DNA from: Pelagibacteraceae bacterium
GTDB lineage: Bacteria > Pseudomonadota > Alphaproteobacteria > Pelagibacterales > Pelagibacteraceae
Reading direction: 5' to 3'
DNA: 64,000 nucleotides
NCBI GenBank assembly: GCA_022763425.1
Contig: JALEGD010000001.1
Span: 186,001-250,000, forward strand
Part shown: positions 1-64,000 of the stretch, piece after piece
How the letters are laid out: each line of letters opens with the position of its first letter
Numbering within the stretch: the stretch's first letter is position 1
The notes under the pieces: model-generated
Databases searched by the model: none
The model's input: only the letters and a program-made list of their open reading frames with translations
Told to the model about the DNA's origin: nothing
Made by a program: the position numbers and the translations under genes

Positions 1-1
1 T

Positions 2-631
2 TCAATTTCTAATATTACTGAAGTTTGTAAAGAAGAGCCTCCGTTTGATCCAAATTTTGTTTTTATTAAAACTTCAAAATGGAAAAATATGGATAAAGAT
101 GCAGTAAAAAGTTTTGAAGCATTTTTAAAAAAATATAAAAAAAACATAGAAATTGTTGATGCCCCCTCATACTTTGAAAATATTTTTAAATATCATCAAA
201 TCATTCATGAAACAGACATGGCTTATGCATTTTCAGACTATTATAAAAAATCTAAAAACAAATTAGGAAAAAAACTAGTTGAGGCAATTGAGAGAGGATT
301 AAAATATAAATCTAGTGAGTATGTTGAGGCTTGTGAGAATAGAGATTATTTCTACAAATTGTTTCAAGAAACATTTCAAGACTATCATGCAGTTTTAACC
401 CCAGCTACTACAGGCGTTGCACCAAAAACTTTGAAACAAACTGGTAGTCCAGAATTTTGTACTATTTGGACTTATCTGGGTATGCCTGCTTTATCTTTAC
501 CTTTGCTTGAGGGAGAAAATGGAATGCCCCTGGGAATTCAAATTGTTGGAGAAAAGTTTGACGATTCAAGGTTATTGAGAACTTCCAATTGGTTAATTAA
601 TAAAGTAAAAGTAGACAGTAATGATAAATAA
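2..631 (+). CDS. Amidase signature family protein, C-terminal part (5' end outside window)
   Basis: The reading frame is open from the first bases of the window, so the Met codon at 89 is internal and the true start lies upstream. The visible 210 residues match the C-terminal third of amidase-signature enzymes (GatA-like amidases): a TPATTG segment, then a hydrophobic stretch with GMPALSLPL and GMPLGIQIVG, which form the substrate-binding floor. The catalytic Ser-Ser-Lys region would be in the missing part. Amide substrate unknown; the shape fits a general amidase as well as a GatA paralogue. It overlaps the next gene by 11 bases, suggesting co-transcription. Confidence 0.85.
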   Translation, partial: SISNITEVCKEEPPFDPNFVFIKTSKWKNMDKDAVKSFEAFLKKYKKNIEIVDAPSYFENIFKYHQIIHETDMAYAFSDYYKKSKNKLGKKLVEAIERGLKYKSSEYVEACENRDYFYKLFQETFQDYHAVLTPATTGVAPKTLKQTGSPEFCTIWTYLGMPALSLPLLEGENGMPLGIQIVGEKFDDSRLLRTSNWLINKVKVDSNDK

Positions 632-845
632 AATAGCTGCAATTCTAGGAACAGGTTTAACAATAATTTTTTTATTGGGCGTAACCTTAACTTTGAACGC
701 CTCGAACATGATTACATTTTTTGATATTTTGCCAGTATGGATAATCATGGGTGCTGCAATTTTTATGATGATGATCGAAGTTTTAGAGATTTTTGATATT
801 CATGTTGCAGATGCAATGGCAAAAAAATTTCTTAAAAAAAAATAA
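621..845 (+). CDS. Small two-helix membrane protein of unknown function
   Basis: 74 residues with two hydrophobic segments (about 6-27 and 37-57) and a lysine-rich C-terminus (KKFLKKK), which predicts an inner-membrane protein with a cytoplasmic tail. It starts inside the end of the amidase gene and is followed 12 bases later by an EamA transporter, so it probably belongs to the same transcript. I do not recognise a family. The conserved-looking second helix with an MMM run and acidic residues after it is the main visible feature. Function not assignable. Confidence 0.7.
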   Translation: MINKIAAILGTGLTIIFLLGVTLTLNASNMITFFDILPVWIIMGAAIFMMMIEVLEIFDIHVADAMAKKFLKKK

Positions 846-857
846 TATTTCAAAATT

Positions 858-1760
858 TTGAAACAGTTTATTAATAAGAACCCATTAATATTATTATTTA
901 TTCAGCCTATTTTTATGGCCAGTAACTTAATTGTTGCTAGAGGAGCAGTAGAATATTTACCTCCGATATCATTGGCATTTTGGAGGTGGGTTCTTGCGTT
1001 TATAATACTTTTTTTATTCACTCATAAAGAAATAATAGAAAAATTTAAATATTTTAAGAAAGAGTTTTTTAATATCTTTTTTCTTGGAGCTACTAGTGCT
1101 GGAATTTGTGGCGCTTTTCCATTTATTGCTGGAACTACAACTACAGTGGTGAACATGGGTATTATTTATTCATCATCACCAATTTTTATAGTCTTATTTA
1201 CTTATCTTGTATTTAAAACCACAATAACTTTTAAACAAATTTTTGGTATTCTAATTTCATTACTAGGCGTTTTAGCAATTGCTTGCAAAGGAGATTTAAA
1301 AATCTTATTTGAACTTGATTTTACATCAGGAGATTTATGGATTTTGGGGGCATCAATTAGTTGGGCGCTATATTCTGTGTATCAAATTAAATTTAACACT
1401 AAGTTTACAGTTTTTGCCAGGGTAACTTTAATATCATTATTAGGTGCTGTAAGTTTATTTCCTTTTATATTTGTTGAAAGTCATTTCTTTTATCAGGCCA
1501 AAATGAGCAATGAGGCTATATTTTGGGTTGTCTTTGCGGCAATATCACCAAGCATTATTGCTTTTTTCTTGTACGCAAACTTGCAGAAAAAAGTTGGAAC
1601 AAATCTAGCTGGTCTAGTTGTGTATTTGTATCCTATTTATGGTTCTGTATATGGCTATTTTATTTTTTCAGAAACATTTCAGATGTATCATATTATAGGT
1701 GCTTTTTTGGTTTTTTTAGGAGTATTTTTCTGTAAAGATTTTAGAAACAAAAATGTTTAA
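858..1760 (+). CDS. EamA/DMT-family permease
   Basis: 300 residues with about ten hydrophobic helices arranged as two EamA repeats, the layout of drug/metabolite transporters in the inner membrane. The substrate cannot be told from sequence. The start is a TTG with no evident Shine-Dalgarno. The first in-frame ATG, about 19 codons later, would cut off most of the first helix, so TTG is preferred. The second repeat contains the usual GA...SW segment and a terminal PIYGSVYGYFIFSE motif typical of the family. The 3' end overlaps the following hydrolase gene by 8 bases. Confidence 0.85.
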   Translation: MKQFINKNPLILLFIQPIFMASNLIVARGAVEYLPPISLAFWRWVLAFIILFLFTHKEIIEKFKYFKKEFFNIFFLGATSAGICGAFPFIAGTTTTVVNMGIIYSSSPIFIVLFTYLVFKTTITFKQIFGILISLLGVLAIACKGDLKILFELDFTSGDLWILGASISWALYSVYQIKFNTKFTVFARVTLISLLGAVSLFPFIFVESHFFYQAKMSNEAIFWVVFAAISPSIIAFFLYANLQKKVGTNLAGLVVYLYPIYGSVYGYFIFSETFQMYHIIGAFLVFLGVFFCKDFRNKNV

Positions 1761-2562
1761 GTATTTTCACTTTACTATTTTAATAATTTTAGTTTTTTAC
1801 ATATCAATATTGTTATTTATGTTTTTTTTTCAAAGAACATTTATGTATCATCCAAAAGTAAAAACTCTCGACTCACCTCCAATTAAATTTAAATATAAAG
1901 AAGTTTATATTCCTTCAGAAAAAAACATAAAATTAAAATCATGGTTCAGTTTTAGTCCTCTTAATAAAAAAACCATTTTATTCTTTCATGGTAATGCTGG
2001 AGATTTAAATGCAAGAATTTATAAATTAAATAAATTCAGTAATCTTGATGTAAATTTTTTAATTATATCGTGGAGGGGATTTAGTGGTAATAATGGCAAG
2101 CCAACAGAAAAAGGCTTGTATCAAGATGCAAAAAAAGCTGTTGAATGGCTTCAAAATAAAGGAATTATTAAGAAAGACATTATTCTCTATGGAGAATCTT
2201 TAGGAACAGGCATTGCGGTAGAACTTGCAAGTAAAGATAACTTTTCAGGAGTAATATTAGAGTCGCCTTATACTTCTATGGTTGATATGGGAAAAAGGTT
2301 TTATCCTTTTGTACCCGTAAGTCTTCTGCAAAGAGACCGTTATAATTCTTTAAAAAAAATTAAAAAAATTAATTCTCCTGTTTTAGTATTACACGGAAAG
2401 GCTGATACACTTGTCCCTTATTATATGGGCAAAAAAATCTATGATAATGCTAATGAACCAAAGTATTCATATTTCCCAACTTTTGATAATCATATGATGG
2501 CTTATGATCAAGATATGGTTAATGCATTAAAAAGTTTTTTAGATCATGGTGCTAAGCAATAG
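1753..2562 (+). CDS. Membrane-anchored alpha/beta hydrolase (BEM46-like)
   Basis: 269 residues. One N-terminal transmembrane segment (about 7-26) is followed by an alpha/beta hydrolase domain: FFHGNAG at 77-83 (oxyanion region), nucleophile elbow GESLG with Ser149, an acid in GKADTLVP near 215 and a His in DNHMM near 247. The layout matches the BEM46/ABHD13-like serine hydrolases; the physiological ester or peptide substrate is unknown. The gene overlaps the upstream transporter by 8 bases and runs tail-to-tail into csaA with an 11-base overlap, leaving no room for a terminator between them. Confidence 0.85.
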   Translation: MFKYFHFTILIILVFYISILLFMFFFQRTFMYHPKVKTLDSPPIKFKYKEVYIPSEKNIKLKSWFSFSPLNKKTILFFHGNAGDLNARIYKLNKFSNLDVNFLIISWRGFSGNNGKPTEKGLYQDAKKAVEWLQNKGIIKKDIILYGESLGTGIAVELASKDNFSGVILESPYTSMVDMGKRFYPFVPVSLLQRDRYNSLKKIKKINSPVLVLHGKADTLVPYYMGKKIYDNANEPKYSYFPTFDNHMMAYDQDMVNALKSFLDHGAKQ

Positions 2563-2893
2563 GTAGGCCATTCTTCACTTTTTGAGATGGATGAAACAAT
2601 ACCACTTTACCATCCTCTTCTATTGCACCAAGTATTAAAACTTCTGAATTAATTCCAGCTATATTTCTTGGTGGAAAATTACAAACTGCCATGACTTGCT
2701 TATTAATTAATTCATTAGTTTTATAGTAGCTTGTAATTTGTGCAGAAGAAGTTTTTATTCCAATTTTCTCTCCAAAATCAATTTTTAAAACGTAGGCAGG
2801 TTTTCTAGCCTTTTCGTTAATTGATGCTTCTAAAATTGTACCGACGCATATTTGAATTTTGTCATAATCTTCATATGTTATTTCTTTTTTCAT
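2552..2893 (-). CDS. csaA: CsaA-type tRNA-binding protein
   Basis: 113 residues forming a single tRNA-binding (OB-fold, EMAP/Trbp111-like) domain, with the family's usual length. Recognisable blocks are the KIQICVGTI strand, a KPAYVLKIDFG segment, SSAQIT, and the PPRNIAGINSEVLILGA loop that lines the RNA-binding surface. CsaA proteins are reported to have export-chaperone-like activity and to bind tRNA. Being last in a dapF-mtaB-ftsY-csaA operon, one base after ftsY, fits a link to protein export or translation. This is inference from context. Confidence 0.9.
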   Translation of the reverse strand: MKKEITYEDYDKIQICVGTILEASINEKARKPAYVLKIDFGEKIGIKTSSAQITSYYKTNELINKQVMAVCNFPPRNIAGINSEVLILGAIEEDGKVVLFHPSQKVKNGLPIA

Positions 2894-2894
2894 T

Positions 2895-3812
2895 TTAATT
2901 ATTCTTTGCCAAAAAGGCTTTTACAAAATCTTTTGCCACAAAAGGCTGGAGGTCATCTACTTTTTCCCCAACGCCAATGGCATATATAGGCAATTTATAT
3001 TTTTCAGTAATAGACAGTAAAACACCGCCTTTAGCTGTTCCATCTAATTTAGTCATGATTAAACCAGAGAGTTTAGAAATTTTATTAAATTCTTCAATTT
3101 GGTTAAGAGCATTTTGCCCTGTAGTTGCATCTAGGACAATAATTGTTTTTTCTGGTGCGTTCTCGTCAATTTTTTTCATTACTCTTATGATTTTTGAAAA
3201 TTCATCCATAAGATTTTTTTTGTTATGCAATCTACCAGCTGTATCAATTATACAGTAATCATAATTATTTTGCTTTGCCTTTTCCAAAGTTTTAAAAGCA
3301 ACTGCAGCTGGATCAGCACCAGGATCAGATTTTTCTATATCTATAGAATTTTTTTGACACCAATTATCTAATTGTTCAATTGCAGCTGCTCTAAAAGTAT
3401 CTGCAGCACCTACAATTACCTTAGAATTATTATCTTTTAAAATTTTACAAAGTTTTCCAATAGTTGTTGTTTTCCCAGTTCCATTAACGCCACACACTAA
3501 AATTGTTTTAAGTCCATTTGATTTGTTAAAAATATTTTCTTCTACAGGCTCTAAAATTTCTAGCATTTCATTAGTTAAAATTTCTAAAAAATTTTTTTGG
3601 TTTAACTCTTCATCATTAAATTTTTTATTTTTAATATTTTCAATAATTTTTTCAGTTAAAGGAAGGCCAATATCTGAAGAAATCATAAAGTCCTCAAGAT
3701 CTTGGAGAATTTCATTCGATGGTTTTGATTTATTAAAAATATCATTGAGTCCGTTACCAAAATTTTTTGATGTTTTTTTTAATCCCTCAGAAATTTTTTT
3801 AAAAATTTGCAT
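2895..3812 (-). CDS. ftsY: Signal recognition particle receptor FtsY
   Basis: SRP receptor GTPase that docks Ffh-ribosome complexes at the membrane. 305 residues: a helical N domain (about 1-95) and the G domain, with GVNGTGKT at 108-115 (G1), DTAGR at 190-194 (G3) and TKLDGTAKGG at 254-263 (G4). The long acidic A domain found in enterobacterial FtsY is absent; the protein begins with a short basic amphipathic helix, as in other compact alphaproteobacteria. It follows mtaB by 5 bases in the dapF operon. Its partner ffh lies divergently about 2.2 kb away. Confidence 0.97.
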   Translation of the reverse strand: MQIFKKISEGLKKTSKNFGNGLNDIFNKSKPSNEILQDLEDFMISSDIGLPLTEKIIENIKNKKFNDEELNQKNFLEILTNEMLEILEPVEENIFNKSNGLKTILVCGVNGTGKTTTIGKLCKILKDNNSKVIVGAADTFRAAAIEQLDNWCQKNSIDIEKSDPGADPAAVAFKTLEKAKQNNYDYCIIDTAGRLHNKKNLMDEFSKIIRVMKKIDENAPEKTIIVLDATTGQNALNQIEEFNKISKLSGLIMTKLDGTAKGGVLLSITEKYKLPIYAIGVGEKVDDLQPFVAKDFVKAFLAKNN

Positions 3813-3817
3813 AAGAC

Positions 3818-5071
3818 TTATATTATTGCCTCAAGGTGATTAGGGTTGTATCCCGTAATTTGAGCAGGTATGATTTGACCTTCTTTTAAAGAATTTTTAC
3901 TAGATATTTTAACCTTTAAGTAATTTTCTGAATAACCAAAAGAATTTTTTTCAGTAAGCACATTTAAAGTTTTTCCTACAGTATCTTTAAATTTATCTTT
4001 CATTTTTAATTGACCCTTTTCTCTAAGAATCTTTGCTCGTTCTTTAATTATATTTTTAGGAACTTGAGGCATTTTAGAAGCTGGCGCTTTCTCCATTGGA
4101 GAAAAAGGAAAAACATGTAAGAGTGTTAAATCACATTCATCAATAATTTTTAAAGTATTATGAAACATCTCTTCTGTTTCTGTAGGAAAACCAGCAATTA
4201 AATCTGCTCCAAATATTACTTCGGGACGTGCTAGCTTTATTTTGTTACAAAAGTCTATGGCATGCTCTCTTTGATGTCTTCTTTTCATTCTTTTTAAAAT
4301 CATATTATCACCTGATTGCATTGATAAATGAAAATGCGGCATAACTCTTTTTTCCGATGAAAGAATTTCAAATAATAAACCATCAATCTCTATAGAGTCC
4401 AAAGATGACAATCTAAGTCTTTTGAGTTCTTTATTATTTTTTAAGATTGCTTCAACAAGTTTTCCTAAATTTGCTTTTTCATCTAAATCAGGGCCGTATG
4501 ATGTTAAATCAACGCCAGTAAGAATGATTTCATTAAAACCTTTTTCATTAAGCATTTTAATTTGCTCAATAATATTATTAATTGGCAAACTTCTTGAATT
4601 TCCTCTGCCATAAGGAATTGTACAAAATGTGCATCTATGATCACAGCCATTTTGAATTTGTATAAAAGCCCTCGAATGATTTTCAAAACTTTCAATAAAC
4701 TGAGGAGCTATCGTTTTAAGCTCCATAATATCCGATATTTTGTTAGTTATTTTTTCATTTGAAATTTTTAAAAATGTTTCAAAATCCATTTTTTCTTTAT
4801 TGCCAATTACATGATCAACTTCACTCATGCTAAGAAAAGTTTTGCTATCTATTTGAGATGCACAACCTGTCACTATTATTTTTTTATTAGGATATTTTTT
4901 TTTAAATTTTCTTATATCGTCAATAACTTTTTTTTTTGCTTCATTTGTGACTGAGCAACTATTAAATAAAATATAATTCTTTAAATTTGCTTTCTCCAAA
5001 TGTTTTTGCATAACTTCAGACTCATAAATATTAAGTCGACAACCGTAAGTTATGATATTTTTACTTAACAT
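3818..5071 (-). CDS. mtaB: tRNA t6A37 methylthiotransferase MtaB
   Basis: Radical-SAM enzyme that converts t6A37 to ms2t6A in tRNAs reading ANN codons. 417 residues: an N-terminal UPF0004 domain with cluster cysteines C11, C39 and C70, a radical-SAM domain with CxxxCxxC at C143, C147 and C150, and a C-terminal TRAM domain (about 355-417). The length and the GCRLN start match MtaB rather than MiaB (which has GCQMN). The ATG overlaps the dapF stop codon by one base, so translation is probably coupled. Confidence 0.93.
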   Translation of the reverse strand: MLSKNIITYGCRLNIYESEVMQKHLEKANLKNYILFNSCSVTNEAKKKVIDDIRKFKKKYPNKKIIVTGCASQIDSKTFLSMSEVDHVIGNKEKMDFETFLKISNEKITNKISDIMELKTIAPQFIESFENHSRAFIQIQNGCDHRCTFCTIPYGRGNSRSLPINNIIEQIKMLNEKGFNEIILTGVDLTSYGPDLDEKANLGKLVEAILKNNKELKRLRLSSLDSIEIDGLLFEILSSEKRVMPHFHLSMQSGDNMILKRMKRRHQREHAIDFCNKIKLARPEVIFGADLIAGFPTETEEMFHNTLKIIDECDLTLLHVFPFSPMEKAPASKMPQVPKNIIKERAKILREKGQLKMKDKFKDTVGKTLNVLTEKNSFGYSENYLKVKISSKNSLKEGQIIPAQITGYNPNHLEAII

Positions 5072-5883
5072 TATAAGCTAACTTCTATTTCTTTTTTTTC
5101 TGATACTGGGCCAGTCATCATCATTGTTTTGTCAGAATTAATTTTAATCAGTAAGTGCCCTCTTTGAAAATGTATATTAACTGGGTTTTTAGTAAGTTTT
5201 AAATCTGATGCTATATATGCAGTTGCACATGCTGCGGTTCCGCAAGCTAATGTTTTGCCAGCTCCTCTTTCCCACACATTAATATCTATGTTATCTTCAT
5301 TTTGTATATTTGCAAAAGTAACATTTATTCTATCTGGAAAATATTTTAAGTTTTCGATTAGTGGTCCAATTTTTTTTAATTCTTCATCAGATATTTTTTC
5401 GAAAAAAATAATGTGCGGATTGCCCACGTTTATTAAATGACCTTCTAATTTTTTACTATTAATTTCAATTAAAAAAGGATTGTTTTGCACATCATTAGTG
5501 ACCGGTATTTCTGATAGTTTAATTTTTGGTTTTGGCATTATAACATTAATTAAATTATCAATATTTTTAGATCCGGTATGTACAAAGTTATTAACTTCAA
5601 ATGTTACATTATTTTTATTTTTTTCTTTTATTAAAATATCCGAGATACATCTGTTGCCATTTCCACAAGCATCTGCCATTTGACCATCTGAATTAAAATA
5701 TTTTATTTCAGCATCAGCTTGAGTTGAATTTTCTATATAAATTAACTGATCAAAACCAATTCCTTTTTCTCTGTTAGAAAGCTTTAAAATTTGTTCTGGA
5801 CTTAAAGAGATTTTTTGATTTCTGTTATCAATTATTAAGAAATCATTTCCTAAACCATCCATTTTAAATGCTTTAAATTTCAT
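5071..5883 (-). CDS. dapF: Diaminopimelate epimerase
   Basis: Converts LL- to meso-diaminopimelate for lysine and peptidoglycan. 270 residues in two homologous halves, each giving one active-site cysteine: C73 in DACGNGNRC and C214 in LACGTAACA. The N-terminus F-K-MDGLGNDF is the family signature and fixes the start. First gene of the dapF-mtaB-ftsY-csaA operon, transcribed away from ffh across a 171-base divergent gap. LysA, the next enzyme in the pathway, is at 47586-48818. Confidence 0.97.
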   Translation of the reverse strand: MKFKAFKMDGLGNDFLIIDNRNQKISLSPEQILKLSNREKGIGFDQLIYIENSTQADAEIKYFNSDGQMADACGNGNRCISDILIKEKNKNNVTFEVNNFVHTGSKNIDNLINVIMPKPKIKLSEIPVTNDVQNNPFLIEINSKKLEGHLINVGNPHIIFFEKISDEELKKIGPLIENLKYFPDRINVTFANIQNEDNIDINVWERGAGKTLACGTAACATAYIASDLKLTKNPVNIHFQRGHLLIKINSDKTMMMTGPVSEKKEIEVSL

Positions 5884-5908
5884 AATTATTTAGTTTTAGA
5901 CCGTTTTC

Positions 5909-6050
5909 TTGACTTTATAAACATATCTATGTAGTTTCAGCCCACTTCCAAGAAAAAGGTGGTCTTTTTCTGGTGTCCCTGAATAAGGGAGATCAACACT
6001 AGTCAGCGAGTTTTCGCCCACTAGTGCGATACCTGTTGGAAGTAAAGAAA
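5909..6050 (+). promoter_or_regulatory. Structured 5' leader RNA of ffh (with a possible promoter -35)
   Basis: This G+C-richer stretch folds well by eye. ACTTCCAA (5944-5951) pairs perfectly with TTGGAAGT (6036-6043) to close the element. Inside are GAAAAA (5952-5957) with TTTTTC (5965-5970); TCCCT (5976-5980) with AGGGA (5986-5990) around a 5-base loop; and CACTAGT (5997-6003) with ACTAGTG (6020-6026), capped by GCGA (6006-6009) with TCGC (6014-6017). The closing helix contains GGAAG, the only plausible Shine-Dalgarno, 12 bases from the ffh ATG, which suggests translational control. A TTGACT -35-like hexamer is at 5909-5914, but no good -10 follows. From memory, a cis-regulatory ffh motif was reported for Ca. 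P. ubique by comparative genomics; I believe this is it. Confidence 0.75.
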
Positions 6051-6054
6051 AATT

Positions 6055-7416
6055 ATGTTTGAGAATTTAACAGATAAAATTGAGTCGGCCTTTTCTTTTT
6101 TTAATAAGATAACAAGGCTAGATGAGAAACAAGCTGACGAAGGTCTTAGAAAAATAAGACAAGCTTTATTAGAGTCTGATGTTGCGCTTTCAGTTACTAA
6201 AAAATTTATTGAAGATGTAAAACCAAAAATTATCGGCCAAGAAGTTTTAAAATCTGTAACCCCCGGCCAGATGATCATCAAAATAGTAAATGATGAATTA
6301 ATTAAAGTATTAGGTAGCGAGAAGTCAGAACTAAATTTAGGAAATGTTCCACCAATTAAAATTTTAGTAGTCGGTTTACAAGGTTCAGGAAAAACAACTT
6401 CAACAGCAAAATTAGCTCATTTTTTACAAAAAAAATTATCAAAAAAAGTTCTAATGACAAGTTTGGATATCTATCGTCCAGCAGCTCAACAGCAATTACA
6501 GGTGCTTGGAAATGATAATGATATTAAAACATTGCCTATTATTGAAGGTCAATTACCTCTTGAAATATCAAAGAGAGCTTTGAATGCAGTTTCTTTAAGT
6601 GGTGAGGATGTGGTTATTTTTGATACTGCGGGAAGAACTCAAATTGATCAACAGATGATGATGGAGCTAAAACAGCTTGAAAATGAAATACAGCCGCATG
6701 AAATTATACTTGTTGCAGATTCGTTAACAGGTCAAGACGCTGTAAATATTGCTCAAGAATTTCAAAAAACTGTAAATTTATCATCGATTATTTTGACAAG
6801 AATTGATGGTGACGGAAAAGGTGGTGCTGCTTTAAGTATGAAGGCGGTAACAGGATGTCCAATTAAATTTTTAGCTACTGGTGAGAAAATTGATCAATTA
6901 GAAGCCTTTCATCCTGATCGTATTGTAAATCGAATCCTTGGCATGGGAGATGTTGTATCATTAGTTGAAAAAGTTGCTGAAGATCTAGAGCAAGAAAAAA
7001 TTGAAAAAATTGAAGAAGATATAAAAAAAGGATCTTTTACCTTTGATACATACCTTCAACAAATAAGACAGATGAAGAAAGTAGGAGGTATGAGCGGAGT
7101 ACTTAGTATGATGCCAGGTGTTTCAAAGATGAAAAAACAAATTGATGAATCAAATTTAGATGAAAGCTTACTAAATAAACAAGAAGCAATCATTTTATCA
7201 ATGACACAAAAAGAGAGAGATAATCCAAAAATTATTGGAGGCTCAAGAAAAAAAAGAATTGCAAATGGATCTGGTACAGACATTTCAATGGTAAATAAAC
7301 TTCTCAAACAACACAAGATGATGACAAATGTTATGAAAAAAATGTCAAAAGGTGGAAGAGGAGCTTTACAAGGTTTGGATGGTATTCCACCGGACCTTTT
7401 AAATAACTTAAAATAA
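6055..7416 (+). CDS. ffh: Signal recognition particle protein Ffh
   Basis: SRP54 homologue that binds 4.5S RNA and nascent signal sequences. 453 residues: N domain (1-90), G domain with GLQGSGKT at 107-114, DTAGR at 190-194 and TRIDGDGKGG at 248-257, and a methionine-rich M domain (about 300-453) with several MM and KM clusters and the GSG loop near 400. It is preceded by a multi-helix leader RNA that probably regulates it. It is followed by rpsP, trmD and rplS, the common bacterial order, with an 18-base gap before rpsP that carries an AGGA ribosome-binding site. Confidence 0.98.
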   Translation: MFENLTDKIESAFSFFNKITRLDEKQADEGLRKIRQALLESDVALSVTKKFIEDVKPKIIGQEVLKSVTPGQMIIKIVNDELIKVLGSEKSELNLGNVPPIKILVVGLQGSGKTTSTAKLAHFLQKKLSKKVLMTSLDIYRPAAQQQLQVLGNDNDIKTLPIIEGQLPLEISKRALNAVSLSGEDVVIFDTAGRTQIDQQMMMELKQLENEIQPHEIILVADSLTGQDAVNIAQEFQKTVNLSSIILTRIDGDGKGGAALSMKAVTGCPIKFLATGEKIDQLEAFHPDRIVNRILGMGDVVSLVEKVAEDLEQEKIEKIEEDIKKGSFTFDTYLQQIRQMKKVGGMSGVLSMMPGVSKMKKQIDESNLDESLLNKQEAIILSMTQKERDNPKIIGGSRKKRIANGSGTDISMVNKLLKQHKMMTNVMKKMSKGGRGALQGLDGIPPDLLNNLK

Positions 7417-7434
7417 AAAGAAGAAAGGAACACA

Positions 7435-7968
7435 ATGTTAAAAATAAGAATGTCCAGAGGAGGTGCAAAAAAAAGACCAGTTTATAAAATTGTAATTGCA
7501 GACTCTAGAAAACCACGTGATGGAAGATTTATAGAAAAAGTTGGCTTTTTTAATCCTCTATTACCAAAAGATAAAAAAGAAAGATTGAGTTTAGATATTG
7601 AGAGAATTAAATATTGGTTAGAAAAAGGTGCAAAGCCATCTGATCGTATTGCAAGGTTTTTAGGTGAAGCGAATGTAATCCCAAAGCCTGCACAAAAGAA
7701 TAACCCAATTAAAGCTAAACCAAAAAAGAAAGCTCAAGAAAGATTAGCGGCAGCAGAAGAAGCAAAAAAAGCTGCTGAAGAAGCTGCAAAAGCAGAAGCT
7801 GAGAAACCGGCTGAACCAGCTCAACCCGAGAATGAAGTTAAAGCTGAAACAGAGGCTCCTAAAGAAGAAAAAGCTGCTGCTGAAACAAAGCCAGAAGCAG
7901 AGGCACCAAAAGAAGAAAAAGTAGCCGAAGCTCCTAAAGCTGAAAGTAAGGAAGAAGATAAAAAATAA
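7435..7968 (+). CDS. rpsP: 30S ribosomal protein S16 with long acidic/alanine-rich tail
   Basis: The first ~85 residues are a full bS16 ([13 protein letters not shown] start, then the [14 protein letters not shown] block). The remaining ~90 residues are a low-complexity Ala/Glu/Lys/Pro tail with repeated EAPKEEK-like units (about 130-170). C-terminal extensions of S16 are common in Alphaproteobacteria, though this one doubles the protein. The tail is probably disordered and outside the ribosome core; its role is unknown. Second gene in the ffh-rpsP-trmD-rplS cluster. Confidence 0.96.
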
Positions 7969-7975
7969 ACTAGAT

Positions 7976-8671
7976 ATGTTTTCAGCTAATATTTTTACAT
8001 TGTATCCTGAAATTTTTCCTGGAGCTCTTGGTCATGGAATTTACCAAAGAGCTTCAGAAAAAAAAATTTGGGAACTAAATGTTAAAAATATTCGTGATTA
8101 TGCATATGACAAGCATACCACAGTAGATGATAAACCTTTTGGTGGTGGTAACGGCATGGTTTTGAAAGCTGACGTGCTTAATGAATGTTTAGAGAAAAAT
8201 TCAAACGATTATAAAACTTATTATTTATCTCCAAGGGGTAAAGTATTTAATCAAGAACTGGCCAATGAATTTTCAAAATTAAAAGGAATAAACTTATTAT
8301 GTGGTCATTTTGAAGGAGTTGATCAGAGAGTATTGGATCACAGAAATATTGATGAAATTTCTGTTGGTGATTATGTTCTCTCAGGCGGAGAAAGTGCTGC
8401 AGTTGTTGTGCTTGATGCGGTCTTAAGATTATTGCCAGGTGTTCTTGGTAATGAAAATTCAACTAAAGAAGAGAGCTTTAATAATCATTTACTTGAATAT
8501 CCTCAATATACTCAGCCGAGAAAATGGCGAGATTTAGAGGTTCCGGAGGTTCTATTATCTGGGAATCACGGGGAAATAAAAGACTGGCGTTTAAATCAAT
8601 CACGGAGTATAACTCAGCGCCTTAGACCAGATTTATGGACTAAGTACTGCAACAATAGCAAAAAAAATTAA
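7976..8671 (+). CDS. trmD: tRNA (guanine-37-N1)-methyltransferase
   Basis: Methylates G37 of tRNAs with G36 to prevent frameshifting. 231 residues, the family length. The SPOUT trefoil-knot motifs are visible: LSPRGK near 84-89, [10 protein letters not shown] at 109-118, and [11 protein letters not shown] at 129-139. The C-terminal helical domain contains PQYTQPR and LLSGNHGEI, which dock the tRNA. Placed 7 bases after rpsP and 4 bases before rplS, so almost certainly on the same transcript as the ribosomal proteins. Confidence 0.97.
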
Positions 8672-8675
8672 GAAA

Positions 8676-9215
8676 ATGAATAGAATTGAAGAAATTGAAA
8701 AGAAACACTTAGAGCAAATTTCTGCTGGAAAAAAAATTACAGAATTTTTTCCTGGAGATACAATTAAAGTAAACGTTAGAATTGTCGAAGGAAAGAGACA
8801 AAGAGTCCAAGCTTTCGAAGGAGTATGTATTGCTAAAAAAAGTGGGGGTATAAATTCCTCGTTTACAGTAAGAAAAGTTTCTTTTGGAGAAGGAGTAGAG
8901 AGAGTCTTTCAATTGTATAGTCCAAACCTAGATTCAATTGAACTTATAAGATCAGGTAAAGTGAGAAGAGCGAAGCTTTACTATTTAAGAGATAGAAGCG
9001 GTAAATCTGCAAGAATTAATGAAAAAATAAAAAAGAAACTAGGTATAGATGTTGCTAAAGAAATAGAAATTAAAACTGCCGATGAAGAAAAGAAAAAAGA
9101 AGCGATAGAAAGTTCAGCCTCTTCCAAAGATGAACAAATTGACAAAGTTGAAGCTAAGAAAGTAGAAGCGAAGCAAGAGGAAAAAAAAGAAGTTAAGTCA
9201 GAAGAAAAAAAATAA
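8676..9215 (+). CDS. rplS: 50S ribosomal protein L19 with charged tail
   Basis: Residues 1-115 are a standard bL19 ([16 protein letters not shown], then EGVCIAKK and the [16 protein letters not shown] ending). A further ~60 residues of mostly Lys/Glu/Ala form an unusual C-terminal tail. L19 lies at the 30S/50S interface; the extension would be solvent-exposed. Last gene in the ffh-rpsP-trmD-rplS group. leuC begins 10 bases downstream, so read-through into leucine biosynthesis is likely unless a promoter lies inside rplS. Confidence 0.96.
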
Positions 9216-9224
9216 TTCTATCTA

Positions 9225-10625
9225 ATGGCAAAAACGCTTTACGATAAAATCTGGGATAACCATTTAGTTGATCAACAACAGGATGGTACCTCATTAATTT
9301 TTATTGATAGACATTTGGTTCATGAAGTAACAAGTCCTCAGGCATTTGAAGGGTTAAAGATATCTGGCAGAAAAGTAAAATTCCCAAGTTTTACATTGGC
9401 TGTAGCAGATCATAATGTACCCACCACTGATAGGAGCAAGGGTATCGAAAATAAAGAGTCCGCTATTCAAGTCGAAACACTAGAAAAAAACTGTAAAGAT
9501 TTTGGAATTGATTATTATGGATTGACAGATATCCGACAAGGCATTGTACATGTTATTGGTCCTGAGCAAGGTTTTACCCAGCCAGGAATGACCATAGTCT
9601 GCGGTGATAGTCATACCGCTACACACGGAGCATTTGGTGCATTGGCATTTGGAATAGGTACTTCGGAAGTTGAGCACGTTTTGGCCACTCAAACATTAAT
9701 TCAAGCTAAATCAAAAAACATGAAAATTGATGTAAATGGAAAATTAGCAAAAGGCGTAACGGCAAAAGATATTATACTTAATATTATTGGAAAAATTGGA
9801 ACAGCTGGTGGCACAGGTTTTGTGATTGAGTATGCTGGAGACACAATTCAGAATCTGTCAATGGAAGAGAGAATGACAATTTGCAACATGTCAATTGAGG
9901 CTGGTGCTAGAGCTGGGTTAGTTGCTCCAGACGAAAAAACAGTAGAGTTTATTAAGGGTCGTCCAATGGCGCCTAGAGACGAACATTGGGATAAAGCAAA
10001 AAACTTTTGGTTAAGTTTAAAATCAGATCCAGATGCAAAGTTTGATGAAGTAATAAATATTAGAGCTGAAGATATTGCACCATCTGTAACTTGGGGCACT
10101 AGCCCACAAGATGTTATTGCAATAAATGGTAACGTGCCATCGTATGAAGATCAAACAGATGAAGATAAAAAAAAATCAGTAAAAAGAGCTTTAGATTACA
10201 TGGGTTTCAAAGGTAATGAAAAAATTGATGAAATTAAAATAGATAAAGTTTTTATTGGCTCATGCACAAATGGGAGAATTCAAGATCTTAGATCTGCTGC
10301 TTCAATACTAAAGGGAAAAAAAATAAGTAATCATGTAACAGGGTATGTTGTACCAGGTTCAGGTTTGGTTAAAAAACAAGCTGAGGAAGAGGGTTTAGAC
10401 ATTATATTTAAAGATGCAGGATTAGAATGGAGAGAGCCAGGTTGTTCAATGTGTCTTGGGATGAATCCTGATCAACTTAAGCCCCAAGAAAGATGTGCCT
10501 CTACTTCAAATCGTAATTTTGAGGGAAGACAAGGTCGAGGTGGCAGAACCCACTTGGTTAGTCCTGAAATGGCAGCAGCAGCAGCAATAGAGGGAAAATT
10601 AACTGATGTTAGAAAGTTTTTATAA
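9225..10625 (+). CDS. leuC: 3-isopropylmalate dehydratase large subunit
   Basis: Isomerises 2- to 3-isopropylmalate with LeuD, using a [4Fe-4S] cluster. 466 residues, the typical bacterial LeuC length. Cluster ligands are visible as C347 (GSCTNGR) and C407 and C410 (PGCSMC). The aconitase-type motifs [11 protein letters not shown] and [15 protein letters not shown] are intact. The ATG follows the rplS stop by 10 bases, and the stop overlaps the ATG of leuD, giving tight translational coupling within leuCDB. Confidence 0.98.
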
Positions 10626-11227
10626 TGGAAAAGTTTTTAAAGATTAAAAGTATCCCTGCATATTTACCAATTGTAAATATTGATACAGATATGATTATTC
10701 CTAAGCAATTTTTAAAAACTATTAAAAGAACAGGTTTAGGTAAGAGTTTATTTTTTGAAATGAGGTATGATGAAAATGAAAAACCAATATCAGATTTTAT
10801 ATTAAATCAATCTCCTTATAATAAATCTAAAATACTTATTGCAGATAAAAATTTTGGGTGCGGTTCATCAAGAGAGCATGCGCCTTGGGCTTTACTTGAT
10901 TTTGGCATTAGAGTTGTGATAGCACCAAGTTTTGCAGATATTTTTTATAATAATTGCTTTAAAAACGGAATTTTGCCAATTGTTATGCCCTCAGAAAAAA
11001 TTAAAGAATTATCAGAATTCAGTGATCAAAAAAAAGAGATTACTGTAGATTTAGAAGATCAAAAAATTCATAAAGACGATAATCAGCCATTTGATTTTGA
11101 TGTAGATCAGTTCAGAAAAGAGTGTTTACTAAATGGACATGATGATATTGCTTTAACATTAAGCAAATCCTCTAAAATTGATAGTTTTATTTCAGATAAT
11201 AAATCGAAAACGCCTTGGTTGTTTTAA
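10625..11227 (+). CDS. leuD: 3-isopropylmalate dehydratase small subunit
   Basis: Swivel-domain partner of LeuC in leucine synthesis. 200 residues, normal length. Signature regions are [14 protein letters not shown] near 18-31, the [15 protein letters not shown] loop around 76-90 that closes the active site, and GI-P-V near 118. It shares one base with the leuC stop codon and precedes leuB by 16 bases. No sign of damage. Confidence 0.98.
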
Positions 11228-11243
11228 ATATTAAATCGTAACT

Positions 11244-12344
11244 ATGACTGAAAAAAATTTACTACTTTTGCCTGGTGATGGAATTGGTCCAGAAATTATG
11301 CAAGAAGTGAAAAAATTAATTTCATTTCTTAACGAAAAAAAGAAATTAAATTTGAATATTAGTGAAGAGTTAGTCGGTGGAGCATCATATGACAAACATA
11401 AAACACCTCTCACAGACGATGTTTTGTACAAAGCACAAGACAGTGATGCCGTTTTACTTGGTGCTGTAGGTGGACCCAAATATGATAAATTAGATTTTTC
11501 AAAAAGACCAGAGAGAGCTTTATTAAGATTAAGAAAAGAGCTAAGATTATTTGCAAACTTAAGACCTGCGATATGTTTTTCAGAGCTTGCAAGCGCTTCG
11601 AGTTTAAAAAAAGAGATTGTATCTGATCTTGATATTATGATTGTAAGAGAGCTGACAGGAGGGATTTACTTTGGTGAGCCCAGAGGAATTGAGCCAATCC
11701 AGAATGGAGAAAGAAAAGGTATAAATACTCATGTTTATACAACTAAAGAAATTGTAAGAGTTGCAAAAGTTGCTTTTGATTTAGCAAAAAAAAGAAATAA
11801 AAAAGTTACCTCAGCAGAAAAATCAAATGTGATGGAAGCAGGATTATTATGGAAAGAAGAAGTACAAAAATTTTACGATGAGAGTAAAGATTATAAGGAT
11901 ATTGAACTTAGTCATATGTTGGCAGATAATTGTGCTATGCAATTGGTGAGAAATCCAAAACAATTTGATGTGATTGTAACAGATAATTTATTTGGAGATA
12001 TGCTTTCAGACGAAGCGGCTATGTTAACAGGTTCTCTTGGAATGTTACCATCAGCATCTTTAAGTGAAAAAGATAAGAACGGTCGAATTAGATCAATGTA
12101 TGAACCTTGTCATGGATCTGCCCCAGATATAGCTGGTCAAGGAATAGCAAATCCTTTGGCTATGATACTTAGTTTTGCAATGGCTCTTAAATATTCGCTT
12201 GACCTTGATACGGTAGCTGATGAAATAGACTCTGCTGTAAAAGCGGTCTTGAAAGATGGTCTAAGAACTCCTGATATTATGGAAGAGGGCAAACAGAAAG
12301 TTTCAACTTCTGAGATGGGTTCGGCAATTATTGATAAATTATAA
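11244..12344 (+). CDS. leuB: 3-isopropylmalate dehydrogenase
   Basis: NAD-dependent oxidative decarboxylation of 3-isopropylmalate, the third step in this leuCDB set (leuA is not in the window). 366 residues, usual length. Motifs: [12 protein letters not shown] at the N-terminus, [13 protein letters not shown] around 137-149, the metal-binding [12 protein letters not shown] near 248-259 and [12 protein letters not shown] around 290-301. The end is followed by about 70 bases before sdhC, where the transcript may stop or a new promoter start; I see no convincing terminator. Confidence 0.98.
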
Positions 12345-12418
12345 GTAATTTAATTTATAACTGAGACATCTTTAAATTTTGAAAAATCAACATATTAAGC
12401 TAAAAGCGTAAGGATATT

Positions 12419-12787
12419 ATGAAATCTGAAAGTCCATTATCTCCTCATTTGCAAGTTTATAAGTGGCAGTTATCTTCTGTGCTTTCTATCACTCACAGGA
12501 TGACTTCAGTATTTAATTTGGCTGGAATGTCAGTTTTAGCATTATGGATTTTTATGCTTTTTTTAGGTGAAAATTTTTATAATCTTTTTCAAATTTTTGC
12601 CTCGACAATAATTGGTAAATTTATATTTGTGGGGATTACATGGTCCTTTTCTTACCATTTACTAAATGGCATTAGGCATTTATTTTGGGATATGGGTTAT
12701 GGTTATGAATTAAAAACAGCTAATTTAAGCGGCATATTTGTTTTATTCTCATCATTTGTTTTAACTTTTTTAGTATGGGTATTTTAA
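12419..12787 (+). CDS. sdhC: Succinate dehydrogenase cytochrome b556 subunit
   Basis: One of two haem-b membrane anchors of complex II. 122 residues with three transmembrane helices. The family motifs SPHLQVYKWQ near the start, SITHRMTS (ubiquinone-side Ser/His/Arg) near 22-29 and the haem-ligand region SYHLLNGIRHLFWD around 79-92 are present. An AAGGAT ribosome-binding site sits at 12410-12415. First gene of sdhCDAB. The 3' end overlaps sdhD by 13 bases. Confidence 0.96.
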   Translation: MKSESPLSPHLQVYKWQLSSVLSITHRMTSVFNLAGMSVLALWIFMLFLGENFYNLFQIFASTIIGKFIFVGITWSFSYHLLNGIRHLFWDMGYGYELKTANLSGIFVLFSSFVLTFLVWVF

Positions 12788-13116
12788 TGAATCACGTTGT
12801 TTCAAAATGGTTGATGCAAAGAGTTGCCGCAGTACTATTATTACCCCTATTAGTTTGGTTTTTATTTCATTTTGATGATCTAATGAATTTTACTTATTCT
12901 GAGGCAGTTATGTTTTTGAGTAATAAGACTTATATGAGCGTTTTAAGTTTAATATTTATCTTGGCATTTTTTCATATGAGAATTGGCATGGGTGAGATTT
13001 TTGAAGATTATATTCATGATGAAAAAGTAAAAAAATTAGCTAGCACTTTAATTCTATTAATTTCTTTAATAATTCCTGTTGCCGCTATCACTGCAATGGT
13101 TATATTAGGATTATGA
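12775..13116 (+). CDS. sdhD: Succinate dehydrogenase membrane anchor subunit
   Basis: 113 residues with three hydrophobic helices. The block [19 protein letters not shown] (about 65-83) carries the haem-ligand His and the conserved Asp/Tyr that close the quinone site. The N-terminal [14 protein letters not shown] segment is characteristic of alphaproteobacterial SdhD. The annotated start lies within sdhC; a second ATG four codons downstream (12787) is also possible and would begin exactly where sdhC ends. The stop overlaps the sdhA ATG by 4 bases. Confidence 0.93.
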
Positions 13117-14891
13117 GTTACGAGGTAATTAACCACGAATATGATGTAGTTGTTGTTGGAGCAGGTGGGTCAGGCCTTAGAGCAGCTGTTGGTTTATCAG
13201 AAGCTGGTTTAAAAACTGCATGTGTTTCAAAAGTATTTCCAACACGAAGTCACACCGCTGCAGCACAAGGTGGAATTTCTGCTGCTTTGGGAAATATGTG
13301 TGAAGATGATTGGCGTTGGCACATGTACGATACTGTTAAAGGTGCCGATTGGTTAGGAGATCAAGATGCAATAGAATTTTTATGTAAGGAAGCACCACAA
13401 GCAGTGATAGAGTTAGAGAAGTATGGTGTTCCATTCAGTAGAACAGAAGAAGGAAAAATTTATCAAAGACCTTTTGGAGGAATGACAAAAAATTATGGAA
13501 ATGGAGTGGTTCAACGTACATGTGCAGCAGCAGATAGAACAGGCCACGCTATTCTTCATACACTTTATGGTCAAGCTCTCAAAAGAGATACAGAGTTTTT
13601 TATAGAATATTTTGCACTTGATTTAATTATGGAAAATGGAAAGTGCCAAGGTGTTATAGCTTGGAATTTACAAGATGGAACGATCCATCGTTTCAGATCA
13701 AAAATGGTCATTCTAGCAACTGGTGGATATGGAAGAGCTTATTTCTCTGCAACATCAGCTCATACATGTACAGGCGATGGTGGAGGAATGGTTTTAAGAG
13801 CGGGGCTACCTTTGCAAGATATGGAATTTGTTCAATTTCATCCAACTGGAATTTATGGAGCTGGATGTTTGATTACTGAAGGAAGTAGAGGAGAAGGTGG
13901 ATTTTTAGTTAATTCAGAAGGTGAGAGATTTATGGAAAGATACGCACCTTCTGCAAAAGATTTAGCCTCAAGAGATGTCGTTTCAAGGTCGATGACAATT
14001 GAAATTAATGAAGGACGTGGTGTTGGAAAAAATAAAGATCATATCTACTTGCACCTTAATCATTTAGATGCAAAAATTTTAAAGGAAAGACTACCTGGTA
14101 TTTCAGAATCTGCAAAAGTTTTTGCTGGTGTTGATGTCACAAAAGAACCAATACCCGTATTACCAACTGTCCATTATAATATGGGTGGAATTCCTACGAA
14201 TTATTTTGGAGAAGTTTTAACAAAAGACGCAGCAGGTTCCGATACAATTGTGGAAGGACTAATGGCTGTTGGTGAAGCGGCATGTGTCTCAGTACATGGT
14301 GCCAATCGATTAGGCTCAAACTCATTAATAGATTTAGTTGTATTTGGTAAAGCTGCAGCTGTACGTGCTGCTGAAAAGGTAAAACCTAATTCTAAGCACG
14401 AAAATATTTCTGATGCTGAAACTCAAAAATGCTTAGATCGGTTTGACAGAATGAAAAATGCGGATGGTGATACACCCACTGCAATTCTAAGAGATAAAAT
14501 GCAACGTACTATGCAAAGTAAATGTGCAGTATTTAGAACAGATAAAACACTTAAAGAAGGCTTAAATGAAATTCAAGAACCATGGCAAGGTTTAAGTAAT
14601 ATCTCAATCAAAGATAGATCATTAATATTTAATACTGATTTAGTTGAAGCGTTGGAATTTGATAATTTAATTAGACAGTCTCAAGTAACTGTAGCATCAG
14701 CTGAAAATAGAAAAGAAAGCAGAGGAGCTCATTCAAGAGAAGATTTCAAAGACAGAGACGATGAAAATTGGATGAAACATACTTTGGCTTGGCATGAAGA
14801 TGGTAAAGTAAAGCTAAATTATAGAGACGTTCATAATTATACGTTAACTAATGATGTTCAATATTTTCCTCCAAAAGCGAGAGTATATTAA
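13113..14891 (+). CDS. sdhA: Succinate dehydrogenase flavoprotein subunit
   Basis: Oxidises succinate to fumarate with covalently bound FAD. 592 residues. FAD-binding GAGGSG is at 16-21, the FAD-attachment His is H47 in [10 protein letters not shown], the active-site stretch [21 protein letters not shown] lies near 248-268, and the conserved [14 protein letters not shown] is near 394-407. All key residues are intact. Translationally coupled to sdhD (ATGA-type overlap) and followed by sdhB after 2 bases. Confidence 0.98.
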
Positions 14892-14893
14892 TA

Positions 14894-15676
14894 ATGGTCC
14901 AGTTTAATTTACCTAAAAATTCTGAAATTAAAAAAGGAAATTATTTTAAATCAGAAACAGAATCAAAAAATATTAAAAAAATCAATGTATATCGTTGGGA
15001 TCCAGATAAAGATCAAAATCCTCGAGTTGATACCTATGAAGTTGATATGGATAATTGTGGTCCAATGGTCTTGGACGCATTAATCAAAATTAAAAATGAA
15101 ATAGACTCCACTGTAACTTTTAGAAGGTCTTGCCGTGAGGGTATATGTGGATCTTGCGCAATGAATATAGATGGATCAAATACATTGGCCTGCACAAAAT
15201 CAGCTAAAGACATTGATGGTGATATCAACATTTATCCTTTGCCACATATGCCGGTAATAAAAGATTTAGTTCCAAATTTGAAACAATTATATAAGCAATA
15301 TCAGTCCGTGGAACCTTGGATGCAGTCTAATAAAAATTCAAATGGTTCAGAGAGTTTACAAACGATAGAGGATAGATCAAAATTAGATGGTTTATATGAA
15401 TGTATTCTTTGTGCGTGCTGCGCTACTTCGTGCCCAAGCTATTGGTGGAACGGTGATAAGTATTTAGGCCCTGCAGTTTTATTGCAGGCTTATAGATGGA
15501 TAATTGATAGCAGAGACGAAGAAAGGCAAAAAAGATTAAAAAAAGTAGCTGATGAATTAAAGTTATTTCGATGTCACACAATAATGAATTGTACAAATGC
15601 TTGCCCTAAAGGATTAAATCCTGCGAAAGCAATCGGTTCAATTAAAAAAATGCTGGTGACTGAAAAGTCGGCGTAG
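14894..15676 (+). CDS. sdhB: Succinate dehydrogenase iron-sulfur subunit
   Basis: Carries electrons from FAD to ubiquinone through three clusters. 260 residues: a plant-type [2Fe-2S] with C80, C85, C88 and C100, then a helical domain with C170, C173, C176 and C180 and C227, C233 and C237 shared by the [4Fe-4S] and [3Fe-4S] clusters. The [17 protein letters not shown] block is standard. Last gene of sdhCDAB; mmsA starts 13 bases later, so the dehydrogenase may share this transcript. Confidence 0.98.
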
Positions 15677-15689
15677 TAAGATCAAAGAT

Positions 15690-17183
15690 ATGAAGAATAT
15701 TTTCCACTTTGTGGATGGCAAAGAGTTCACTGGCGAAAGCAAAAGGTCAGCTGATGTTTTTAATCCAGCAACTGGCGAGATCCAGGCAAAAGTTAATTTA
15801 GCATCAAAATCTGATGTAAATGCAGCAATAAATGTTGCGTCAAAAGCCTTTCCAGAATGGGCAGATACTCCACCAATCACGAGGGCAAGAATACTATTCA
15901 AATTCAAGGAACTTATTGAAAAAAATTCAGATGAACTAACAAAGCTCATAGTTGCTGAGCATGGAAAAGTTTATGATGATGCAAAAGGTTCATTAACTCG
16001 AGGTTTAGAAGTTGTTGAATTTGCTTGTGGTATACCTCATCTTTTAAAAGGAGAGTTTACAGAAAATGTTGGAAGAGGAGTGGATAGCTGGTCTATGCGA
16101 CAACCGCTAGGAGTTTGTGCTGGTATTACTCCATTTAATTTTCCAGCTATGGTTCCGATGTGGATGTTTCCAGTGGCTATAGCGTGTGGAAATACTTTTA
16201 TATTAAAACCATCAGAGAAAGATCCAAGCTGTTCAATGATGCTAGCTGATTTATTAAAACAAGCAGGGTTACCTGATGGAGTATTTAATGTTGTTAATGG
16301 TGATAAGGAGTCTGTAGATGCGCTTTTAGAGCATAAAGATGTAGCTGCAATTAGTTTCGTAGGATCAACCGGAATTGCTAAATATATTTATGAAAACGCA
16401 GCAAAGTTTGAAAAAAGAGTTCAAGCGTTAGGTGGTGCAAAAAATCATTGTGTAGTTATGCCAGACTCTGATCTTGATCAAGCCGTTAATGGATTAATGG
16501 GCGCTGCCTATGGTTCTGCTGGTGAAAGATGTATGGCTCAGTCAGTAGCAGTTGCTGTTGGAAATGTAGGTGACGAGTTAGTAAAAAGACTTTCTCAAAA
16601 AGTTGAAGCCTTAAAAGTTGGACCTGGTATGGATAAAACATCTGAAATGGGACCGCTTGTAACTAAAGAACATTTAGACAAAGTTAGAGGCTATGTAGAT
16701 TTAGGTGTCGAAGAAGGTGCAAAATTGGTTGTTGATGGCAGAAATTTAAAATTACAAGGATATGAAAATGGCTTCTATATTGGAGGATGCTTATTTGATC
16801 ATGTAACTGAAAAAATGAGAATTTATAAAGAAGAAATTTTTGGCCCAGTTCTGTCTATTGTGAGAGTTAAAGATTTCAATACCGCTGTTGATTTAATTAA
16901 TAGTCATGAATATGGAAATGGAACGTCTATTTTTACTAGAGATGGAGATAGTGCTAGAACTTTTACAAACAAAATTAAAGTAGGAATGGTTGGAGTCAAT
17001 ATACCAATACCTGTTCCAATGGCATTTCATAGCTTTGGTGGCTGGAAGCGTTCTTTATTTGGTGATCAGCATATGCATGGACCTGAAGGAGTAAGATTTT
17101 ATACAAAATTAAAAACTATTACTTCAAGATGGCCTTCAGGAATAAAAGATAATCCTGAATTTACAATGCCAACTATGAAGTAA
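15690..17183 (+). CDS. mmsA: CoA-acylating methylmalonate-semialdehyde dehydrogenase
   Basis: Aldehyde dehydrogenase family enzyme that makes propionyl-CoA (or acetyl-CoA from malonate semialdehyde), used in valine and inositol breakdown. 497 residues. The catalytic cysteine is C281 in SAGERCMAQ. The [15 protein letters not shown] stretch (147-161) and the [13 protein letters not shown] end are diagnostic of MmsA rather than general ALDHs. It sits between sdhB and asd with the same orientation; the role beside TCA genes could be entry of propionyl- or acetyl-CoA. Other valine-pathway genes are not in the window. Confidence 0.93.
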
Positions 17184-17199
17184 AAATTTTCTAATTTAT

Positions 17200-17229
17200 T
17201 TTACAATTTCTTTAAAATTGATTTATAGT
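17200..17229 (+). promoter_or_regulatory. Predicted sigma-70 promoter for asd
   Basis: A TTTACA -35 (17200-17205) and TATAGT -10 (17224-17229) are separated by 18 bases. The expected start point, about 7 bases after the -10, falls on or next to the A of the asd ATG at 17236, and no Shine-Dalgarno precedes that ATG. This predicts a leaderless mRNA. In DNA this A+T-rich, hexamer matches arise by chance, so confidence is moderate. Confidence 0.42.
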
Positions 17230-17235
17230 TAATTT

Positions 17236-18354
17236 ATGAACATCACACGAGTTGGTTTTATTGGTTGGAGAGGAATGGTTGGTTCTGTTTTAATTAACAG
17301 AATGATCGAAGAAGGTGATTTTAAAAATATTAAAGAGCCAGTTTTTTTTAGTACATCGCAGTTCGGAAAAGAAGGCCCTGACATTGGAAAAGGTAAAAAT
17401 ATTTTACAAGATGCTTTCGATATTGAATCTCTTAAAAAAATGGATGTAATTTTAACTTGTCAAGGTAGCGACTATACAAAAAAAATTTTTAAGGATTTAA
17501 GAAATAATGGATGGAAAGGTTTTTGGATTGATGCTGCATCAAATTTAAGAATGGAAGAATCGAGCACAATTGTATTAGATCCTATTAATAAAAACATTAT
17601 TCAAGATGCTTTAAAAATTGGAAAAAAAGAGTTTATTGGGGGAAATTGTACCATTAGCTGCATGTTAATGGGCATTGGAGGTTTGTTTAAAAATGGTTTA
17701 GTAGAGTGGGCAACTTCTATGACTTATCAAGCTGCTTCGGGAGGAGGAGCTCAAAATATGAGAGAATTACTTAATCAGATGGGTCGTTTACATACTTGCT
17801 CAAAAGATCTTTTAAATAATCCAGCTTCAGAGATTTTAGAAATTGATAAGCAAGTTCATAGTGAAATGAATTCTAAAAAATTTCCCGTTGATCACTTTGG
17901 AGTTCCATTGGCAGGCAGTCTTATACCATGGATTGATACCAAGCTAGATAATGGGCAATCACGTGAGGAGTGGAAAGCTTTTGCTGAAACTAACAAAATT
18001 CTAGGAAATACAAAACCTATTCCAATTGATGGTACCTGTGTAAGAATTGGAGCAATGCGTTCGCATAGTGCAGCATTAACTATTAAGCTTAACAAGAAAT
18101 TACCGTTAAATGAAATTGAAAATATCATTGAACAAACCAGCAAATGGACAAAGTTAATACCAAATGAAAAAGAAGAAACTATTAAAGAACTAAGTCCAGC
18201 AAAAGTAAGTGGCTCATTAATCATTCCCGTAGGAAGAGTAAGGAAATTAAATATTGGAGATGATTATCTCAATGTATTCACAGTAGGTGATCAATTATTA
18301 TGGGGAGCGGCTGAACCTTTAAGAAGAATGTTGAATATAGTTTTGCATCATTAA
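17236..18354 (+). CDS. asd: Aspartate-semialdehyde dehydrogenase, enterobacterial type
   Basis: Makes aspartate semialdehyde for lysine/DAP, threonine and methionine. 372 residues that follow the E. coli Asd very closely by eye: VGFIGWRGMVGSVL at the start, catalytic C138 in GGNCTIS, QAASGGGAQNMRELL, FGVPLAGSLIPWID and the FTVGDQLLWGAAEPLRRML ending. Many Alphaproteobacteria instead carry a shorter Asd of another subfamily next to leuB, so this form may reflect ancient transfer. It has its own upstream gap (52 bases) with a likely promoter. Confidence 0.95.
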   Translation: MNITRVGFIGWRGMVGSVLINRMIEEGDFKNIKEPVFFSTSQFGKEGPDIGKGKNILQDAFDIESLKKMDVILTCQGSDYTKKIFKDLRNNGWKGFWIDAASNLRMEESSTIVLDPINKNIIQDALKIGKKEFIGGNCTISCMLMGIGGLFKNGLVEWATSMTYQAASGGGAQNMRELLNQMGRLHTCSKDLLNNPASEILEIDKQVHSEMNSKKFPVDHFGVPLAGSLIPWIDTKLDNGQSREEWKAFAETNKILGNTKPIPIDGTCVRIGAMRSHSAALTIKLNKKLPLNEIENIIEQTSKWTKLIPNEKEETIKELSPAKVSGSLIIPVGRVRKLNIGDDYLNVFTVGDQLLWGAAEPLRRMLNIVLHH

Positions 18355-18395
18355 ACTGTAAATAAATATAGATTTTTAGTGCTTCAATTTAGTCT

Positions 18396-18423
18396 TTGAT
18401 TTTATTTAGCTAGCAAATATATA
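18396..18423 (+). promoter_or_regulatory. Predicted sigma-70 promoter for mdh
   Basis: TTGATT (18396-18401) and TATATA (18418-18423) are separated by 16 bases. A start point 7 bases downstream would coincide with the mdh ATG at 18430; the bases between (TATCCCGC) contain no Shine-Dalgarno. This again suggests a leaderless message, which would then run through sucCDAB-lpd. Support is only pattern matching. Confidence 0.42.
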
Positions 18424-18429
18424 TCCCGC

Positions 18430-19389
18430 ATGAAAAAAATTTCTTTAATAGGTGCGGGACAAATAGGTGGAACCTTAGCTCATTTAATAGGTCTCAAGGA
18501 GCTTGCTAATGAAGTTGTTCTTTTTGATGTTGCGGAAGGTATAGCAAAAGGAAAAGCTTTAGACATCGCCCAATCATCTGCAATAGATGGTTTCGATGTT
18601 AATTTTGTAGGATCAAATAATTATGATGATACAAAAGACTCTGATGTTATAATTATAACAGCTGGTATTCCAAGAAAACCTGGAATGACTAGAGATGATT
18701 TGTTAGGAACTAATTTAAAAATTATTAAACAAGTTGGAGAAGGAATTGCAAAATCATCTCCTAATGCTTTTGTTATTTGTATTACAAATCCTTTAGATGT
18801 TATTGTTATGGCATTACAAAAATATTCTGGACTTCCAAAAAATAAAGTTGTGGGGATGGCCGGTGTATTAGATACATCAAGATTTAAATTATTTTTATCA
18901 AAAGAACTTAATGTACCTATAAAAAAAATAGACTCTTTTGTTCTTGGGGGTCATGGAGATACAATGGTTCCTGTTCCTAATAGGACCACAGTTGATGGTA
19001 AAAATTTGATGGATTTTGTTAAAGATGGAAAATTATCAAAAGAAAAATTAGACTCTATCATTGATAGAACTAGAAAAGGTGGGGCAGAAATTGTTAAATT
19101 TTTAGGAAACGGATCTGCCTTTTATGCACCAGCTGCTTCAGCTATTGATATGGCAGAATCATACTTAAAAGATCAAAAGAAAACATTGCCTTGCGCAGTT
19201 TATCTAGAAAATAATTATGGAGTAAGCGATCTTTATGCAGGCGTACCAGCAGTAATAGGATCTAACGGTATTGAAAAAGTAATTGAATTAGATTTAGATG
19301 ATGAGGAGAAAAAGAACTTTGATATTTCAATTGCGGCAGTTAATGAATTATTAGATGCTGCAAAAAATATTGATCCTTCTTTAAAATAA
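18430..19389 (+). CDS. mdh: Malate dehydrogenase
   Basis: NAD-dependent malate/oxaloacetate interconversion. 319 residues of the LDH-like MDH type found in Alphaproteobacteria. GAGQIGGT at 8-15 binds NAD; substrate arginines are R82, R88 and R151; catalytic H175 is in GGHGDTMVP. First gene of the mdh-sucCDAB-lpd series, with no Shine-Dalgarno in front of its ATG. The following sucC starts two bases after the stop. Confidence 0.98.
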
Positions 19390-19391
19390 AA

Positions 19392-20552
19392 TTGAACATT
19401 CACGAACATCAAGCAAAAGAAATTTTAAAAAAATTTGGAGCACCAGTTCCTAATGGTTGTCCAGTATTTAGTTTAGATGAATTAGAAGCGGCAGCAAAAA
19501 AAATTACTACTAATAAAATTGTTTTAAAAGCTCAAATCCATGCGGGTGGTAGAGGAAAAGCTGGAGGCGTTAAGTTAGTAAATAATTTAGATGAATTAAA
19601 AAAAGAAGCTAAAGAGCTGTTTGGAAAAGTGTTAGTTACTCATCAAACAGGTCCACAAGGCAGAGAAGTTAAGAGGCTGTACTTAGAAGACGCTTCTGAA
19701 ATAGAAAAGGAGTTTTATTTATCTTGTCTTGTAGACAGAGCTACATCAAAAATTGCTTTTATATCTAGTGCTGAAGGCGGCATGGACATTGAAGAAGTAG
19801 CAGCCAAAACACCTGACAAAATTATTACCACACGTGTTGGTATTGAAGATAAAGTTAATGATAACGATGTATTAAGTGTTTTAAAACCGTTTAATCTTGA
19901 TGGAAACGCTTTAGAAGATGGAAAAAAAATTGTTCAAGCTTTGTATCAGTCATTAATTAAAACTGATGCAAATTTAATTGAGGTAAATCCGTTAATTCTT
20001 ACTAAAGAAAATAAAGTTGTTTGTTTGGATGCTAAAATAAATTTTGACGATAACGCTTTATTTAGGCACCCTGAAATTTTAGAATTAAGAGATTTAAATG
20101 AAGAAGACCCGATGGAAATTGAGGCTAGTAAGTATGATTTAGCTTATATTAAATTAGATGGTCAAATTGGATGTATGGTTAATGGCGCAGGATTAGCAAT
20201 GGCGACTATGGATATTATTAACCTTTATGGATCTGAACCTGCAAACTTTTTAGATGTTGGAGGTGGAGCTTCTAAAGAAAAAGTGACTGCAGCTTTTAAA
20301 ATTATTTTGTCAGATAAAAACGTAAAGGGAATTTTAATTAATATTTTTGGAGGAATTATGCGTTGTGACGTAATTGCCGAAGGCGTAATTGCAGCTGCAA
20401 AAGAGACAGAATTAAATATACCTTTAGTTGTAAGATTAGCTGGTACAAACTTTGAAAAAGGAAAAGAAATATTAAATAACTCTGGTTTAAAAATTATCCC
20501 TGCAGATGATTTAAATGACGCCGCTAAAAAAATAGTAGAGGCTATTAAATAA
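19392..20552 (+). CDS. sucC: Succinyl-CoA synthetase beta subunit
   Basis: With SucD it converts succinyl-CoA to succinate with nucleotide phosphorylation. 386 residues: an ATP-grasp domain (about 1-235) and a ligase CoA domain with GGGASKEKV and [10 protein letters not shown]. The start is TTG; the translated beginning [15 protein letters not shown] is exactly the family N-terminus, so the rare start is well supported. It follows the mdh stop by two bases and abuts sucD with no gap. Confidence 0.97.
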
Positions 20553-21428
20553 ATGTCAGTACTCGTCAATAAAGATACAAAATTGATATGCCAAGGTTTT
20601 ACTGGTGCAAATGGAACGTTCCATTCTGAACAAGCTTTAGCTTATGGTACAAATTTAGTTGGAGGTGTTACACCAAAAAAAGGCGGCCAGGTTCATCTAG
20701 GAAAACCAGTTTTCAATACTGTTAAAGAAGCAGTTGATGAAACAGGGGCAGATGCAACAATGATTTATGTTCCAGCTAAATTTGCAGCATCAGCAATTAT
20801 TGAAGCAATAGATGCAAAAATTCCTTTGATTGTATGTATCACTGAGGGAATACCAATTCTTGATATGATTAAAGTTAAAGAAAGATTACAAGACTCTAAC
20901 TCAAGATTAATAGGACCAAACTGTCCAGGTATTATAACTCCTGAAGAATGCAAGATTGGTATTATGCCAGGACATATTCATAAAAAAGGAACTGTTGGTA
21001 TCGTGTCAAGGTCTGGAACTTTAACTTATGAGGCTGTAGCCCAAACTACAGTAGAAGGTTTGGGGCAATCAACATGCATTGGTATTGGTGGAGATCCAGT
21101 AAACGGAACTAACTTTATTGATTGCTTGGATCTATTTTTAAAAGACGAAAAAACGGAATCTATTATTATGATTGGTGAAATTGGTGGGTCTGCAGAGGAA
21201 GAAGCAGCCGAGTTTTTAAAAAATAATTCAATAAAAAAGCCAACAGTTGGGTTTATTGCAGGTATTACTGCACCCCCAGGAAGAAGAATGGGCCACGCTG
21301 GAGCTATTATAGCTGGCGGCAAAGGTGGAGCAAAAGATAAGATTAAAACGATGCAATCATGTGGAATTACAGTTACAGACTCCCCCGCAGATATTGGAAA
21401 AACATTGAAATCAGTATTGAATGGTTGA
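20553..21428 (+). CDS. sucD: Succinyl-CoA synthetase alpha subunit
   Basis: 291 residues with an N-terminal CoA-binding Rossmann domain ([12 protein letters not shown] near 13-24) and the phosphohistidine loop containing H248 in [10 protein letters not shown]. The [14 protein letters not shown] segment at 177-190 is the dimer-contact strand. The gene begins immediately after the sucC stop and is followed by sucA after 17 bases. Length and motifs are those of a functional enzyme. Confidence 0.98.
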
Positions 21429-21445
21429 TATAATGCTTTTTGACA

Positions 21446-24379
21446 ATGTCAGCATCTAAAAATAAAATATTTCAGACAACTTCATTTTTAAGTAAATCAA
21501 ATTCTTCTTACATTGAGTTAATGTACGAAAAATATTGCACAAGTCCAAACGATGTTCCTGAAAGCTGGAAGCGGTATTTTGAAGGAATTGATGATAATCG
21601 AGATCTAGTAAAAAAAGAAGTTTCAGGCGCATCTTGGTCACCAAAAAAAATTAAGTCATCTTCTGATATTGATCCAGACATTTATGAAAAATTTATTCCA
21701 CAAAATCTAAACTATGCTTTCGAAGAAAAAATTAAAAAAGAACAGCCACAAAGCTCAACTGAAAATATTGAAGTTAGCACTAAAGATTCTGTAAGAGCTA
21801 TAATGATGATAAGAGCTTATAGAATAAGAGGTCATTTACACTCTGACTTAGATCCGCTTCAATTAATTAAAAAAGAATATGCACCTGAGCTTGACCCAAA
21901 GACATATGGATTTACAGATTCTGATTTAAATAAAAAAATTTTTTTAGATGAAGTTCTTGGGCTTAAATATGCAACATTAAATGAGATCTTAGATATTTTA
22001 AATAGAACTTATTGTTCAAATATTGGATTTGAGTTTATGCATATGACTGACCCAGAAGAAAAAGATTGGATACAAAAACGTATAGAAGGAAAAGATAAGG
22101 AAATTGTTTTTACTGATAGAGGTAAAAAAGCAATTTTAAACAGGTTAATAGAAGCAGAAGGTTTTGAAAAATATTTAGCAAAAAAGTACGTTGGAACTAA
22201 AAGGTTTGGATTAGATGGCTGTGAAGCTTTAATTCCAGCTATGGAACAAATTATTAAAAGAGGCGGCGCATTAGGATGCAAAGAGGTAAAAATTGGTATG
22301 CCTCACAGAGGTAGATTAAATATTTTAACAAACGTTCTTCAAAAACCTTTAAAAAAAATATTTAAAGAATTTGCAGGTGACCCAGGTATAGCAAGTGGAG
22401 GAGTTTCCGGAGATGTTAAATATCATTTAGGCGCGTCGGCAAATAGAGAATTCGATGGAAACCTTGTTCATGTAAGTTTAACAGCTAATCCATCTCACTT
22501 AGAAGCAGTCAATCCAGTTGTACTAGGACAAACTAGAGCTAAACAGGATTATCATAACGATAAAGAAAGAAATCAGGTTATACCAATTTTGCTTCATGGT
22601 GATGCCGCCTTTGCAGGCCAAGGAATTGTTGCTGAATGTTTTGCAATGTCAGGGTTAACTGGACATAACATTGGAGGAACTATTCATATCATTGTAAATA
22701 ATCAAATTGGTTTTACTACACAGCCAGAGTTTTCAAGATCCTCGCCATATCCTTCTGAAGTAGCAAAAATGGTGCAAGCACCTATTTTCCATGTCAATGG
22801 CGATGATCCTGAAGCAGTCACGTATTGTGCAAAAATTGCTACTGAATATAGACAAAAATTTAAAAGAGATGTTGTTTTAGATATCTTTTGTTATAGAAAA
22901 TTTGGTCACAATGAAGGTGATGAGCCATCATTCACACAGCCGTTGATGTATAAAAAAATTAAAGAACTTGAAAGTACATTAACAAAGTATTCAAAAAAGT
23001 TAATCAATGAAAATATAATTACTGAAGATGATTATAATAAAGAAAAGCTAGATTACCAAAATAGGTTAGATGAAGAGTTTGAAGCCTCTAAAAACTATAT
23101 ATCAAATGAACATGATTGGTTTACCGGAGTTTGGTCAAAATTTACTTCTGAGTTAGGTCAAGATAGAAGAGGTGTAACCGGTATTGATTTAGAAAAAATA
23201 AAAACCTTAGGAAGAAAATTAAGTACTATTCCATCAACTTTTAATCCTCATAAAACTATTGCAAGAATATTTGAAACTAGAATTAAAATGCTTGAAACAG
23301 GGAAAGAAATTGATTGGGCTTTAGCCGAAACATTGGCTTTGGCCAGTCTATCAGATGAAGGCTATGGTATTAGGTTGGTTGGACAAGATTCGGTTCGTGG
23401 AACTTTCAGTCATAGACATGCTGGAATTAATGACCAAACAAATGGTGAAAGATATTATCCAATAAAAAACCTTTCTTCTAACCAAGGTAGAGTTGAGATT
23501 ATTGATAGTCTTTTATCTGAAATGGGAGTTTTGGGCTTTGAATATGGTTATTCATTAACTGATCCAGATACCCTTGTTCTATGGGAGGCTCAATTTGGAG
23601 ATTTTGCAAATGGTGCACAAGTTATTTTTGACCAGTTTATTAGCTCAGGTGAAAAAAAATGGACAAGAGCAAGTGGATTAGTTATGCTTTTACCTCACGG
23701 CTATGAAGGACAAGGTCCTGAACATTCTTCAGCAAGAGTTGAAAGATACTTGCAAGCGTGTGCTCAAGAAAACATACAAATTGTAAATTGTACAACTCCT
23801 GCAAACTATTTTCATGCTTTGAGAAGACAAATTCATAGACCTTTTAGAAAACCATTAGTAATTTTTACACCAAAATCTCTACTAAGGCATAAGAGGTGTG
23901 TTTCTGAGATTGAAGATTTCACAAAAGAAAACTCATTTCATAGAGTGTTATCAGACAAAGCAGAATTTTCTGAATATAATATGCTGCCATTAGCTAAAGA
24001 TGAAGAAATTGAAAAAGTAGTTTTGTGTACTGGAAAAATTTATTATGATTTAGTTGACGAAAGAGAAAAACAAAAACAAAATAAAGTTCAGATCGTAAGA
24101 ATAGAACAGCTCTATCCATTTCCGGCAAAAACTTTAGCTAGACATTTGACTAGATTTTCTAATGCTAAAAAATTTATATGGTGTCAGGAGGAACCTCAAA
24201 ACATGGGCTGCTGGAATCATGTTGAACGTTATATTAATCGAACATTAGAATATATAAAAGCAAATTCATTGAAAGTCAGATATAAAGGTAGGATGCCATC
24301 AGCATCACCTGCCACAGGGTATCTTAAAAAACATCTTGCCCAACAGCAAGAAATTGTTACAAAAGCGATTAAAATATAA
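21446..24379 (+). CDS. sucA: 2-oxoglutarate dehydrogenase E1 component
   Basis: Thiamine-diphosphate E1 that decarboxylates 2-oxoglutarate. About 977 residues. An N-terminal E2-binding helix ([25 protein letters not shown] region) is followed by the TPP-binding core with [19 protein letters not shown] and NNQIGFTT, and a C-terminal transketolase-like domain. I chose the ATG at 21446; an in-frame TTG at 21440 would add two residues, and neither has a good Shine-Dalgarno. The stop codon shares a base with sucB. Confidence 0.97.
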
Positions 24380-25620
24380 TGAGCGCCCCAATCTTAGTTC
24401 CTACACTTGGAGAATCTGTAACTGAAGCAACAGTTGCTAAATGGATAAAAAAACCGGGAGAAACTGTTAATGAAGATGAACCATTAGTAGAGTTAGAAAC
24501 AGACAAGGTAAGCGTAGAAGTTACCTCTCCTGCAACAGGTGTTTTATCTGAAATCAATATTAATGAAGGAGAGACAGTTGGAGTTGGAACAAAATTAGGT
24601 GAAATTGGTGAGGCAGGATCTGCCGTTGCTGTATCTGAAAAAGAAAAAGCAAAAGTTAAAGAGATCAAAGATAAAGACGAAGTTAAAGAAGAATTAATTC
24701 TAAAAAAAGAAGTTTCTATAAAAGAAGAGCCAAAAGTTGTTCCAATAAATTTAGAAAAAAAATCAACAGAACCCTCTCCTGCAGCTAAAAGAGTTATTGC
24801 AGAAAATAATTTAGATATAGCAAGTATTCAGGGATCAGGAAGAAGGGGGCAAATTTTAAAAAGTGATTTAATTGGTTTGATGGGAGTTAGTCCTGGTATC
24901 GATAAAAAATTTCAAGACAAAGGACCAGAAGAAAGAGTTAAAATGTCTAGGCTAAGAGCAACAATCGCTAAAAGATTAAAAGAAGCCCAGAACACTGCAG
25001 CAATGCTAACAACTTTTAATGAAGTTGATATGTCAATGATTATGCAAATTAGAAAAGATAATAAAGAAGAGTTTGAAAAAATGTATGGAGTAAAACTTGG
25101 TTTTATGTCTTTTTTTGTAAAAGCATGTGTAAATGCTCTTCAATCTTTTCCCGCTGTGAATGCTGAAATTCAAGGTGAAGAAATCGTTTACAAAAATTAT
25201 TACAATATTGGCGTAGCTGTAGGCACTGATAAAGGACTAGTTGTTCCAGTTGTAAGAAGTGCAGATCAAATGTCATTTGCAGATATTGAAAAAGAAATTA
25301 TTAATCTTGGTGGAAAAGCAAGAGACGGGCAATTATCTATTGAAGAATTACAAGGTGGAACTTTCACAATTACAAATGGTGGAATATATGGCTCAATGTT
25401 ATCTACACCTATTTTAAACCCACCACAATCGGGTGTTTTGGGAATGCATAACATCGTTCAAAGACCGATAGTTGTTAATGGAAAAATAGAAATTCGTCCT
25501 ATGATGTATTTAGCTTTATCTTATGATCATAGAATTATTGATGGAAAAGAAGCAGTTTCTTTTTTAGTAAGAGTTAAAGAAATTTTAGAGGATCCAAGAA
25601 GACTATTCTTGAATTTATAA
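24379..25620 (+). CDS. sucB: Dihydrolipoamide succinyltransferase (2-oxoglutarate dehydrogenase E2)
   Basis: 413 residues in three parts: one lipoyl domain with the lipoylated K43 in ETDKVSVEV, a lysine/glutamate-rich linker (about 85-130) leading to the E3-binding domain ([12 protein letters not shown] and [11 protein letters not shown]), and a catalytic domain with H384 and D388 in SYDHRIIDG. The [10 protein letters not shown] ending is typical of SucB. Overlaps sucA and lpd by one base each, so sucA-sucB-lpd form a coupled unit for the complete complex. Confidence 0.97.
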
Positions 25621-27017
25621 TGGAAAATTTTGATGTAATTGTAATTGGTGGTGGTCCAGGCGGGTACGTTTGTGCAATTCGTGCAGCACAGTTAGGCCAT
25701 AAGACAGCATGCATTGAATCTAGAGGTTCTCTTGGTGGGACTTGTTTAAATGTTGGATGCATACCTTCAAAATCATTACTTCATTCTGCAGAGATGTTTC
25801 ATAAAGCTAATAAAGAATTCGATAAAATTGGAATTACTACAAGCGGCTTATCTTTAGATGTATCTAAGATGATGAGTCATAAGTTAAAAACCGTAGATGG
25901 GCTAACAAAAGGTATAGAGTTTTTATTTAAAAAAAACAAAGTTACATACATAAAAGGACATGGTAGTTTTGCATCAAAAAATACAGTAAATATAAAAAAT
26001 TCAGACGGATCTGATAGTCAAGTAACAGGCAAACATATAATCATAGCCACAGGTTCTTCCGTAGCTACATTGCCAAACATTAATATTGATGAAAAAGTTA
26101 TAGTATCTTCCACTGGCGCCTTGGCATTAGAAAAGGTTCCCAAAAAAATGGTTGTGATTGGTGGCGGTGTAATTGGCCTTGAGCTTGGATCAGCATGGAT
26201 GAAATTAGGTGCCGATGTCGAAGTTATTGAATATATGGATCATATTCTTCCTGGGATGGATAGAGAAGTATCCGATAGCTTTCATAAAATTTTAAAAAGG
26301 CAAGGCATGAAATTTAACCTTTCATCAAAAGTAAATAAAGTTAATAGCGACGGATCAAAAGCTATTATAGAATTTGAAAAAGATGGTTCAAACAATACTT
26401 TAGAGGCAGATGTGGTTTTGGTTTGCGTTGGTCGAAAGGCTAATACAGATGGTCTTGGATTAGAAAATGTAAATATTGAAAAAGATGAAAAAGGAAGAGT
26501 AAAAATTGATAAACACTTTAAAACAAATGTTGAAAATGTTTATGCCATTGGTGATGTAGTAGTCGGACCAATGTTAGCTCACAAAGCCGAAGAGGAAGGT
26601 ATTGCTGTAGCTGAGATGATTTCGGGTAAATATGGGCATGTAAATTATGATGTGATTCCTGGAGTAGTTTATACGCACCCAGAAGTTGCTTCTGTAGGAA
26701 AAACCGAAGAAGAGTTAAAACAAGCTTCAATTGAATATAAAGTGGGAAAATTTCCTTTTATGGCAAATTCAAAAGCTAAAGTTGATGATGTAGCTGATGG
26801 ATTTGTAAAAATTTTAGCTGACAAAAAAACTGACAAAGTATTAGGTGTACACATTGTAGGACCTGATGCAGGAAATCTAATTGCTGAATTAGCATTAGCC
26901 ATGGAATTTGGAGCAAGCTCAGAAGATATTGCGAGAACTTGTCATGCACATCCCACTTTAACTGAGGCTGTTAAGGAAGCTGCCTTAGCAGTAGATAAAA
27001 GACCAATTCATATGTAA
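25620..27017 (+). CDS. lpd: Dihydrolipoamide dehydrogenase (E3)
   Basis: FAD enzyme that reoxidises lipoamide in the 2-oxoglutarate complex and perhaps others. 465 residues: FAD-binding GGGPGGYV near 10-17, redox disulfide C42/C47 in [16 protein letters not shown]-binding [11 protein letters not shown], and catalytic H444 in [10 protein letters not shown]. Being joined to sucAB suggests that 2-oxoglutarate dehydrogenase is its main client. The gene ends head-on against the transaldolase gene with no intervening base. Confidence 0.98.
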
Positions 27018-27674
27018 TTAACTAATCTTTTGATTAGTACTATTCCAATCATCTAAAAAGATTTTTAATCCTTTATCAGTAAGTTCATGTTTGTACATTT
27101 CATGAAATACTTTAGGAGGTATTGTTGCAATATCTGATCCAGCTTTTGCAACCTCTTTTACATGATCAATGTTTCTGATTGATGCAGATAAAATTTTTGT
27201 TTTTAAATCCTTATAATTATCAAATACTTTTCTAATATCTTGTATTAAACCAACCCCACTTTTTTCAATATCATCGAGACGTCCAATAAAAGGCGATACA
27301 TATGTTGCCCCACTTTTGGCTGCCATTAATGCTTGAGTGACAGAAAAACATAAGGTTACATTTGTTTTAATTCCTTTTACTGAAAGTTCTTTGCAGGCTT
27401 TCAAACCCTCAAAAGTTAGCGGGAGTTTAATTACTATATTTTTTGCAATTTTTTTTAAAACTTTAGCCTCTTTAAGCATTCCTTCACAATCCACCGCAGT
27501 TACTTCTGCACTTACAGGGCCTTTGATTTCGTTACATATTTCTTTTAAGATTGTTTTTATATTTTTATTTTGTTTTGCAATTAATGAAGGATTTGTTGTA
27601 ATTCCATCCACTAATTTTGTTTTATTAATTTCTTTGATTTCTTTAATATCTGAAGAGTCTATGTATATTTTCAT
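27018..27674 (-). CDS. tal: Transaldolase, short (TalC/F6P-aldolase-like) type
   Basis: 218 residues, the length of the compact transaldolase subfamily rather than the ~320-residue TalB. The Schiff-base lysine is K83 in IVIKLPLT, and DGITTNPS near 23-30 and SPFIGRLDD near 126-134 are the sugar-phosphate binding blocks. It would exchange C3 units in the non-oxidative pentose phosphate pathway; a fructose-6-phosphate aldolase activity cannot be excluded from sequence. Divergent from priA across 37 bases. Confidence 0.93.
27021..27038. terminator. Perfect hairpin at the lpd/tal convergent junction
   Basis: ACTAATC (27021-27027), a TTTT loop and GATTAGT (27032-27038) form a perfect 7-bp stem. 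It begins 3 bases after the lpd stop and lies within the last codons of the opposing tal gene. It has no strong U-tract on either side, so it may be a transcript-stabilising 3' hairpin or a weak terminator rather than a classical one. Confidence 0.35.
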
Positions 27675-27711
27675 AAATAAAAGTTAAAAATTTCTAATTA
27701 ACAAATTTATT

Positions 27712-29682
27712 ATGCTAGTTGATGTTCTATTACCATTAAATTTTGATCAAACTTTTACATATAAAATAGATCAAAAAGCAGAAGTTGGGAACATAGTATT
27801 AGTATCTTTTAAAAATAAGGAAATTATTGGCGTTATATGGAGCCTTAATTCTGAAAGTTTAAAAAAAGGGATTAAAATAAAAAAAATTATTAAAATTTTA
27901 GATCTTCCTACGTTTTCAATAAATAAAATTAACTTTATAAAACAAATGTCAAATTATAATCTTATTAAAAAAGGATTAGTTCTAAACTTATTTTTATACA
28001 AGAACGGGCTCAAAAGTTTTGAAAAAGGATTAAAAAAAATTAATGATTTTTCAGAGTTTAAACCAAAAATTAATTTAAATAATAATTTAAATTCTGAGCA
28101 AGAAGATATTTTAAAAAATATTGAAAAAAAAATAGATTTTAAAAAATATTCAACAAATTTACTTCAAGGAATTCCAGGGTCGGGAAAAACTCATATTTAT
28201 TTTGAAATTATCAAAAAAGCTCTAGAAGAAAATTATCAAGTTTTAGTTCTGCTTCCGGAAAAGGGATTAAGTGAGCAAATTGCAAAAAGATTTAAAGATT
28301 TTTTTCAATATGAACCCGCCATTTGGCATTCTGGAATAAAAGATAAAATTAAAAAAAAAATTTGGAAAGGTGTTTTTAAAAATGAAATTAAACTTATCCT
28401 TGGTGCTCGATCAGCATTATTCCTCCCTTTTCAAAATTTAAAGTTAATTGTCATTGATGAAGAACATGACGCCTCATATAAACAAGAAGAAGGTATATCT
28501 TTTAATGCAAGAGATATGGCAATCCTACAAGCTTCAATAGATCAATTTCCTACTTTTTTGGTTAGCGCAACTCCATCAGTTGAAACTTTTTATAATTCAA
28601 AAAATAAAAAATATAATTATTTCTCTTTAAAAAATCGCTTTAACCAATCTGAGTTGCCAGAGATTCAAACTATAAAATTAACTAAAGAAAATATTTCTGA
28701 GAATAATTTTATTTCTGAATTAGTAGTTAAAGAAGTCAAAAATTATCTCAAAACTGGCGATCAAGTTTTGTTTTTTTTAAACCGAAGAGGTCACTCAACA
28801 TTTGTTTTTTGCTACAAATGTATGAAAAGATTAGAATGTCCAAAATGTTCTGTTGGATTGGTTTATCATAAGAGAGATAATACTGCTCTATGTCATTATT
28901 GTAATTATTCAACTAAACTTGAAAGACAATGTAAGGATAATTCAAAATGTAACTTTAAGTTTTATGGTTTAGGGTTAGAAAAAGTATTTGAAGAAATAAA
29001 AAATAAATTCAAAGGTTATAATGCAGATATTCTTTCAAGTGATTTAACTGAATACAATACATTTTCAGATAAATTAAAAAATATCGAAGAAAATAAAACT
29101 AAGATAATTGTAGCAACACAGATTGTCTCAAAAGGTTTTAATTTTAAACACTTGAATTGTATTGTGGCCGTAAATTGCGACAGCGCATTTCTTGGAAATG
29201 ATATAAGGTCCTCAGAAAAAAATTATCAATTATTATATCAATTATCTGGAAGGGCGGGTCGTTTTAATAAAAAGTCCAAAATTTTTTTACAAACATTTGA
29301 TGATAAAAATAATATTTTTGAGTCTTTAAAAAAATTTAATTCAGATAATTTTTATAAAAAAGAGATTGATTTTAGGAAATATTCTAATTTGCCTCCTTTT
29401 TATAAATTCATATCTATTGTTGTTTCGGGCAAAAATAGTTTTCACGTTCAAAAATATGCAGTTCAATTAAAACAAACTTTGCCCAAGAATGAATTCATTG
29501 AAATATATGGTCCAGTTTCAGCAGTAATTTCAAAAATAAAATCAGATTTTCGCTTTCGAATATTAATTAAATACAACCCTAAAGTTACCCCGCAAGCTCA
29601 AATTAAAAAAAAACTTGAACTTGCTCAATTACCTAAGAATTTGAAACTACAAGTCGACGTAGATCCGTTAAATTTTGTTTAA
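27712..29682 (+). CDS. priA: Primosomal protein N' (PriA helicase)
   Basis: Restarts stalled replication forks. 656 residues: an N-terminal DNA-binding domain (1-115), helicase with GIPGSGKT at 153-160 and DEEH near 246, and a zinc-binding cysteine region around 369-416 (CYKC, CPKC, CHYC and a fourth pair). It is shorter than E. coli PriA, mainly in the N-terminal part, but the helicase motifs through SGRAGR are intact. Next to atpH, an arrangement common in Alphaproteobacteria. Its 79-base downstream gap holds the likely atp promoter. Confidence 0.95.
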   Translation: MLVDVLLPLNFDQTFTYKIDQKAEVGNIVLVSFKNKEIIGVIWSLNSESLKKGIKIKKIIKILDLPTFSINKINFIKQMSNYNLIKKGLVLNLFLYKNGLKSFEKGLKKINDFSEFKPKINLNNNLNSEQEDILKNIEKKIDFKKYSTNLLQGIPGSGKTHIYFEIIKKALEENYQVLVLLPEKGLSEQIAKRFKDFFQYEPAIWHSGIKDKIKKKIWKGVFKNEIKLILGARSALFLPFQNLKLIVIDEEHDASYKQEEGISFNARDMAILQASIDQFPTFLVSATPSVETFYNSKNKKYNYFSLKNRFNQSELPEIQTIKLTKENISENNFISELVVKEVKNYLKTGDQVLFFLNRRGHSTFVFCYKCMKRLECPKCSVGLVYHKRDNTALCHYCNYSTKLERQCKDNSKCNFKFYGLGLEKVFEEIKNKFKGYNADILSSDLTEYNTFSDKLKNIEENKTKIIVATQIVSKGFNFKHLNCIVAVNCDSAFLGNDIRSSEKNYQLLYQLSGRAGRFNKKSKIFLQTFDDKNNIFESLKKFNSDNFYKKEIDFRKYSNLPPFYKFISIVVSGKNSFHVQKYAVQLKQTLPKNEFIEIYGPVSAVISKIKSDFRFRILIKYNPKVTPQAQIKKKLELAQLPKNLKLQVDVDPLNFV

Positions 29683-29730
29683 TTATGACATCTTGTCCAC
29701 CAGATCTGGCTTGATATGGGTATTCCTCAA

Positions 29731-29742
29731 TGATAATTATCA
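29731..29742. promoter_or_regulatory. 12-bp palindrome in the atp operon leader
   Basis: TGATAATTATCA is a perfect inverted repeat 20 bases before the atpH start. It overlaps a GATAAT -10-like hexamer that lies 15 bases after a TTGATA at 29711-29716, so it could be both promoter core and operator. Short A+T palindromes are frequent by chance in such DNA, hence the low confidence. Confidence 0.3.
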
Positions 29743-29761
29743 GCCCAAAAAAGGGATAATT

Positions 29762-30310
29762 TTGACTCAAAATACACGTAATTTTGCAGATGCAGCTGGA
29801 CGATACGCGCTTTCTTTGTTTGAGATAAGTAATGAAGAAAAAGTTTTAGATCAAATTGAGCAAAATATAAAATTTATTGATGTTGCTTTAAATCAGTCCA
29901 ATGATTTTAAGAAGTTTGTGAAAAATCCAACTTTAAAAAAAATTGATAGATTAAAAGTTATTGAGGAGCTTGGTAAAAAAAATAATTTTAACAATCTTTT
30001 TGTAAATTTTTTAAAAATCTTAGTCGAGAAAAATCGTTTCTTTTTTTTAGAAAAAATTGTTAAAGATTTTAAAAATATTTTATCTGACTTCAGAGGCGAG
30101 TTAAATGCAATCGTTTCAATGCCAACTAAAATGTCAGATGCTCAAATTAAAGAAATTGAAAGTATGCTTAATAACGTTCTTAAAAAGAAAGTTAACCTAG
30201 ATTTTAAATTTGATCCAAGTTTAATTTCAGGAGCCAAACTTCAAATAGGCAGCTTGATGGTGGATGATACTGCCAAAGCTAAATTTAACAAAATATTAAA
30301 TAACTTGTAG
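29762..30310 (+). CDS. atpH: ATP synthase F1 delta subunit
   Basis: Peripheral-stalk protein linking F1 to the b subunits. About 182 residues from a TTG at 29762, preceded by AAGGGA 5 bases upstream. The start is chosen because the family's N-terminal RYA-ALFEIS block (here GRYALSLFEIS) begins ~13 residues later. A longer frame opening at 29675 inside priA adds 29 unrelated residues. The N-terminal helical bundle and C-terminal GAKLQIGSLMVDDT are typical. First gene of atpHAGDC. Confidence 0.93.
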   Translation: MTQNTRNFADAAGRYALSLFEISNEEKVLDQIEQNIKFIDVALNQSNDFKKFVKNPTLKKIDRLKVIEELGKKNNFNNLFVNFLKILVEKNRFFFLEKIVKDFKNILSDFRGELNAIVSMPTKMSDAQIKEIESMLNNVLKKKVNLDFKFDPSLISGAKLQIGSLMVDDTAKAKFNKILNNL

Positions 30311-30319
30311 GAGATAAAA

Positions 30320-31852
30320 ATGGATATTAACCCTTCTGAAATAACAAAAGTAATAAAAGACCAGATTAAAAACTTTGGTAAAGACGCTGAAGTTTCTGAG
30401 GTTGGGCAGGTGCTATCTGTAGGAGATGGTATTGCGAGAATTTACGGATTAGACAACGTTGAAGCTGGAGAAATGGTTGAGTTTTCTGAAGGAACAAAAG
30501 GTATGGCTCTTAACCTTGAAACTGATAACGTTGGTGTGGTTATTTTTGGAGATGACTCACATATTAAAGAAGGAGATACCGTAAAAAGAACAGGTGAAAT
30601 TGTTGACGTTCCTGTAGGAAAAGAATTGTTAGGAAGAGTTGTTGACGGCTTAGGAAATCCAATTGATGGAAAAGGTCCAATTAATTCAAAAGAGAAAAAA
30701 AGAGTTGAAGTTAAAGCACCGGGAATTATTCCAAGGAAATCAGTTAATGAGCCAATGCAAACAGGATTGAAAGCAATTGATAGTTTGATTCCAATTGGAA
30801 GAGGTCAAAGGGAATTAATTATTGGTGATAGACAAACTGGAAAAACTGCTATCGCAATTGATACTATTATTAATCAAAAAGAAATTAATAAATTAGATGA
30901 CGAGTCCAAGAAATTATATTGCGTATATGTAGCAATTGGTCAAAAAAGATCGACAGTAGCACAAATCGTTAAGACGTTAGAAGATGCTGGTGCAATGGAG
31001 TATTCAATTGTTGTAGCCGCAACTGCTTCTGATCCTGCTCCACTACAATTCTTAGCTCCATATACTGGTTGTGCCATGGGTGAGTTTTTTAGAGATAACG
31101 GAATGCATGGTTTAATTGTTTATGACGATTTATCTAAACAGGCTGTAGCTTATAGACAAATGTCACTGTTATTAAGAAGACCTCCAGGAAGGGAAGCTTT
31201 CCCGGGGGATGTGTTTTATTTACACAGCAGATTGCTAGAACGAGCAGCGAAACTAAATGATGAAAACGGCGGTGGATCTTTAACCGCATTACCAATCATT
31301 GAAACTCAAGCGAGTGACGTTTCTGCTTATATTCCTACAAATGTAATTTCAATTACAGATGGTCAAATTTTCTTAGAAACTGAATTATTTTTCCAAGGTG
31401 TTCGACCAGCAGTTAACGTAGGTATTTCAGTATCTAGGGTTGGTTCAGCTGCACAAATTAAAGCTATGAAACAAGTTGCGGGTACTATTAAGCTTGAGTT
31501 AGCACAATATCGAGAAATGGCGGCATTTGCTCAGTTTGGTTCTGATTTAGATGCATCGACTCAACAGCTTTTGAACAGAGGATCAAAATTAACTGAACTT
31601 CTTAAACAAGGTCAATACTCTCCTTTGAAAGTTGAAGAACAGGTTGTGTCAATTTTTGCTGGAGTTAAAGGTTTTCTGGATGATATTGATAATTCAAAAA
31701 TTAAAGATTTTGAAGATCAACTACTAAGTTCAATTAAATCTCAAGCGCCTGATATTTTGAGCAATATTGTATCTTCTGGAAAATTAGACGAAGCTAATGA
31801 AGCTAAGTTAAAAGATTTCATTACAAACTTTAAAAAGGAATTTTTAAAATAA
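30320..31852 (+). CDS. atpA: ATP synthase F1 alpha subunit
   Basis: 510 residues. P-loop [13 protein letters not shown] near 170-182, the arginine-finger region [11 protein letters not shown] near 370-380, and an N-terminal beta-barrel. This is the non-catalytic nucleotide-binding subunit. A GGAG ribosome-binding site precedes the ATG. Sits in the alphaproteobacterial five-gene F1 operon (atpHAGDC); the Fo genes are elsewhere, as is usual in this class. Confidence 0.98.
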
Positions 31853-31854
31853 AA

Positions 31855-32736
31855 ATGCCAAGTTTAAAGGATTTAAGAAATCGAATAACTAGCGTTAAAT
31901 CTACGCAAAAAATTACCAAAGCTATGAAAATGGTTGCTGCTGCAAAGTTGAGAAAAGCACAAGAAAATGCTGAAAAAGGAAGAGCATACTCTGAAAAAAT
32001 GAATCAGATTATTAACAATCTTAAAAGTTCAATAACTGACGCTTCATCTGCTCCCAAACTTCTTGCAGGTTCAGGTAAGAGCGATATTCACCTTTGTTTG
32101 GTAATGACAGCTGATAGAGGTTTATGTGGAGGATTTAATACTAATATAGTTAAAAAAGCGAGGGAGCATTTTAACCAAGTAATAAATTCTAATCAAAAAT
32201 TAAAAATTATTACTGTTGGTTCAAAAGGTTCTGATCAACTTAGAAGAAACTTTAAAGATTATATAGTAGAAAAAATATCTTATAAAAATTTAAAGACTAT
32301 CTCTGTTAATGAAGCTTCTGAGCTAACAAGCAAAATTATAACAATGTTTAATAATAATGAGTTTGATGTTTGTACGATTTTTTACAATAAGTTTAAATCG
32401 GTGATTTCTCAAGAGCCACAAGCTCAACAAATTATTCCAGTAGAAAGTTCAGATACAAAAGAAATAGAAGAAACTAATGATACTCAATATGAATTCGAAC
32501 CAGATGAAAATGAAATTTTGGAGCATTTACTGCCTCAGAATATTACAACACAAATTTTTAAAGCATTTTTAGAAAATGCTGCTAGTGAGCAAGGATCCAG
32601 AATGTCTGCAATGGACAATGCAACACGTAATGCAGGCGATTTAATAGATAAACTAACAATTAACTATAACAGAAGTAGACAGGCCGTCATCACTAAAGAG
32701 CTGATTGAAATCATCTCTGGTGCGGAGTCATTATAA
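31855..32736 (+). CDS. atpG: ATP synthase F1 gamma subunit
   Basis: Central rotor shaft, 293 residues. The N-terminal helix (KDLRNRITSVKSTQKITKAM) and C-terminal helix (RMSAMDNATRNAGDLIDKL, then ITKELIEIISGAESL) form the coiled coil inside the alpha/beta ring. TADRGLCGGFNTN near 82-94 is the Rossmann-domain marker. Starts 2 bases after the atpA stop. Normal length for the class. Confidence 0.98.
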   Translation: MPSLKDLRNRITSVKSTQKITKAMKMVAAAKLRKAQENAEKGRAYSEKMNQIINNLKSSITDASSAPKLLAGSGKSDIHLCLVMTADRGLCGGFNTNIVKKAREHFNQVINSNQKLKIITVGSKGSDQLRRNFKDYIVEKISYKNLKTISVNEASELTSKIITMFNNNEFDVCTIFYNKFKSVISQEPQAQQIIPVESSDTKEIEETNDTQYEFEPDENEILEHLLPQNITTQIFKAFLENAASEQGSRMSAMDNATRNAGDLIDKLTINYNRSRQAVITKELIEIISGAESL

Positions 32737-34170
<1,434 letters not shown>

Positions 34171-34173
34171 ACC

Positions 34174-34557
34174 ATGCAAGTTGATATTGTTACTCCAGAG
34201 AAAGTTCTTTTTTCTGAAAAAGATATTTCAATGGTTACAATACCAGGTATTGAAGGTCAGATGGGTATACTAGATGATCATTTACCAGTTGTAACCTTTT
34301 TGAAGCCTGGAGTAATAAATGTAGAAAAAAGTGAAAATAAATACTTTTTTACAACTGGCGGCGTAGTTGATTTCAAGAATAACTCTCTAAGTATACTTTG
34401 CCAAGAAGTGTTTGATGTTAAAGATTTTTCAGATGAACAAATCAATAACTTAAAAGAAAGAGCTAGCAAAAAATTAGAAGATACAAATTCTACTGATCAT
34501 GATATTTTTATCTCTAATGCATTGATTGATGAGTTAAATCTTCTTAAAACTAAATAG
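34174..34557 (+). CDS. atpC: ATP synthase F1 epsilon subunit
   Basis: 127 residues. The N-terminal beta-sandwich (VTPEKVLFSEKD, GIEGQMGILDDHLPVVTFLKPG) is complete; the C-terminal helical part that acts as a brake on ATP hydrolysis is present but short. Last gene of the operon. It overlaps the convergent rppH gene by 8 bases, so the atp transcript must end inside or beyond rppH. Confidence 0.96.
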   Translation: MQVDIVTPEKVLFSEKDISMVTIPGIEGQMGILDDHLPVVTFLKPGVINVEKSENKYFFTTGGVVDFKNNSLSILCQEVFDVKDFSDEQINNLKERASKKLEDTNSTDHDIFISNALIDELNLLKTK

Positions 34558-35017
34558 AAGTTCGAAATTCTTTAATTATAGATTCGTAAAGTTTTTTTTT
34601 AAAAGGCACTATTAGCCTTGGTAATTCATCTAGATCTACCCATTTCCATTCATTAAATTCAGGGTGCTTTTGATTGATGTTAATTTCACTATCTGGTCCT
34701 AAAAATTTCATTAAAAACCATTTTTGCTTTTGACCTTTGTATTTACCTTTCCAAATTTTTCCCAAAAGATGATTTGGAAGATCATATATAAATTCTTGTT
34801 TTGAACTTTGAACAATTCTTATTGATTGAATTCCAGTTTCTTCAAATAACTCTCTTTTAGCTGCAGTTTCAAAGTCCTCATCTCTATCTACACCTCCCTG
34901 AGGCATTTGCCACGCTTCTTGATTATCTATTCTTTTGCCGACAAAAATTTTTTTTTGATCATTAAAAATCATTATACCGACACCATTGCGATATGGTAAA
35001 TCATTTGAATTTTTCAT
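34550..35017 (-). CDS. rppH: RNA 5'-pyrophosphohydrolase (Nudix)
   Basis: 155 residues with a Nudix box at about 41-63 (GGVDRDEDFETAAKRELFEE, then TG). The PYRNGVGIMIFND start and the W-MPQGG motif are typical of RppH/NudH, which starts mRNA decay by removing 5' pyrophosphate; a dinucleoside polyphosphate hydrolase role is also known for the family. Its start overlaps the ctpA stop by 4 bases, as in many Alphaproteobacteria. Confidence 0.92.
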   Translation of the reverse strand: MKNSNDLPYRNGVGIMIFNDQKKIFVGKRIDNQEAWQMPQGGVDRDEDFETAAKRELFEETGIQSIRIVQSSKQEFIYDLPNHLLGKIWKGKYKGQKQKWFLMKFLGPDSEININQKHPEFNEWKWVDLDELPRLIVPFKKKLYESIIKEFRTSI

Positions 35018-36156
35018 GAATCTTCTTTTAAAAGATTAATAGCGTATTTGAGCTGGTTATCTGTTTTTGTATTAATTTTAAAATTGTCTTTATTTCTTTT
35101 AACCGTAATGTCTGGTTCGACTCCTTTTTCATGTATAGACTCACCAGATGGCAAATAATATTTGGCTGTTGTAAGTCTTAGACCACCTCTATTTTTTAAT
35201 GGAATAATTGATTGAACTGATCCTTTACCAAAACTTTTTTCGCCTAATAAAATTGCTCTTTTATGATCTTTTAATGCACCTGAAACAATCTCAGATGCAG
35301 ATGCGGATCCTTGATTAATAAGAACAATCAAAGGTTTTTTATTAATTTTGTCACCTTTTCTAGCATTATAAATTTTAATATCATTTTTATCTCTTCCTCT
35401 GGTAGATACTATTTCACCTCCATCAAGAAAAGTTTCTGTAATTTTAATTGCTTGAGATAATAGTCCGCCCGGATTATTTCTAAGATCTAAAATATAACCA
35501 TTTAGCTTTTTGTTGGGCAATTTATTTAACTGTTTTAACAACTGATTATGGCTTTGCTCATTAAAAGCACGTAATCTTATATAACCAACATTTTCCTTAA
35601 CTTCTGCAGTCACCTCTCTAATTTTTATAATGTCTCTTGTAATTTGAAATTTTAACTCATCTTCAACATCAACTCTTCGAACTGTAATTTCAATTTTTGT
35701 TCCAACTTTCCCTCTCATGAGTTTGACAGCATCTAACAGCGTCATCCCTTTTACTTGTTTATTATCTATTTTGACAATGAAATCACCTGCTTGTACACCA
35801 GCTTTATCAGCAGGCGTTCCTTCAATTGGGGTTATAATTTTTACAAGACCGGCTTCCATAGTAATTTCAATACCCAATCCACCAAACTCTCCTTTAGTAT
35901 CATCATTCATATTTCTAAATGACTCTGGACTCATGTATGCGGAATAAGGATCAAGGGATTGAAGCATTCCATTTATCGCTGAGTCAATAACTTCACTTTG
36001 ATCCACTTCGTCGACGTATTCTTTTTTAAGTGTATTTAAAACATCACTAAATAAATCTAACTTTTCATAAAGTTTATCACTTGGATTGGCTTTTACAGGA
36101 CCCCATAGCAGTATGCTAAAAGAAAAGACTAAAATATATTTTAAAAATAAATTCAT
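35014..36156 (-). CDS. ctpA: Carboxy-terminal processing protease (S41)
   Basis: Periplasmic serine protease, 380 residues. N-terminal signal peptide (about 1-23, ending in KANPS), PDZ domain near 85-165 with the GGLGIEI loop, and the S41 catalytic domain with the Ser/Lys dyad in GSASASEIVSGAL and GEKSFGKGSVQ. Shorter than E. coli Prc, matching the CtpA-1 class. The start shares a base with the rlmH stop, placing it in the long rplU-to-rppH gene train. Confidence 0.95.
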   Translation of the reverse strand: MNLFLKYILVFSFSILLWGPVKANPSDKLYEKLDLFSDVLNTLKKEYVDEVDQSEVIDSAINGMLQSLDPYSAYMSPESFRNMNDDTKGEFGGLGIEITMEAGLVKIITPIEGTPADKAGVQAGDFIVKIDNKQVKGMTLLDAVKLMRGKVGTKIEITVRRVDVEDELKFQITRDIIKIREVTAEVKENVGYIRLRAFNEQSHNQLLKQLNKLPNKKLNGYILDLRNNPGGLLSQAIKITETFLDGGEIVSTRGRDKNDIKIYNARKGDKINKKPLIVLINQGSASASEIVSGALKDHKRAILLGEKSFGKGSVQSIIPLKNRGGLRLTTAKYYLPSGESIHEKGVEPDITVKRNKDNFKINTKTDNQLKYAINLLKEDS

Positions 36157-36578
36157 TAACTTTTATGATAAGGGTGATTTGTTAATATTGTAGCACATCT
36201 ATAGATTTGTTCACACAAAATAACTCTGACTAAGGAATGTGGAAAGGTCATTTTGCCTAAAGAAATTTTTTCGTATTTTTCGTAATTGTTAGAAAAACCT
36301 TCAGGTTTACCTATATAAAAATTTAATGATTCTATTCTATTGTTGTTTAGTGTTTTTATCATTCCAACTAAGTCCATAGTATTTATATTTTTGCCTTTCT
36401 CATCTAAAACTAAATTTTTAGTATTTTTACTATTATTTTTTTTATTTGGCTTATTCTTTATTTCTAAGTTTAGTATTCCACTTTTTTTTAATGAGAGGGT
36501 TCTTTTGATGTAGATATTACATAATTCATTTTCGAGCCCTTTGTTTAAACGGCCTTCACACAAGATGGAGATTTTCAT
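36156..36578 (-). CDS. rlmH: 23S rRNA pseudouridine-1915 N3-methyltransferase
   Basis: SPOUT methyltransferase acting on helix 69 of 23S rRNA. About 140 residues from the ATG at 36578, where [10 protein letters not shown] matches the family start; a frame continuing 13 codons further upstream would run into rsfS and is not used. The C-terminal [10 protein letters not shown] and [24 protein letters not shown] segments form the knot and dimer surface. Overlaps rsfS by one base (TAATG). Confidence 0.95.
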
Positions 36579-36922
36579 TAAACAGTAATTTGCTGTTTTG
36601 GCAAAACATCTTCCCACATTTTTTCAAGATTATAAGAAGATCTTTTTTCTGGATGAAAAATATGAATAATAACTTCAATGGCATCAATTAGCTTCCAATC
36701 ATTACTTTCTTGCCCTTCTATTCTGCAATTATCAATTCCATAGGACTTTAGTTTTTGTGCTGTTATTTCTGAAATAGCTTGAATATGCCTTGAAGATGTC
36801 CCGCTTGCTATAACCATATAGTCAGCAATTGAACTCTTATCTTTAAGGTCTATTATAACAATATCTTGAGCTTTGTTATCGTCTAAAATTTGGTGAACTT
36901 TATCTATAATTCTATTTTTCAA
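36578..36922 (-). CDS. rsfS: Ribosomal silencing factor RsfS
   Basis: Binds L14 and blocks subunit joining in slow growth. 114 residues, the usual compact form. Motifs [14 protein letters not shown] near 33-46 and [26 protein letters not shown] near 73-98 are diagnostic of the family (DUF143/Iojap). Between nadD and rlmH, the common alphaproteobacterial order. Confidence 0.96.
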
Positions 36923-36926
36923 ATTA

Positions 36927-37508
36927 TTAATCTGTCTTTAATTTATATAATCTATTTTTAATATTTGATGAAGATATTTTTACACCTTTATCTTTTATAT
37001 AAATCCATGCTTTTTTAGGGAAAATATCATTAGCTTTATAATTTTTTGTTAAATATTTATGATTTTTTCTATAAAAAACCGTTTTTTTAATTTCTTTCAG
37101 ATAACCTGGTCTGCTTATTATAACAAGAGTACTAGTATTTAGAATAGATGATAATTTTTTCCATTTATGTAAAAATTTAATATTATCTGAACCAATAAGA
37201 AAAAAAAATTTTTTATCTTTATATTTCTTTTTTAAAGTGTTTAATAATTGATAAGAATATTTTTTATCAAAATCATTTATTTTTATATTTTTAATTTTAC
37301 TCGTTATTTTTTTAGATAAAATTTTTCTTTGTCTAAAATTATAAAAATATTTTTTTTTTACCAAAGGATTTTTTTTAGATACAGACCATATTAATTTATT
37401 AAGCTTTAATTTTTTTATAAATAATTTCGCTATGTGAAGATGTCCTTTATGAGGAGGGTCAAAAGATCCTCCAAAAATTCCTATTCTCTCTTTTACCCTT
37501 TTATTCAA
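36927..37508 (-). CDS. nadD: Nicotinate-nucleotide adenylyltransferase
   Basis: Forms deamido-NAD. 193 residues; the nucleotidyltransferase signature GIFGGSFDPPHKGHLH is at 11-26, with the catalytic HxGH as HKGH. The late ISSSNIKNRL block replaces the usual ISSTxIR. Very lysine-rich, which follows the local A-rich codon use. Overlaps proA by 4 bases. Confidence 0.93.
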   Translation of the reverse strand: MNKRVKERIGIFGGSFDPPHKGHLHIAKLFIKKLKLNKLIWSVSKKNPLVKKKYFYNFRQRKILSKKITSKIKNIKINDFDKKYSYQLLNTLKKKYKDKKFFFLIGSDNIKFLHKWKKLSSILNTSTLVIISRPGYLKEIKKTVFYRKNHKYLTKNYKANDIFPKKAWIYIKDKGVKISSSNIKNRLYKLKTD

Positions 37509-38760
37509 GGACGTATTTGACCTTTACCGTTAACTACATATTTGTAAGTAACAAGCTGTTCTAATCCTACTGGTCCTCTTGGATGCATTTTATTTGTAGA
37601 AATCCCTACTTCTGAGCCAAGACCAAATTCATATCCATCAGCAAATTGTGTAGAGGCATTTGTCATTACAATTGAGCTTTGAATTTGCTTAGAAAATTTA
37701 ATTATGTTTTTTTTGTCATTAGAAATTATACATTCTGTATGGTTTGTTCCATATTTTTTTATGTGGTTGATTGCTTCATCAATATTATCAACAATTTTTA
37801 CTGAAATTTTTGAATCCAAGTATTCTGTACTCCAGTCTTTTTCTTTTACTGGCAATGTAAATCTAAATATTTTTTTTATATTTTTATCACCAATAATTTT
37901 ACAACCATGATTATTAAGTTTTTCTAAAATATGTTTAATATCATTTTTTTTAACGGACTTATGAATTAATAGAGTTTCAGCCGCACCACAAATACTTGTT
38001 CTACGTAACTTTGAATTAAATATAATCTTTTCTGCTTTTTTTAAATTATAAGATTTGTCCAGATATACATGACATAAACCTTCCAAATGTCCTATTGTAG
38101 GTACACTTGATAAGTCCAAAACTTTTTTAACTAGTCCTTTTCCTCCACGAGGAATTATGATGTCGATATAGGCAGACATTTGGGAAAGCATTAGATCTAC
38201 TAATTTTCTATCTGTATTATTTACTAATTGTATACAATCTTGGTTAATCTTATTTTTTTTTAAACTAGTTCTAAATAAATTAGAAATTGCAATATTTGAT
38301 CTAAAGGCCTCTTTGCCACCCCTTAAAATAGCAGCATTTCCTGATTTGAAACTCAATACTGATACGTCAGAAGTAACATTTGGCCTTGCTTCATAAATAA
38401 CACCCAGCACACCTATTGGCATAGTTACTCGGTTTATAACTAATCCATTTGGCCTTTTCCATTTGGCTAATATTTTATTTGTTGGGTCTTTAAATGATAT
38501 AACTTCTTCAATTGAAGCTAGGATAGATTTGATTCTATCTAAATTTAACATACTCCTGTCTATTAAATTATCCTTAAGCTTATTTTTTTTGCTATTAATA
38601 ATATCAATTTTATTTGCATTTAGAATTTGCTTAGTATTATTTTTAAATTCAGAGTAAAAAGTTTTAAGTACATCATTTTTTTTCTTATCATTAATATTAG
38701 ATAACTCTTCCGAAGCTTTTTTTGCTTTTTTTCCTAATGTTTGAATATATTTTAATTTAC

Positions 38761-38764
<4 letters not shown>
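37505..38764 (-). CDS. proA: Gamma-glutamyl phosphate reductase
   Basis: Second step of proline synthesis, 419 residues. The catalytic cysteine is in TSICGAAETLLI near 258, and GVLGVIYEARPNVTSDV near 119-135 binds NADPH. The C-terminal GLGSEVGISTNKMHPRGPVGLE block is characteristic. Overlaps proB by 4 bases on one side and nadD by 4 on the other, so proB-proA-nadD are probably translated in series. Confidence 0.97.
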
Positions 38765-40844
<2,080 letters not shown>

Positions 40845-40854
40845 TTAAATTAAT

Positions 40855-40872
40855 TTAAGACTAATGTCTTAA
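40855..40872 (-). terminator. Hairpin between rpmA and obg (attenuator candidate)
   Basis: TTAAGAC (40855-40861), a TAAT loop and GTCTTAA (40866-40872) form a perfect 7-bp stem just after rpmA on its transcript. The next bases on the minus strand are T-rich but interrupted (ATTAATTTAATATTTTATT). It could reduce read-through from the abundant ribosomal-protein message into obg, or protect the 3' end of rplU-rpmA mRNA. Confidence 0.4.
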
Positions 40873-40878
40873 TATGAT

Positions 40879-41133
40879 TTAGTGGGGAACTACAGAAATG
40901 AAAGTTTTTCCAAATTTTTTCTTTTGAAACTTCACAGTCCCTTCAATTTTAGAAAAAATAGTATGATCTCTTCCCATACCTACATTTTGACCTGGGTACA
41001 TTTTAGTACCTCTTTGTCTATAAATAATATTTCCTGGAATAACTTTTTGGCCACCATATTTTTTTACGCCAAGTCTACGACCTTCACTATCTCTTCCGTT
41101 TTTCGATGAACCACCAGCTTTTTTAGTTGCCAT
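40879..41133 (-). CDS. rpmA: 50S ribosomal protein L27
   Basis: 84 residues, standard bL27. The N-terminal [21 protein letters not shown] arm reaches the peptidyl-transferase centre, and [19 protein letters not shown] is conserved. The protein begins MATKKAGG, so it does not need the N-terminal processing seen in Firmicutes. Lies 14 bases after rplU, the universal order. Confidence 0.98.
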
Positions 41134-41147
41134 AATTATTTATACCA

Positions 41148-41537
41148 CTACGCACTTTTTTTAGTAGTAGTTTTATCCTTTTTTACTTCAGTTTTTTTTG
41201 CTTCAGATAAAAGTTTTCCACCTTTACCAAAGATTTTTGTAATTTGTACAACACTCATTTTTTGTCTATGACCATTTTTTCGTCTTGAGTTATGCCTTCT
41301 TCTTTTCTTGAAAATTAATACTGTCTTATTTTTTGTTTGCTTTACAATTTTTCCCTCAACTTTTGCACCTTCAATTAGAGGAGATCCTAGTTCCATATCT
41401 TTGTTATTATTAATCAAGAGCACTTCTTTGAACTCTATAGATTTGCCCTCTTCTTGAGGAAGTTTTTCTATTCTTAATTTGTCATTGGCGCTCACTTTGT
41501 ATTGTTTGCCACCTGTGTTGATTACTGCAAAAGTCAT
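41148..41537 (-). CDS. rplU: 50S ribosomal protein L21 with lysine-rich tail
   Basis: About 129 residues from the ATG at 41537, where FAVINTGGKQYKV is the family N-terminus; an in-frame ATG ten codons upstream would lie at or before the predicted transcription start and is not used. Residues 1-102 form L21 (KRRRHNSRRKNGHRQ near 76-90). The last ~25 residues are Lys/Thr-rich and specific to this lineage. The predicted 5' leader is only ~10 bases. Confidence 0.96.
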   Translation of the reverse strand: MTFAVINTGGKQYKVSANDKLRIEKLPQEEGKSIEFKEVLLINNNKDMELGSPLIEGAKVEGKIVKQTKNKTVLIFKKRRRHNSRRKNGHRQKMSVVQITKIFGKGGKLLSEAKKTEVKKDKTTTKKSA

Positions 41538-41553
41538 ATTTTTAATTTGGCGC

Positions 41554-41581
41554 AATATAGCCACCACTGTTATTATGTCAA
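41554..41581 (-). promoter_or_regulatory. Strong sigma-70 promoter for rplU-rpmA
   Basis: On the minus strand a perfect TTGACA (plus-strand 41576-41581) is followed after 16 bases by TATATT (41554-41559). The start point should fall near 41547, about 10 bases before the rplU ATG. It is among the best promoter matches in the window. It probably drives the train rplU-rpmA-obg-proB-proA-nadD-rsfS-rlmH-ctpA-rppH, since every later junction is short or overlapping. Confidence 0.7.
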
Positions 41582-41600
41582 GAAAACAGGGGATACTTAA

Positions 41601-42371
41601 TTAAAAATTATCCTTTAATTCTCTTAGTTTTTTAAAGACCATTTGAGGTTCTGATCCTTTTAAACCAAGTTTTTCAATTATTGTATTTTCATCACATCTA
41701 AAAAAAATATTATTCTTTTTTTCATCAGAAATTGTAGTTGGTATAGTTGGCAATCCTTTTTGTCTGAGTTCTCTAACCTCATCTTCTCTTTTTTTTAAAT
41801 TATTATTATCAGCATCATATGCTAAGCAAAATTTTAAATTGTTTTCCGTGTATTCATGACCGCAGTATATTTTTGTATTTTCAGGGAGAGATTTTATTTT
41901 CATAACTGATTTATACATTTGTTCAGGTGTACCTTCAAAAATTCTTCCACATCCAAGAGAAAAAACTACATCTCCCACAAAAGCTAATTTATTTTTTTTA
42001 AAAAAATAAAAGATATGTCCGCTAGTATGTCCTGGTGCAAAATTTAACTCAATTTCTTCATCTTCAAAATTAAATATTTCTTTATCTTTAATTTGAATAT
42101 CGATACCTGGAATCCTGTCAGAGTCATTTTTAAAACCAATTATTTTACAATTATATTTTTCTTTTAATTCATGATTGCCACCAACATGATCAGCATGGTG
42201 GTGAGTAATTAAAATATACTCTAATTTTAACCCAAGTTTTTCTATTGAATTTATGACTGGCTCAGCTTCAGCTGGATCTACCACAATAGCTTTTTTTGTT
42301 ATAGGATTAGAAATAATATAAGAATAGTTATCTGATAGACAATGAACTAAATTTACCTGCAATAAACTCAT
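41601..42371 (-). CDS. gloB: Hydroxyacylglutathione hydrolase (glyoxalase II)
   Basis: Metallo-beta-lactamase fold enzyme hydrolysing S-lactoylglutathione in methylglyoxal detoxification. 256 residues, full family length. Metal ligands THHHADH are at 56-62, then PGHTSGHIFYF near 114-124 and CGHEYTENNLKF near 170-181, all glyoxalase-II specific. The start is fixed by the LVHCLSDNYSY block. Its ATG is separated by one base from the divergent methyltransferase ATG. Confidence 0.95.
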   Translation of the reverse strand: MSLLQVNLVHCLSDNYSYIISNPITKKAIVVDPAEAEPVINSIEKLGLKLEYILITHHHADHVGGNHELKEKYNCKIIGFKNDSDRIPGIDIQIKDKEIFNFEDEEIELNFAPGHTSGHIFYFFKKNKLAFVGDVVFSLGCGRIFEGTPEQMYKSVMKIKSLPENTKIYCGHEYTENNLKFCLAYDADNNNLKKREDEVRELRQKGLPTIPTTISDEKKNNIFFRCDENTIIEKLGLKGSEPQMVFKKLRELKDNF

Positions 42372-42372
42372 A

Positions 42373-43080
42373 ATGTATTTAGATATTTTAAATTATCAGA
42401 AATTTTATGTTAGTGCTATTGGAAAGTTTATAGCTCATCGTATTGAAAACCAATTAAAAAAATATTGTTACCTATATGACAACCAGAATATTGGATGTTT
42501 TGGTTATGCTCATCCTTATTTAAGTTTTTTAAAAGAATACAATCTTTCAATTTCTTACTGTTATTCTAAAAGAATGGGTATATCTGATGAGGCTGTAATC
42601 AAAGGTAAAAAAATTTTAATTGATGAAGAAAGAATACCTTTTCAAGACTCTTTTTTTGATCATGCCTTTTTAATTCATTATTTAGAAAATAATCATAATA
42701 CTAAATTGAGTCTTAGAGAAATATGGAGATCATTATCTCCAGAAGGTAAATTATATATTATTATACCAAATAAAAAATCATCTTGGTATTTATCTGATAA
42801 AAGCCCTTTTTCTTCTGGTAATGGATTTTCAAAAAAACAGATTAGTCAATTATTAGAGGAAAGTTTTTTTGACATACAATCAATCGAACGATTAATTTAT
42901 TTTCCAAACCTAAATATTAAATTTATTAATCATGATTTTATTGAAAAATTTGGCTCGATTTTATTTAAATACTTTAATGGTGTTTATTTTTGTGTTGTTA
43001 AAAAAAGAATTTACGCAAATATAAAAAGACAAGATTTAATTAAGTCAAGCTTGGTTAAAAAAGTGATAAAAAAAATATAA
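42373..43080 (+). CDS. Class I SAM-dependent methyltransferase (Methyltransf_11-like)
   Basis: 235 residues. The N-terminal LNYQKFYVSAIGKFIAHRI stretch and the central RIPFQDSFFDHAFLIHYLEN and LREIWRSLSPEGKLYIIIPNK blocks match methyltransferases found divergent from gloB in many Alphaproteobacteria. The SAM-binding glycine motif is weak (IGCFGYAHPYLSFL near 39-52 replaces the usual GxGxG), so binding may be altered. Substrate unknown. Ends one base before the metW stop, convergently. Confidence 0.8.
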   Translation: MYLDILNYQKFYVSAIGKFIAHRIENQLKKYCYLYDNQNIGCFGYAHPYLSFLKEYNLSISYCYSKRMGISDEAVIKGKKILIDEERIPFQDSFFDHAFLIHYLENNHNTKLSLREIWRSLSPEGKLYIIIPNKKSSWYLSDKSPFSSGNGFSKKQISQLLEESFFDIQSIERLIYFPNLNIKFINHDFIEKFGSILFKYFNGVYFCVVKKRIYANIKRQDLIKSSLVKKVIKKI

Positions 43081-43081
43081 T

Positions 43082-43678
43082 CTATTTACTTACAACAAAT
43101 ACACCTAATTCTGAGACTAAATTTTTAATCTCTAAATTATTTGATGTAATATCACTGATTTTATTTGAAGAAATTGAAATTGATTTAATTACATTGATAT
43201 TATCTAACGAACACAAATTATAAAAATCTTTGATTGAACTCATATGTAAATTTGGAGTGTCATACCAAGAATGTGGTAGTGTTTTTGTAACTGGCATTGT
43301 CCCTGTTACCAATAAATTTAATCTCACTTTCCAATAACCAAAATTTGGTATCGTAATTATTGCTTGTTTAGCAATTCTTAGTAATTCATTTAAAACTTTT
43401 CTTGGTTCATAAAACTGCTGAATTGCTTGGTTTAATATTGCTATATCAAATGATTGATTTGGATAGTTTACTAAGTCTTTTTCAGCATCACCCTCAACAA
43501 CCGCAAGTCCTTTAGCTAGGCATTCTTGAACATTTTTTTGATTGATCTCCAAACCTCTTCCGTCAATTCTTTTATTTCTTTTTAGATAAAGTAATAAGTT
43601 ACCATCGCCACAGCCTACATCGAGCACCTTAGAGTTTATATCAATTAATCCTGCTAGAACATCATCTTGAATTTTCAT
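43082..43678 (-). CDS. metW: Methionine biosynthesis protein MetW
   Basis: SAM-methyltransferase-like partner of MetX, needed in many Alphaproteobacteria for homoserine acylation. About 198 residues. LDVGCGDGNLL near 19-29 is the SAM motif; TLPHSWYDTPNLH near 133-145 is MetW-specific. I place the start at 43678 because GAGG lies 8-9 bases in front of it; the ATG five codons upstream has no such site. Overlaps the end of metX by 17 bases. Confidence 0.93.
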   Translation of the reverse strand: MKIQDDVLAGLIDINSKVLDVGCGDGNLLLYLKRNKRIDGRGLEINQKNVQECLAKGLAVVEGDAEKDLVNYPNQSFDIAILNQAIQQFYEPRKVLNELLRIAKQAIITIPNFGYWKVRLNLLVTGTMPVTKTLPHSWYDTPNLHMSSIKDFYNLCSLDNINVIKSISISSNKISDITSNNLEIKNLVSELGVFVVSK

Positions 43679-44801
43679 TTTTAAAGTCCTCATATGTAGA
43701 GTCTAGAAAACCTTTTAAGGTTTGGAAAAACTCTGGTTCATTAACTAAAAAAGAGTCATGACCATTATTTGTAACAATATTTACAAAACTAACTTGTGCA
43801 CCTATAGAATTGAGAGCAATGACTATTTTTTTACTTTCTTCAGTTGTGTAAAGCCAGTCAGTTGAAAATGAAATAATACAAAATTTTACATTAGTATTTT
43901 TGAAAGCTTTTGATAAATCACCATTATTTAATTTATATAGATCAAAATAATCCATAGCTCTTGTAATATATAAATAAGAATTAGCATCAAAACGATCTAC
44001 AAATGCATATCCTTGATATTTTAAATAGCTTTCAACTTGAAAGTCAGCATCAAATGAGAAGTTCAAACCGTCTCCTTCTTGCAGTTTTCTTCCAAATCTA
44101 CTTTGAAGTCCTTGCTCAGATAAATAACTAATATGACCAGCCATTCTTGCAACAGCAAGTCCATTTCTAGGAACTTTTCCTGATAAGAAATAATTTCCAG
44201 AGTCCCAATTAGGATCTGCCATAATAGCTTGTCGCGCTAATTCATTAAAAGCTATATTTTGAGCAGAGTGACTTGCCGCACATGCAATTGGTACTGAAGA
44301 AAAAGTTCTTTCAGGATACAATGAGCAAAATTGTAAAGCCTGCATACCGCCCATTGATCCACCTAAAACTGATAAAGTTTTTTTTATTCCTAAAAAATCT
44401 AATAGGTGAGTTTGTGCACTTACCATGTCTTTGATTGTAATTACTGGAAAATCGAGACCATAAGGTTTGTTTGTTTTCGGATTAATTTCTTTTGGACCTG
44501 TGCTGCCCATACAGCCACCTAGGACATTGGCACATATTACAAAATATTTATCGGTATCTATTGGTAATCCAGAGCCTACTACTTGATTCCACCATCCCTC
44601 TCGACCAGTCACATTATTTATACCAGTTACAAACTGATCTCCTGATAGAGCGTGAAAAACTAAAATCGCATTTGATTTAGTTTCATCTAAGTTGCCATAT
44701 GTCTCATAGGCAATATCAAATTTTTCTAAAGTTTCACCACAATCTAATTTAAGCGGCGCATTTATGGTGATTTTTTTAACTTTACTGTAATCAATATTCA
44801 T
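43662..44801 (-). CDS. metX: Homoserine O-acyltransferase MetX
   Basis: Activates homoserine for methionine synthesis. 379 residues, alpha/beta hydrolase fold: nucleophile S149 in GGSMGGMQAL, acid in STDWLY near 313-318, and His in NNGHDSFL (about H348). The N-terminal FDIAYETYG and HALSGDQ blocks are typical of MetX. Acetyl versus succinyl donor cannot be settled by eye. A SAM-II riboswitch lies in its leader, and metW is coupled downstream. Confidence 0.95.
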   Translation of the reverse strand: MNIDYSKVKKITINAPLKLDCGETLEKFDIAYETYGNLDETKSNAILVFHALSGDQFVTGINNVTGREGWWNQVVGSGLPIDTDKYFVICANVLGGCMGSTGPKEINPKTNKPYGLDFPVITIKDMVSAQTHLLDFLGIKKTLSVLGGSMGGMQALQFCSLYPERTFSSVPIACAASHSAQNIAFNELARQAIMADPNWDSGNYFLSGKVPRNGLAVARMAGHISYLSEQGLQSRFGRKLQEGDGLNFSFDADFQVESYLKYQGYAFVDRFDANSYLYITRAMDYFDLYKLNNGDLSKAFKNTNVKFCIISFSTDWLYTTEESKKIVIALNSIGAQVSFVNIVTNNGHDSFLVNEPEFFQTLKGFLDSTYEDFKNENSR

Positions 44802-44807
44802 TTTTAA

Positions 44808-44824
44808 AAATCGCTTAGCGATTT
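44808..44824 (-). promoter_or_regulatory. Hairpin between the metX Shine-Dalgarno and start codon
   Basis: AAATCGC and GCGATTT pair perfectly around a 3-base loop. On the metX transcript the stem starts directly after the GAGG of the riboswitch 3' end and ends 6 bases before the ATG. Folding would shrink a 23-base gap between Shine-Dalgarno and start to an effective normal spacing. The U-tract after it is short, so I favour a translational rather than a terminator role. Confidence 0.5.
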
Positions 44825-44875
44825 CCTCTTTAGCTGTTTGTTATCGCCCGCAATTCGGTAAATCGGCGGTGCCGT
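44822..44875 (-). promoter_or_regulatory. SAM-II riboswitch upstream of metX
   Basis: Read on the minus strand, the leader contains the SAM-II core in order: CACCGCC, GATTTACCG, AATTGC, GGGCGATAAC, then AGCTAAAGAGG. The P1 helix is CGCC (plus-strand 44865-44868) with GGCG (44845-44848). The purine-rich 3' strand carries the GAGG Shine-Dalgarno, which this class hides in a pseudoknot when SAM is bound. SAM-II sites before met genes are well known in Alphaproteobacteria, including marine SAR11 sequences. High SAM should shut metX-metW translation. Confidence 0.88.
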
Positions 44876-44904
44876 TTTGTACTAAAAGGCTGATTCTTTG
44901 TCAA
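44876..44904 (-). promoter_or_regulatory. Promoter for the metX riboswitch transcript
   Basis: TTGACA (plus-strand 44899-44904) and TACAAA (44876-44881) are separated by 17 bases. The start point, about 7 bases on, falls at the first bases of the SAM-II core near 44869, so the aptamer begins at the 5' end of the RNA. This agreement between two independent predictions raises confidence in both. Confidence 0.65.
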
Positions 44905-44955
44905 ACTATCAACTTCTTTTGATTGTATTCTAGAAGTGTTGTAAGTACTTGAAAA

Positions 44956-46029
44956 ATGACTTTACCAAAGCCAAAAACTGTAAATGTAGATTTGTATATT
45001 GGTGGACTATCAAATATCCAAAATGTTTCAAATCCAGTTAAATTATCTGCGAATGAGTCTGCTCTTGGTCCTTCGCCCAAGGTTCTAGAGATATTTAAGA
45101 GTGGTTTTAATTTAAAAAAATATCCTGATGGCAAAAGTAGCAAATTAAAAGAAACAATTGCTAAAAAGTTCTCTATAAACGAAGATCAAATTCTAATTGG
45201 CTCAGGTTCTGATGAAATAATAAGTTTAATATGCCAATCATTTTTGAATAAAGATGATGAAGTGATTATGTCCGAAGACTCATTTTTAATGTACAGAATT
45301 TACTCGCAATTAAATGGTGCAGTAGTCAGGTTTGCAAAAAATAAAAATAATAAATTTTCTGTTAGCGAAACTTTAAAGTTAGTAACAAATAAAACAAAAA
45401 TAGTTTTCATTGCAAATCCTAATAATCCATCTGGAACGTATATTAATTCTGATGAGCTTATGAAATTAAGAAAAAATTTGCCAGAAAATATTTTACTGAT
45501 GGTTGACGATGCATATGCAGAATTTGTAACCAAAAATGATTATAAAAGTGGTTTAGATATTTTTAAAAATTCCAAAAATACAGTAGTTTCTAGAACTTTT
45601 TCTAAAATTTTTGGATTAGCCAATCTTAGATTAGGATGGGGTTTTGGTTCTAAAGAAATTATAGAAGCTGCAAACTTATTTCGACCTCCTTTTAATATAT
45701 CTGGTATAGCTGAAAAAGCTGGATGTGCTGCAATTTTAGATGATGAATGGATTAAAAAAAATGTCGAACATAATGAGAAATGGTCAAAAATTATTTTTGA
45801 AAAAATTTCCTCAAAAAACATTATAACAAATGATCCTGTAGCAAATTTTTTCTTATTAAATTTTGATAATGCTAAACTTAACTCAGAACAAGCTTTTGAT
45901 ATATTTATAAATAATAAAATCTTACTAAGAAAAATGAATACCTATGGTATAAAAAATTCATTAAGGGTTACTATTGGTACCGATGAGGAAAATAAAACTT
46001 TTTTAGATATTTTGGATAAAAATTTTTAA
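44956..46029 (+). CDS. hisC: Histidinol-phosphate aminotransferase
   Basis: PLP enzyme of histidine synthesis that often also transaminates aromatic precursors. 357 residues. PLP lysine K217 in SRTFSKIFGLANLRLGW, NPNNPSG at 154-160, and the N-terminal KLSANESALGPSP block. It is directly followed by tyrA (stop/start overlap of one base), so here it may serve tyrosine and phenylalanine synthesis as well. Divergent from the metX riboswitch promoter. Confidence 0.94.
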   Translation: MTLPKPKTVNVDLYIGGLSNIQNVSNPVKLSANESALGPSPKVLEIFKSGFNLKKYPDGKSSKLKETIAKKFSINEDQILIGSGSDEIISLICQSFLNKDDEVIMSEDSFLMYRIYSQLNGAVVRFAKNKNNKFSVSETLKLVTNKTKIVFIANPNNPSGTYINSDELMKLRKNLPENILLMVDDAYAEFVTKNDYKSGLDIFKNSKNTVVSRTFSKIFGLANLRLGWGFGSKEIIEAANLFRPPFNISGIAEKAGCAAILDDEWIKKNVEHNEKWSKIIFEKISSKNIITNDPVANFFLLNFDNAKLNSEQAFDIFINNKILLRKMNTYGIKNSLRVTIGTDEENKTFLDILDKNF

Positions 46030-46901
46030 TGAATAATATTACAATAATTGGAATTGGTTTAATTGGCTCTTCTCTTGCTAGAGCAATCAGGCACAATTAT
46101 TCAAAAGTTTTGATTAACTTTATTGATGTGTCAGAGGATAATCTTAAAAAAAGTAAAAGTTTATCTTTGGCAGATAGTTACAATACTAAAATTAACTCGG
46201 ACGTTGAGAAATCAGAATTTATTTTTATTTGTACACCAATAAGTGCTTACAAAAATATTTTTAATGATCTTTCAAAACTTAATTTAGATCAAACAATTAT
46301 AACAGATGTTGGATCATCTAAGGTTGAGGTTATAAAGCTAGCGAATGAATTTCTAAAGAATAAAGTTTTTGTACCAGGTCATCCGATTGCAGGAACTGAA
46401 AAAAGTGGTCCGGAAAATGGATTTAAAGATTTGTTTAAAAACAAATGGTTTATATCAAATACTTGCGAACTTTGTGACGAAACACACATAAAAAAAGTTA
46501 ATGATATTTGGAAAAATTTAGGATCAAAAATAGAAACAATGAATTCTAAAGATCACGATTCTATTATGGCCATAACAAGTCATATACCTCATTTGATCGC
46601 CTATAACATTGTAGGTACTGCAAGTGAGTTAGAAGACGATATTAAGTCTGAAGTTATAAAATTTAGCGCCAGTGGGTTCAGAGACTTTACTAGAATTGCC
46701 TCTTCAGACCCTACTATGTGGAGAGATATTATGTTGAGCAATAAAACTGAAATTATTTCATTGTTAGAAAAGTTTAATAGTGACTTATCTAAAATCTTAG
46801 ACGCAATTAAAAATAATGATGGAAAGTTTTTATTTGAAAAATTTAAAAAAACAAAAGAAATAAGAGAAAAAATTATTGAAGCAGGTTTAGATAAAAATTA
46901 A
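46029..46901 (+). CDS. tyrA: Prephenate/arogenate dehydrogenase
   Basis: Tyrosine synthesis, 290 residues. NAD-binding GIGLIGSSLARAI near 7-19, VGSSK near 94-98, PGHPIAGTEKSGPENG near 117-132 with the catalytic His, and the SHIPHLIAYN helix near 181-190. No chorismate mutase or ACT domain is fused. The hisC-tyrA pair is common in Alphaproteobacteria. The stop codon overlaps the stop of plsC on the other strand by 4 bases. Confidence 0.93.
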   Translation: MNNITIIGIGLIGSSLARAIRHNYSKVLINFIDVSEDNLKKSKSLSLADSYNTKINSDVEKSEFIFICTPISAYKNIFNDLSKLNLDQTIITDVGSSKVEVIKLANEFLKNKVFVPGHPIAGTEKSGPENGFKDLFKNKWFISNTCELCDETHIKKVNDIWKNLGSKIETMNSKDHDSIMAITSHIPHLIAYNIVGTASELEDDIKSEVIKFSASGFRDFTRIASSDPTMWRDIMLSNKTEIISLLEKFNSDLSKILDAIKNNDGKFLFEKFKKTKEIREKIIEAGLDKN

Positions 46902-47584
46902 TTATAAAAAGATTCTTCAAGTTTTTTCAAAAACTCTTCTCCCGTTAGATCCGGTTCAATAATATCTTTAAAGATAAAATTAATTTCTCCAGGATATTTT
47001 AAAAAACTTTTTTTTGGCCAAACCTTACCAGTATCTAGTTTAATTGGCAGACAGGCTATATTTAAGTTTTCATATATTCTTCTAGCACCTTTTTTAAGAG
47101 GAACATTTTCATTGTAAGGTACTCGAGTTCCTTGAGGAAAAATGATTAACGTTTTTCCATTAGAAATATTTTGCATGATTTGGTCTGAAAAATTTAAATT
47201 ATTTTTAGTAGTTTTCCCACGATCAATTGGAATACAATTTAGTTTTTTTAAGCACCAACCAAACACTGGAATACTCATTAATTCTTTTTTAAGAACAAAA
47301 AAATTGTTCGGTACTATGTAATTATATACAAAAGTTTCAAACATTGATTGATGTGCAGAAGCAATAAAAAATTTATGTTCAGTTTTTAGTTTTTCAGATC
47401 CTATAATATTTACTTTGGTATTTAATAAAATCTTACACAAAAAAATAAAATACCAGCCTAATAATGAACTTAATTTCCTTAAAAAAGATGATGGTAAAAT
47501 TAAAAGCGGTATTGCAATTAAACAACAAGTAATAATTCCCAGATATAAAAATATATTAAATATTAAAGATCTAAAAAAAATCAC
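46898..47584 (-). CDS. plsC: 1-acyl-sn-glycerol-3-phosphate acyltransferase
   Basis: Makes phosphatidic acid at the inner membrane. 228 residues with an N-terminal transmembrane region (about 7-32). The acyltransferase motif is HQSMFE (HX4E, where HX4D is more usual), followed by PVFGWCLKKLNCIPIDR and FPQGTR in place of PEGTR. Those substitutions occur in related alphaproteobacterial members, so activity is still likely. Lies 1 base after lysA. Confidence 0.9.
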   Translation of the reverse strand: MIFFRSLIFNIFLYLGIITCCLIAIPLLILPSSFLRKLSSLLGWYFIFLCKILLNTKVNIIGSEKLKTEHKFFIASAHQSMFETFVYNYIVPNNFFVLKKELMSIPVFGWCLKKLNCIPIDRGKTTKNNLNFSDQIMQNISNGKTLIIFPQGTRVPYNENVPLKKGARRIYENLNIACLPIKLDTGKVWPKKSFLKYPGEINFIFKDIIEPDLTGEEFLKKLEESFYN

Positions 47585-47585
47585 T

Positions 47586-48818
47586 TTAGATTATATTTTC
47601 AATTTTCTGTCTTTTTCTTACAGACTTTAATTTCTTTTTATCTATAATAATTTCTTCTATTAAAGGGCGCATATTATAATTTGAACTTAAAGTTCTTCCG
47701 TATGCACCGCAGTTTGTAATGCATACTAAGTCTCCTTCTTTAAGAATTGAATAGTTTTTATAAATTCCAAAAGTATCACTACTTTCACAAATAGGGCCTA
47801 CAAATTCAATTTTTTTATTAAATTTTTTAGAATTTTTTTCAATTGGTAAAATTTCATGAAAGGCTTCATAGATAGCAGATCTTGCCATATCATTCATTCC
47901 TGTATCTATAATAATAAAATACTTTTCTCTTGTTTTTTTTACATAAATAACTTTTGAGATTATTATTCCAGCATTACCTGTTAAGAATCTTCCTATTTCA
48001 AAAATTATTTTAACTTTTTGTTTATTATAAAACTTTGCAACCTCTTTTCCAAATTTTTTAAAATCAAAATTTTTATCACCTTTATAATAAGGAATTCCCA
48101 TTCCTCCACCCAAATCTACATAATCAACTTCATGATTATTTTTTCCTAATTTTAATAAAAGTTTAGATATTAATTTCAAAACTTTTTTATAAGCACCTAT
48201 ATCTTTAATTTGGCTTCCAATATGAACACTTAATAAGTGGATTTTGATATTTTTGAGATTTTTTTTTAAATTTAAAATTTCAAAAAAATCACTGACACTT
48301 ACTCCAAATTTGTTAACCTTGGTTCCTGTTGCTATTTTTTTGTTTGTTTTAGCCTTTATGTCAGGATTAATTCTAATACCTATTTTAACGATTTTATTTA
48401 ATTTTTTTGAAATTTTATTTATTGAGAGAATCTCACTTTCTGACTCTGCATTAATTGACAATATTCCCTTTTGAATAGCAAATTTTATTTCATCCTCAGT
48501 TTTGCCGACTCCAGAAAATACTATTTTTTTTGGACTAATTCCCGCTTTTAGTGCTAGTTTTAATTCCCCAGCAGATACAACGTCTGCTCCAACATTATTT
48601 TTTTTTAATTCTCTTATTACTTGGATATTGGAATTAGCTTTAACAGCGTAGCAAATTAGTGGATTACTTTTCTTTAAAGATGATTGAACTAACTTGATAT
48701 TTTTTTTTATCTGGTCTGCTGAATAAATATAAAATGGGGTTTTATGTTTTTTTGCAATTTTTTTTAAATCAAAATTATTAATAAAAAGCTTTTTATTTTT
48801 GGTTTTTAAGTAATCCAT
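47586..48818 (-). CDS. lysA: Diaminopimelate decarboxylase
   Basis: Last step of lysine synthesis, 410 residues, PLP alanine-racemase fold. Pyridoxal lysine K60 in CYAVKANSN, HIGSQI near 201-206, and GGGMGIPYYKGD near 237-248. The partner CESSDTFG (about 336-343) carries the active-site cysteine from the other subunit. Preceded by lptM and argH with zero or overlapping spacing, the classical alphaproteobacterial argH-lptM-lysA order. Confidence 0.96.
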   Translation of the reverse strand: MDYLKTKNKKLFINNFDLKKIAKKHKTPFYIYSADQIKKNIKLVQSSLKKSNPLICYAVKANSNIQVIRELKKNNVGADVVSAGELKLALKAGISPKKIVFSGVGKTEDEIKFAIQKGILSINAESESEILSINKISKKLNKIVKIGIRINPDIKAKTNKKIATGTKVNKFGVSVSDFFEILNLKKNLKNIKIHLLSVHIGSQIKDIGAYKKVLKLISKLLLKLGKNNHEVDYVDLGGGMGIPYYKGDKNFDFKKFGKEVAKFYNKQKVKIIFEIGRFLTGNAGIIISKVIYVKKTREKYFIIIDTGMNDMARSAIYEAFHEILPIEKNSKKFNKKIEFVGPICESSDTFGIYKNYSILKEGDLVCITNCGAYGRTLSSNYNMRPLIEEIIIDKKKLKSVRKRQKIENII

Positions 48819-48938
48819 TTAGATTTTGGATTTTTTTAAAATTAAATTAGTTTTCTCTTGGTAAATAGGCGCCCCCTTTTTTCCACACGAAGTAAACATA
48901 AATGAGAAAATTAATACTAAGAGAGATATTTTTTTCAT
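48819..48938 (-). CDS. lptM: LptM (YifL-like) small lipoprotein, 39 residues
   Basis: A very short gene between argH and lysA. It encodes a signal peptide (KKISLLVLIFSFMFTSC) with the lipobox cysteine at C18, followed by GKKGAPIY, the hallmark CGxKGPLY motif of LptM lipoproteins, which assist LptD maturation in the outer membrane. The ATG overlaps the argH stop (ATGA) and the stop abuts the lysA ATG. Position, lipobox and motif agree; the protein is shorter than most relatives after the motif. Confidence 0.85.
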   Translation of the reverse strand: MKKISLLVLIFSFMFTSCGKKGAPIYQEKTNLILKKSKI

Positions 48939-50323
48939 TTAAATTCCTTTTTTAATTTCTTTAACATTTTAACTACATTTTTTATTGAAGTTCCACCATA
49001 AGAGGTTTTGGAATTAACAGAATTTTCAATTTTTAAAGCTTTTATCACATCAGTTTTGATTAATTTGTCAATTTTCTTAATTTCAGAGAAGCTTAATTCA
49101 TTTAAAGGTAAATTTTTCTTTTCTGCGATATTAACTAATTTTGCAGATTTTTTATGCGCCTCTCTAAAACTTAAACCTTTTTTTACAAGATAGTCTGCAA
49201 AATCCGTAGCAGTTGTGTAGCCATAATTTGCAAATTTTTTCATAATTGCTTTGTTGGGAGATATACTTTCTACTAATTCTTTTGCTATTTTAAGATTTAA
49301 ATTTAATATTTTAAAAGTTTCAAATACAGGCTTCTTATCTTCTTGCATATCTTTGAAGTAAGACAAAGGTAATCCTTTCATTGTAACTAAAAGAGAGTTT
49401 AAGTTTCCATATATAGCGCCAGATTTACCTCTTAATAGTTCGGCGCCATCCGGGTTTTTTTTCTGAGGCATGATTGATGAACCTGTAAGCATTTTATCGT
49501 TAATGTTGATCATATTGACAATATCTGAGTTCCATAAAATAATTTCTTCAGCAAGTCTTGATAAGTGCATGGAGCAAAGACTTGATACAAATAAAAATTC
49601 TATCGCATAATCTCTATCAGACACTCCATCTATTGAATTGTCAGTTGGTTTTAAAAATCCTAATTGTTTTGAAGTATAAAATCTGTCGATTGCGAATCCT
49701 GTTCCTGCTAGTGCAGCAGATCCCAAAGGATTCTCAGATGTATTTTTGATCACATTTGTAAATTTTTTATGATCTCTTTTGAACATTTCAATATACGCCA
49801 ATAGATAATGGGAAAATAAAACTGGTTGAGCATTTTTTAAATGTGTAAAGCCAGGCATAATCACATTTTTATTTTTTTCAGCTAATTTTATTAATGCTTT
49901 AATTAATTTTTTAATTTCTATGTTTAAATTTTGTGAGGCATCAATGACCCATAATTTAAAGTCTGTAGTAACCTGGTCATTTCTTGATCTTGCTATATGT
50001 AAAAATCCTGCGTTTGGTCCAATAATTTCAAAAAGTCTTTTTTCAATGTTTAAATGGATATCCTCATTTGATTGTGAAAATTTAAACTTTTTTGACTGAA
50101 TTTCTTTTCTAATTTTTTCAAGTCCATTTACAATTTTTTTAGAGATATCTGATTTGATAATCTTTTGTTTTGCTAGCATTTTACAATGAGCAATAGAACC
50201 ATTGATATCTTGTTGATATAATTCTTTATCGACATCTATTGATGCATTTATTTTAGTTAAAAGTTCAGAAGGTTTAGATTTCATTCTTGTACCCCAAACT
50301 TTATTTGTTTTAGTTTTACCCAT
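48935..50323 (-). CDS. argH: Argininosuccinate lyase
   Basis: Final step of arginine synthesis, 462 residues. KVWGTRM near 8-14 is the usual N-terminal signature (WGGRF) in altered form. HIARSRNDQV near 101-110 and the flexible catalytic loop GSSIMPQKKNPD near 275-286 are intact. First gene of argH-lptM-lysA and divergent from the thioredoxin-like gene across only 19 bases of A+T sequence, which must hold both promoters or parts of them. Confidence 0.97.
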   Translation of the reverse strand: MGKTKTNKVWGTRMKSKPSELLTKINASIDVDKELYQQDINGSIAHCKMLAKQKIIKSDISKKIVNGLEKIRKEIQSKKFKFSQSNEDIHLNIEKRLFEIIGPNAGFLHIARSRNDQVTTDFKLWVIDASQNLNIEIKKLIKALIKLAEKNKNVIMPGFTHLKNAQPVLFSHYLLAYIEMFKRDHKKFTNVIKNTSENPLGSAALAGTGFAIDRFYTSKQLGFLKPTDNSIDGVSDRDYAIEFLFVSSLCSMHLSRLAEEIILWNSDIVNMININDKMLTGSSIMPQKKNPDGAELLRGKSGAIYGNLNSLLVTMKGLPLSYFKDMQEDKKPVFETFKILNLNLKIAKELVESISPNKAIMKKFANYGYTTATDFADYLVKKGLSFREAHKKSAKLVNIAEKKNLPLNELSFSEIKKIDKLIKTDVIKALKIENSVNSKTSYGGTSIKNVVKMLKKLKKEFK

Positions 50324-50342
50324 ATTAATTTAATATTAATTT

Positions 50343-50873
50343 ATGTTTCGCAATTTTATATTATTTTTATTTATATTTTTTATTCTTAATACTAATAGTG
50401 GATATTCACAACCCAATATAAGTAAATCGTTTACCAACATAATACTTCAAAAAAATCCAAAATTACTACCGAACATCGAGGTTAAAAACAAAGATGGTAA
50501 AACAATCATTTTTAATGATTTTTCCTCAAATTTAACTCTAATTAATTTCTGGGCGACATGGTGCGCTCCTTGCAAAAAAGAACTTCCAAAGTTAGATCGT
50601 TTATATGATCAAACATCTCGAGATCAGTTAAAGATAATTTTAATTAATATAGAAAAAAAGAAATTTGAGGATATTCAAAGTTTTTTAGATAATCTTTCAA
50701 TTAAAAATTTAACAAGTTATTTTGATAATGATTTAAAGTTAACTAGAGAGTTTGGATTAAGAGGTATACCAATAACATTAATTGTAAATTCAGACAAAAA
50801 AGAAGTTGCAAGAGTTATAGGCGATATTGACTTTACAGATCCAAAATTTATTGAATGGGTTAAGTCTTATTAG
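50343..50873 (+). CDS. TlpA-like periplasmic thioredoxin-fold protein
   Basis: 176 residues. A signal peptide or anchor spans 1-22, then a TlpA/ResA-type thioredoxin domain with the redox motif WCAPC (C74 and C77) and the cis-proline region RGIPITLIV near 139-147. Such proteins reduce apocytochrome or copper-site thiols during cytochrome maturation. The position divergent from argH is shared with other Alphaproteobacteria. Ends one base from a HIG1-type gene on the other strand. Confidence 0.88.
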   Translation: MFRNFILFLFIFFILNTNSGYSQPNISKSFTNIILQKNPKLLPNIEVKNKDGKTIIFNDFSSNLTLINFWATWCAPCKKELPKLDRLYDQTSRDQLKIILINIEKKKFEDIQSFLDNLSIKNLTSYFDNDLKLTREFGLRGIPITLIVNSDKKEVARVIGDIDFTDPKFIEWVKSY

Positions 50874-51077
50874 TTATTTGCCCGTTACATATGCTAAAGA
50901 CATTAAAATCACTATGGCACAAAATTGAAGCATTATTCTCATTTGCATTAATTTGTTACTCTTTCTCTTGCTATCTAAATCACCGCCTTTAAAAAACGTT
51001 TTTAACCCTCTGATAAGAACTACAGCTACTGATATCATAGCTAAAATAGCAATAAATTTTAATGTATTTTCTGACAT
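50874..51077 (-). CDS. HIG1-domain twin-transmembrane protein
   Basis: About 67 residues from the ATG at 51077: two hydrophobic helices (about 6-22 and 49-65) joined by a polar loop containing GGD and QMRIMLQF. This is the layout of HIG_1_N small membrane proteins, which in mitochondria and Alphaproteobacteria associate with respiratory complexes. An ATG 13 codons upstream (51116) is also in frame but lies only 3 bases from the divergent gene, so the shorter form is preferred. Confidence 0.75.
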   Translation of the reverse strand: MSENTLKFIAILAMISVAVVLIRGLKTFFKGGDLDSKRKSNKLMQMRIMLQFCAIVILMSLAYVTGK

Positions 51078-51119
51078 TGGTTTGTCTCTAGCATAAAAAA
51101 GTATTAAAGATAGCAAAAA

Positions 51120-51764
51120 ATGTCTCTTAAATATTTAGAATTAAAAAATACATCAGAGAATTGTAGTAAATTAATTTTCATTTTACATGGGTATGGAGCA
51201 GATTCTAATGATTTGTTTTCAATTGCCACATATTGGCAAAGATTTTTGCCAGGTGCTTTTTTTTGCGTTCCAAACGCTCCAAATCCATGTCAAGTTAACT
51301 CGGCTGGATTTGAATGGTTTGATTTGATGCAAACAGATAATGATAAAATTACTCAAGAAAGTTTAGTTTCTTTAGAAAAACTTCAAGAAACAATTGATCA
51401 AAAATTAGATGATCTTAAAATAGAGCATAACAAATTAATTCTAGTTGGTTTTTCCCAAGGAACTATGATGAGCGTCCAGTATGCAATAAGACAGAAGAAA
51501 AAAATTGCTGGTGTGCTAGGATATTCAGGCAAGATTTATAATTACGAATTATTAGAAAAAGAACTAACTTCTAAACCTAGAATGAGATTTTTGCATGGCA
51601 ATATTGATGAAATAGTTCCAATAGATGAAATGTATAAATCAGTTGAATTTTTGAAAAAAAAAGATTTCGAAGTTGATTGTAAAGCTTATGAGGGCTTAGG
51701 ACATTCTATATCGCCCGACGGTTTGAGTGATGGACTAGACTTTATAAAAAACTTAACTTCATAA
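51120..51764 (+). CDS. Phospholipase/carboxylesterase family hydrolase (YpfH-like)
   Basis: 214 residues, alpha/beta hydrolase of the acyl-protein-thioesterase-like family. FILHGYGADSNDL near 20-32, nucleophile in VGFSQGTMMS near 112-121, acid in NIDEIVP near 160-166, and His in GLGHSISPDG near 193-202. Likely a cytoplasmic esterase; the substrate cannot be named. Divergent from the HIG1 gene. Confidence 0.88.
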   Translation: MSLKYLELKNTSENCSKLIFILHGYGADSNDLFSIATYWQRFLPGAFFCVPNAPNPCQVNSAGFEWFDLMQTDNDKITQESLVSLEKLQETIDQKLDDLKIEHNKLILVGFSQGTMMSVQYAIRQKKKIAGVLGYSGKIYNYELLEKELTSKPRMRFLHGNIDEIVPIDEMYKSVEFLKKKDFEVDCKAYEGLGHSISPDGLSDGLDFIKNLTS

Positions 51765-51808
51765 AAGTTTAACTTGCGATTATTTATAAATATATGTAAT
51801 TTTTAAAT

Positions 51809-52378
51809 ATGATTGCATCATCAAGTGAATATTTGCCGCTTGAAAAATGTCCGGCGCTTGTTTTAAATGCCGATTATAGACCTTTAAGTTATTATCCTTT
51901 ATCATTATGGAGTTGGCAGGATGCAGTTAGAGATGTTTTTTTGGATAGAGTAAACATCGTATCAACATACGATAGAGAGATAAGAAGCCCATCTTTTTCT
52001 ATGAAGTTACCCAGCGTAATTTCATTGAAACATTTTGTAAAACCATCAGAGTTTCCGAATTTTACAAGATTTAATGTTTTTTTAAGAGATAAATTTACTT
52101 GCTTGTATTGTGGTGATAAAAAAAATTTAACTTTTGATCATGTTGTTCCAAAATCTTTAGGAGGTTTGACGACTTGGGAAAATGTAGCAACAGCATGCTC
52201 TCCATGCAATGTAAGAAAAGGTGGTAAAATGCCTAAAGCATGTGGAATGATTCCATCAGTACAACCTTATAAACCAACAGAAGAGCAACTCCATCGAAAT
52301 GGAAGACACTTTCCTCCGAATTTTTTACATGAAAGTTGGTTGGATTATCTTTATTGGGATGTTAAGCTTGAACCTTAA
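51809..52378 (+). CDS. HNH endonuclease family protein
   Basis: 189 residues. The N-terminal half (CPALVLNADYRPLSYYPL and SWQDAVRDVFLDRV) is the conserved region preceding the HNH domain in a widespread bacterial family. The C-terminal half has CLYC, FDHVVPKSLGG, ENVATACSPCN and RKGGK, that is, HNH plus two zinc-binding Cys pairs. The family is chromosomal and found across Alphaproteobacteria with no link to mobile DNA. Role (DNA repair or processing) unproven. Convergent with coq7 with no gap. Confidence 0.88.
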   Translation: MIASSSEYLPLEKCPALVLNADYRPLSYYPLSLWSWQDAVRDVFLDRVNIVSTYDREIRSPSFSMKLPSVISLKHFVKPSEFPNFTRFNVFLRDKFTCLYCGDKKNLTFDHVVPKSLGGLTTWENVATACSPCNVRKGGKMPKACGMIPSVQPYKPTEEQLHRNGRHFPPNFLHESWLDYLYWDVKLEP

Positions 52379-52915
52379 TTAAATTCTCTTTGCAACTTCA
52401 ATAGCAACTTTAGATCCTGTTTTTATTGCAAAGTCTAAGATACCATATGCTCCTTTTTTAGTTGCACCTTCTTCATAAGCAATATCACGATGTTCTAGTT
52501 CTTCTTGTCTAAATTTTTTGATTTTTTTTAATAATTCTTTCTCTTTGGTTTCTTCAGATTCCAAATGTTCAATTTGAGATAGATAATGTTTATCTATTAC
52601 TTCTTCCACCGAAGCTGTACAAAGCATTGTAGCTTTTTTCCCCATTAGTCCTGTAACAAAACCTAAGCTTACGCCAAGCAAATCCCATAATGGTATTAAC
52701 AATGTAGGTCTAACTTTTCTTTCAGCAAGTTGTTGCTCAAAATACTTTAAATGCTCTTTTTCATGTTCTTTCATTTCAGCAATTTTACTTTCCATTTCTG
52801 GATCTGATTTTAAAAGTTGTAATGCCAAAAGTTGTCCATCATAAATATTGACTGCCCCGCGTTCTCCAGCGTGATCTACTCTTATAATTTCTTCAATTTT
52901 TTTGTCTTTGTTCAT
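52379..52915 (-). CDS. coq7: COQ7-type demethoxyubiquinone hydroxylase
   Basis: Di-iron hydroxylase of ubiquinone synthesis, 178 residues. The ferritin-like fold is seen in IIRVDHAGERGAVNIYDGQ near 10-28, EHEKEHLKYFEQQL near 50-63, VEEVIDKHYLSQIEHL and ELEHRDIAYEEGA near 134-146, which supply the Glu and His ligands. This is the eukaryote-like alternative to UbiF and is usual in Alphaproteobacteria. The gene starts 23 bases inside dsbB, so its translation may depend on dsbB. Confidence 0.93.
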   Translation of the reverse strand: MNKDKKIEEIIRVDHAGERGAVNIYDGQLLALQLLKSDPEMESKIAEMKEHEKEHLKYFEQQLAERKVRPTLLIPLWDLLGVSLGFVTGLMGKKATMLCTASVEEVIDKHYLSQIEHLESEETKEKELLKKIKKFRQEELEHRDIAYEEGATKKGAYGILDFAIKTGSKVAIEVAKRI

Positions 52916-53372
52916 TTCTAAAAATATAAATACATATTATCAAAAAAGATAAATTTGTTAACAAGTTTAGTGTTGAAAGCGATAATCCAAATAATCTAAA
53001 AGTTACCTTAGAGCAGCCAGACATACCCTGTTTTTCTAATTGCTTCAAAAGATCGCTGGTATTATTAGTATTTTTCTTAATAGAGCAAACTTCTATTTCA
53101 GAAAAAATTTTTTGTTCAATACCGACGTGATAAAATGAGATAAGTATGTTTATAGAAATTGATAAAATTAAAACATAAAGAAATTTAAAAAATTTAATTT
53201 TGTCAAAAATTAAAAAAGTTAAAATAATTAAATTTAAAAAATAAGGAATTCTTTGATATTTGCAGAGATTGCAAGCATAAACACCCATGCCATATTCGAT
53301 GTAATAAACTGTTGAAAGTATTAAAATGTTTATAACAAATAAAATTTTATAGGTTTTGCTAATACTAAACAT
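52893..53372 (-). CDS. DsbB-like disulfide bond formation protein
   Basis: 159 residues with four hydrophobic helices (about 8-25, 43-56, 62-82 and 133-152). The first redox pair is C34/C37 (CNLC followed by KYQR) and the second C96/C120 is in the second periplasmic loop, the DsbB pattern for passing electrons from DsbA to quinone. Overlaps coq7 by 23 bases; the pairing with a quinone gene is suggestive, but I would not build on it. Adjacent to the DedA-like gene with a one-base overlap. Confidence 0.88.
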   Translation of the reverse strand: MFSISKTYKILFVINILILSTVYYIEYGMGVYACNLCKYQRIPYFLNLIILTFLIFDKIKFFKFLYVLILSISINILISFYHVGIEQKIFSEIEVCSIKKNTNNTSDLLKQLEKQGMSGCSKVTFRLFGLSLSTLNLLTNLSFLIICIYIFRNEQRQKN

Positions 53373-53989
53373 TAATTAATAAAAGATTCATAATTATTAT
53401 AAATTAGATAGGCAATATAAAATCCGATCAATAAAAGCCCTGTAATTATAATCATTATTTTTCCTGAAAACTTTTGAATATATGGAAGTATCTTATGTCC
53501 AAAAAAACTAAGCAATCCTGCTAAAATAAAAAATCTTGAACCACGCGTTAAAGTAGCCACTAAAATAAATATAAAAAAATTAAAATGAATTAACCCGCTT
53601 GAAATTGTTAAAAGTTTAAAAGGAACAGGCGTAAATCCTGCAATTGCTAACAAAATAATCCAGGCCCAAAACCCTTTGCCAACTTGAACTTGATCCTTGA
53701 AACTTTTGAAACCTTCAAACCCGTAAAATTCAAAAATATGGATACCTATTTCTTGGTAAAAAAAATAGCCAATTGCATATCCAATAATACCGCCAACCAC
53801 AGATGATATCGTGGCAATAGTTGCAATTTGCAACCATCTTTTTTTTTGAGCCAAAGTCATTGGTATAATCATGACATCTGGAGGTATTGGAAAAAAAATA
53901 GACTCAATTATGCATACAAAACATAAAAAGAATCTTGCACTTTTATGGGCTGCAAGAGCTACAGTTTTATTAAACAAGTCTTTAAACAT
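53372..53989 (-). CDS. DedA/SNARE-associated (YqaA-like) membrane protein
   Basis: 205 residues with about five hydrophobic helices. The central GGIIGYAIGYFF segment near 65-76 and the FTPVPFKLLTISSG block near 119-132 with essential-type prolines mark the VTT/DedA superfamily, whose members move or scramble phospholipids. The short form resembles YqaA. First gene of a three-gene minus-strand unit with dsbB and coq7. Confidence 0.88.
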   Translation of the reverse strand: MFKDLFNKTVALAAHKSARFFLCFVCIIESIFFPIPPDVMIIPMTLAQKKRWLQIATIATISSVVGGIIGYAIGYFFYQEIGIHIFEFYGFEGFKSFKDQVQVGKGFWAWIILLAIAGFTPVPFKLLTISSGLIHFNFFIFILVATLTRGSRFFILAGLLSFFGHKILPYIQKFSGKIMIIITGLLLIGFYIAYLIYNNYESFIN

Positions 53990-54071
53990 AAATTATAAGA
54001 ATTATAATAATGTATATATGAAATTTAAAAAAGCAGTACAAAAACCTTTTTTAATCGCAAAACAAAAAATA

Positions 54072-54154
54072 GGGCGAATGGCGGAATTGGTAGACGCAGC
54101 GGATTCAAAATCCGCCGGGAAACCTTAAGGGTTCGACTCCCTTTTCGCCCACCA
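54072..54154 (+). tRNA. tRNA-Leu (anticodon CAA)
   Basis: The acceptor stem GGGCGAA (54072-54078) pairs with TTCGCCC (54144-54150), followed by a discriminator A and an encoded CCA (54152-54154). The anticodon stem GCGGA/TCCGC encloses the loop TTCAAAA with anticodon CAA at 54106-54108, reading UUG. A long variable arm and a GGTTCGA T-loop are present, as expected for leucine. The next gene starts just one base after the CCA. Confidence 0.96.
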
Positions 54155-54155
54155 T

Positions 54156-55847
54156 ATGGAATTTAAAAAATTAAATAATCTATTTGAGTTATACCAAATA
54201 CAAAGTGAAAAATTTTCCAATTTAGATTTTTTACATTCAATTGATAAAAATAAAAAAGTAGATGCATTAAAATGGTCTGATGTATCCAAAAAGATAGAAA
54301 TATTTTCAACTTTTTTAAATATCCAGGGAGTCAAGAAAGGAGATAGGGTCATGTTGGTCTCAGAGGGTAGACCAGAATGGATGATTAGTGATCTATCCAT
54401 ATTAGCAAATGATGCGATTACGGTTCCAAATTACACCACTTATACTCAAAAAGATTTCGAATTTGTTTTAAAAGACGCTGATCCAATAGGATTAATTGTA
54501 TCAAGTGAAAAATTATTAAAAACTATTTTAGATGCATGTAGTCAAATTAATTTTCAATTTAAATTTATTATAAGTTTTGACAAAATAGAAAAGGTTCAGA
54601 ATTTTCATGAGCTTAAAAAAGATTTAAATAAAAATATTAGATGCAGATCTTTAAGAAACGATCCAGCTTGTATTATTTATACTTCTGGAACGCAAGGTAA
54701 TCCCAAGGGAGTTGTTTTAAGTCATGGAGGAATAATTTCAAATTGTGAAGACTCAAAAAATTTAGTTGATAAGTTACAGGTTAAAAATCCTAGATTTATA
54801 ACATGGTTACCATTATCACACTCTTACGAACATACAGTTCAATTCGTACAAATTGCACTCGGCGCTAAAATATTTTACTCGCCTGTTATTGAAAAATTAT
54901 TAGAGAATATAAAAATTGCAAAGCCACATGTAATGACTGCGGTTCCCAGATTTTATAATAATCTTTATAATAAAATGATGAGTGGAGTTAAAAAATCATC
55001 ATCTTTTAAAAAAGAATTGTTTTTAAAAACTGTAGAATTGGGATCAAAGGATTTTAAAAATCAAAAGCTTTCTCTAATAGAAAAATTTATAAACTATTTA
55101 TTAAGTATCTTGGTAAGGAAAAAAGTAATTAAAAATTTTGGTGGAAATTTAAAAGCATTTGTCTCAGGTGGAGGCCCTCTAGATCAAAATGTTGGATTAT
55201 TCTTAAATTCTTTAGGTCTAAAAACATTGCAAGGTTATGGCCTAACGGAAACTTCTCCAGTGGTATCATGTAATCCAGTCAATAAAATTAAGATAGAAAC
55301 AGTTGGAGCCATTTTTTCTAACAATAAGGTGAAAATTGCTGAGGATGGTGAAATACTTGTTAAGGGTGAAAATATAATGTTGGGGTATTGGAAAAACGAA
55401 GATGCCACAAACCAAGTGCTAAAAAATGGGTGGCTTCATACAGGCGATATTGGTGAAATTGATGACGAAGGTTATTTAAAAATTACTGATAGAAAAAAAG
55501 ATATTATTGTTACACTTGGTGGAGATAATATTTCTCCATCTAAGATTGAAAATTTACTTTGTCTTCATGATGAAATTGAACAAGCGTATGTTCATGGCGA
55601 TAATCAAAAATATTTATCATGTTTGTTAGTTTTAAATAAAAATTTTAATGAAGATCAAGAAATTATAAAAAAACTTATTGAACAAACAAATAAATCATTA
55701 ACAGTTATTGAAAAAATAAAAAAATTTAAAGTAGTTAAAGAAGAATTTACAATTGAAAATGAATTACTAACACCGACAATGAAAATAAGAAGACACAAAA
55801 TAAAAACTAAATACAAAAACATTTTAGAAAATTTTTATAAAATTTAA
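54156..55847 (+). CDS. Long-chain acyl-CoA synthetase (AMP-binding)
   Basis: 563 residues. Motif A1 IIYTSGTQGNPKGVVLSHGG near 174-193, TWLPLSHSYEH near 217-227, GYGLTETSPVVS near 366-377, and TGDIGEIDDEGYLKITDRKKD near 427-447. Resembles the FadD15-type ligases that activate fatty acids for lipid synthesis or oxidation. The ATG is one base after the CCA of tRNA-Leu, so processing of a joint transcript would leave an mRNA with almost no leader; no Shine-Dalgarno is possible outside the tRNA. The start agrees with family length. Confidence 0.92.
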   Translation: MEFKKLNNLFELYQIQSEKFSNLDFLHSIDKNKKVDALKWSDVSKKIEIFSTFLNIQGVKKGDRVMLVSEGRPEWMISDLSILANDAITVPNYTTYTQKDFEFVLKDADPIGLIVSSEKLLKTILDACSQINFQFKFIISFDKIEKVQNFHELKKDLNKNIRCRSLRNDPACIIYTSGTQGNPKGVVLSHGGIISNCEDSKNLVDKLQVKNPRFITWLPLSHSYEHTVQFVQIALGAKIFYSPVIEKLLENIKIAKPHVMTAVPRFYNNLYNKMMSGVKKSSSFKKELFLKTVELGSKDFKNQKLSLIEKFINYLLSILVRKKVIKNFGGNLKAFVSGGGPLDQNVGLFLNSLGLKTLQGYGLTETSPVVSCNPVNKIKIETVGAIFSNNKVKIAEDGEILVKGENIMLGYWKNEDATNQVLKNGWLHTGDIGEIDDEGYLKITDRKKDIIVTLGGDNISPSKIENLLCLHDEIEQAYVHGDNQKYLSCLLVLNKNFNEDQEIIKKLIEQTNKSLTVIEKIKKFKVVKEEFTIENELLTPTMKIRRHKIKTKYKNILENFYKI

Positions 55848-55951
55848 CTAAAAACATTGAAAACATTAACTTTTTTACAAAATAATTTTATTTTAATTTA
55901 AACTTTGAATTGAAATAAATTTTTTTAAAATTTTCTAAAAATTATAAACAT

Positions 55952-55981
55952 TTGACTTTAATTGCGAATTAGTTTTTAAAT
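55952..55981 (+). promoter_or_regulatory. Possible promoter for the lysine-rich small gene
   Basis: TTGACT at 55952-55957 is a good -35. The -10 is ambiguous (TTTAAA at 55975 with a 17-base spacer, or TTAAAT at 55976). The 104 bases between the acyl-CoA synthetase stop and this site are A+T-rich and show nothing else. A start near 55988 would give a ~58-base leader containing the palindrome that follows. Confidence 0.4.
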
Positions 55982-55995
55982 TAACTTAATAACGA

Positions 55996-56017
55996 ATCAC
56001 ATAATTAATTATGTGAT
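55996..56017 (+). repeat. Perfect 22-bp palindrome in the small-gene leader
   Basis: The half-site ATCACATAATT is followed immediately by its exact reverse complement. In RNA it would form a 9-bp stem with a 4-base loop; in DNA it could be a dimer-binding operator (TCACA and TGTGA half-sites pointing inward-out). A second possible helix follows, CTCC (56019-56022) with GGAG (56034-56037), which would mask the ribosome-binding site GGGAGG. Position just before the 36-codon gene suggests control of that gene. Confidence 0.7.
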
Positions 56018-56045
56018 GCTCCAAACTTTAAAGGGAGGAACGGAG

Positions 56046-56156
56046 ATGGCTAAAAGAAGAAAAAAAGCTAAAAAGGCTACTAAGAAGAAAGCCAAAAAAG
56101 CTACTAAGAAAAAAGGTAAAAAGAAAAAAGCTACTAAAAGAAGAAAAAAAAGATAG
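56046..56156 (+). CDS. 36-residue lysine-rich histone-like protein
   Basis: A strong GGGAGG ribosome-binding site (56033-56038) precedes an ATG opening 36 codons: 20 Lys and 5 Arg, with Ala/Thr-containing units like KKATKK repeated three times. Composition recalls the tails of histone H1, Hc1 or AlgP. It is probably a nucleic-acid-binding protein that coats DNA or RNA, but no fold or family is assignable. Support for being real comes from the ribosome-binding site, the structured leader, the clean terminator after it and a gene-sized gap otherwise empty. Confidence 0.75.
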   Translation: MAKRRKKAKKATKKKAKKATKKKGKKKKATKRRKKR

Positions 56157-56180
56157 TTTTTACTTTTTAAATCTTTTTAC

Positions 56181-56218
56181 AAAAAAACGCTCTTCTCATT
56201 CGGAAGGGCGTTTTTTTT
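56181..56218. terminator. Bidirectional rho-independent terminator
   Basis: CGCTCTTC (56188-56195) pairs with GAAGGGCG (56203-56210) with one G-U pair and a 7-base loop, flanked by seven As on the left and eight Ts on the right. It can end transcripts from both sides: the lysine-rich small gene on plus and carD on minus, whose stop codon lies at its edge. It is the only textbook terminator I found in the window. Confidence 0.88.
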
Positions 56219-56984
56219 ATGCAGGTGTATTAGATGTTTCTTCTACTTTTTTACCAAGAGCTTTATTAAGTCTTGCTTTACCTTCTTCTTCAGAAATTTT
56301 GAGTACAATAGATACTTCACCAAGCAATCTATCATAAGCTTTTTCAAATAATTGACGTTCACTGTAAGATTGGTCAACTGGCATGTCAGTATTCTTATTT
56401 AAATCTCTTACTACTTCAGCAATTTGATAAATGTCACCTGAATTAATTTTTTGTTCATATTCTGCTGCTCGTCTACTCCACATTGTCCTTTTAATTTTTG
56501 CTTTACCTTTCAAAATTGAAAGAGCTTTATTTATCTGGTTTAAACTAGACAGGGGCCTTAGGTGTTGTTGTTGATTAGTTGGAATCGTAAGATTTAATTT
56601 ATCTTTTGTGATTTCAATTTTATAAACGCTGGCTTCGATACCTGCTATTGTAAGTTTGTCTACGGATATAATTTGACCAATTCCGTGCTTTGGGTAGATC
56701 ACATAATCTTTAACTTTATATGTTCTTTTTTCAGTGTCTTGTTTTTTTATTTTTTTTATTTCAATAATTTCGTTTTGTTGAGAGGATTTAAATTGAGTAT
56801 TCTGAATAGGTGGCTTTTCAACAACTTTTTTGCTTAAATCTTTTTTAGATATTTTGGGTTGTTTCGTCTTAGCTGTTTTTTTTAAAGCTTTTTTTACAAC
56901 TTTTTTACTACTTTTTTTTACTACTTTTTTTGTAACTTTTTTCTTAACAACTTTTTTTGATTTTGCTTTTGTTTTTTTTGGCAT
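56217..56984 (-). CDS. carD: CarD-family regulator with histone H1-like N-terminal tail
   Basis: 255 residues. Residues ~90-255 are a CarD/CdnL domain (VKDYVIYPKHGIGQI near 91-105 is the RNA-polymerase-binding Tudor part; the helical part with MWSRRAAEYEQKINSGD follows), which stabilises open promoter complexes. The first ~57 residues are a basic low-complexity tail: 20 of the first 40 are Lys, in VVKK-type repeats. The carD-fdxA adjacency is typical of Alphaproteobacteria; the tail is unusually long. Confidence 0.93.
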   Translation of the reverse strand: MPKKTKAKSKKVVKKKVTKKVVKKSSKKVVKKALKKTAKTKQPKISKKDLSKKVVEKPPIQNTQFKSSQQNEIIEIKKIKKQDTEKRTYKVKDYVIYPKHGIGQIISVDKLTIAGIEASVYKIEITKDKLNLTIPTNQQQHLRPLSSLNQINKALSILKGKAKIKRTMWSRRAAEYEQKINSGDIYQIAEVVRDLNKNTDMPVDQSYSERQLFEKAYDRLLGEVSIVLKISEEEGKARLNKALGKKVEETSNTPA

Positions 56985-56995
56985 AGTTGCAGTGG

Positions 56996-57022
56996 ATTAT
57001 ATTATTAATACATTCTTTTCAA
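56996..57022 (-). promoter_or_regulatory. Possible promoter for carD
   Basis: On the minus strand a perfect TATAAT (plus-strand 56996-57001) follows TTGAAA (57017-57022) with a short 15-base spacer. The start point would be near 56990, only about 6 bases before the carD ATG, which has no Shine-Dalgarno. The -10 match is exact, but the spacing is poor and A+T background is high. Confidence 0.38.
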
Positions 57023-57045
57023 TCTTAATTAGTAAAGAGATAATA

Positions 57046-57369
57046 TTATTTTTTTTCGAAATACTTATTAAATTTATCTTTTTCGTCTTTATATTTTTCC
57101 CAATCATTCAATGGCTCTTTCTTTTTTGAAATATTTGGCCATTTTAGAGAATATTCTTTATTAACTAATAACATTTCTTCAACATTAGCATTTGTATCTG
57201 GCTCAATTGCATCAATAGGACACTCTGGTTCGCAAACTCCACAATCAATACATTCATCAGGATTAATCACAAGCATATTTTCCCCCTCATAGAAGCAATC
57301 TACCGGGCATACCTCAACGCAATCAGTTAGTTTACATTTAATACACTTTTCATTTACTATGTAAGTCAT
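57046..57369 (-). CDS. fdxA: Seven-iron ferredoxin FdxA
   Basis: 107 residues, very close by eye to Azotobacter ferredoxin I. Cysteines C9, C12, C17, C21 and C25 and C40, C43, C46 and C50 provide one [3Fe-4S] and one [4Fe-4S] cluster ([20 protein letters not shown], then [12 protein letters not shown]). The long C-terminal extension is also typical. Electron donor role; partners unknown. Sits between the TerB-like gene and carD and overlaps the former by 4 bases. Confidence 0.95.
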
Positions 57370-57779
57370 TTTTTAATTTTTAATTTAATTTCTCCCAAAT
57401 CTTTATTTTCAATGTAAATTAAACCGGCAACTTTTCTCACTAGTCTATCTTCAAACTGACATAATTGACTATCCGAATATATTACTTTGAGCATCATTTC
57501 AACGATTTCTAGCCTATGTTTATATTTTAATTTTTTGATTTCTTTAGTCATATTAAGTATTTCAACAGAATCTTTTTCTTTTTTTTCAGAGTAGCTATAA
57601 AGTTTATCTATGTAATTTTTATCTTTTAATCCAAGTTTAAATAAACTTTCTTTAATTATTTTAATTTCTTTATCATCTAATTGATTATCAGTTCTTGCAG
57701 CATGTATTAGAAGCATACATGTCGCAATTTCTATGTCTTTAAAATTTTGTTTTTGATCTTTTTCTTTATTCCAAAACAT
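57366..57779 (-). CDS. TerB-like helical protein
   Basis: 137 residues, all helical by composition, resembling the TerB/DUF533-type fold: [24 protein letters not shown] near 21-44 and [28 protein letters not shown] near 93-120, two repeats each with an acidic D..L...E pattern that may bind metal. Function unknown. In other Alphaproteobacteria an S4-domain RNA-binding gene often sits between this helicase and fdxA, so its presence here is a local difference. Overlaps fdxA by 4 bases. Confidence 0.75.
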
Positions 57780-57782
57780 TAA

Positions 57783-60254
57783 TTAAATTTTTAGTTTTTC
57801 TAAAACTGAAAATGCATTTGATACTTGCTTTTTTTTAGTTTGTTTGGTTTTTTTAGGTAAATATTTAAACTCAGCTTCATTATCAGAGTTGATAAGTTGG
57901 TACCCTAAAATTTTAATGAATTGAATAAAATCATCTTTTGTACACCCAAGTAAATTTATAATTTTTGCATCAAGTTTAAATTTAAAATTTTTGGATCTTG
58001 ATAAAATTTCAAGAAATAATCTTTCAAGAATATCTACTCTGATAATAAATTTACCAAAAGTTTCGAAGCCACAAATTCTTAAAAATTTATCATCTTTATT
58101 TTTAAAATTTTTTAAAAAATTTAATCCAAAATTTGGATAATTTATATCTTTCTTATAATTAAAACATTTCCATAAAATAGTTTTAAACTTAACTGCATTA
58201 GGCCTAATCATCCTTGGTTGGTAGATATGATATTTTCCTATTTTTATTCCTTTCTTTCTTAATTCAAACCTTTCCTGTTTTGAGACATTTTTAATAATTT
58301 CATTTGCCTCTTTTCTCTCTAGTACTCCATTATTTTCAAATAATTGGTAACTTAGACCTCGCGCAAATGAATTTTTTAAGCTTGCTTTTTCAATAGAAAG
58401 CAAGTCATTTAAATGAGTATTTTTTTCATCTTCAAGCCATTTTTCTAAATTAGTTTTTAATTGAGCATAATCATGGTCTTGAAGAGTATCATCAGTGATT
58501 AATTTGATTGAAGGATTAAGGTAATTTTTTCCAGGTTTTAATTCAGCAACTTTTTTATTTTCCCAATAAATTTTACAATCCTCTTTTAATTCTAATTTAT
58601 TTAAATTTTTAGAAATAGTATTAATTCTATTTTTTAACTCTTCTTGAGCTCCAGATCTTGCAGCCTTTTTTAGTGATTTAATATCTGTGTCTAAATTTGA
58701 TTTAGAATAGTCCAATTCAATTTTAAGACCATTGATTTTCCCAATATAATGATCATTAATAAATATCTTATCTTGCTCAACAATTTTAGTATCAAGCTCA
58801 ATATCTTGTTTTAACCCTTTAGATAAAACACTTATTCTTTTATCAACAAAACTTTTTGTTAGTTCTTCGTGAAGTTTTTCAGATAATTTATCTTCAATAT
58901 CTTTAGTTTTAGCAATCCAATAATCAGCATTTTCTACCCAGTTACTTTTATTTGAAACATAGGACCATGTTCTTACATAAGAAATTCTATTTGCTAAGCT
59001 ATCAATGTTTCCTTCAAAATTATTTAAATTATTTAATTGTTGTTTCATCCAATCGTTAGTTATCTTTCCTTTATCTGAAGATAAGAAGGAGAAGACCTTA
59101 TAAATTATATCAGTATGTTCATTATATGAACTTTTGGTAAAATCTGGTATTTGGCAACATTCCCATAATAATTTTACTTGGTGATTACTATTTGAAAAAT
59201 TTAAATTTGATTTCTCTGAAACTAAATACCTAAAAGTACTTTCATCTATTAAATCTTTATTTCTAACAAGATTTTCGTATTTTGGTTTTAAGTTTAAGCT
59301 ATTAATTAATGCAGAATTTGATGAAAAATCTAATTCAGAGTTTCTCCAAAATATATTTAATACATCATCAAATTTATGATTTTCCAATTTTTCAATTTGT
59401 TCATCAGTCAATTTTTCGCATTCACCTGTAGTTCCAAACGAACCATCATTCATATATCTTCCCGCTCGTCCACTGATTTGACCAATTTCACTATCTCTTA
59501 AATTTCTAATTTGTTTTCCATCATATTTTTTTAAACCACTAAAATATACATTTTCAATATCCATATTTATGCCCATACCAATAGCATCTGTAGCAATTAA
59601 AAAATCAACATCACCAGACTGATAGATATCTACTTGAGAATTTCTTGTTTTTGGACTTAGAGAGCCCATAACTACTGCTGCCCCACCTTTTTGACGCCTC
59701 ACAAATTCTGCTAAAGCATAAACATCATCAACAGAAAAAGCGATGATAGCACTTCTTGGTTTAATTCTAGATATCTTTTTGTAACCTGAGTAAGTTAATT
59801 TAGAGAGTCTTTCACGATAAATAAATTCTGTTTCAGGGACTAAGGTTATAATTAATTTTTTAATTGTATCAGATCCTAAAAACATAGTTAATTTATCACC
59901 TCTAAAATTTAAAAGACGATCAGTAAAAATATGTCCACGCTCTGGATCCGCACACATTTGTATCTCATCAATTGCAACAAATTCGAAATTAATATCGAGA
60001 GGCATTGATTCAACTGTACAAAGATAATAATCAGATTTCGGAGGTATAATTTTTTCTTCTCCTGTTACTAATGCTACACGTTCTGGGCCAATTCTATTTA
60101 CAATTTTGTCATAAACTTCTCTAGCAAGTAACCTTAATGGAAATCCGATTACTCCATTACCGTGCTCGAGCATTCTTTCGATAGCAAGAAAAGTTTTGCC
60201 TGTATTGGTAGGACCCAGTATAGCTAAAATTTGAGAATTGGTTACTTGTGTCAT
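57783..60254 (-). CDS. SUV3-like superfamily 2 RNA helicase
   Basis: 823 residues. Motif I GPTNTGKT at 14-21, motif II DEIQ near 95-98, motif V IATDAIGMGINM near 221-232, and motif VI QISGRAGRY near 259-267. The N-terminal GNGVIGFPLRLLAREVYDKI is specific to the SUPV3L1/alphaproteobacterial helicase group; mitochondrial SUV3 is an RNA-degradosome helicase. The long C-terminal part (450-823) is helical, lysine-rich and unassigned. Head of the helicase-terB-fdxA group; carD has its own possible promoter. Confidence 0.93.
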   Translation of the reverse strand: MTQVTNSQILAILGPTNTGKTFLAIERMLEHGNGVIGFPLRLLAREVYDKIVNRIGPERVALVTGEEKIIPPKSDYYLCTVESMPLDINFEFVAIDEIQMCADPERGHIFTDRLLNFRGDKLTMFLGSDTIKKLIITLVPETEFIYRERLSKLTYSGYKKISRIKPRSAIIAFSVDDVYALAEFVRRQKGGAAVVMGSLSPKTRNSQVDIYQSGDVDFLIATDAIGMGINMDIENVYFSGLKKYDGKQIRNLRDSEIGQISGRAGRYMNDGSFGTTGECEKLTDEQIEKLENHKFDDVLNIFWRNSELDFSSNSALINSLNLKPKYENLVRNKDLIDESTFRYLVSEKSNLNFSNSNHQVKLLWECCQIPDFTKSSYNEHTDIIYKVFSFLSSDKGKITNDWMKQQLNNLNNFEGNIDSLANRISYVRTWSYVSNKSNWVENADYWIAKTKDIEDKLSEKLHEELTKSFVDKRISVLSKGLKQDIELDTKIVEQDKIFINDHYIGKINGLKIELDYSKSNLDTDIKSLKKAARSGAQEELKNRINTISKNLNKLELKEDCKIYWENKKVAELKPGKNYLNPSIKLITDDTLQDHDYAQLKTNLEKWLEDEKNTHLNDLLSIEKASLKNSFARGLSYQLFENNGVLERKEANEIIKNVSKQERFELRKKGIKIGKYHIYQPRMIRPNAVKFKTILWKCFNYKKDINYPNFGLNFLKNFKNKDDKFLRICGFETFGKFIIRVDILERLFLEILSRSKNFKFKLDAKIINLLGCTKDDFIQFIKILGYQLINSDNEAEFKYLPKKTKQTKKKQVSNAFSVLEKLKI

Positions 60255-60268
60255 AAAATTTTTGACCC

Positions 60269-60296
60269 ACTATATTTTGATAAAGTATAAGAACAA
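60269..60296 (-). promoter_or_regulatory. Predicted promoter for the helicase gene
   Basis: On the minus strand TTGTTC (plus-strand 60291-60296) and TATAGT (60269-60274) are 16 bases apart, giving a start near 60262, about 8 bases before the helicase ATG. The rest of the 83-base gap up to the NlpC/P60 stop shows no other signal. Confidence 0.45.
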
Positions 60297-60337
60297 ATTA
60301 TGGATAAAAGGCGACCGAATCAACCATAAAAATGTTC

Positions 60338-61093
60338 TTATTTAAACAATGGTCTTTTTATGGAACTGAGTTTTAGAGATTTTTTTTCAAGTTCAGAAAT
60401 AACATTGCGAATTTTCATTTTTACCACTTTCTTTCTTGGTCCAAATGCGTGAATGCATTCTTTTTTATTAATTGAAATTGCAACATGTCCTTTCCAAAAT
60501 AAAAGATCTCCTTTTTTAATTTGTTTTAAATTGATTTTTTTTTTAAAAAATTTTTCTTGATCCTTACTATCTCTAGGACATTTGAAAAAATTGTTTTTCA
60601 TTAGTTCTTGAACTAATCCAGAGCAATCGATACCATCAATAGTATTACCACCCCATACGTACTTAACATTTGTAAAAATTTTAATTTTTTTTAAAAAATT
60701 AATTTTTTTAATTTTTTTGATTAATTTTATGTCAGTGTTTTTTATCCATAAATCACCAACCATTGAAAATTTCGCACCTATTTTGGAAATATAAATTTTG
60801 GAATTTAAATATAAATATTTCTTAGTTTTTGATTGTGCGTTATTACGTTTAAATAGGTATGCTTTACCATTGTTTACGATATAATTTTGCTTTAATTGAA
60901 TATTATCGAGATGCCTTTTTCTTATATAACCATAATATTTATCATCTTGCGTATAACCATAATATAAATCTTTAATTTGTTTTAATTTAATAAATTTTTC
61001 ACCAAAAATTACTTCTTTCAGCTTTTCTGATTTCGTATTAGCTTTTTTAAAAAGCGAAGATTTATTTTTTGTTATAAAATAAATATTATTCAT
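60338..61093 (-). CDS. NlpC/P60 family cell-wall peptidase with SH3-like repeats
   Basis: 251 residues. Residues ~1-135 look like two bacterial SH3-type strands-rich units (LKEVIFGEKFIKL and KYLYLNSKIYISKI). The peptidase domain follows with the catalytic Cys157 in GIDCSGLVQ, His203 in KGHVAIS and a third polar residue near His215. Probably a gamma-D-Glu-DAP endopeptidase. I see no clear signal peptide, so the site of action is uncertain. The start overlaps the stop of the zinc-ribbon gene by one base. Confidence 0.9.
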   Translation of the reverse strand: MNNIYFITKNKSSLFKKANTKSEKLKEVIFGEKFIKLKQIKDLYYGYTQDDKYYGYIRKRHLDNIQLKQNYIVNNGKAYLFKRNNAQSKTKKYLYLNSKIYISKIGAKFSMVGDLWIKNTDIKLIKKIKKINFLKKIKIFTNVKYVWGGNTIDGIDCSGLVQELMKNNFFKCPRDSKDQEKFFKKKINLKQIKKGDLLFWKGHVAISINKKECIHAFGPRKKVVKMKIRNVISELEKKSLKLSSIKRPLFK

Positions 61094-61557
61094 TAAATTT
61101 TATTTTGTATTTTTTTTATAGCTTCTAAGGTTATCTCTTTAATAAAGTTTATATTAGCTTTTAATATTTCAGTAATAATTTCTAAACTTTCATAGAAATT
61201 TATAAGAGATGGGTTTGAAGAAATTACTAAATCTTTATAATGAAACGCCAATTTATAAATTATGAAAATTAAGAGAAAAAATATTAAAGTTAAAATTAAT
61301 AAATATGATCTTTTTTCTTTTTTTTCTTTCGCTTTTTTTTTGTTTGATAGTCTAGATTTATTTTTTGAGGGATTCATTTCTTTCAATAAATCTTTTTGAT
61401 TATCTTCTTTAATGTTTAGGGTATTGTCTAGATTTATTTTAAATTCTTGATACCACTCTTCATTACAAATTGAACATTGCAATGTTCTTCCAGGTGGTAT
61501 GATTTCTTCATCTGGGATTTTAAACTTGTATTTCTTACATTTGCATTCAATAATCAT
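61093..61557 (-). CDS. Zinc-ribbon membrane protein (MJ0042-like)
   Basis: 154 residues. An N-terminal zinc ribbon with C5, C7, C28 and C31 (ECKCKKYKFKIP, then LQCSICNEEWYQEF) is followed by a lysine-rich linker (about 55-82), one transmembrane helix (about 86-106) and a C-terminal amphipathic region. Alphaproteobacterial proteins of this design are common but uncharacterised. Coupled to the NlpC/P60 gene, so perhaps a membrane partner. Confidence 0.75.
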   Translation of the reverse strand: MIIECKCKKYKFKIPDEEIIPPGRTLQCSICNEEWYQEFKINLDNTLNIKEDNQKDLLKEMNPSKNKSRLSNKKKAKEKKEKRSYLLILTLIFFLLIFIIYKLAFHYKDLVISSNPSLINFYESLEIITEILKANINFIKEITLEAIKKIQNKI

Positions 61558-61588
61558 ATATTACTTGTATTATAAAATTTAAAACCTA

Positions 61589-62347
61589 ATGATATCGATA
61601 TCGAATATAGATTCTATAATATTAATTCAAGTAGTTTTAATTTTTTTAGCTGGCGGGATGGTCAAAGGTCTAATAGGTGTTGGACTTCCAACAGTGACGC
61701 TTACATTGTTAAGTTTCGTATTTGATATTAAAGATTCAATATCAATCATATTAATTCCAGTAATTTTAACAAATTTTTATCAAATGTTAGATGGTAACTA
61801 TTTAAGAGAAATTATTAGTGATGTTAAATTTTTTCTTATTGGGTCATTTTTATTTATTTTTCCAGGTTTTTATTTTTTAACTATATTAAAGTCAGATACT
61901 ATTTTAATAATTTTAGCATTATTACTGATTATTAATTCACTCTTTTCATTGATGAAGTATGAACTTAAAATAAAGAATTATAAATCCAAAAAAATTCAAT
62001 TAATAATTGGCTCAATGACAGGACTTACTACAGGGGTAACTAGTATTTATACGATGCCTTTTATTTTCCTTATTCAATCACTCAACTACTCAAAAAATAA
62101 AGTTATTCAGTTAATGGGCTTAAGTTTTTTTATATTTGCCTCCATGCAATTAGTATTATTTAGCTCATATCAAATGATTAATTTTAATAAACTACTTGTC
62201 TCTTTATTGGCATGTTTTCCAATATTGATCGGAGTTTACTTTGGTGCAGTATTAAGAAAAAGAATTAGTGAAAGTTTTTTTAAAACTTTATTTAATATGA
62301 TGTTGGTTATTATGGGTGGTTTATTAATAATTAAAATTATTTTTTAG
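61589..62347 (+). CDS. TauE/SafE-family sulfite exporter-like permease
   Basis: 252 residues with about eight hydrophobic helices. GGMVKGLIGVGLPTVTL near 22-38 and the second-half GSMTGLTTGVTSIYTMPFI near 141-159 are the paired glycine-rich repeats of the DUF81/TauE family. Members export sulfite, sulfoacetate or other organic anions; substrate not assignable here. Divergent from the zinc-ribbon gene across 31 bases; its 3' end overlaps the EF-hand gene by 11 bases. Confidence 0.9.
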   Translation: MISISNIDSIILIQVVLIFLAGGMVKGLIGVGLPTVTLTLLSFVFDIKDSISIILIPVILTNFYQMLDGNYLREIISDVKFFLIGSFLFIFPGFYFLTILKSDTILIILALLLIINSLFSLMKYELKIKNYKSKKIQLIIGSMTGLTTGVTSIYTMPFIFLIQSLNYSKNKVIQLMGLSFFIFASMQLVLFSSYQMINFNKLLVSLLACFPILIGVYFGAVLRKRISESFFKTLFNMMLVIMGGLLIIKIIF

Positions 62348-62660
62348 TATTTTGTTTTTTCTTAAAATTTTCTATTTCTTCTTTTGAAAGCTTTCCGTCT
62401 TTATTGGTATCGATCTTTTTTGCCAATGCCGCTCTTCTTTTAGCTTGTTCTTTTCTAGCATTGATTATTCTTTGTTTATAAGCCTCATTTTCTTTTGCAT
62501 CAATTTTTCCGTCTTTATTGGTATCAACAAGATCAAATCTTTTTTCTAATGCTTTAATATTTCTATCAATAAACTCTTTTTTTGTGATTGTTTTGAATTC
62601 AGCTTTAGCGTTTGTAATTATTAATAGCGTAATAATTATTAAATTTCTTAAAATATTCAT
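62337..62660 (-). CDS. Secreted EF-hand calcium-binding protein
   Basis: About 107 residues. A signal peptide (NILRNLIIITLLIITNAKA) is followed by two EF-hand loops, DTNKDGKIDAKE and [12 protein letters not shown], joined by a basic helix. Likely a periplasmic Ca2+ binder or sensor with unknown partner. I start at 62660 because this gives a standard signal peptide; an ATG five codons upstream (62675) is equally open. Downstream of the AmpG-like gene on the same strand. Confidence 0.85.
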   Translation of the reverse strand: MNILRNLIIITLLIITNAKAEFKTITKKEFIDRNIKALEKRFDLVDTNKDGKIDAKENEAYKQRIINARKEQAKRRAALAKKIDTNKDGKLSKEEIENFKKKQNTKK

Positions 62661-62695
62661 GACCCCAAGTATCATCGCTTAATAAAGCTGTAAAA

Positions 62696-64000
62696 TTATA
62701 ATTTTCTTTTATTGAGAAAAATGATTAAAAAAATTACAGGAAAACCTAAAACGGCTGTAAATATAAAAAAACTTGGGTAATCTATCACATCAACTATTCC
62801 ACCAGCATATCCAGCAATAAGTTTTGGGATAAAAAGCATTAAAGAAGTGAAAAGAGCATATTGTGTAGCTGTAAATTTAATTGAAGTTAAAGATGATAAG
62901 TAAACAACAAAGGCTGCTCCAGCAAATCCACTTGCTAAATTATCTGCAATAATAATTGTTGCTAAATAAAATAAGTTTTTTTCTATGATAGCAAGAAAAG
63001 CAAATAAAACATTAGTCAATGCAGCTGTGATTGCTCCAATTAATAAGCTTTTATAAGTTCCAAATTTCATCGCAAACGTTCCACCAAGTATTCCACCTAG
63101 GATTGTTGCAATTAATCCAAAAAATTTAGAGAATGTTGCTATATCTTTAATTTCATAACCTTTTTCTAAGTAAAAAATATTCGCCATAACTCCCATCACG
63201 ACGTCTGCTATTCTGTATAGCCCAATTAAAAGAAGTATCATTAATGCAATTTTTTTATATCGTTTAAAAAAATCAATAATAGGATTAATAAATATTTCAC
63301 GTGATTGTTTTTTTGGTAAAAAATTAATTTTTTCTAAAATTAAAAGAGAAATCAGAGCTACCCCAAAGCTAAATACTATTTTAAAAATATTATAAAAAAA
63401 ATTATAAAAATGATTTAATACTTTAACTTCTGGAATATTAAGAAAAAATATAAAAAAAATTAATATTGATAAAATAGTAGAAAAAGTAAATTTTAATTGA
63501 TTTTTATAATTTATTTTTTTTACTTTATTATTGGTTGGTTCTTTACATAAGGCTGTTGAAATGAAACCTATGATCATAAAAAAACCTATAATTTGATAAA
63601 CATTTTTCCATACTTCGGTTTGATAATTTTCATCGCTCATAATTGACGCTAACCAAAGACTTCCTGCGCCTGAAACAATCATTGCAATCCTATATCCTGC
63701 TAAATACATAGATGCTAGGGGTCCTTGTTTTTTTTCAGGAGCTGATTCAATCCTAAATGCATCTATTACAATGTCTTGAGTAGCGCTAAAGAAGGCAATT
63801 AGCACAATTGCAAATGCCATAAATTTTAAATTATTTTGTGGGTCAGAGAATGATGTTAATATAATTGAAAAAAAAATTAAAATTTGTGTAATAAGTAACC
63901 AACTTTTTCTGTGACCAATTTTGTGAAGCAAAGGGATTTGAAATTTATCTACTATTGGGCTCCATAAAAATTTAAAGGAGTAAGCAAAGCCAGCCCAGCT
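62696..64000 (-). CDS. ampG: AmpG-like muropeptide permease (MFS), 5' end outside window
   Basis: The frame is open to the last base of the window; the residues before the TTG at 63931 (SFKFLWSPIVDKF) are the conserved MFS/AmpG loop, so the start is further out. The visible ~434 residues have about eleven hydrophobic helices. DIVIDAFRIE near the DxxVDA motif and the ADNLASGFAGAAFVVYLSSL block are diagnostic of AmpG, which imports anhydromuropeptides for wall recycling. Partner recycling genes are not visible. Confidence 0.88.
   Translation of the reverse strand, partial: SWAGFAYSFKFLWSPIVDKFQIPLLHKIGHRKSWLLITQILIFFSIILTSFSDPQNNLKFMAFAIVLIAFFSATQDIVIDAFRIESAPEKKQGPLASMYLAGYRIAMIVSGAGSLWLASIMSDENYQTEVWKNVYQIIGFFMIIGFISTALCKEPTNNKVKKINYKNQLKFTFSTILSILIFFIFFLNIPEVKVLNHFYNFFYNIFKIVFSFGVALISLLILEKINFLPKKQSREIFINPIIDFFKRYKKIALMILLLIGLYRIADVVMGVMANIFYLEKGYEIKDIATFSKFFGLIATILGGILGGTFAMKFGTYKSLLIGAITAALTNVLFAFLAIIEKNLFYLATIIIADNLASGFAGAAFVVYLSSLTSIKFTATQYALFTSLMLFIPKLIAGYAGGIVDVIDYPSFFIFTAVLGFPVIFLIIFLNKRKL

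Follow-up and report, generated by a model that had tools for sequence, protein, structure and literature searches.

Organization of the ffh locus

In the 64,000-nucleotide stretch of DNA analysed here (the window), a gap of 171 bases precedes ffh, and rpsP, trmD and rplS follow in this order on the same strand (Table 1). Positions 5944-6054 would form the 5′ leader of an ffh-rpsP-trmD-rplS operon, predicted to fold as a junction of four helices, P1 to P4. The S16 protein encoded in the window (177 aa) has a long repetitive tail rich in Ala, Glu, Lys and Pro, and a similar tail is found in S16 of the family f50 discussed below.

Table 1. Features of the leader and of the genes behind it (positions in the window)
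Feature	Positions	Strand	Details and evidence
Predicted sigma-70-type promoter	5909-5937	+	-35 TTGACT 5909-5914, 17 nt, -10 TAGTTT 5932-5937
P1, 5′ strand (ACTTCCAA)	5944-5951	+	pairs with 6036-6043; minimum-energy fold
P2 hairpin (AGAAAAAG/CTTTTTCT)	5948-5973	+	helix 5951-5958/5964-5971; minimum-energy fold
P3 hairpin	5972-5994	+	class-wide covariation; minimum-energy fold
P4 hairpin (Rfam RF01793, ffh motif)	5997-6026	+	cmscan, 51.8 bits; covariation
Conserved tail	6027-6039	+	CGATnnnTGYTGG in SAR11, TTGG in most; column frequencies
P1, 3′ strand (TTGGAAGT)	6036-6043	+	11 nt 5′ of the ffh ATG
ffh	6055-7416	+	PF00448, PF02978, PF02881
rpsP (ribosomal protein S16)	7435-7968	+	PF00886; own Shine-Dalgarno-like AAAGGAA
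trmD	7976-8671	+	PF01746
rplS (ribosomal protein L19)	8676-9215	+	PF01245

The RNA is predicted to start at about 5944, the first base of P1. A generic scan for consensus promoters found none in the leader region of the window. Counted over distinct sequences, TTGAC lies within 100 nt upstream of the motif in all 69 SAR11, all 97 other alphaproteobacterial and all 11 f50 sequences, compared with 8-11% of shuffled sequences, and in relatives a TAnnnT-like box with T-A at the -10 position lies 17-18 nt beyond it. The comparison thus points to a promoter kept upstream of the leader. A start downstream of 6000, which the original prediction had named as fatal to itself, is unlikely, since the promoter predicts a start near 5944 and TTGAC stands upstream in every sequence tested.

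Structure of the leader

All four helices that had been drawn before ffh from the sequence of the window are present where they had been claimed, and the minimum-energy fold of 5938-6070 is the same four-way junction of P1, P2, P3 and P4 (-41.1 kcal/mol; z = -3.6 against 200 dinucleotide shuffles). The centroid fold also has the four-helix form. Comparison with relatives, which the original prediction had called for, finds covariation in P4 and P3 and, more weakly, in P1; fold, covariation and upstream promoter together support its claim of a structured cis-acting leader.

P4 consists of the helix 5997-6003/6020-6026 and an inner stem, 6006-6009/6014-6017, and is interrupted by the mismatch C6004 x C6019. 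In an alignment of 48 diverse sequences, 10 of its 11 pairs are changed on both sides and 100% of the cells hold standard pairs, while slid controls fail this test. Conservation of the C x C mismatch is to be read from this alignment, as the column-frequency scan of relatives required both C residues. Next to the mismatch, A6005 and C6018 of the window are replaced in many relatives by C-G, G-U, U-A or G-C, so that on comparative grounds this position behaves as a pair.

P3 is composed of GGU/AUC (5972-5974/5992-5994), a G.G mismatch (5975/5991) and TCCCT/AGGGA (5976-5980/5986-5990). When 158 sequences were compared at one fixed geometry, 57.8% of the cells were paired, against 46.3% (sd 1.5, maximum 50.4) in 500 shuffles, and the corresponding helices in relatives include CGGTCCTCTGA/TCAGAGGATCG, GGCCC/GGGCC, CACTC/GAGTG, TGCTC/GAGCA and TCGCC/GGTGA, among others. 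Judged by these compensating changes across Alphaproteobacteria, P3 is a true hairpin; the Rfam model, in its part that covers 5982-5996 of the window, leaves P3 out and treats it as unpaired. P3 and P4 form the conserved core of the leader. That the hairpin of the Rfam family belongs, as a single arm, to a larger structure is new in this analysis. The base of P2 can be extended by CC/GG, and a hairpin of differing sequence recurs at its place in SAR11 and many other alphaproteobacteria.

P1 has a narrower range. It is more stable when its two strands come from the same genus than when they are mixed between genera (-7.04 vs -5.81 kcal/mol, a value reached in 2 of 300 permutations), which supports P1 mainly in the genus of the window, where it is strong, and in a few others. 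No sign of it was seen in the genera g7 and g10, it is absent from the f50 folds, and outside SAR11 it is not established; in the sequences compared, P1 is conserved only within some SAR11 genera. The proposal that P1 masks the Shine-Dalgarno site of ffh fits the window, where the 3′ strand of P1 contains GGAAG (6038-6042), 12 nt upstream of the ATG at 6055, but the site is not kept in many relatives. Masking would hold at most for the close kin of the window; as a general output it was rejected because GGA is missing in several SAR11 sequences.

The TTGG of the tail (6036-6039 in the window) stands about 10 bases after P4 and is kept in most relatives, whether near a start codon or not. One of the f50 folds has it paired to the 5′ side of P3.

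Identity and distribution of the motif

The covariance-model search identified 5982-6034 as the ffh motif, RF01793 (cmscan, 51.8 bits, E 6.2e-07; gathering score 35), in agreement with the family mentioned in the original prediction. The element itself is therefore already known. The first description is of one bulged hairpin upstream of ffh, with no known function (Meyer et al. 2009, PMC2704228). Like the published family, the element in the window scores above the cut-off, is a bulged, covarying hairpin with two conserved C residues, and precedes ffh. It differs in that the published motif is this single hairpin, whereas the leader in the window adds P3, P2 and, locally, P1. A scan of the leader against all Rfam families, with E up to 10, returned only RF01793 and one chance match to a snoRNA. 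The small SRP RNA, RF00169, shares with the leader a hairpin with mismatches and the ffh context, but the leader had no match to its model at E up to 10, and the SRP RNA of this genome lies elsewhere (G000:C1:252418-252515).

The published range of the motif comprises SAR11, Rhodobacterales, Sphingomonadales and Rhizobiales, with reported absence from Rhodospirillales and Caulobacterales (PMC2704228). In our searches RF01793 was found in at least 169 of 197 SAR11-family genomes and at least 106 of 385 genomes of the class, counts in which absences are unreliable, the wide searches having scored only 13-14 candidates per genome. From 48 sequences a new model, R1, was constructed; it gave 74 matches in 80 named alphaproteobacterial rpsP loci and, in a phylum sample of 398, matches in 109 genomes of the class and one outsider. 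Of 20 low or unusual R1 matches that were checked, 18 precede ffh and rpsP; the outsider, G950, and a second site in G878 do not, and were rejected as false. Weak true matches extend further into the class than the published range, with Robiginitomaculum and Kordiimonas as examples among the named records. A search of plasmids for the motif gave chance matches only. By these counts the family is essentially alphaproteobacterial and broader than the Rfam cut-off suggests.

True members fall below the gathering cut-off of RF01793: of the matches scoring 30-35 bits that were checked, almost all stand upstream of ffh and rpsP.

Linkage to rpsP

The first gene after the motif is ffh, within 400 nt, in 256 surveyed loci; in two further loci ffh begins 490 and 670 nt away, in 17 loci the first gene is rpsP, and three loci are cut by contig ends. 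Where at least 4.2 kb of downstream sequence was available (168 loci), rpsP lies downstream of the motif in 166, trmD was seen in 145 and rplS in 137. One of the remaining two loci, in G446, has rpsP at 5.1 kb, and in the other, in the metagenome-assembled genome G424, the motif is present and no rpsP was found in the assembly. None of the 168 loci showed the motif with ffh and rpsP demonstrably elsewhere. Conversely, five genomes in which ffh and rpsP are unlinked (G216, G220, G408, G497 and G215) have the motif at neither gene. The comparison thus ties the motif closely to rpsP, and its lack where the two genes are apart agrees with a function for the joint operon, without choosing among the operon members.

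Many SAR11 contigs, for example G001:C1, G027:C5, G039:C10 and G153:C7, break off in rpsP or shortly after it, some 1.6-1.8 kb from the motif. The repetitive tail of S16 may break assemblies there.

Lineages without a detectable SRP

In contrast to the published family, the motif also stands before rpsP in lineages that seem to lack SRP. It is carried by 14 of the 18 genomes of the order of f50, and in all 14 it lies directly before rpsP. These genomes and three named records, L240 (QCGV01000002.1), L241 (CACBCD010000007.1) and L242 (CACOFZ010000019.1), make up the 17 rpsP-first loci as one group. The named records, in each of which the motif is likewise directly before rpsP, were deposited as OCS116 cluster or PS1 clade, and the leader of L240 is identical in sequence to that of G587, so that the named and f50 sets overlap. 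Six members of the order reach 90% completeness or more with little contamination, and five of these have the motif; two motif-negative members that were checked also have no rpsP in their assemblies.

No protein with an SRP54 domain above the cut-off was found in the 18 genomes (one match, in G579, reached 20.5 bits), while the same search was positive in 14 of 14 control genomes and in two SAR11 genomes. None of the 18 had a match to SRP RNA, and the Ffh of the window used as a query retrieved nothing in the four genomes searched with it. The absence rests on profile searches in draft genomes, though all 18 genomes and all three components agree in it. In these f50 sequences the stem of P4 is 100% paired, and in nine cells both partners of a pair are changed, so that P4 is under selection without SRP.

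The genomes of this order (G245, G369, G464, G540 and G577-G590) measure 0.9-1.4 Mb, several are 93-97% complete, and Ffh, FtsY and SRP RNA are not detectable in them. It would be remarkable if the entire SRP pathway had been lost; the comparison brings to light bacteria that seemingly live without SRP.

G264 (f69, 0.9 Mb, listed as 100% complete) is a second reduced lineage without SRP proteins and with the same layout, a weaker case than f50. Its motif match is weak (21.9 bits, E 2.5e-4, one pair broken) and lies 46 nt before rpsP, with rimM next and TTGACT and a CATAAT box upstream; no Ffh M domain was found in this genome, and no SRP54 domain above the cut-off (19 bits at most). On comparative grounds the leader is independent of SRP.

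G264 and G213 (f18, 0.6 Mb, 88% complete) are without Ffh or FtsY domains above the cut-off. G305 (f110, 1.9 Mb) has two SRP54-type GTPases, one of them FtsY-sized, and no Ffh M domain (PF02978) was found; this could reflect either an assembly gap or a divergent Ffh.

Proposed regulation of the operon

In ribosomal-protein leaders, excess protein binds the leader of its own mRNA. With this precedent and the linkage to rpsP, a product of the rpsP operon is the natural candidate for a regulator. We propose that the leader may mediate autogenous control of the (ffh-)rpsP-trmD-rplS operon, its P3/P4 core being the probable binding site of an operon-encoded protein, most likely S16, a reading to which we assign a probability of about 0.5. 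We favour S16 because no other gene lies downstream as constantly as rpsP, which moves into first place once ffh is gone, and because an S16 leader has been proposed in Flavobacteria (Eckert and Weinberg 2020, PMC7247131). Set beside our leader by description, that proposal is alike in placing a structured leader before the rpsP operon and unlike it in concerning another phylum; in our loci ffh usually precedes rpsP. The present element is a structured, covarying RNA in the 5′ untranslated region of an operon that contains the gene of its putative ligand and, with conservation taken as a stand-in for function, it is kept before rpsP where ffh is not found.

We infer S16 as the ligand and repression as the outcome. 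When there is more free S16 than 16S rRNA to take it up, the protein would attach to P3/P4 and hold the leader closed, which would lower expression of the operon. In the genus of the window P1 brings its 3′ side right up to the start of ffh, a position that suggests that translation initiation is blocked; elsewhere the signal must be passed on differently, or through the stability of the RNA or its premature termination. Since rpsP has a ribosome-binding site of its own behind ffh, S16 could be repressed only through polarity, decay of the mRNA or an early end of transcription. Several points count against this reading. Blocking the translation of ffh alone would not obviously repress S16, P1 is conserved in some SAR11 genera only, the linkage does not separate S16 from its usual operon mates RimM, TrmD or L19, and the five genomes with unlinked ffh and rpsP lack the motif at both genes.

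If S16 is the ligand, a single leader would let alphaproteobacteria couple synthesis of the SRP protein to ribosome assembly, and control would be found for an operon that ranks among the few for ribosomal proteins with none known; for the trmD operon of E. coli no regulation is known (PMC10931766). A family of RNAs that has stood without a function since 2009 gets a testable ligand and loses its favourite. The name ‘ffh motif’ may be a misnomer for what could be a nearly class-wide alphaproteobacterial leader of the S16 operon, multi-helix and S16-binding, that survived in at least two SRP-losing lineages.

The rpsP operon would still be the target if another of its products, above all L19 (or TrmD or RimM), or a translation-state signal acting via the leader, were sensed instead. 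We regard this as rather unlikely. L19 is the main alternative ligand to S16 because L19 leaders are known elsewhere, namely in Firmicutes and Flavobacteria (PMC7247131), and rplS and trmD usually lie within the same operon. They are less constantly within reach than rpsP (137 and 145 vs 166 of the 168 loci), though they may lie further off in the operon, and the Firmicutes L19_leader model was among the Rfam families that gave no match to our leader at E up to 10.

It is improbable that the element is a separate trans-acting small RNA with an incidental place before ffh, as its Rfam type ‘sRNA’ suggests. The motif has been reported among marine small-RNA transcripts (PMC2704228), and a candidate of about 120 nt, sm5, was listed, without a Northern blot, between dapF and ffh of S. 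meliloti (PMC2573895). Its place before ffh or rpsP is kept, however, in all surveyed loci with enough DNA, and no terminator-like site follows the element in the window. Part of the class has U runs behind P4, which are rare in SAR11: T-runs stand after P4 in many GC-rich genomes, and a run of at least four was seen in 50 of 110 sequences, compared with about 6% in controls. P4 as an intrinsic terminator was rejected, as most SAR11 sequences, that of the window included, are without T-runs and no terminator was called.

Autoregulation by Ffh or sensing of SRP RNA, the idea favoured in the original prediction, has become very improbable and is rejected as a general function. In its favour, Ffh binds RNA and its gene comes first in the 256 loci mentioned above. 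In the order of f50, however, where searches for Ffh, FtsY and SRP RNA found none, the leader is kept before rpsP and its stem shows compensating changes, and the motif stands before rpsP in G264, where neither SRP protein was found. Moreover, Meyer et al. (2009, PMC2704228) had already noted that the ffh motif does not resemble the site on 4.5S RNA that Ffh binds.

The two-state switch that had also been suggested, in which GTGT (5973-5976) would pair with ACAC (5996-5999) and break P4, can be drawn in the window but is extremely improbable: both calculated folds have the four-helix form, covariation was not found for both states, and in 32 distinct SAR11 sequences 5976 follows its P3 partner 5990 (TA 23, CG 8, TG 1), while 5996 stays A, so that 5976/5996 would be a C.A mismatch in 8 of the 32.
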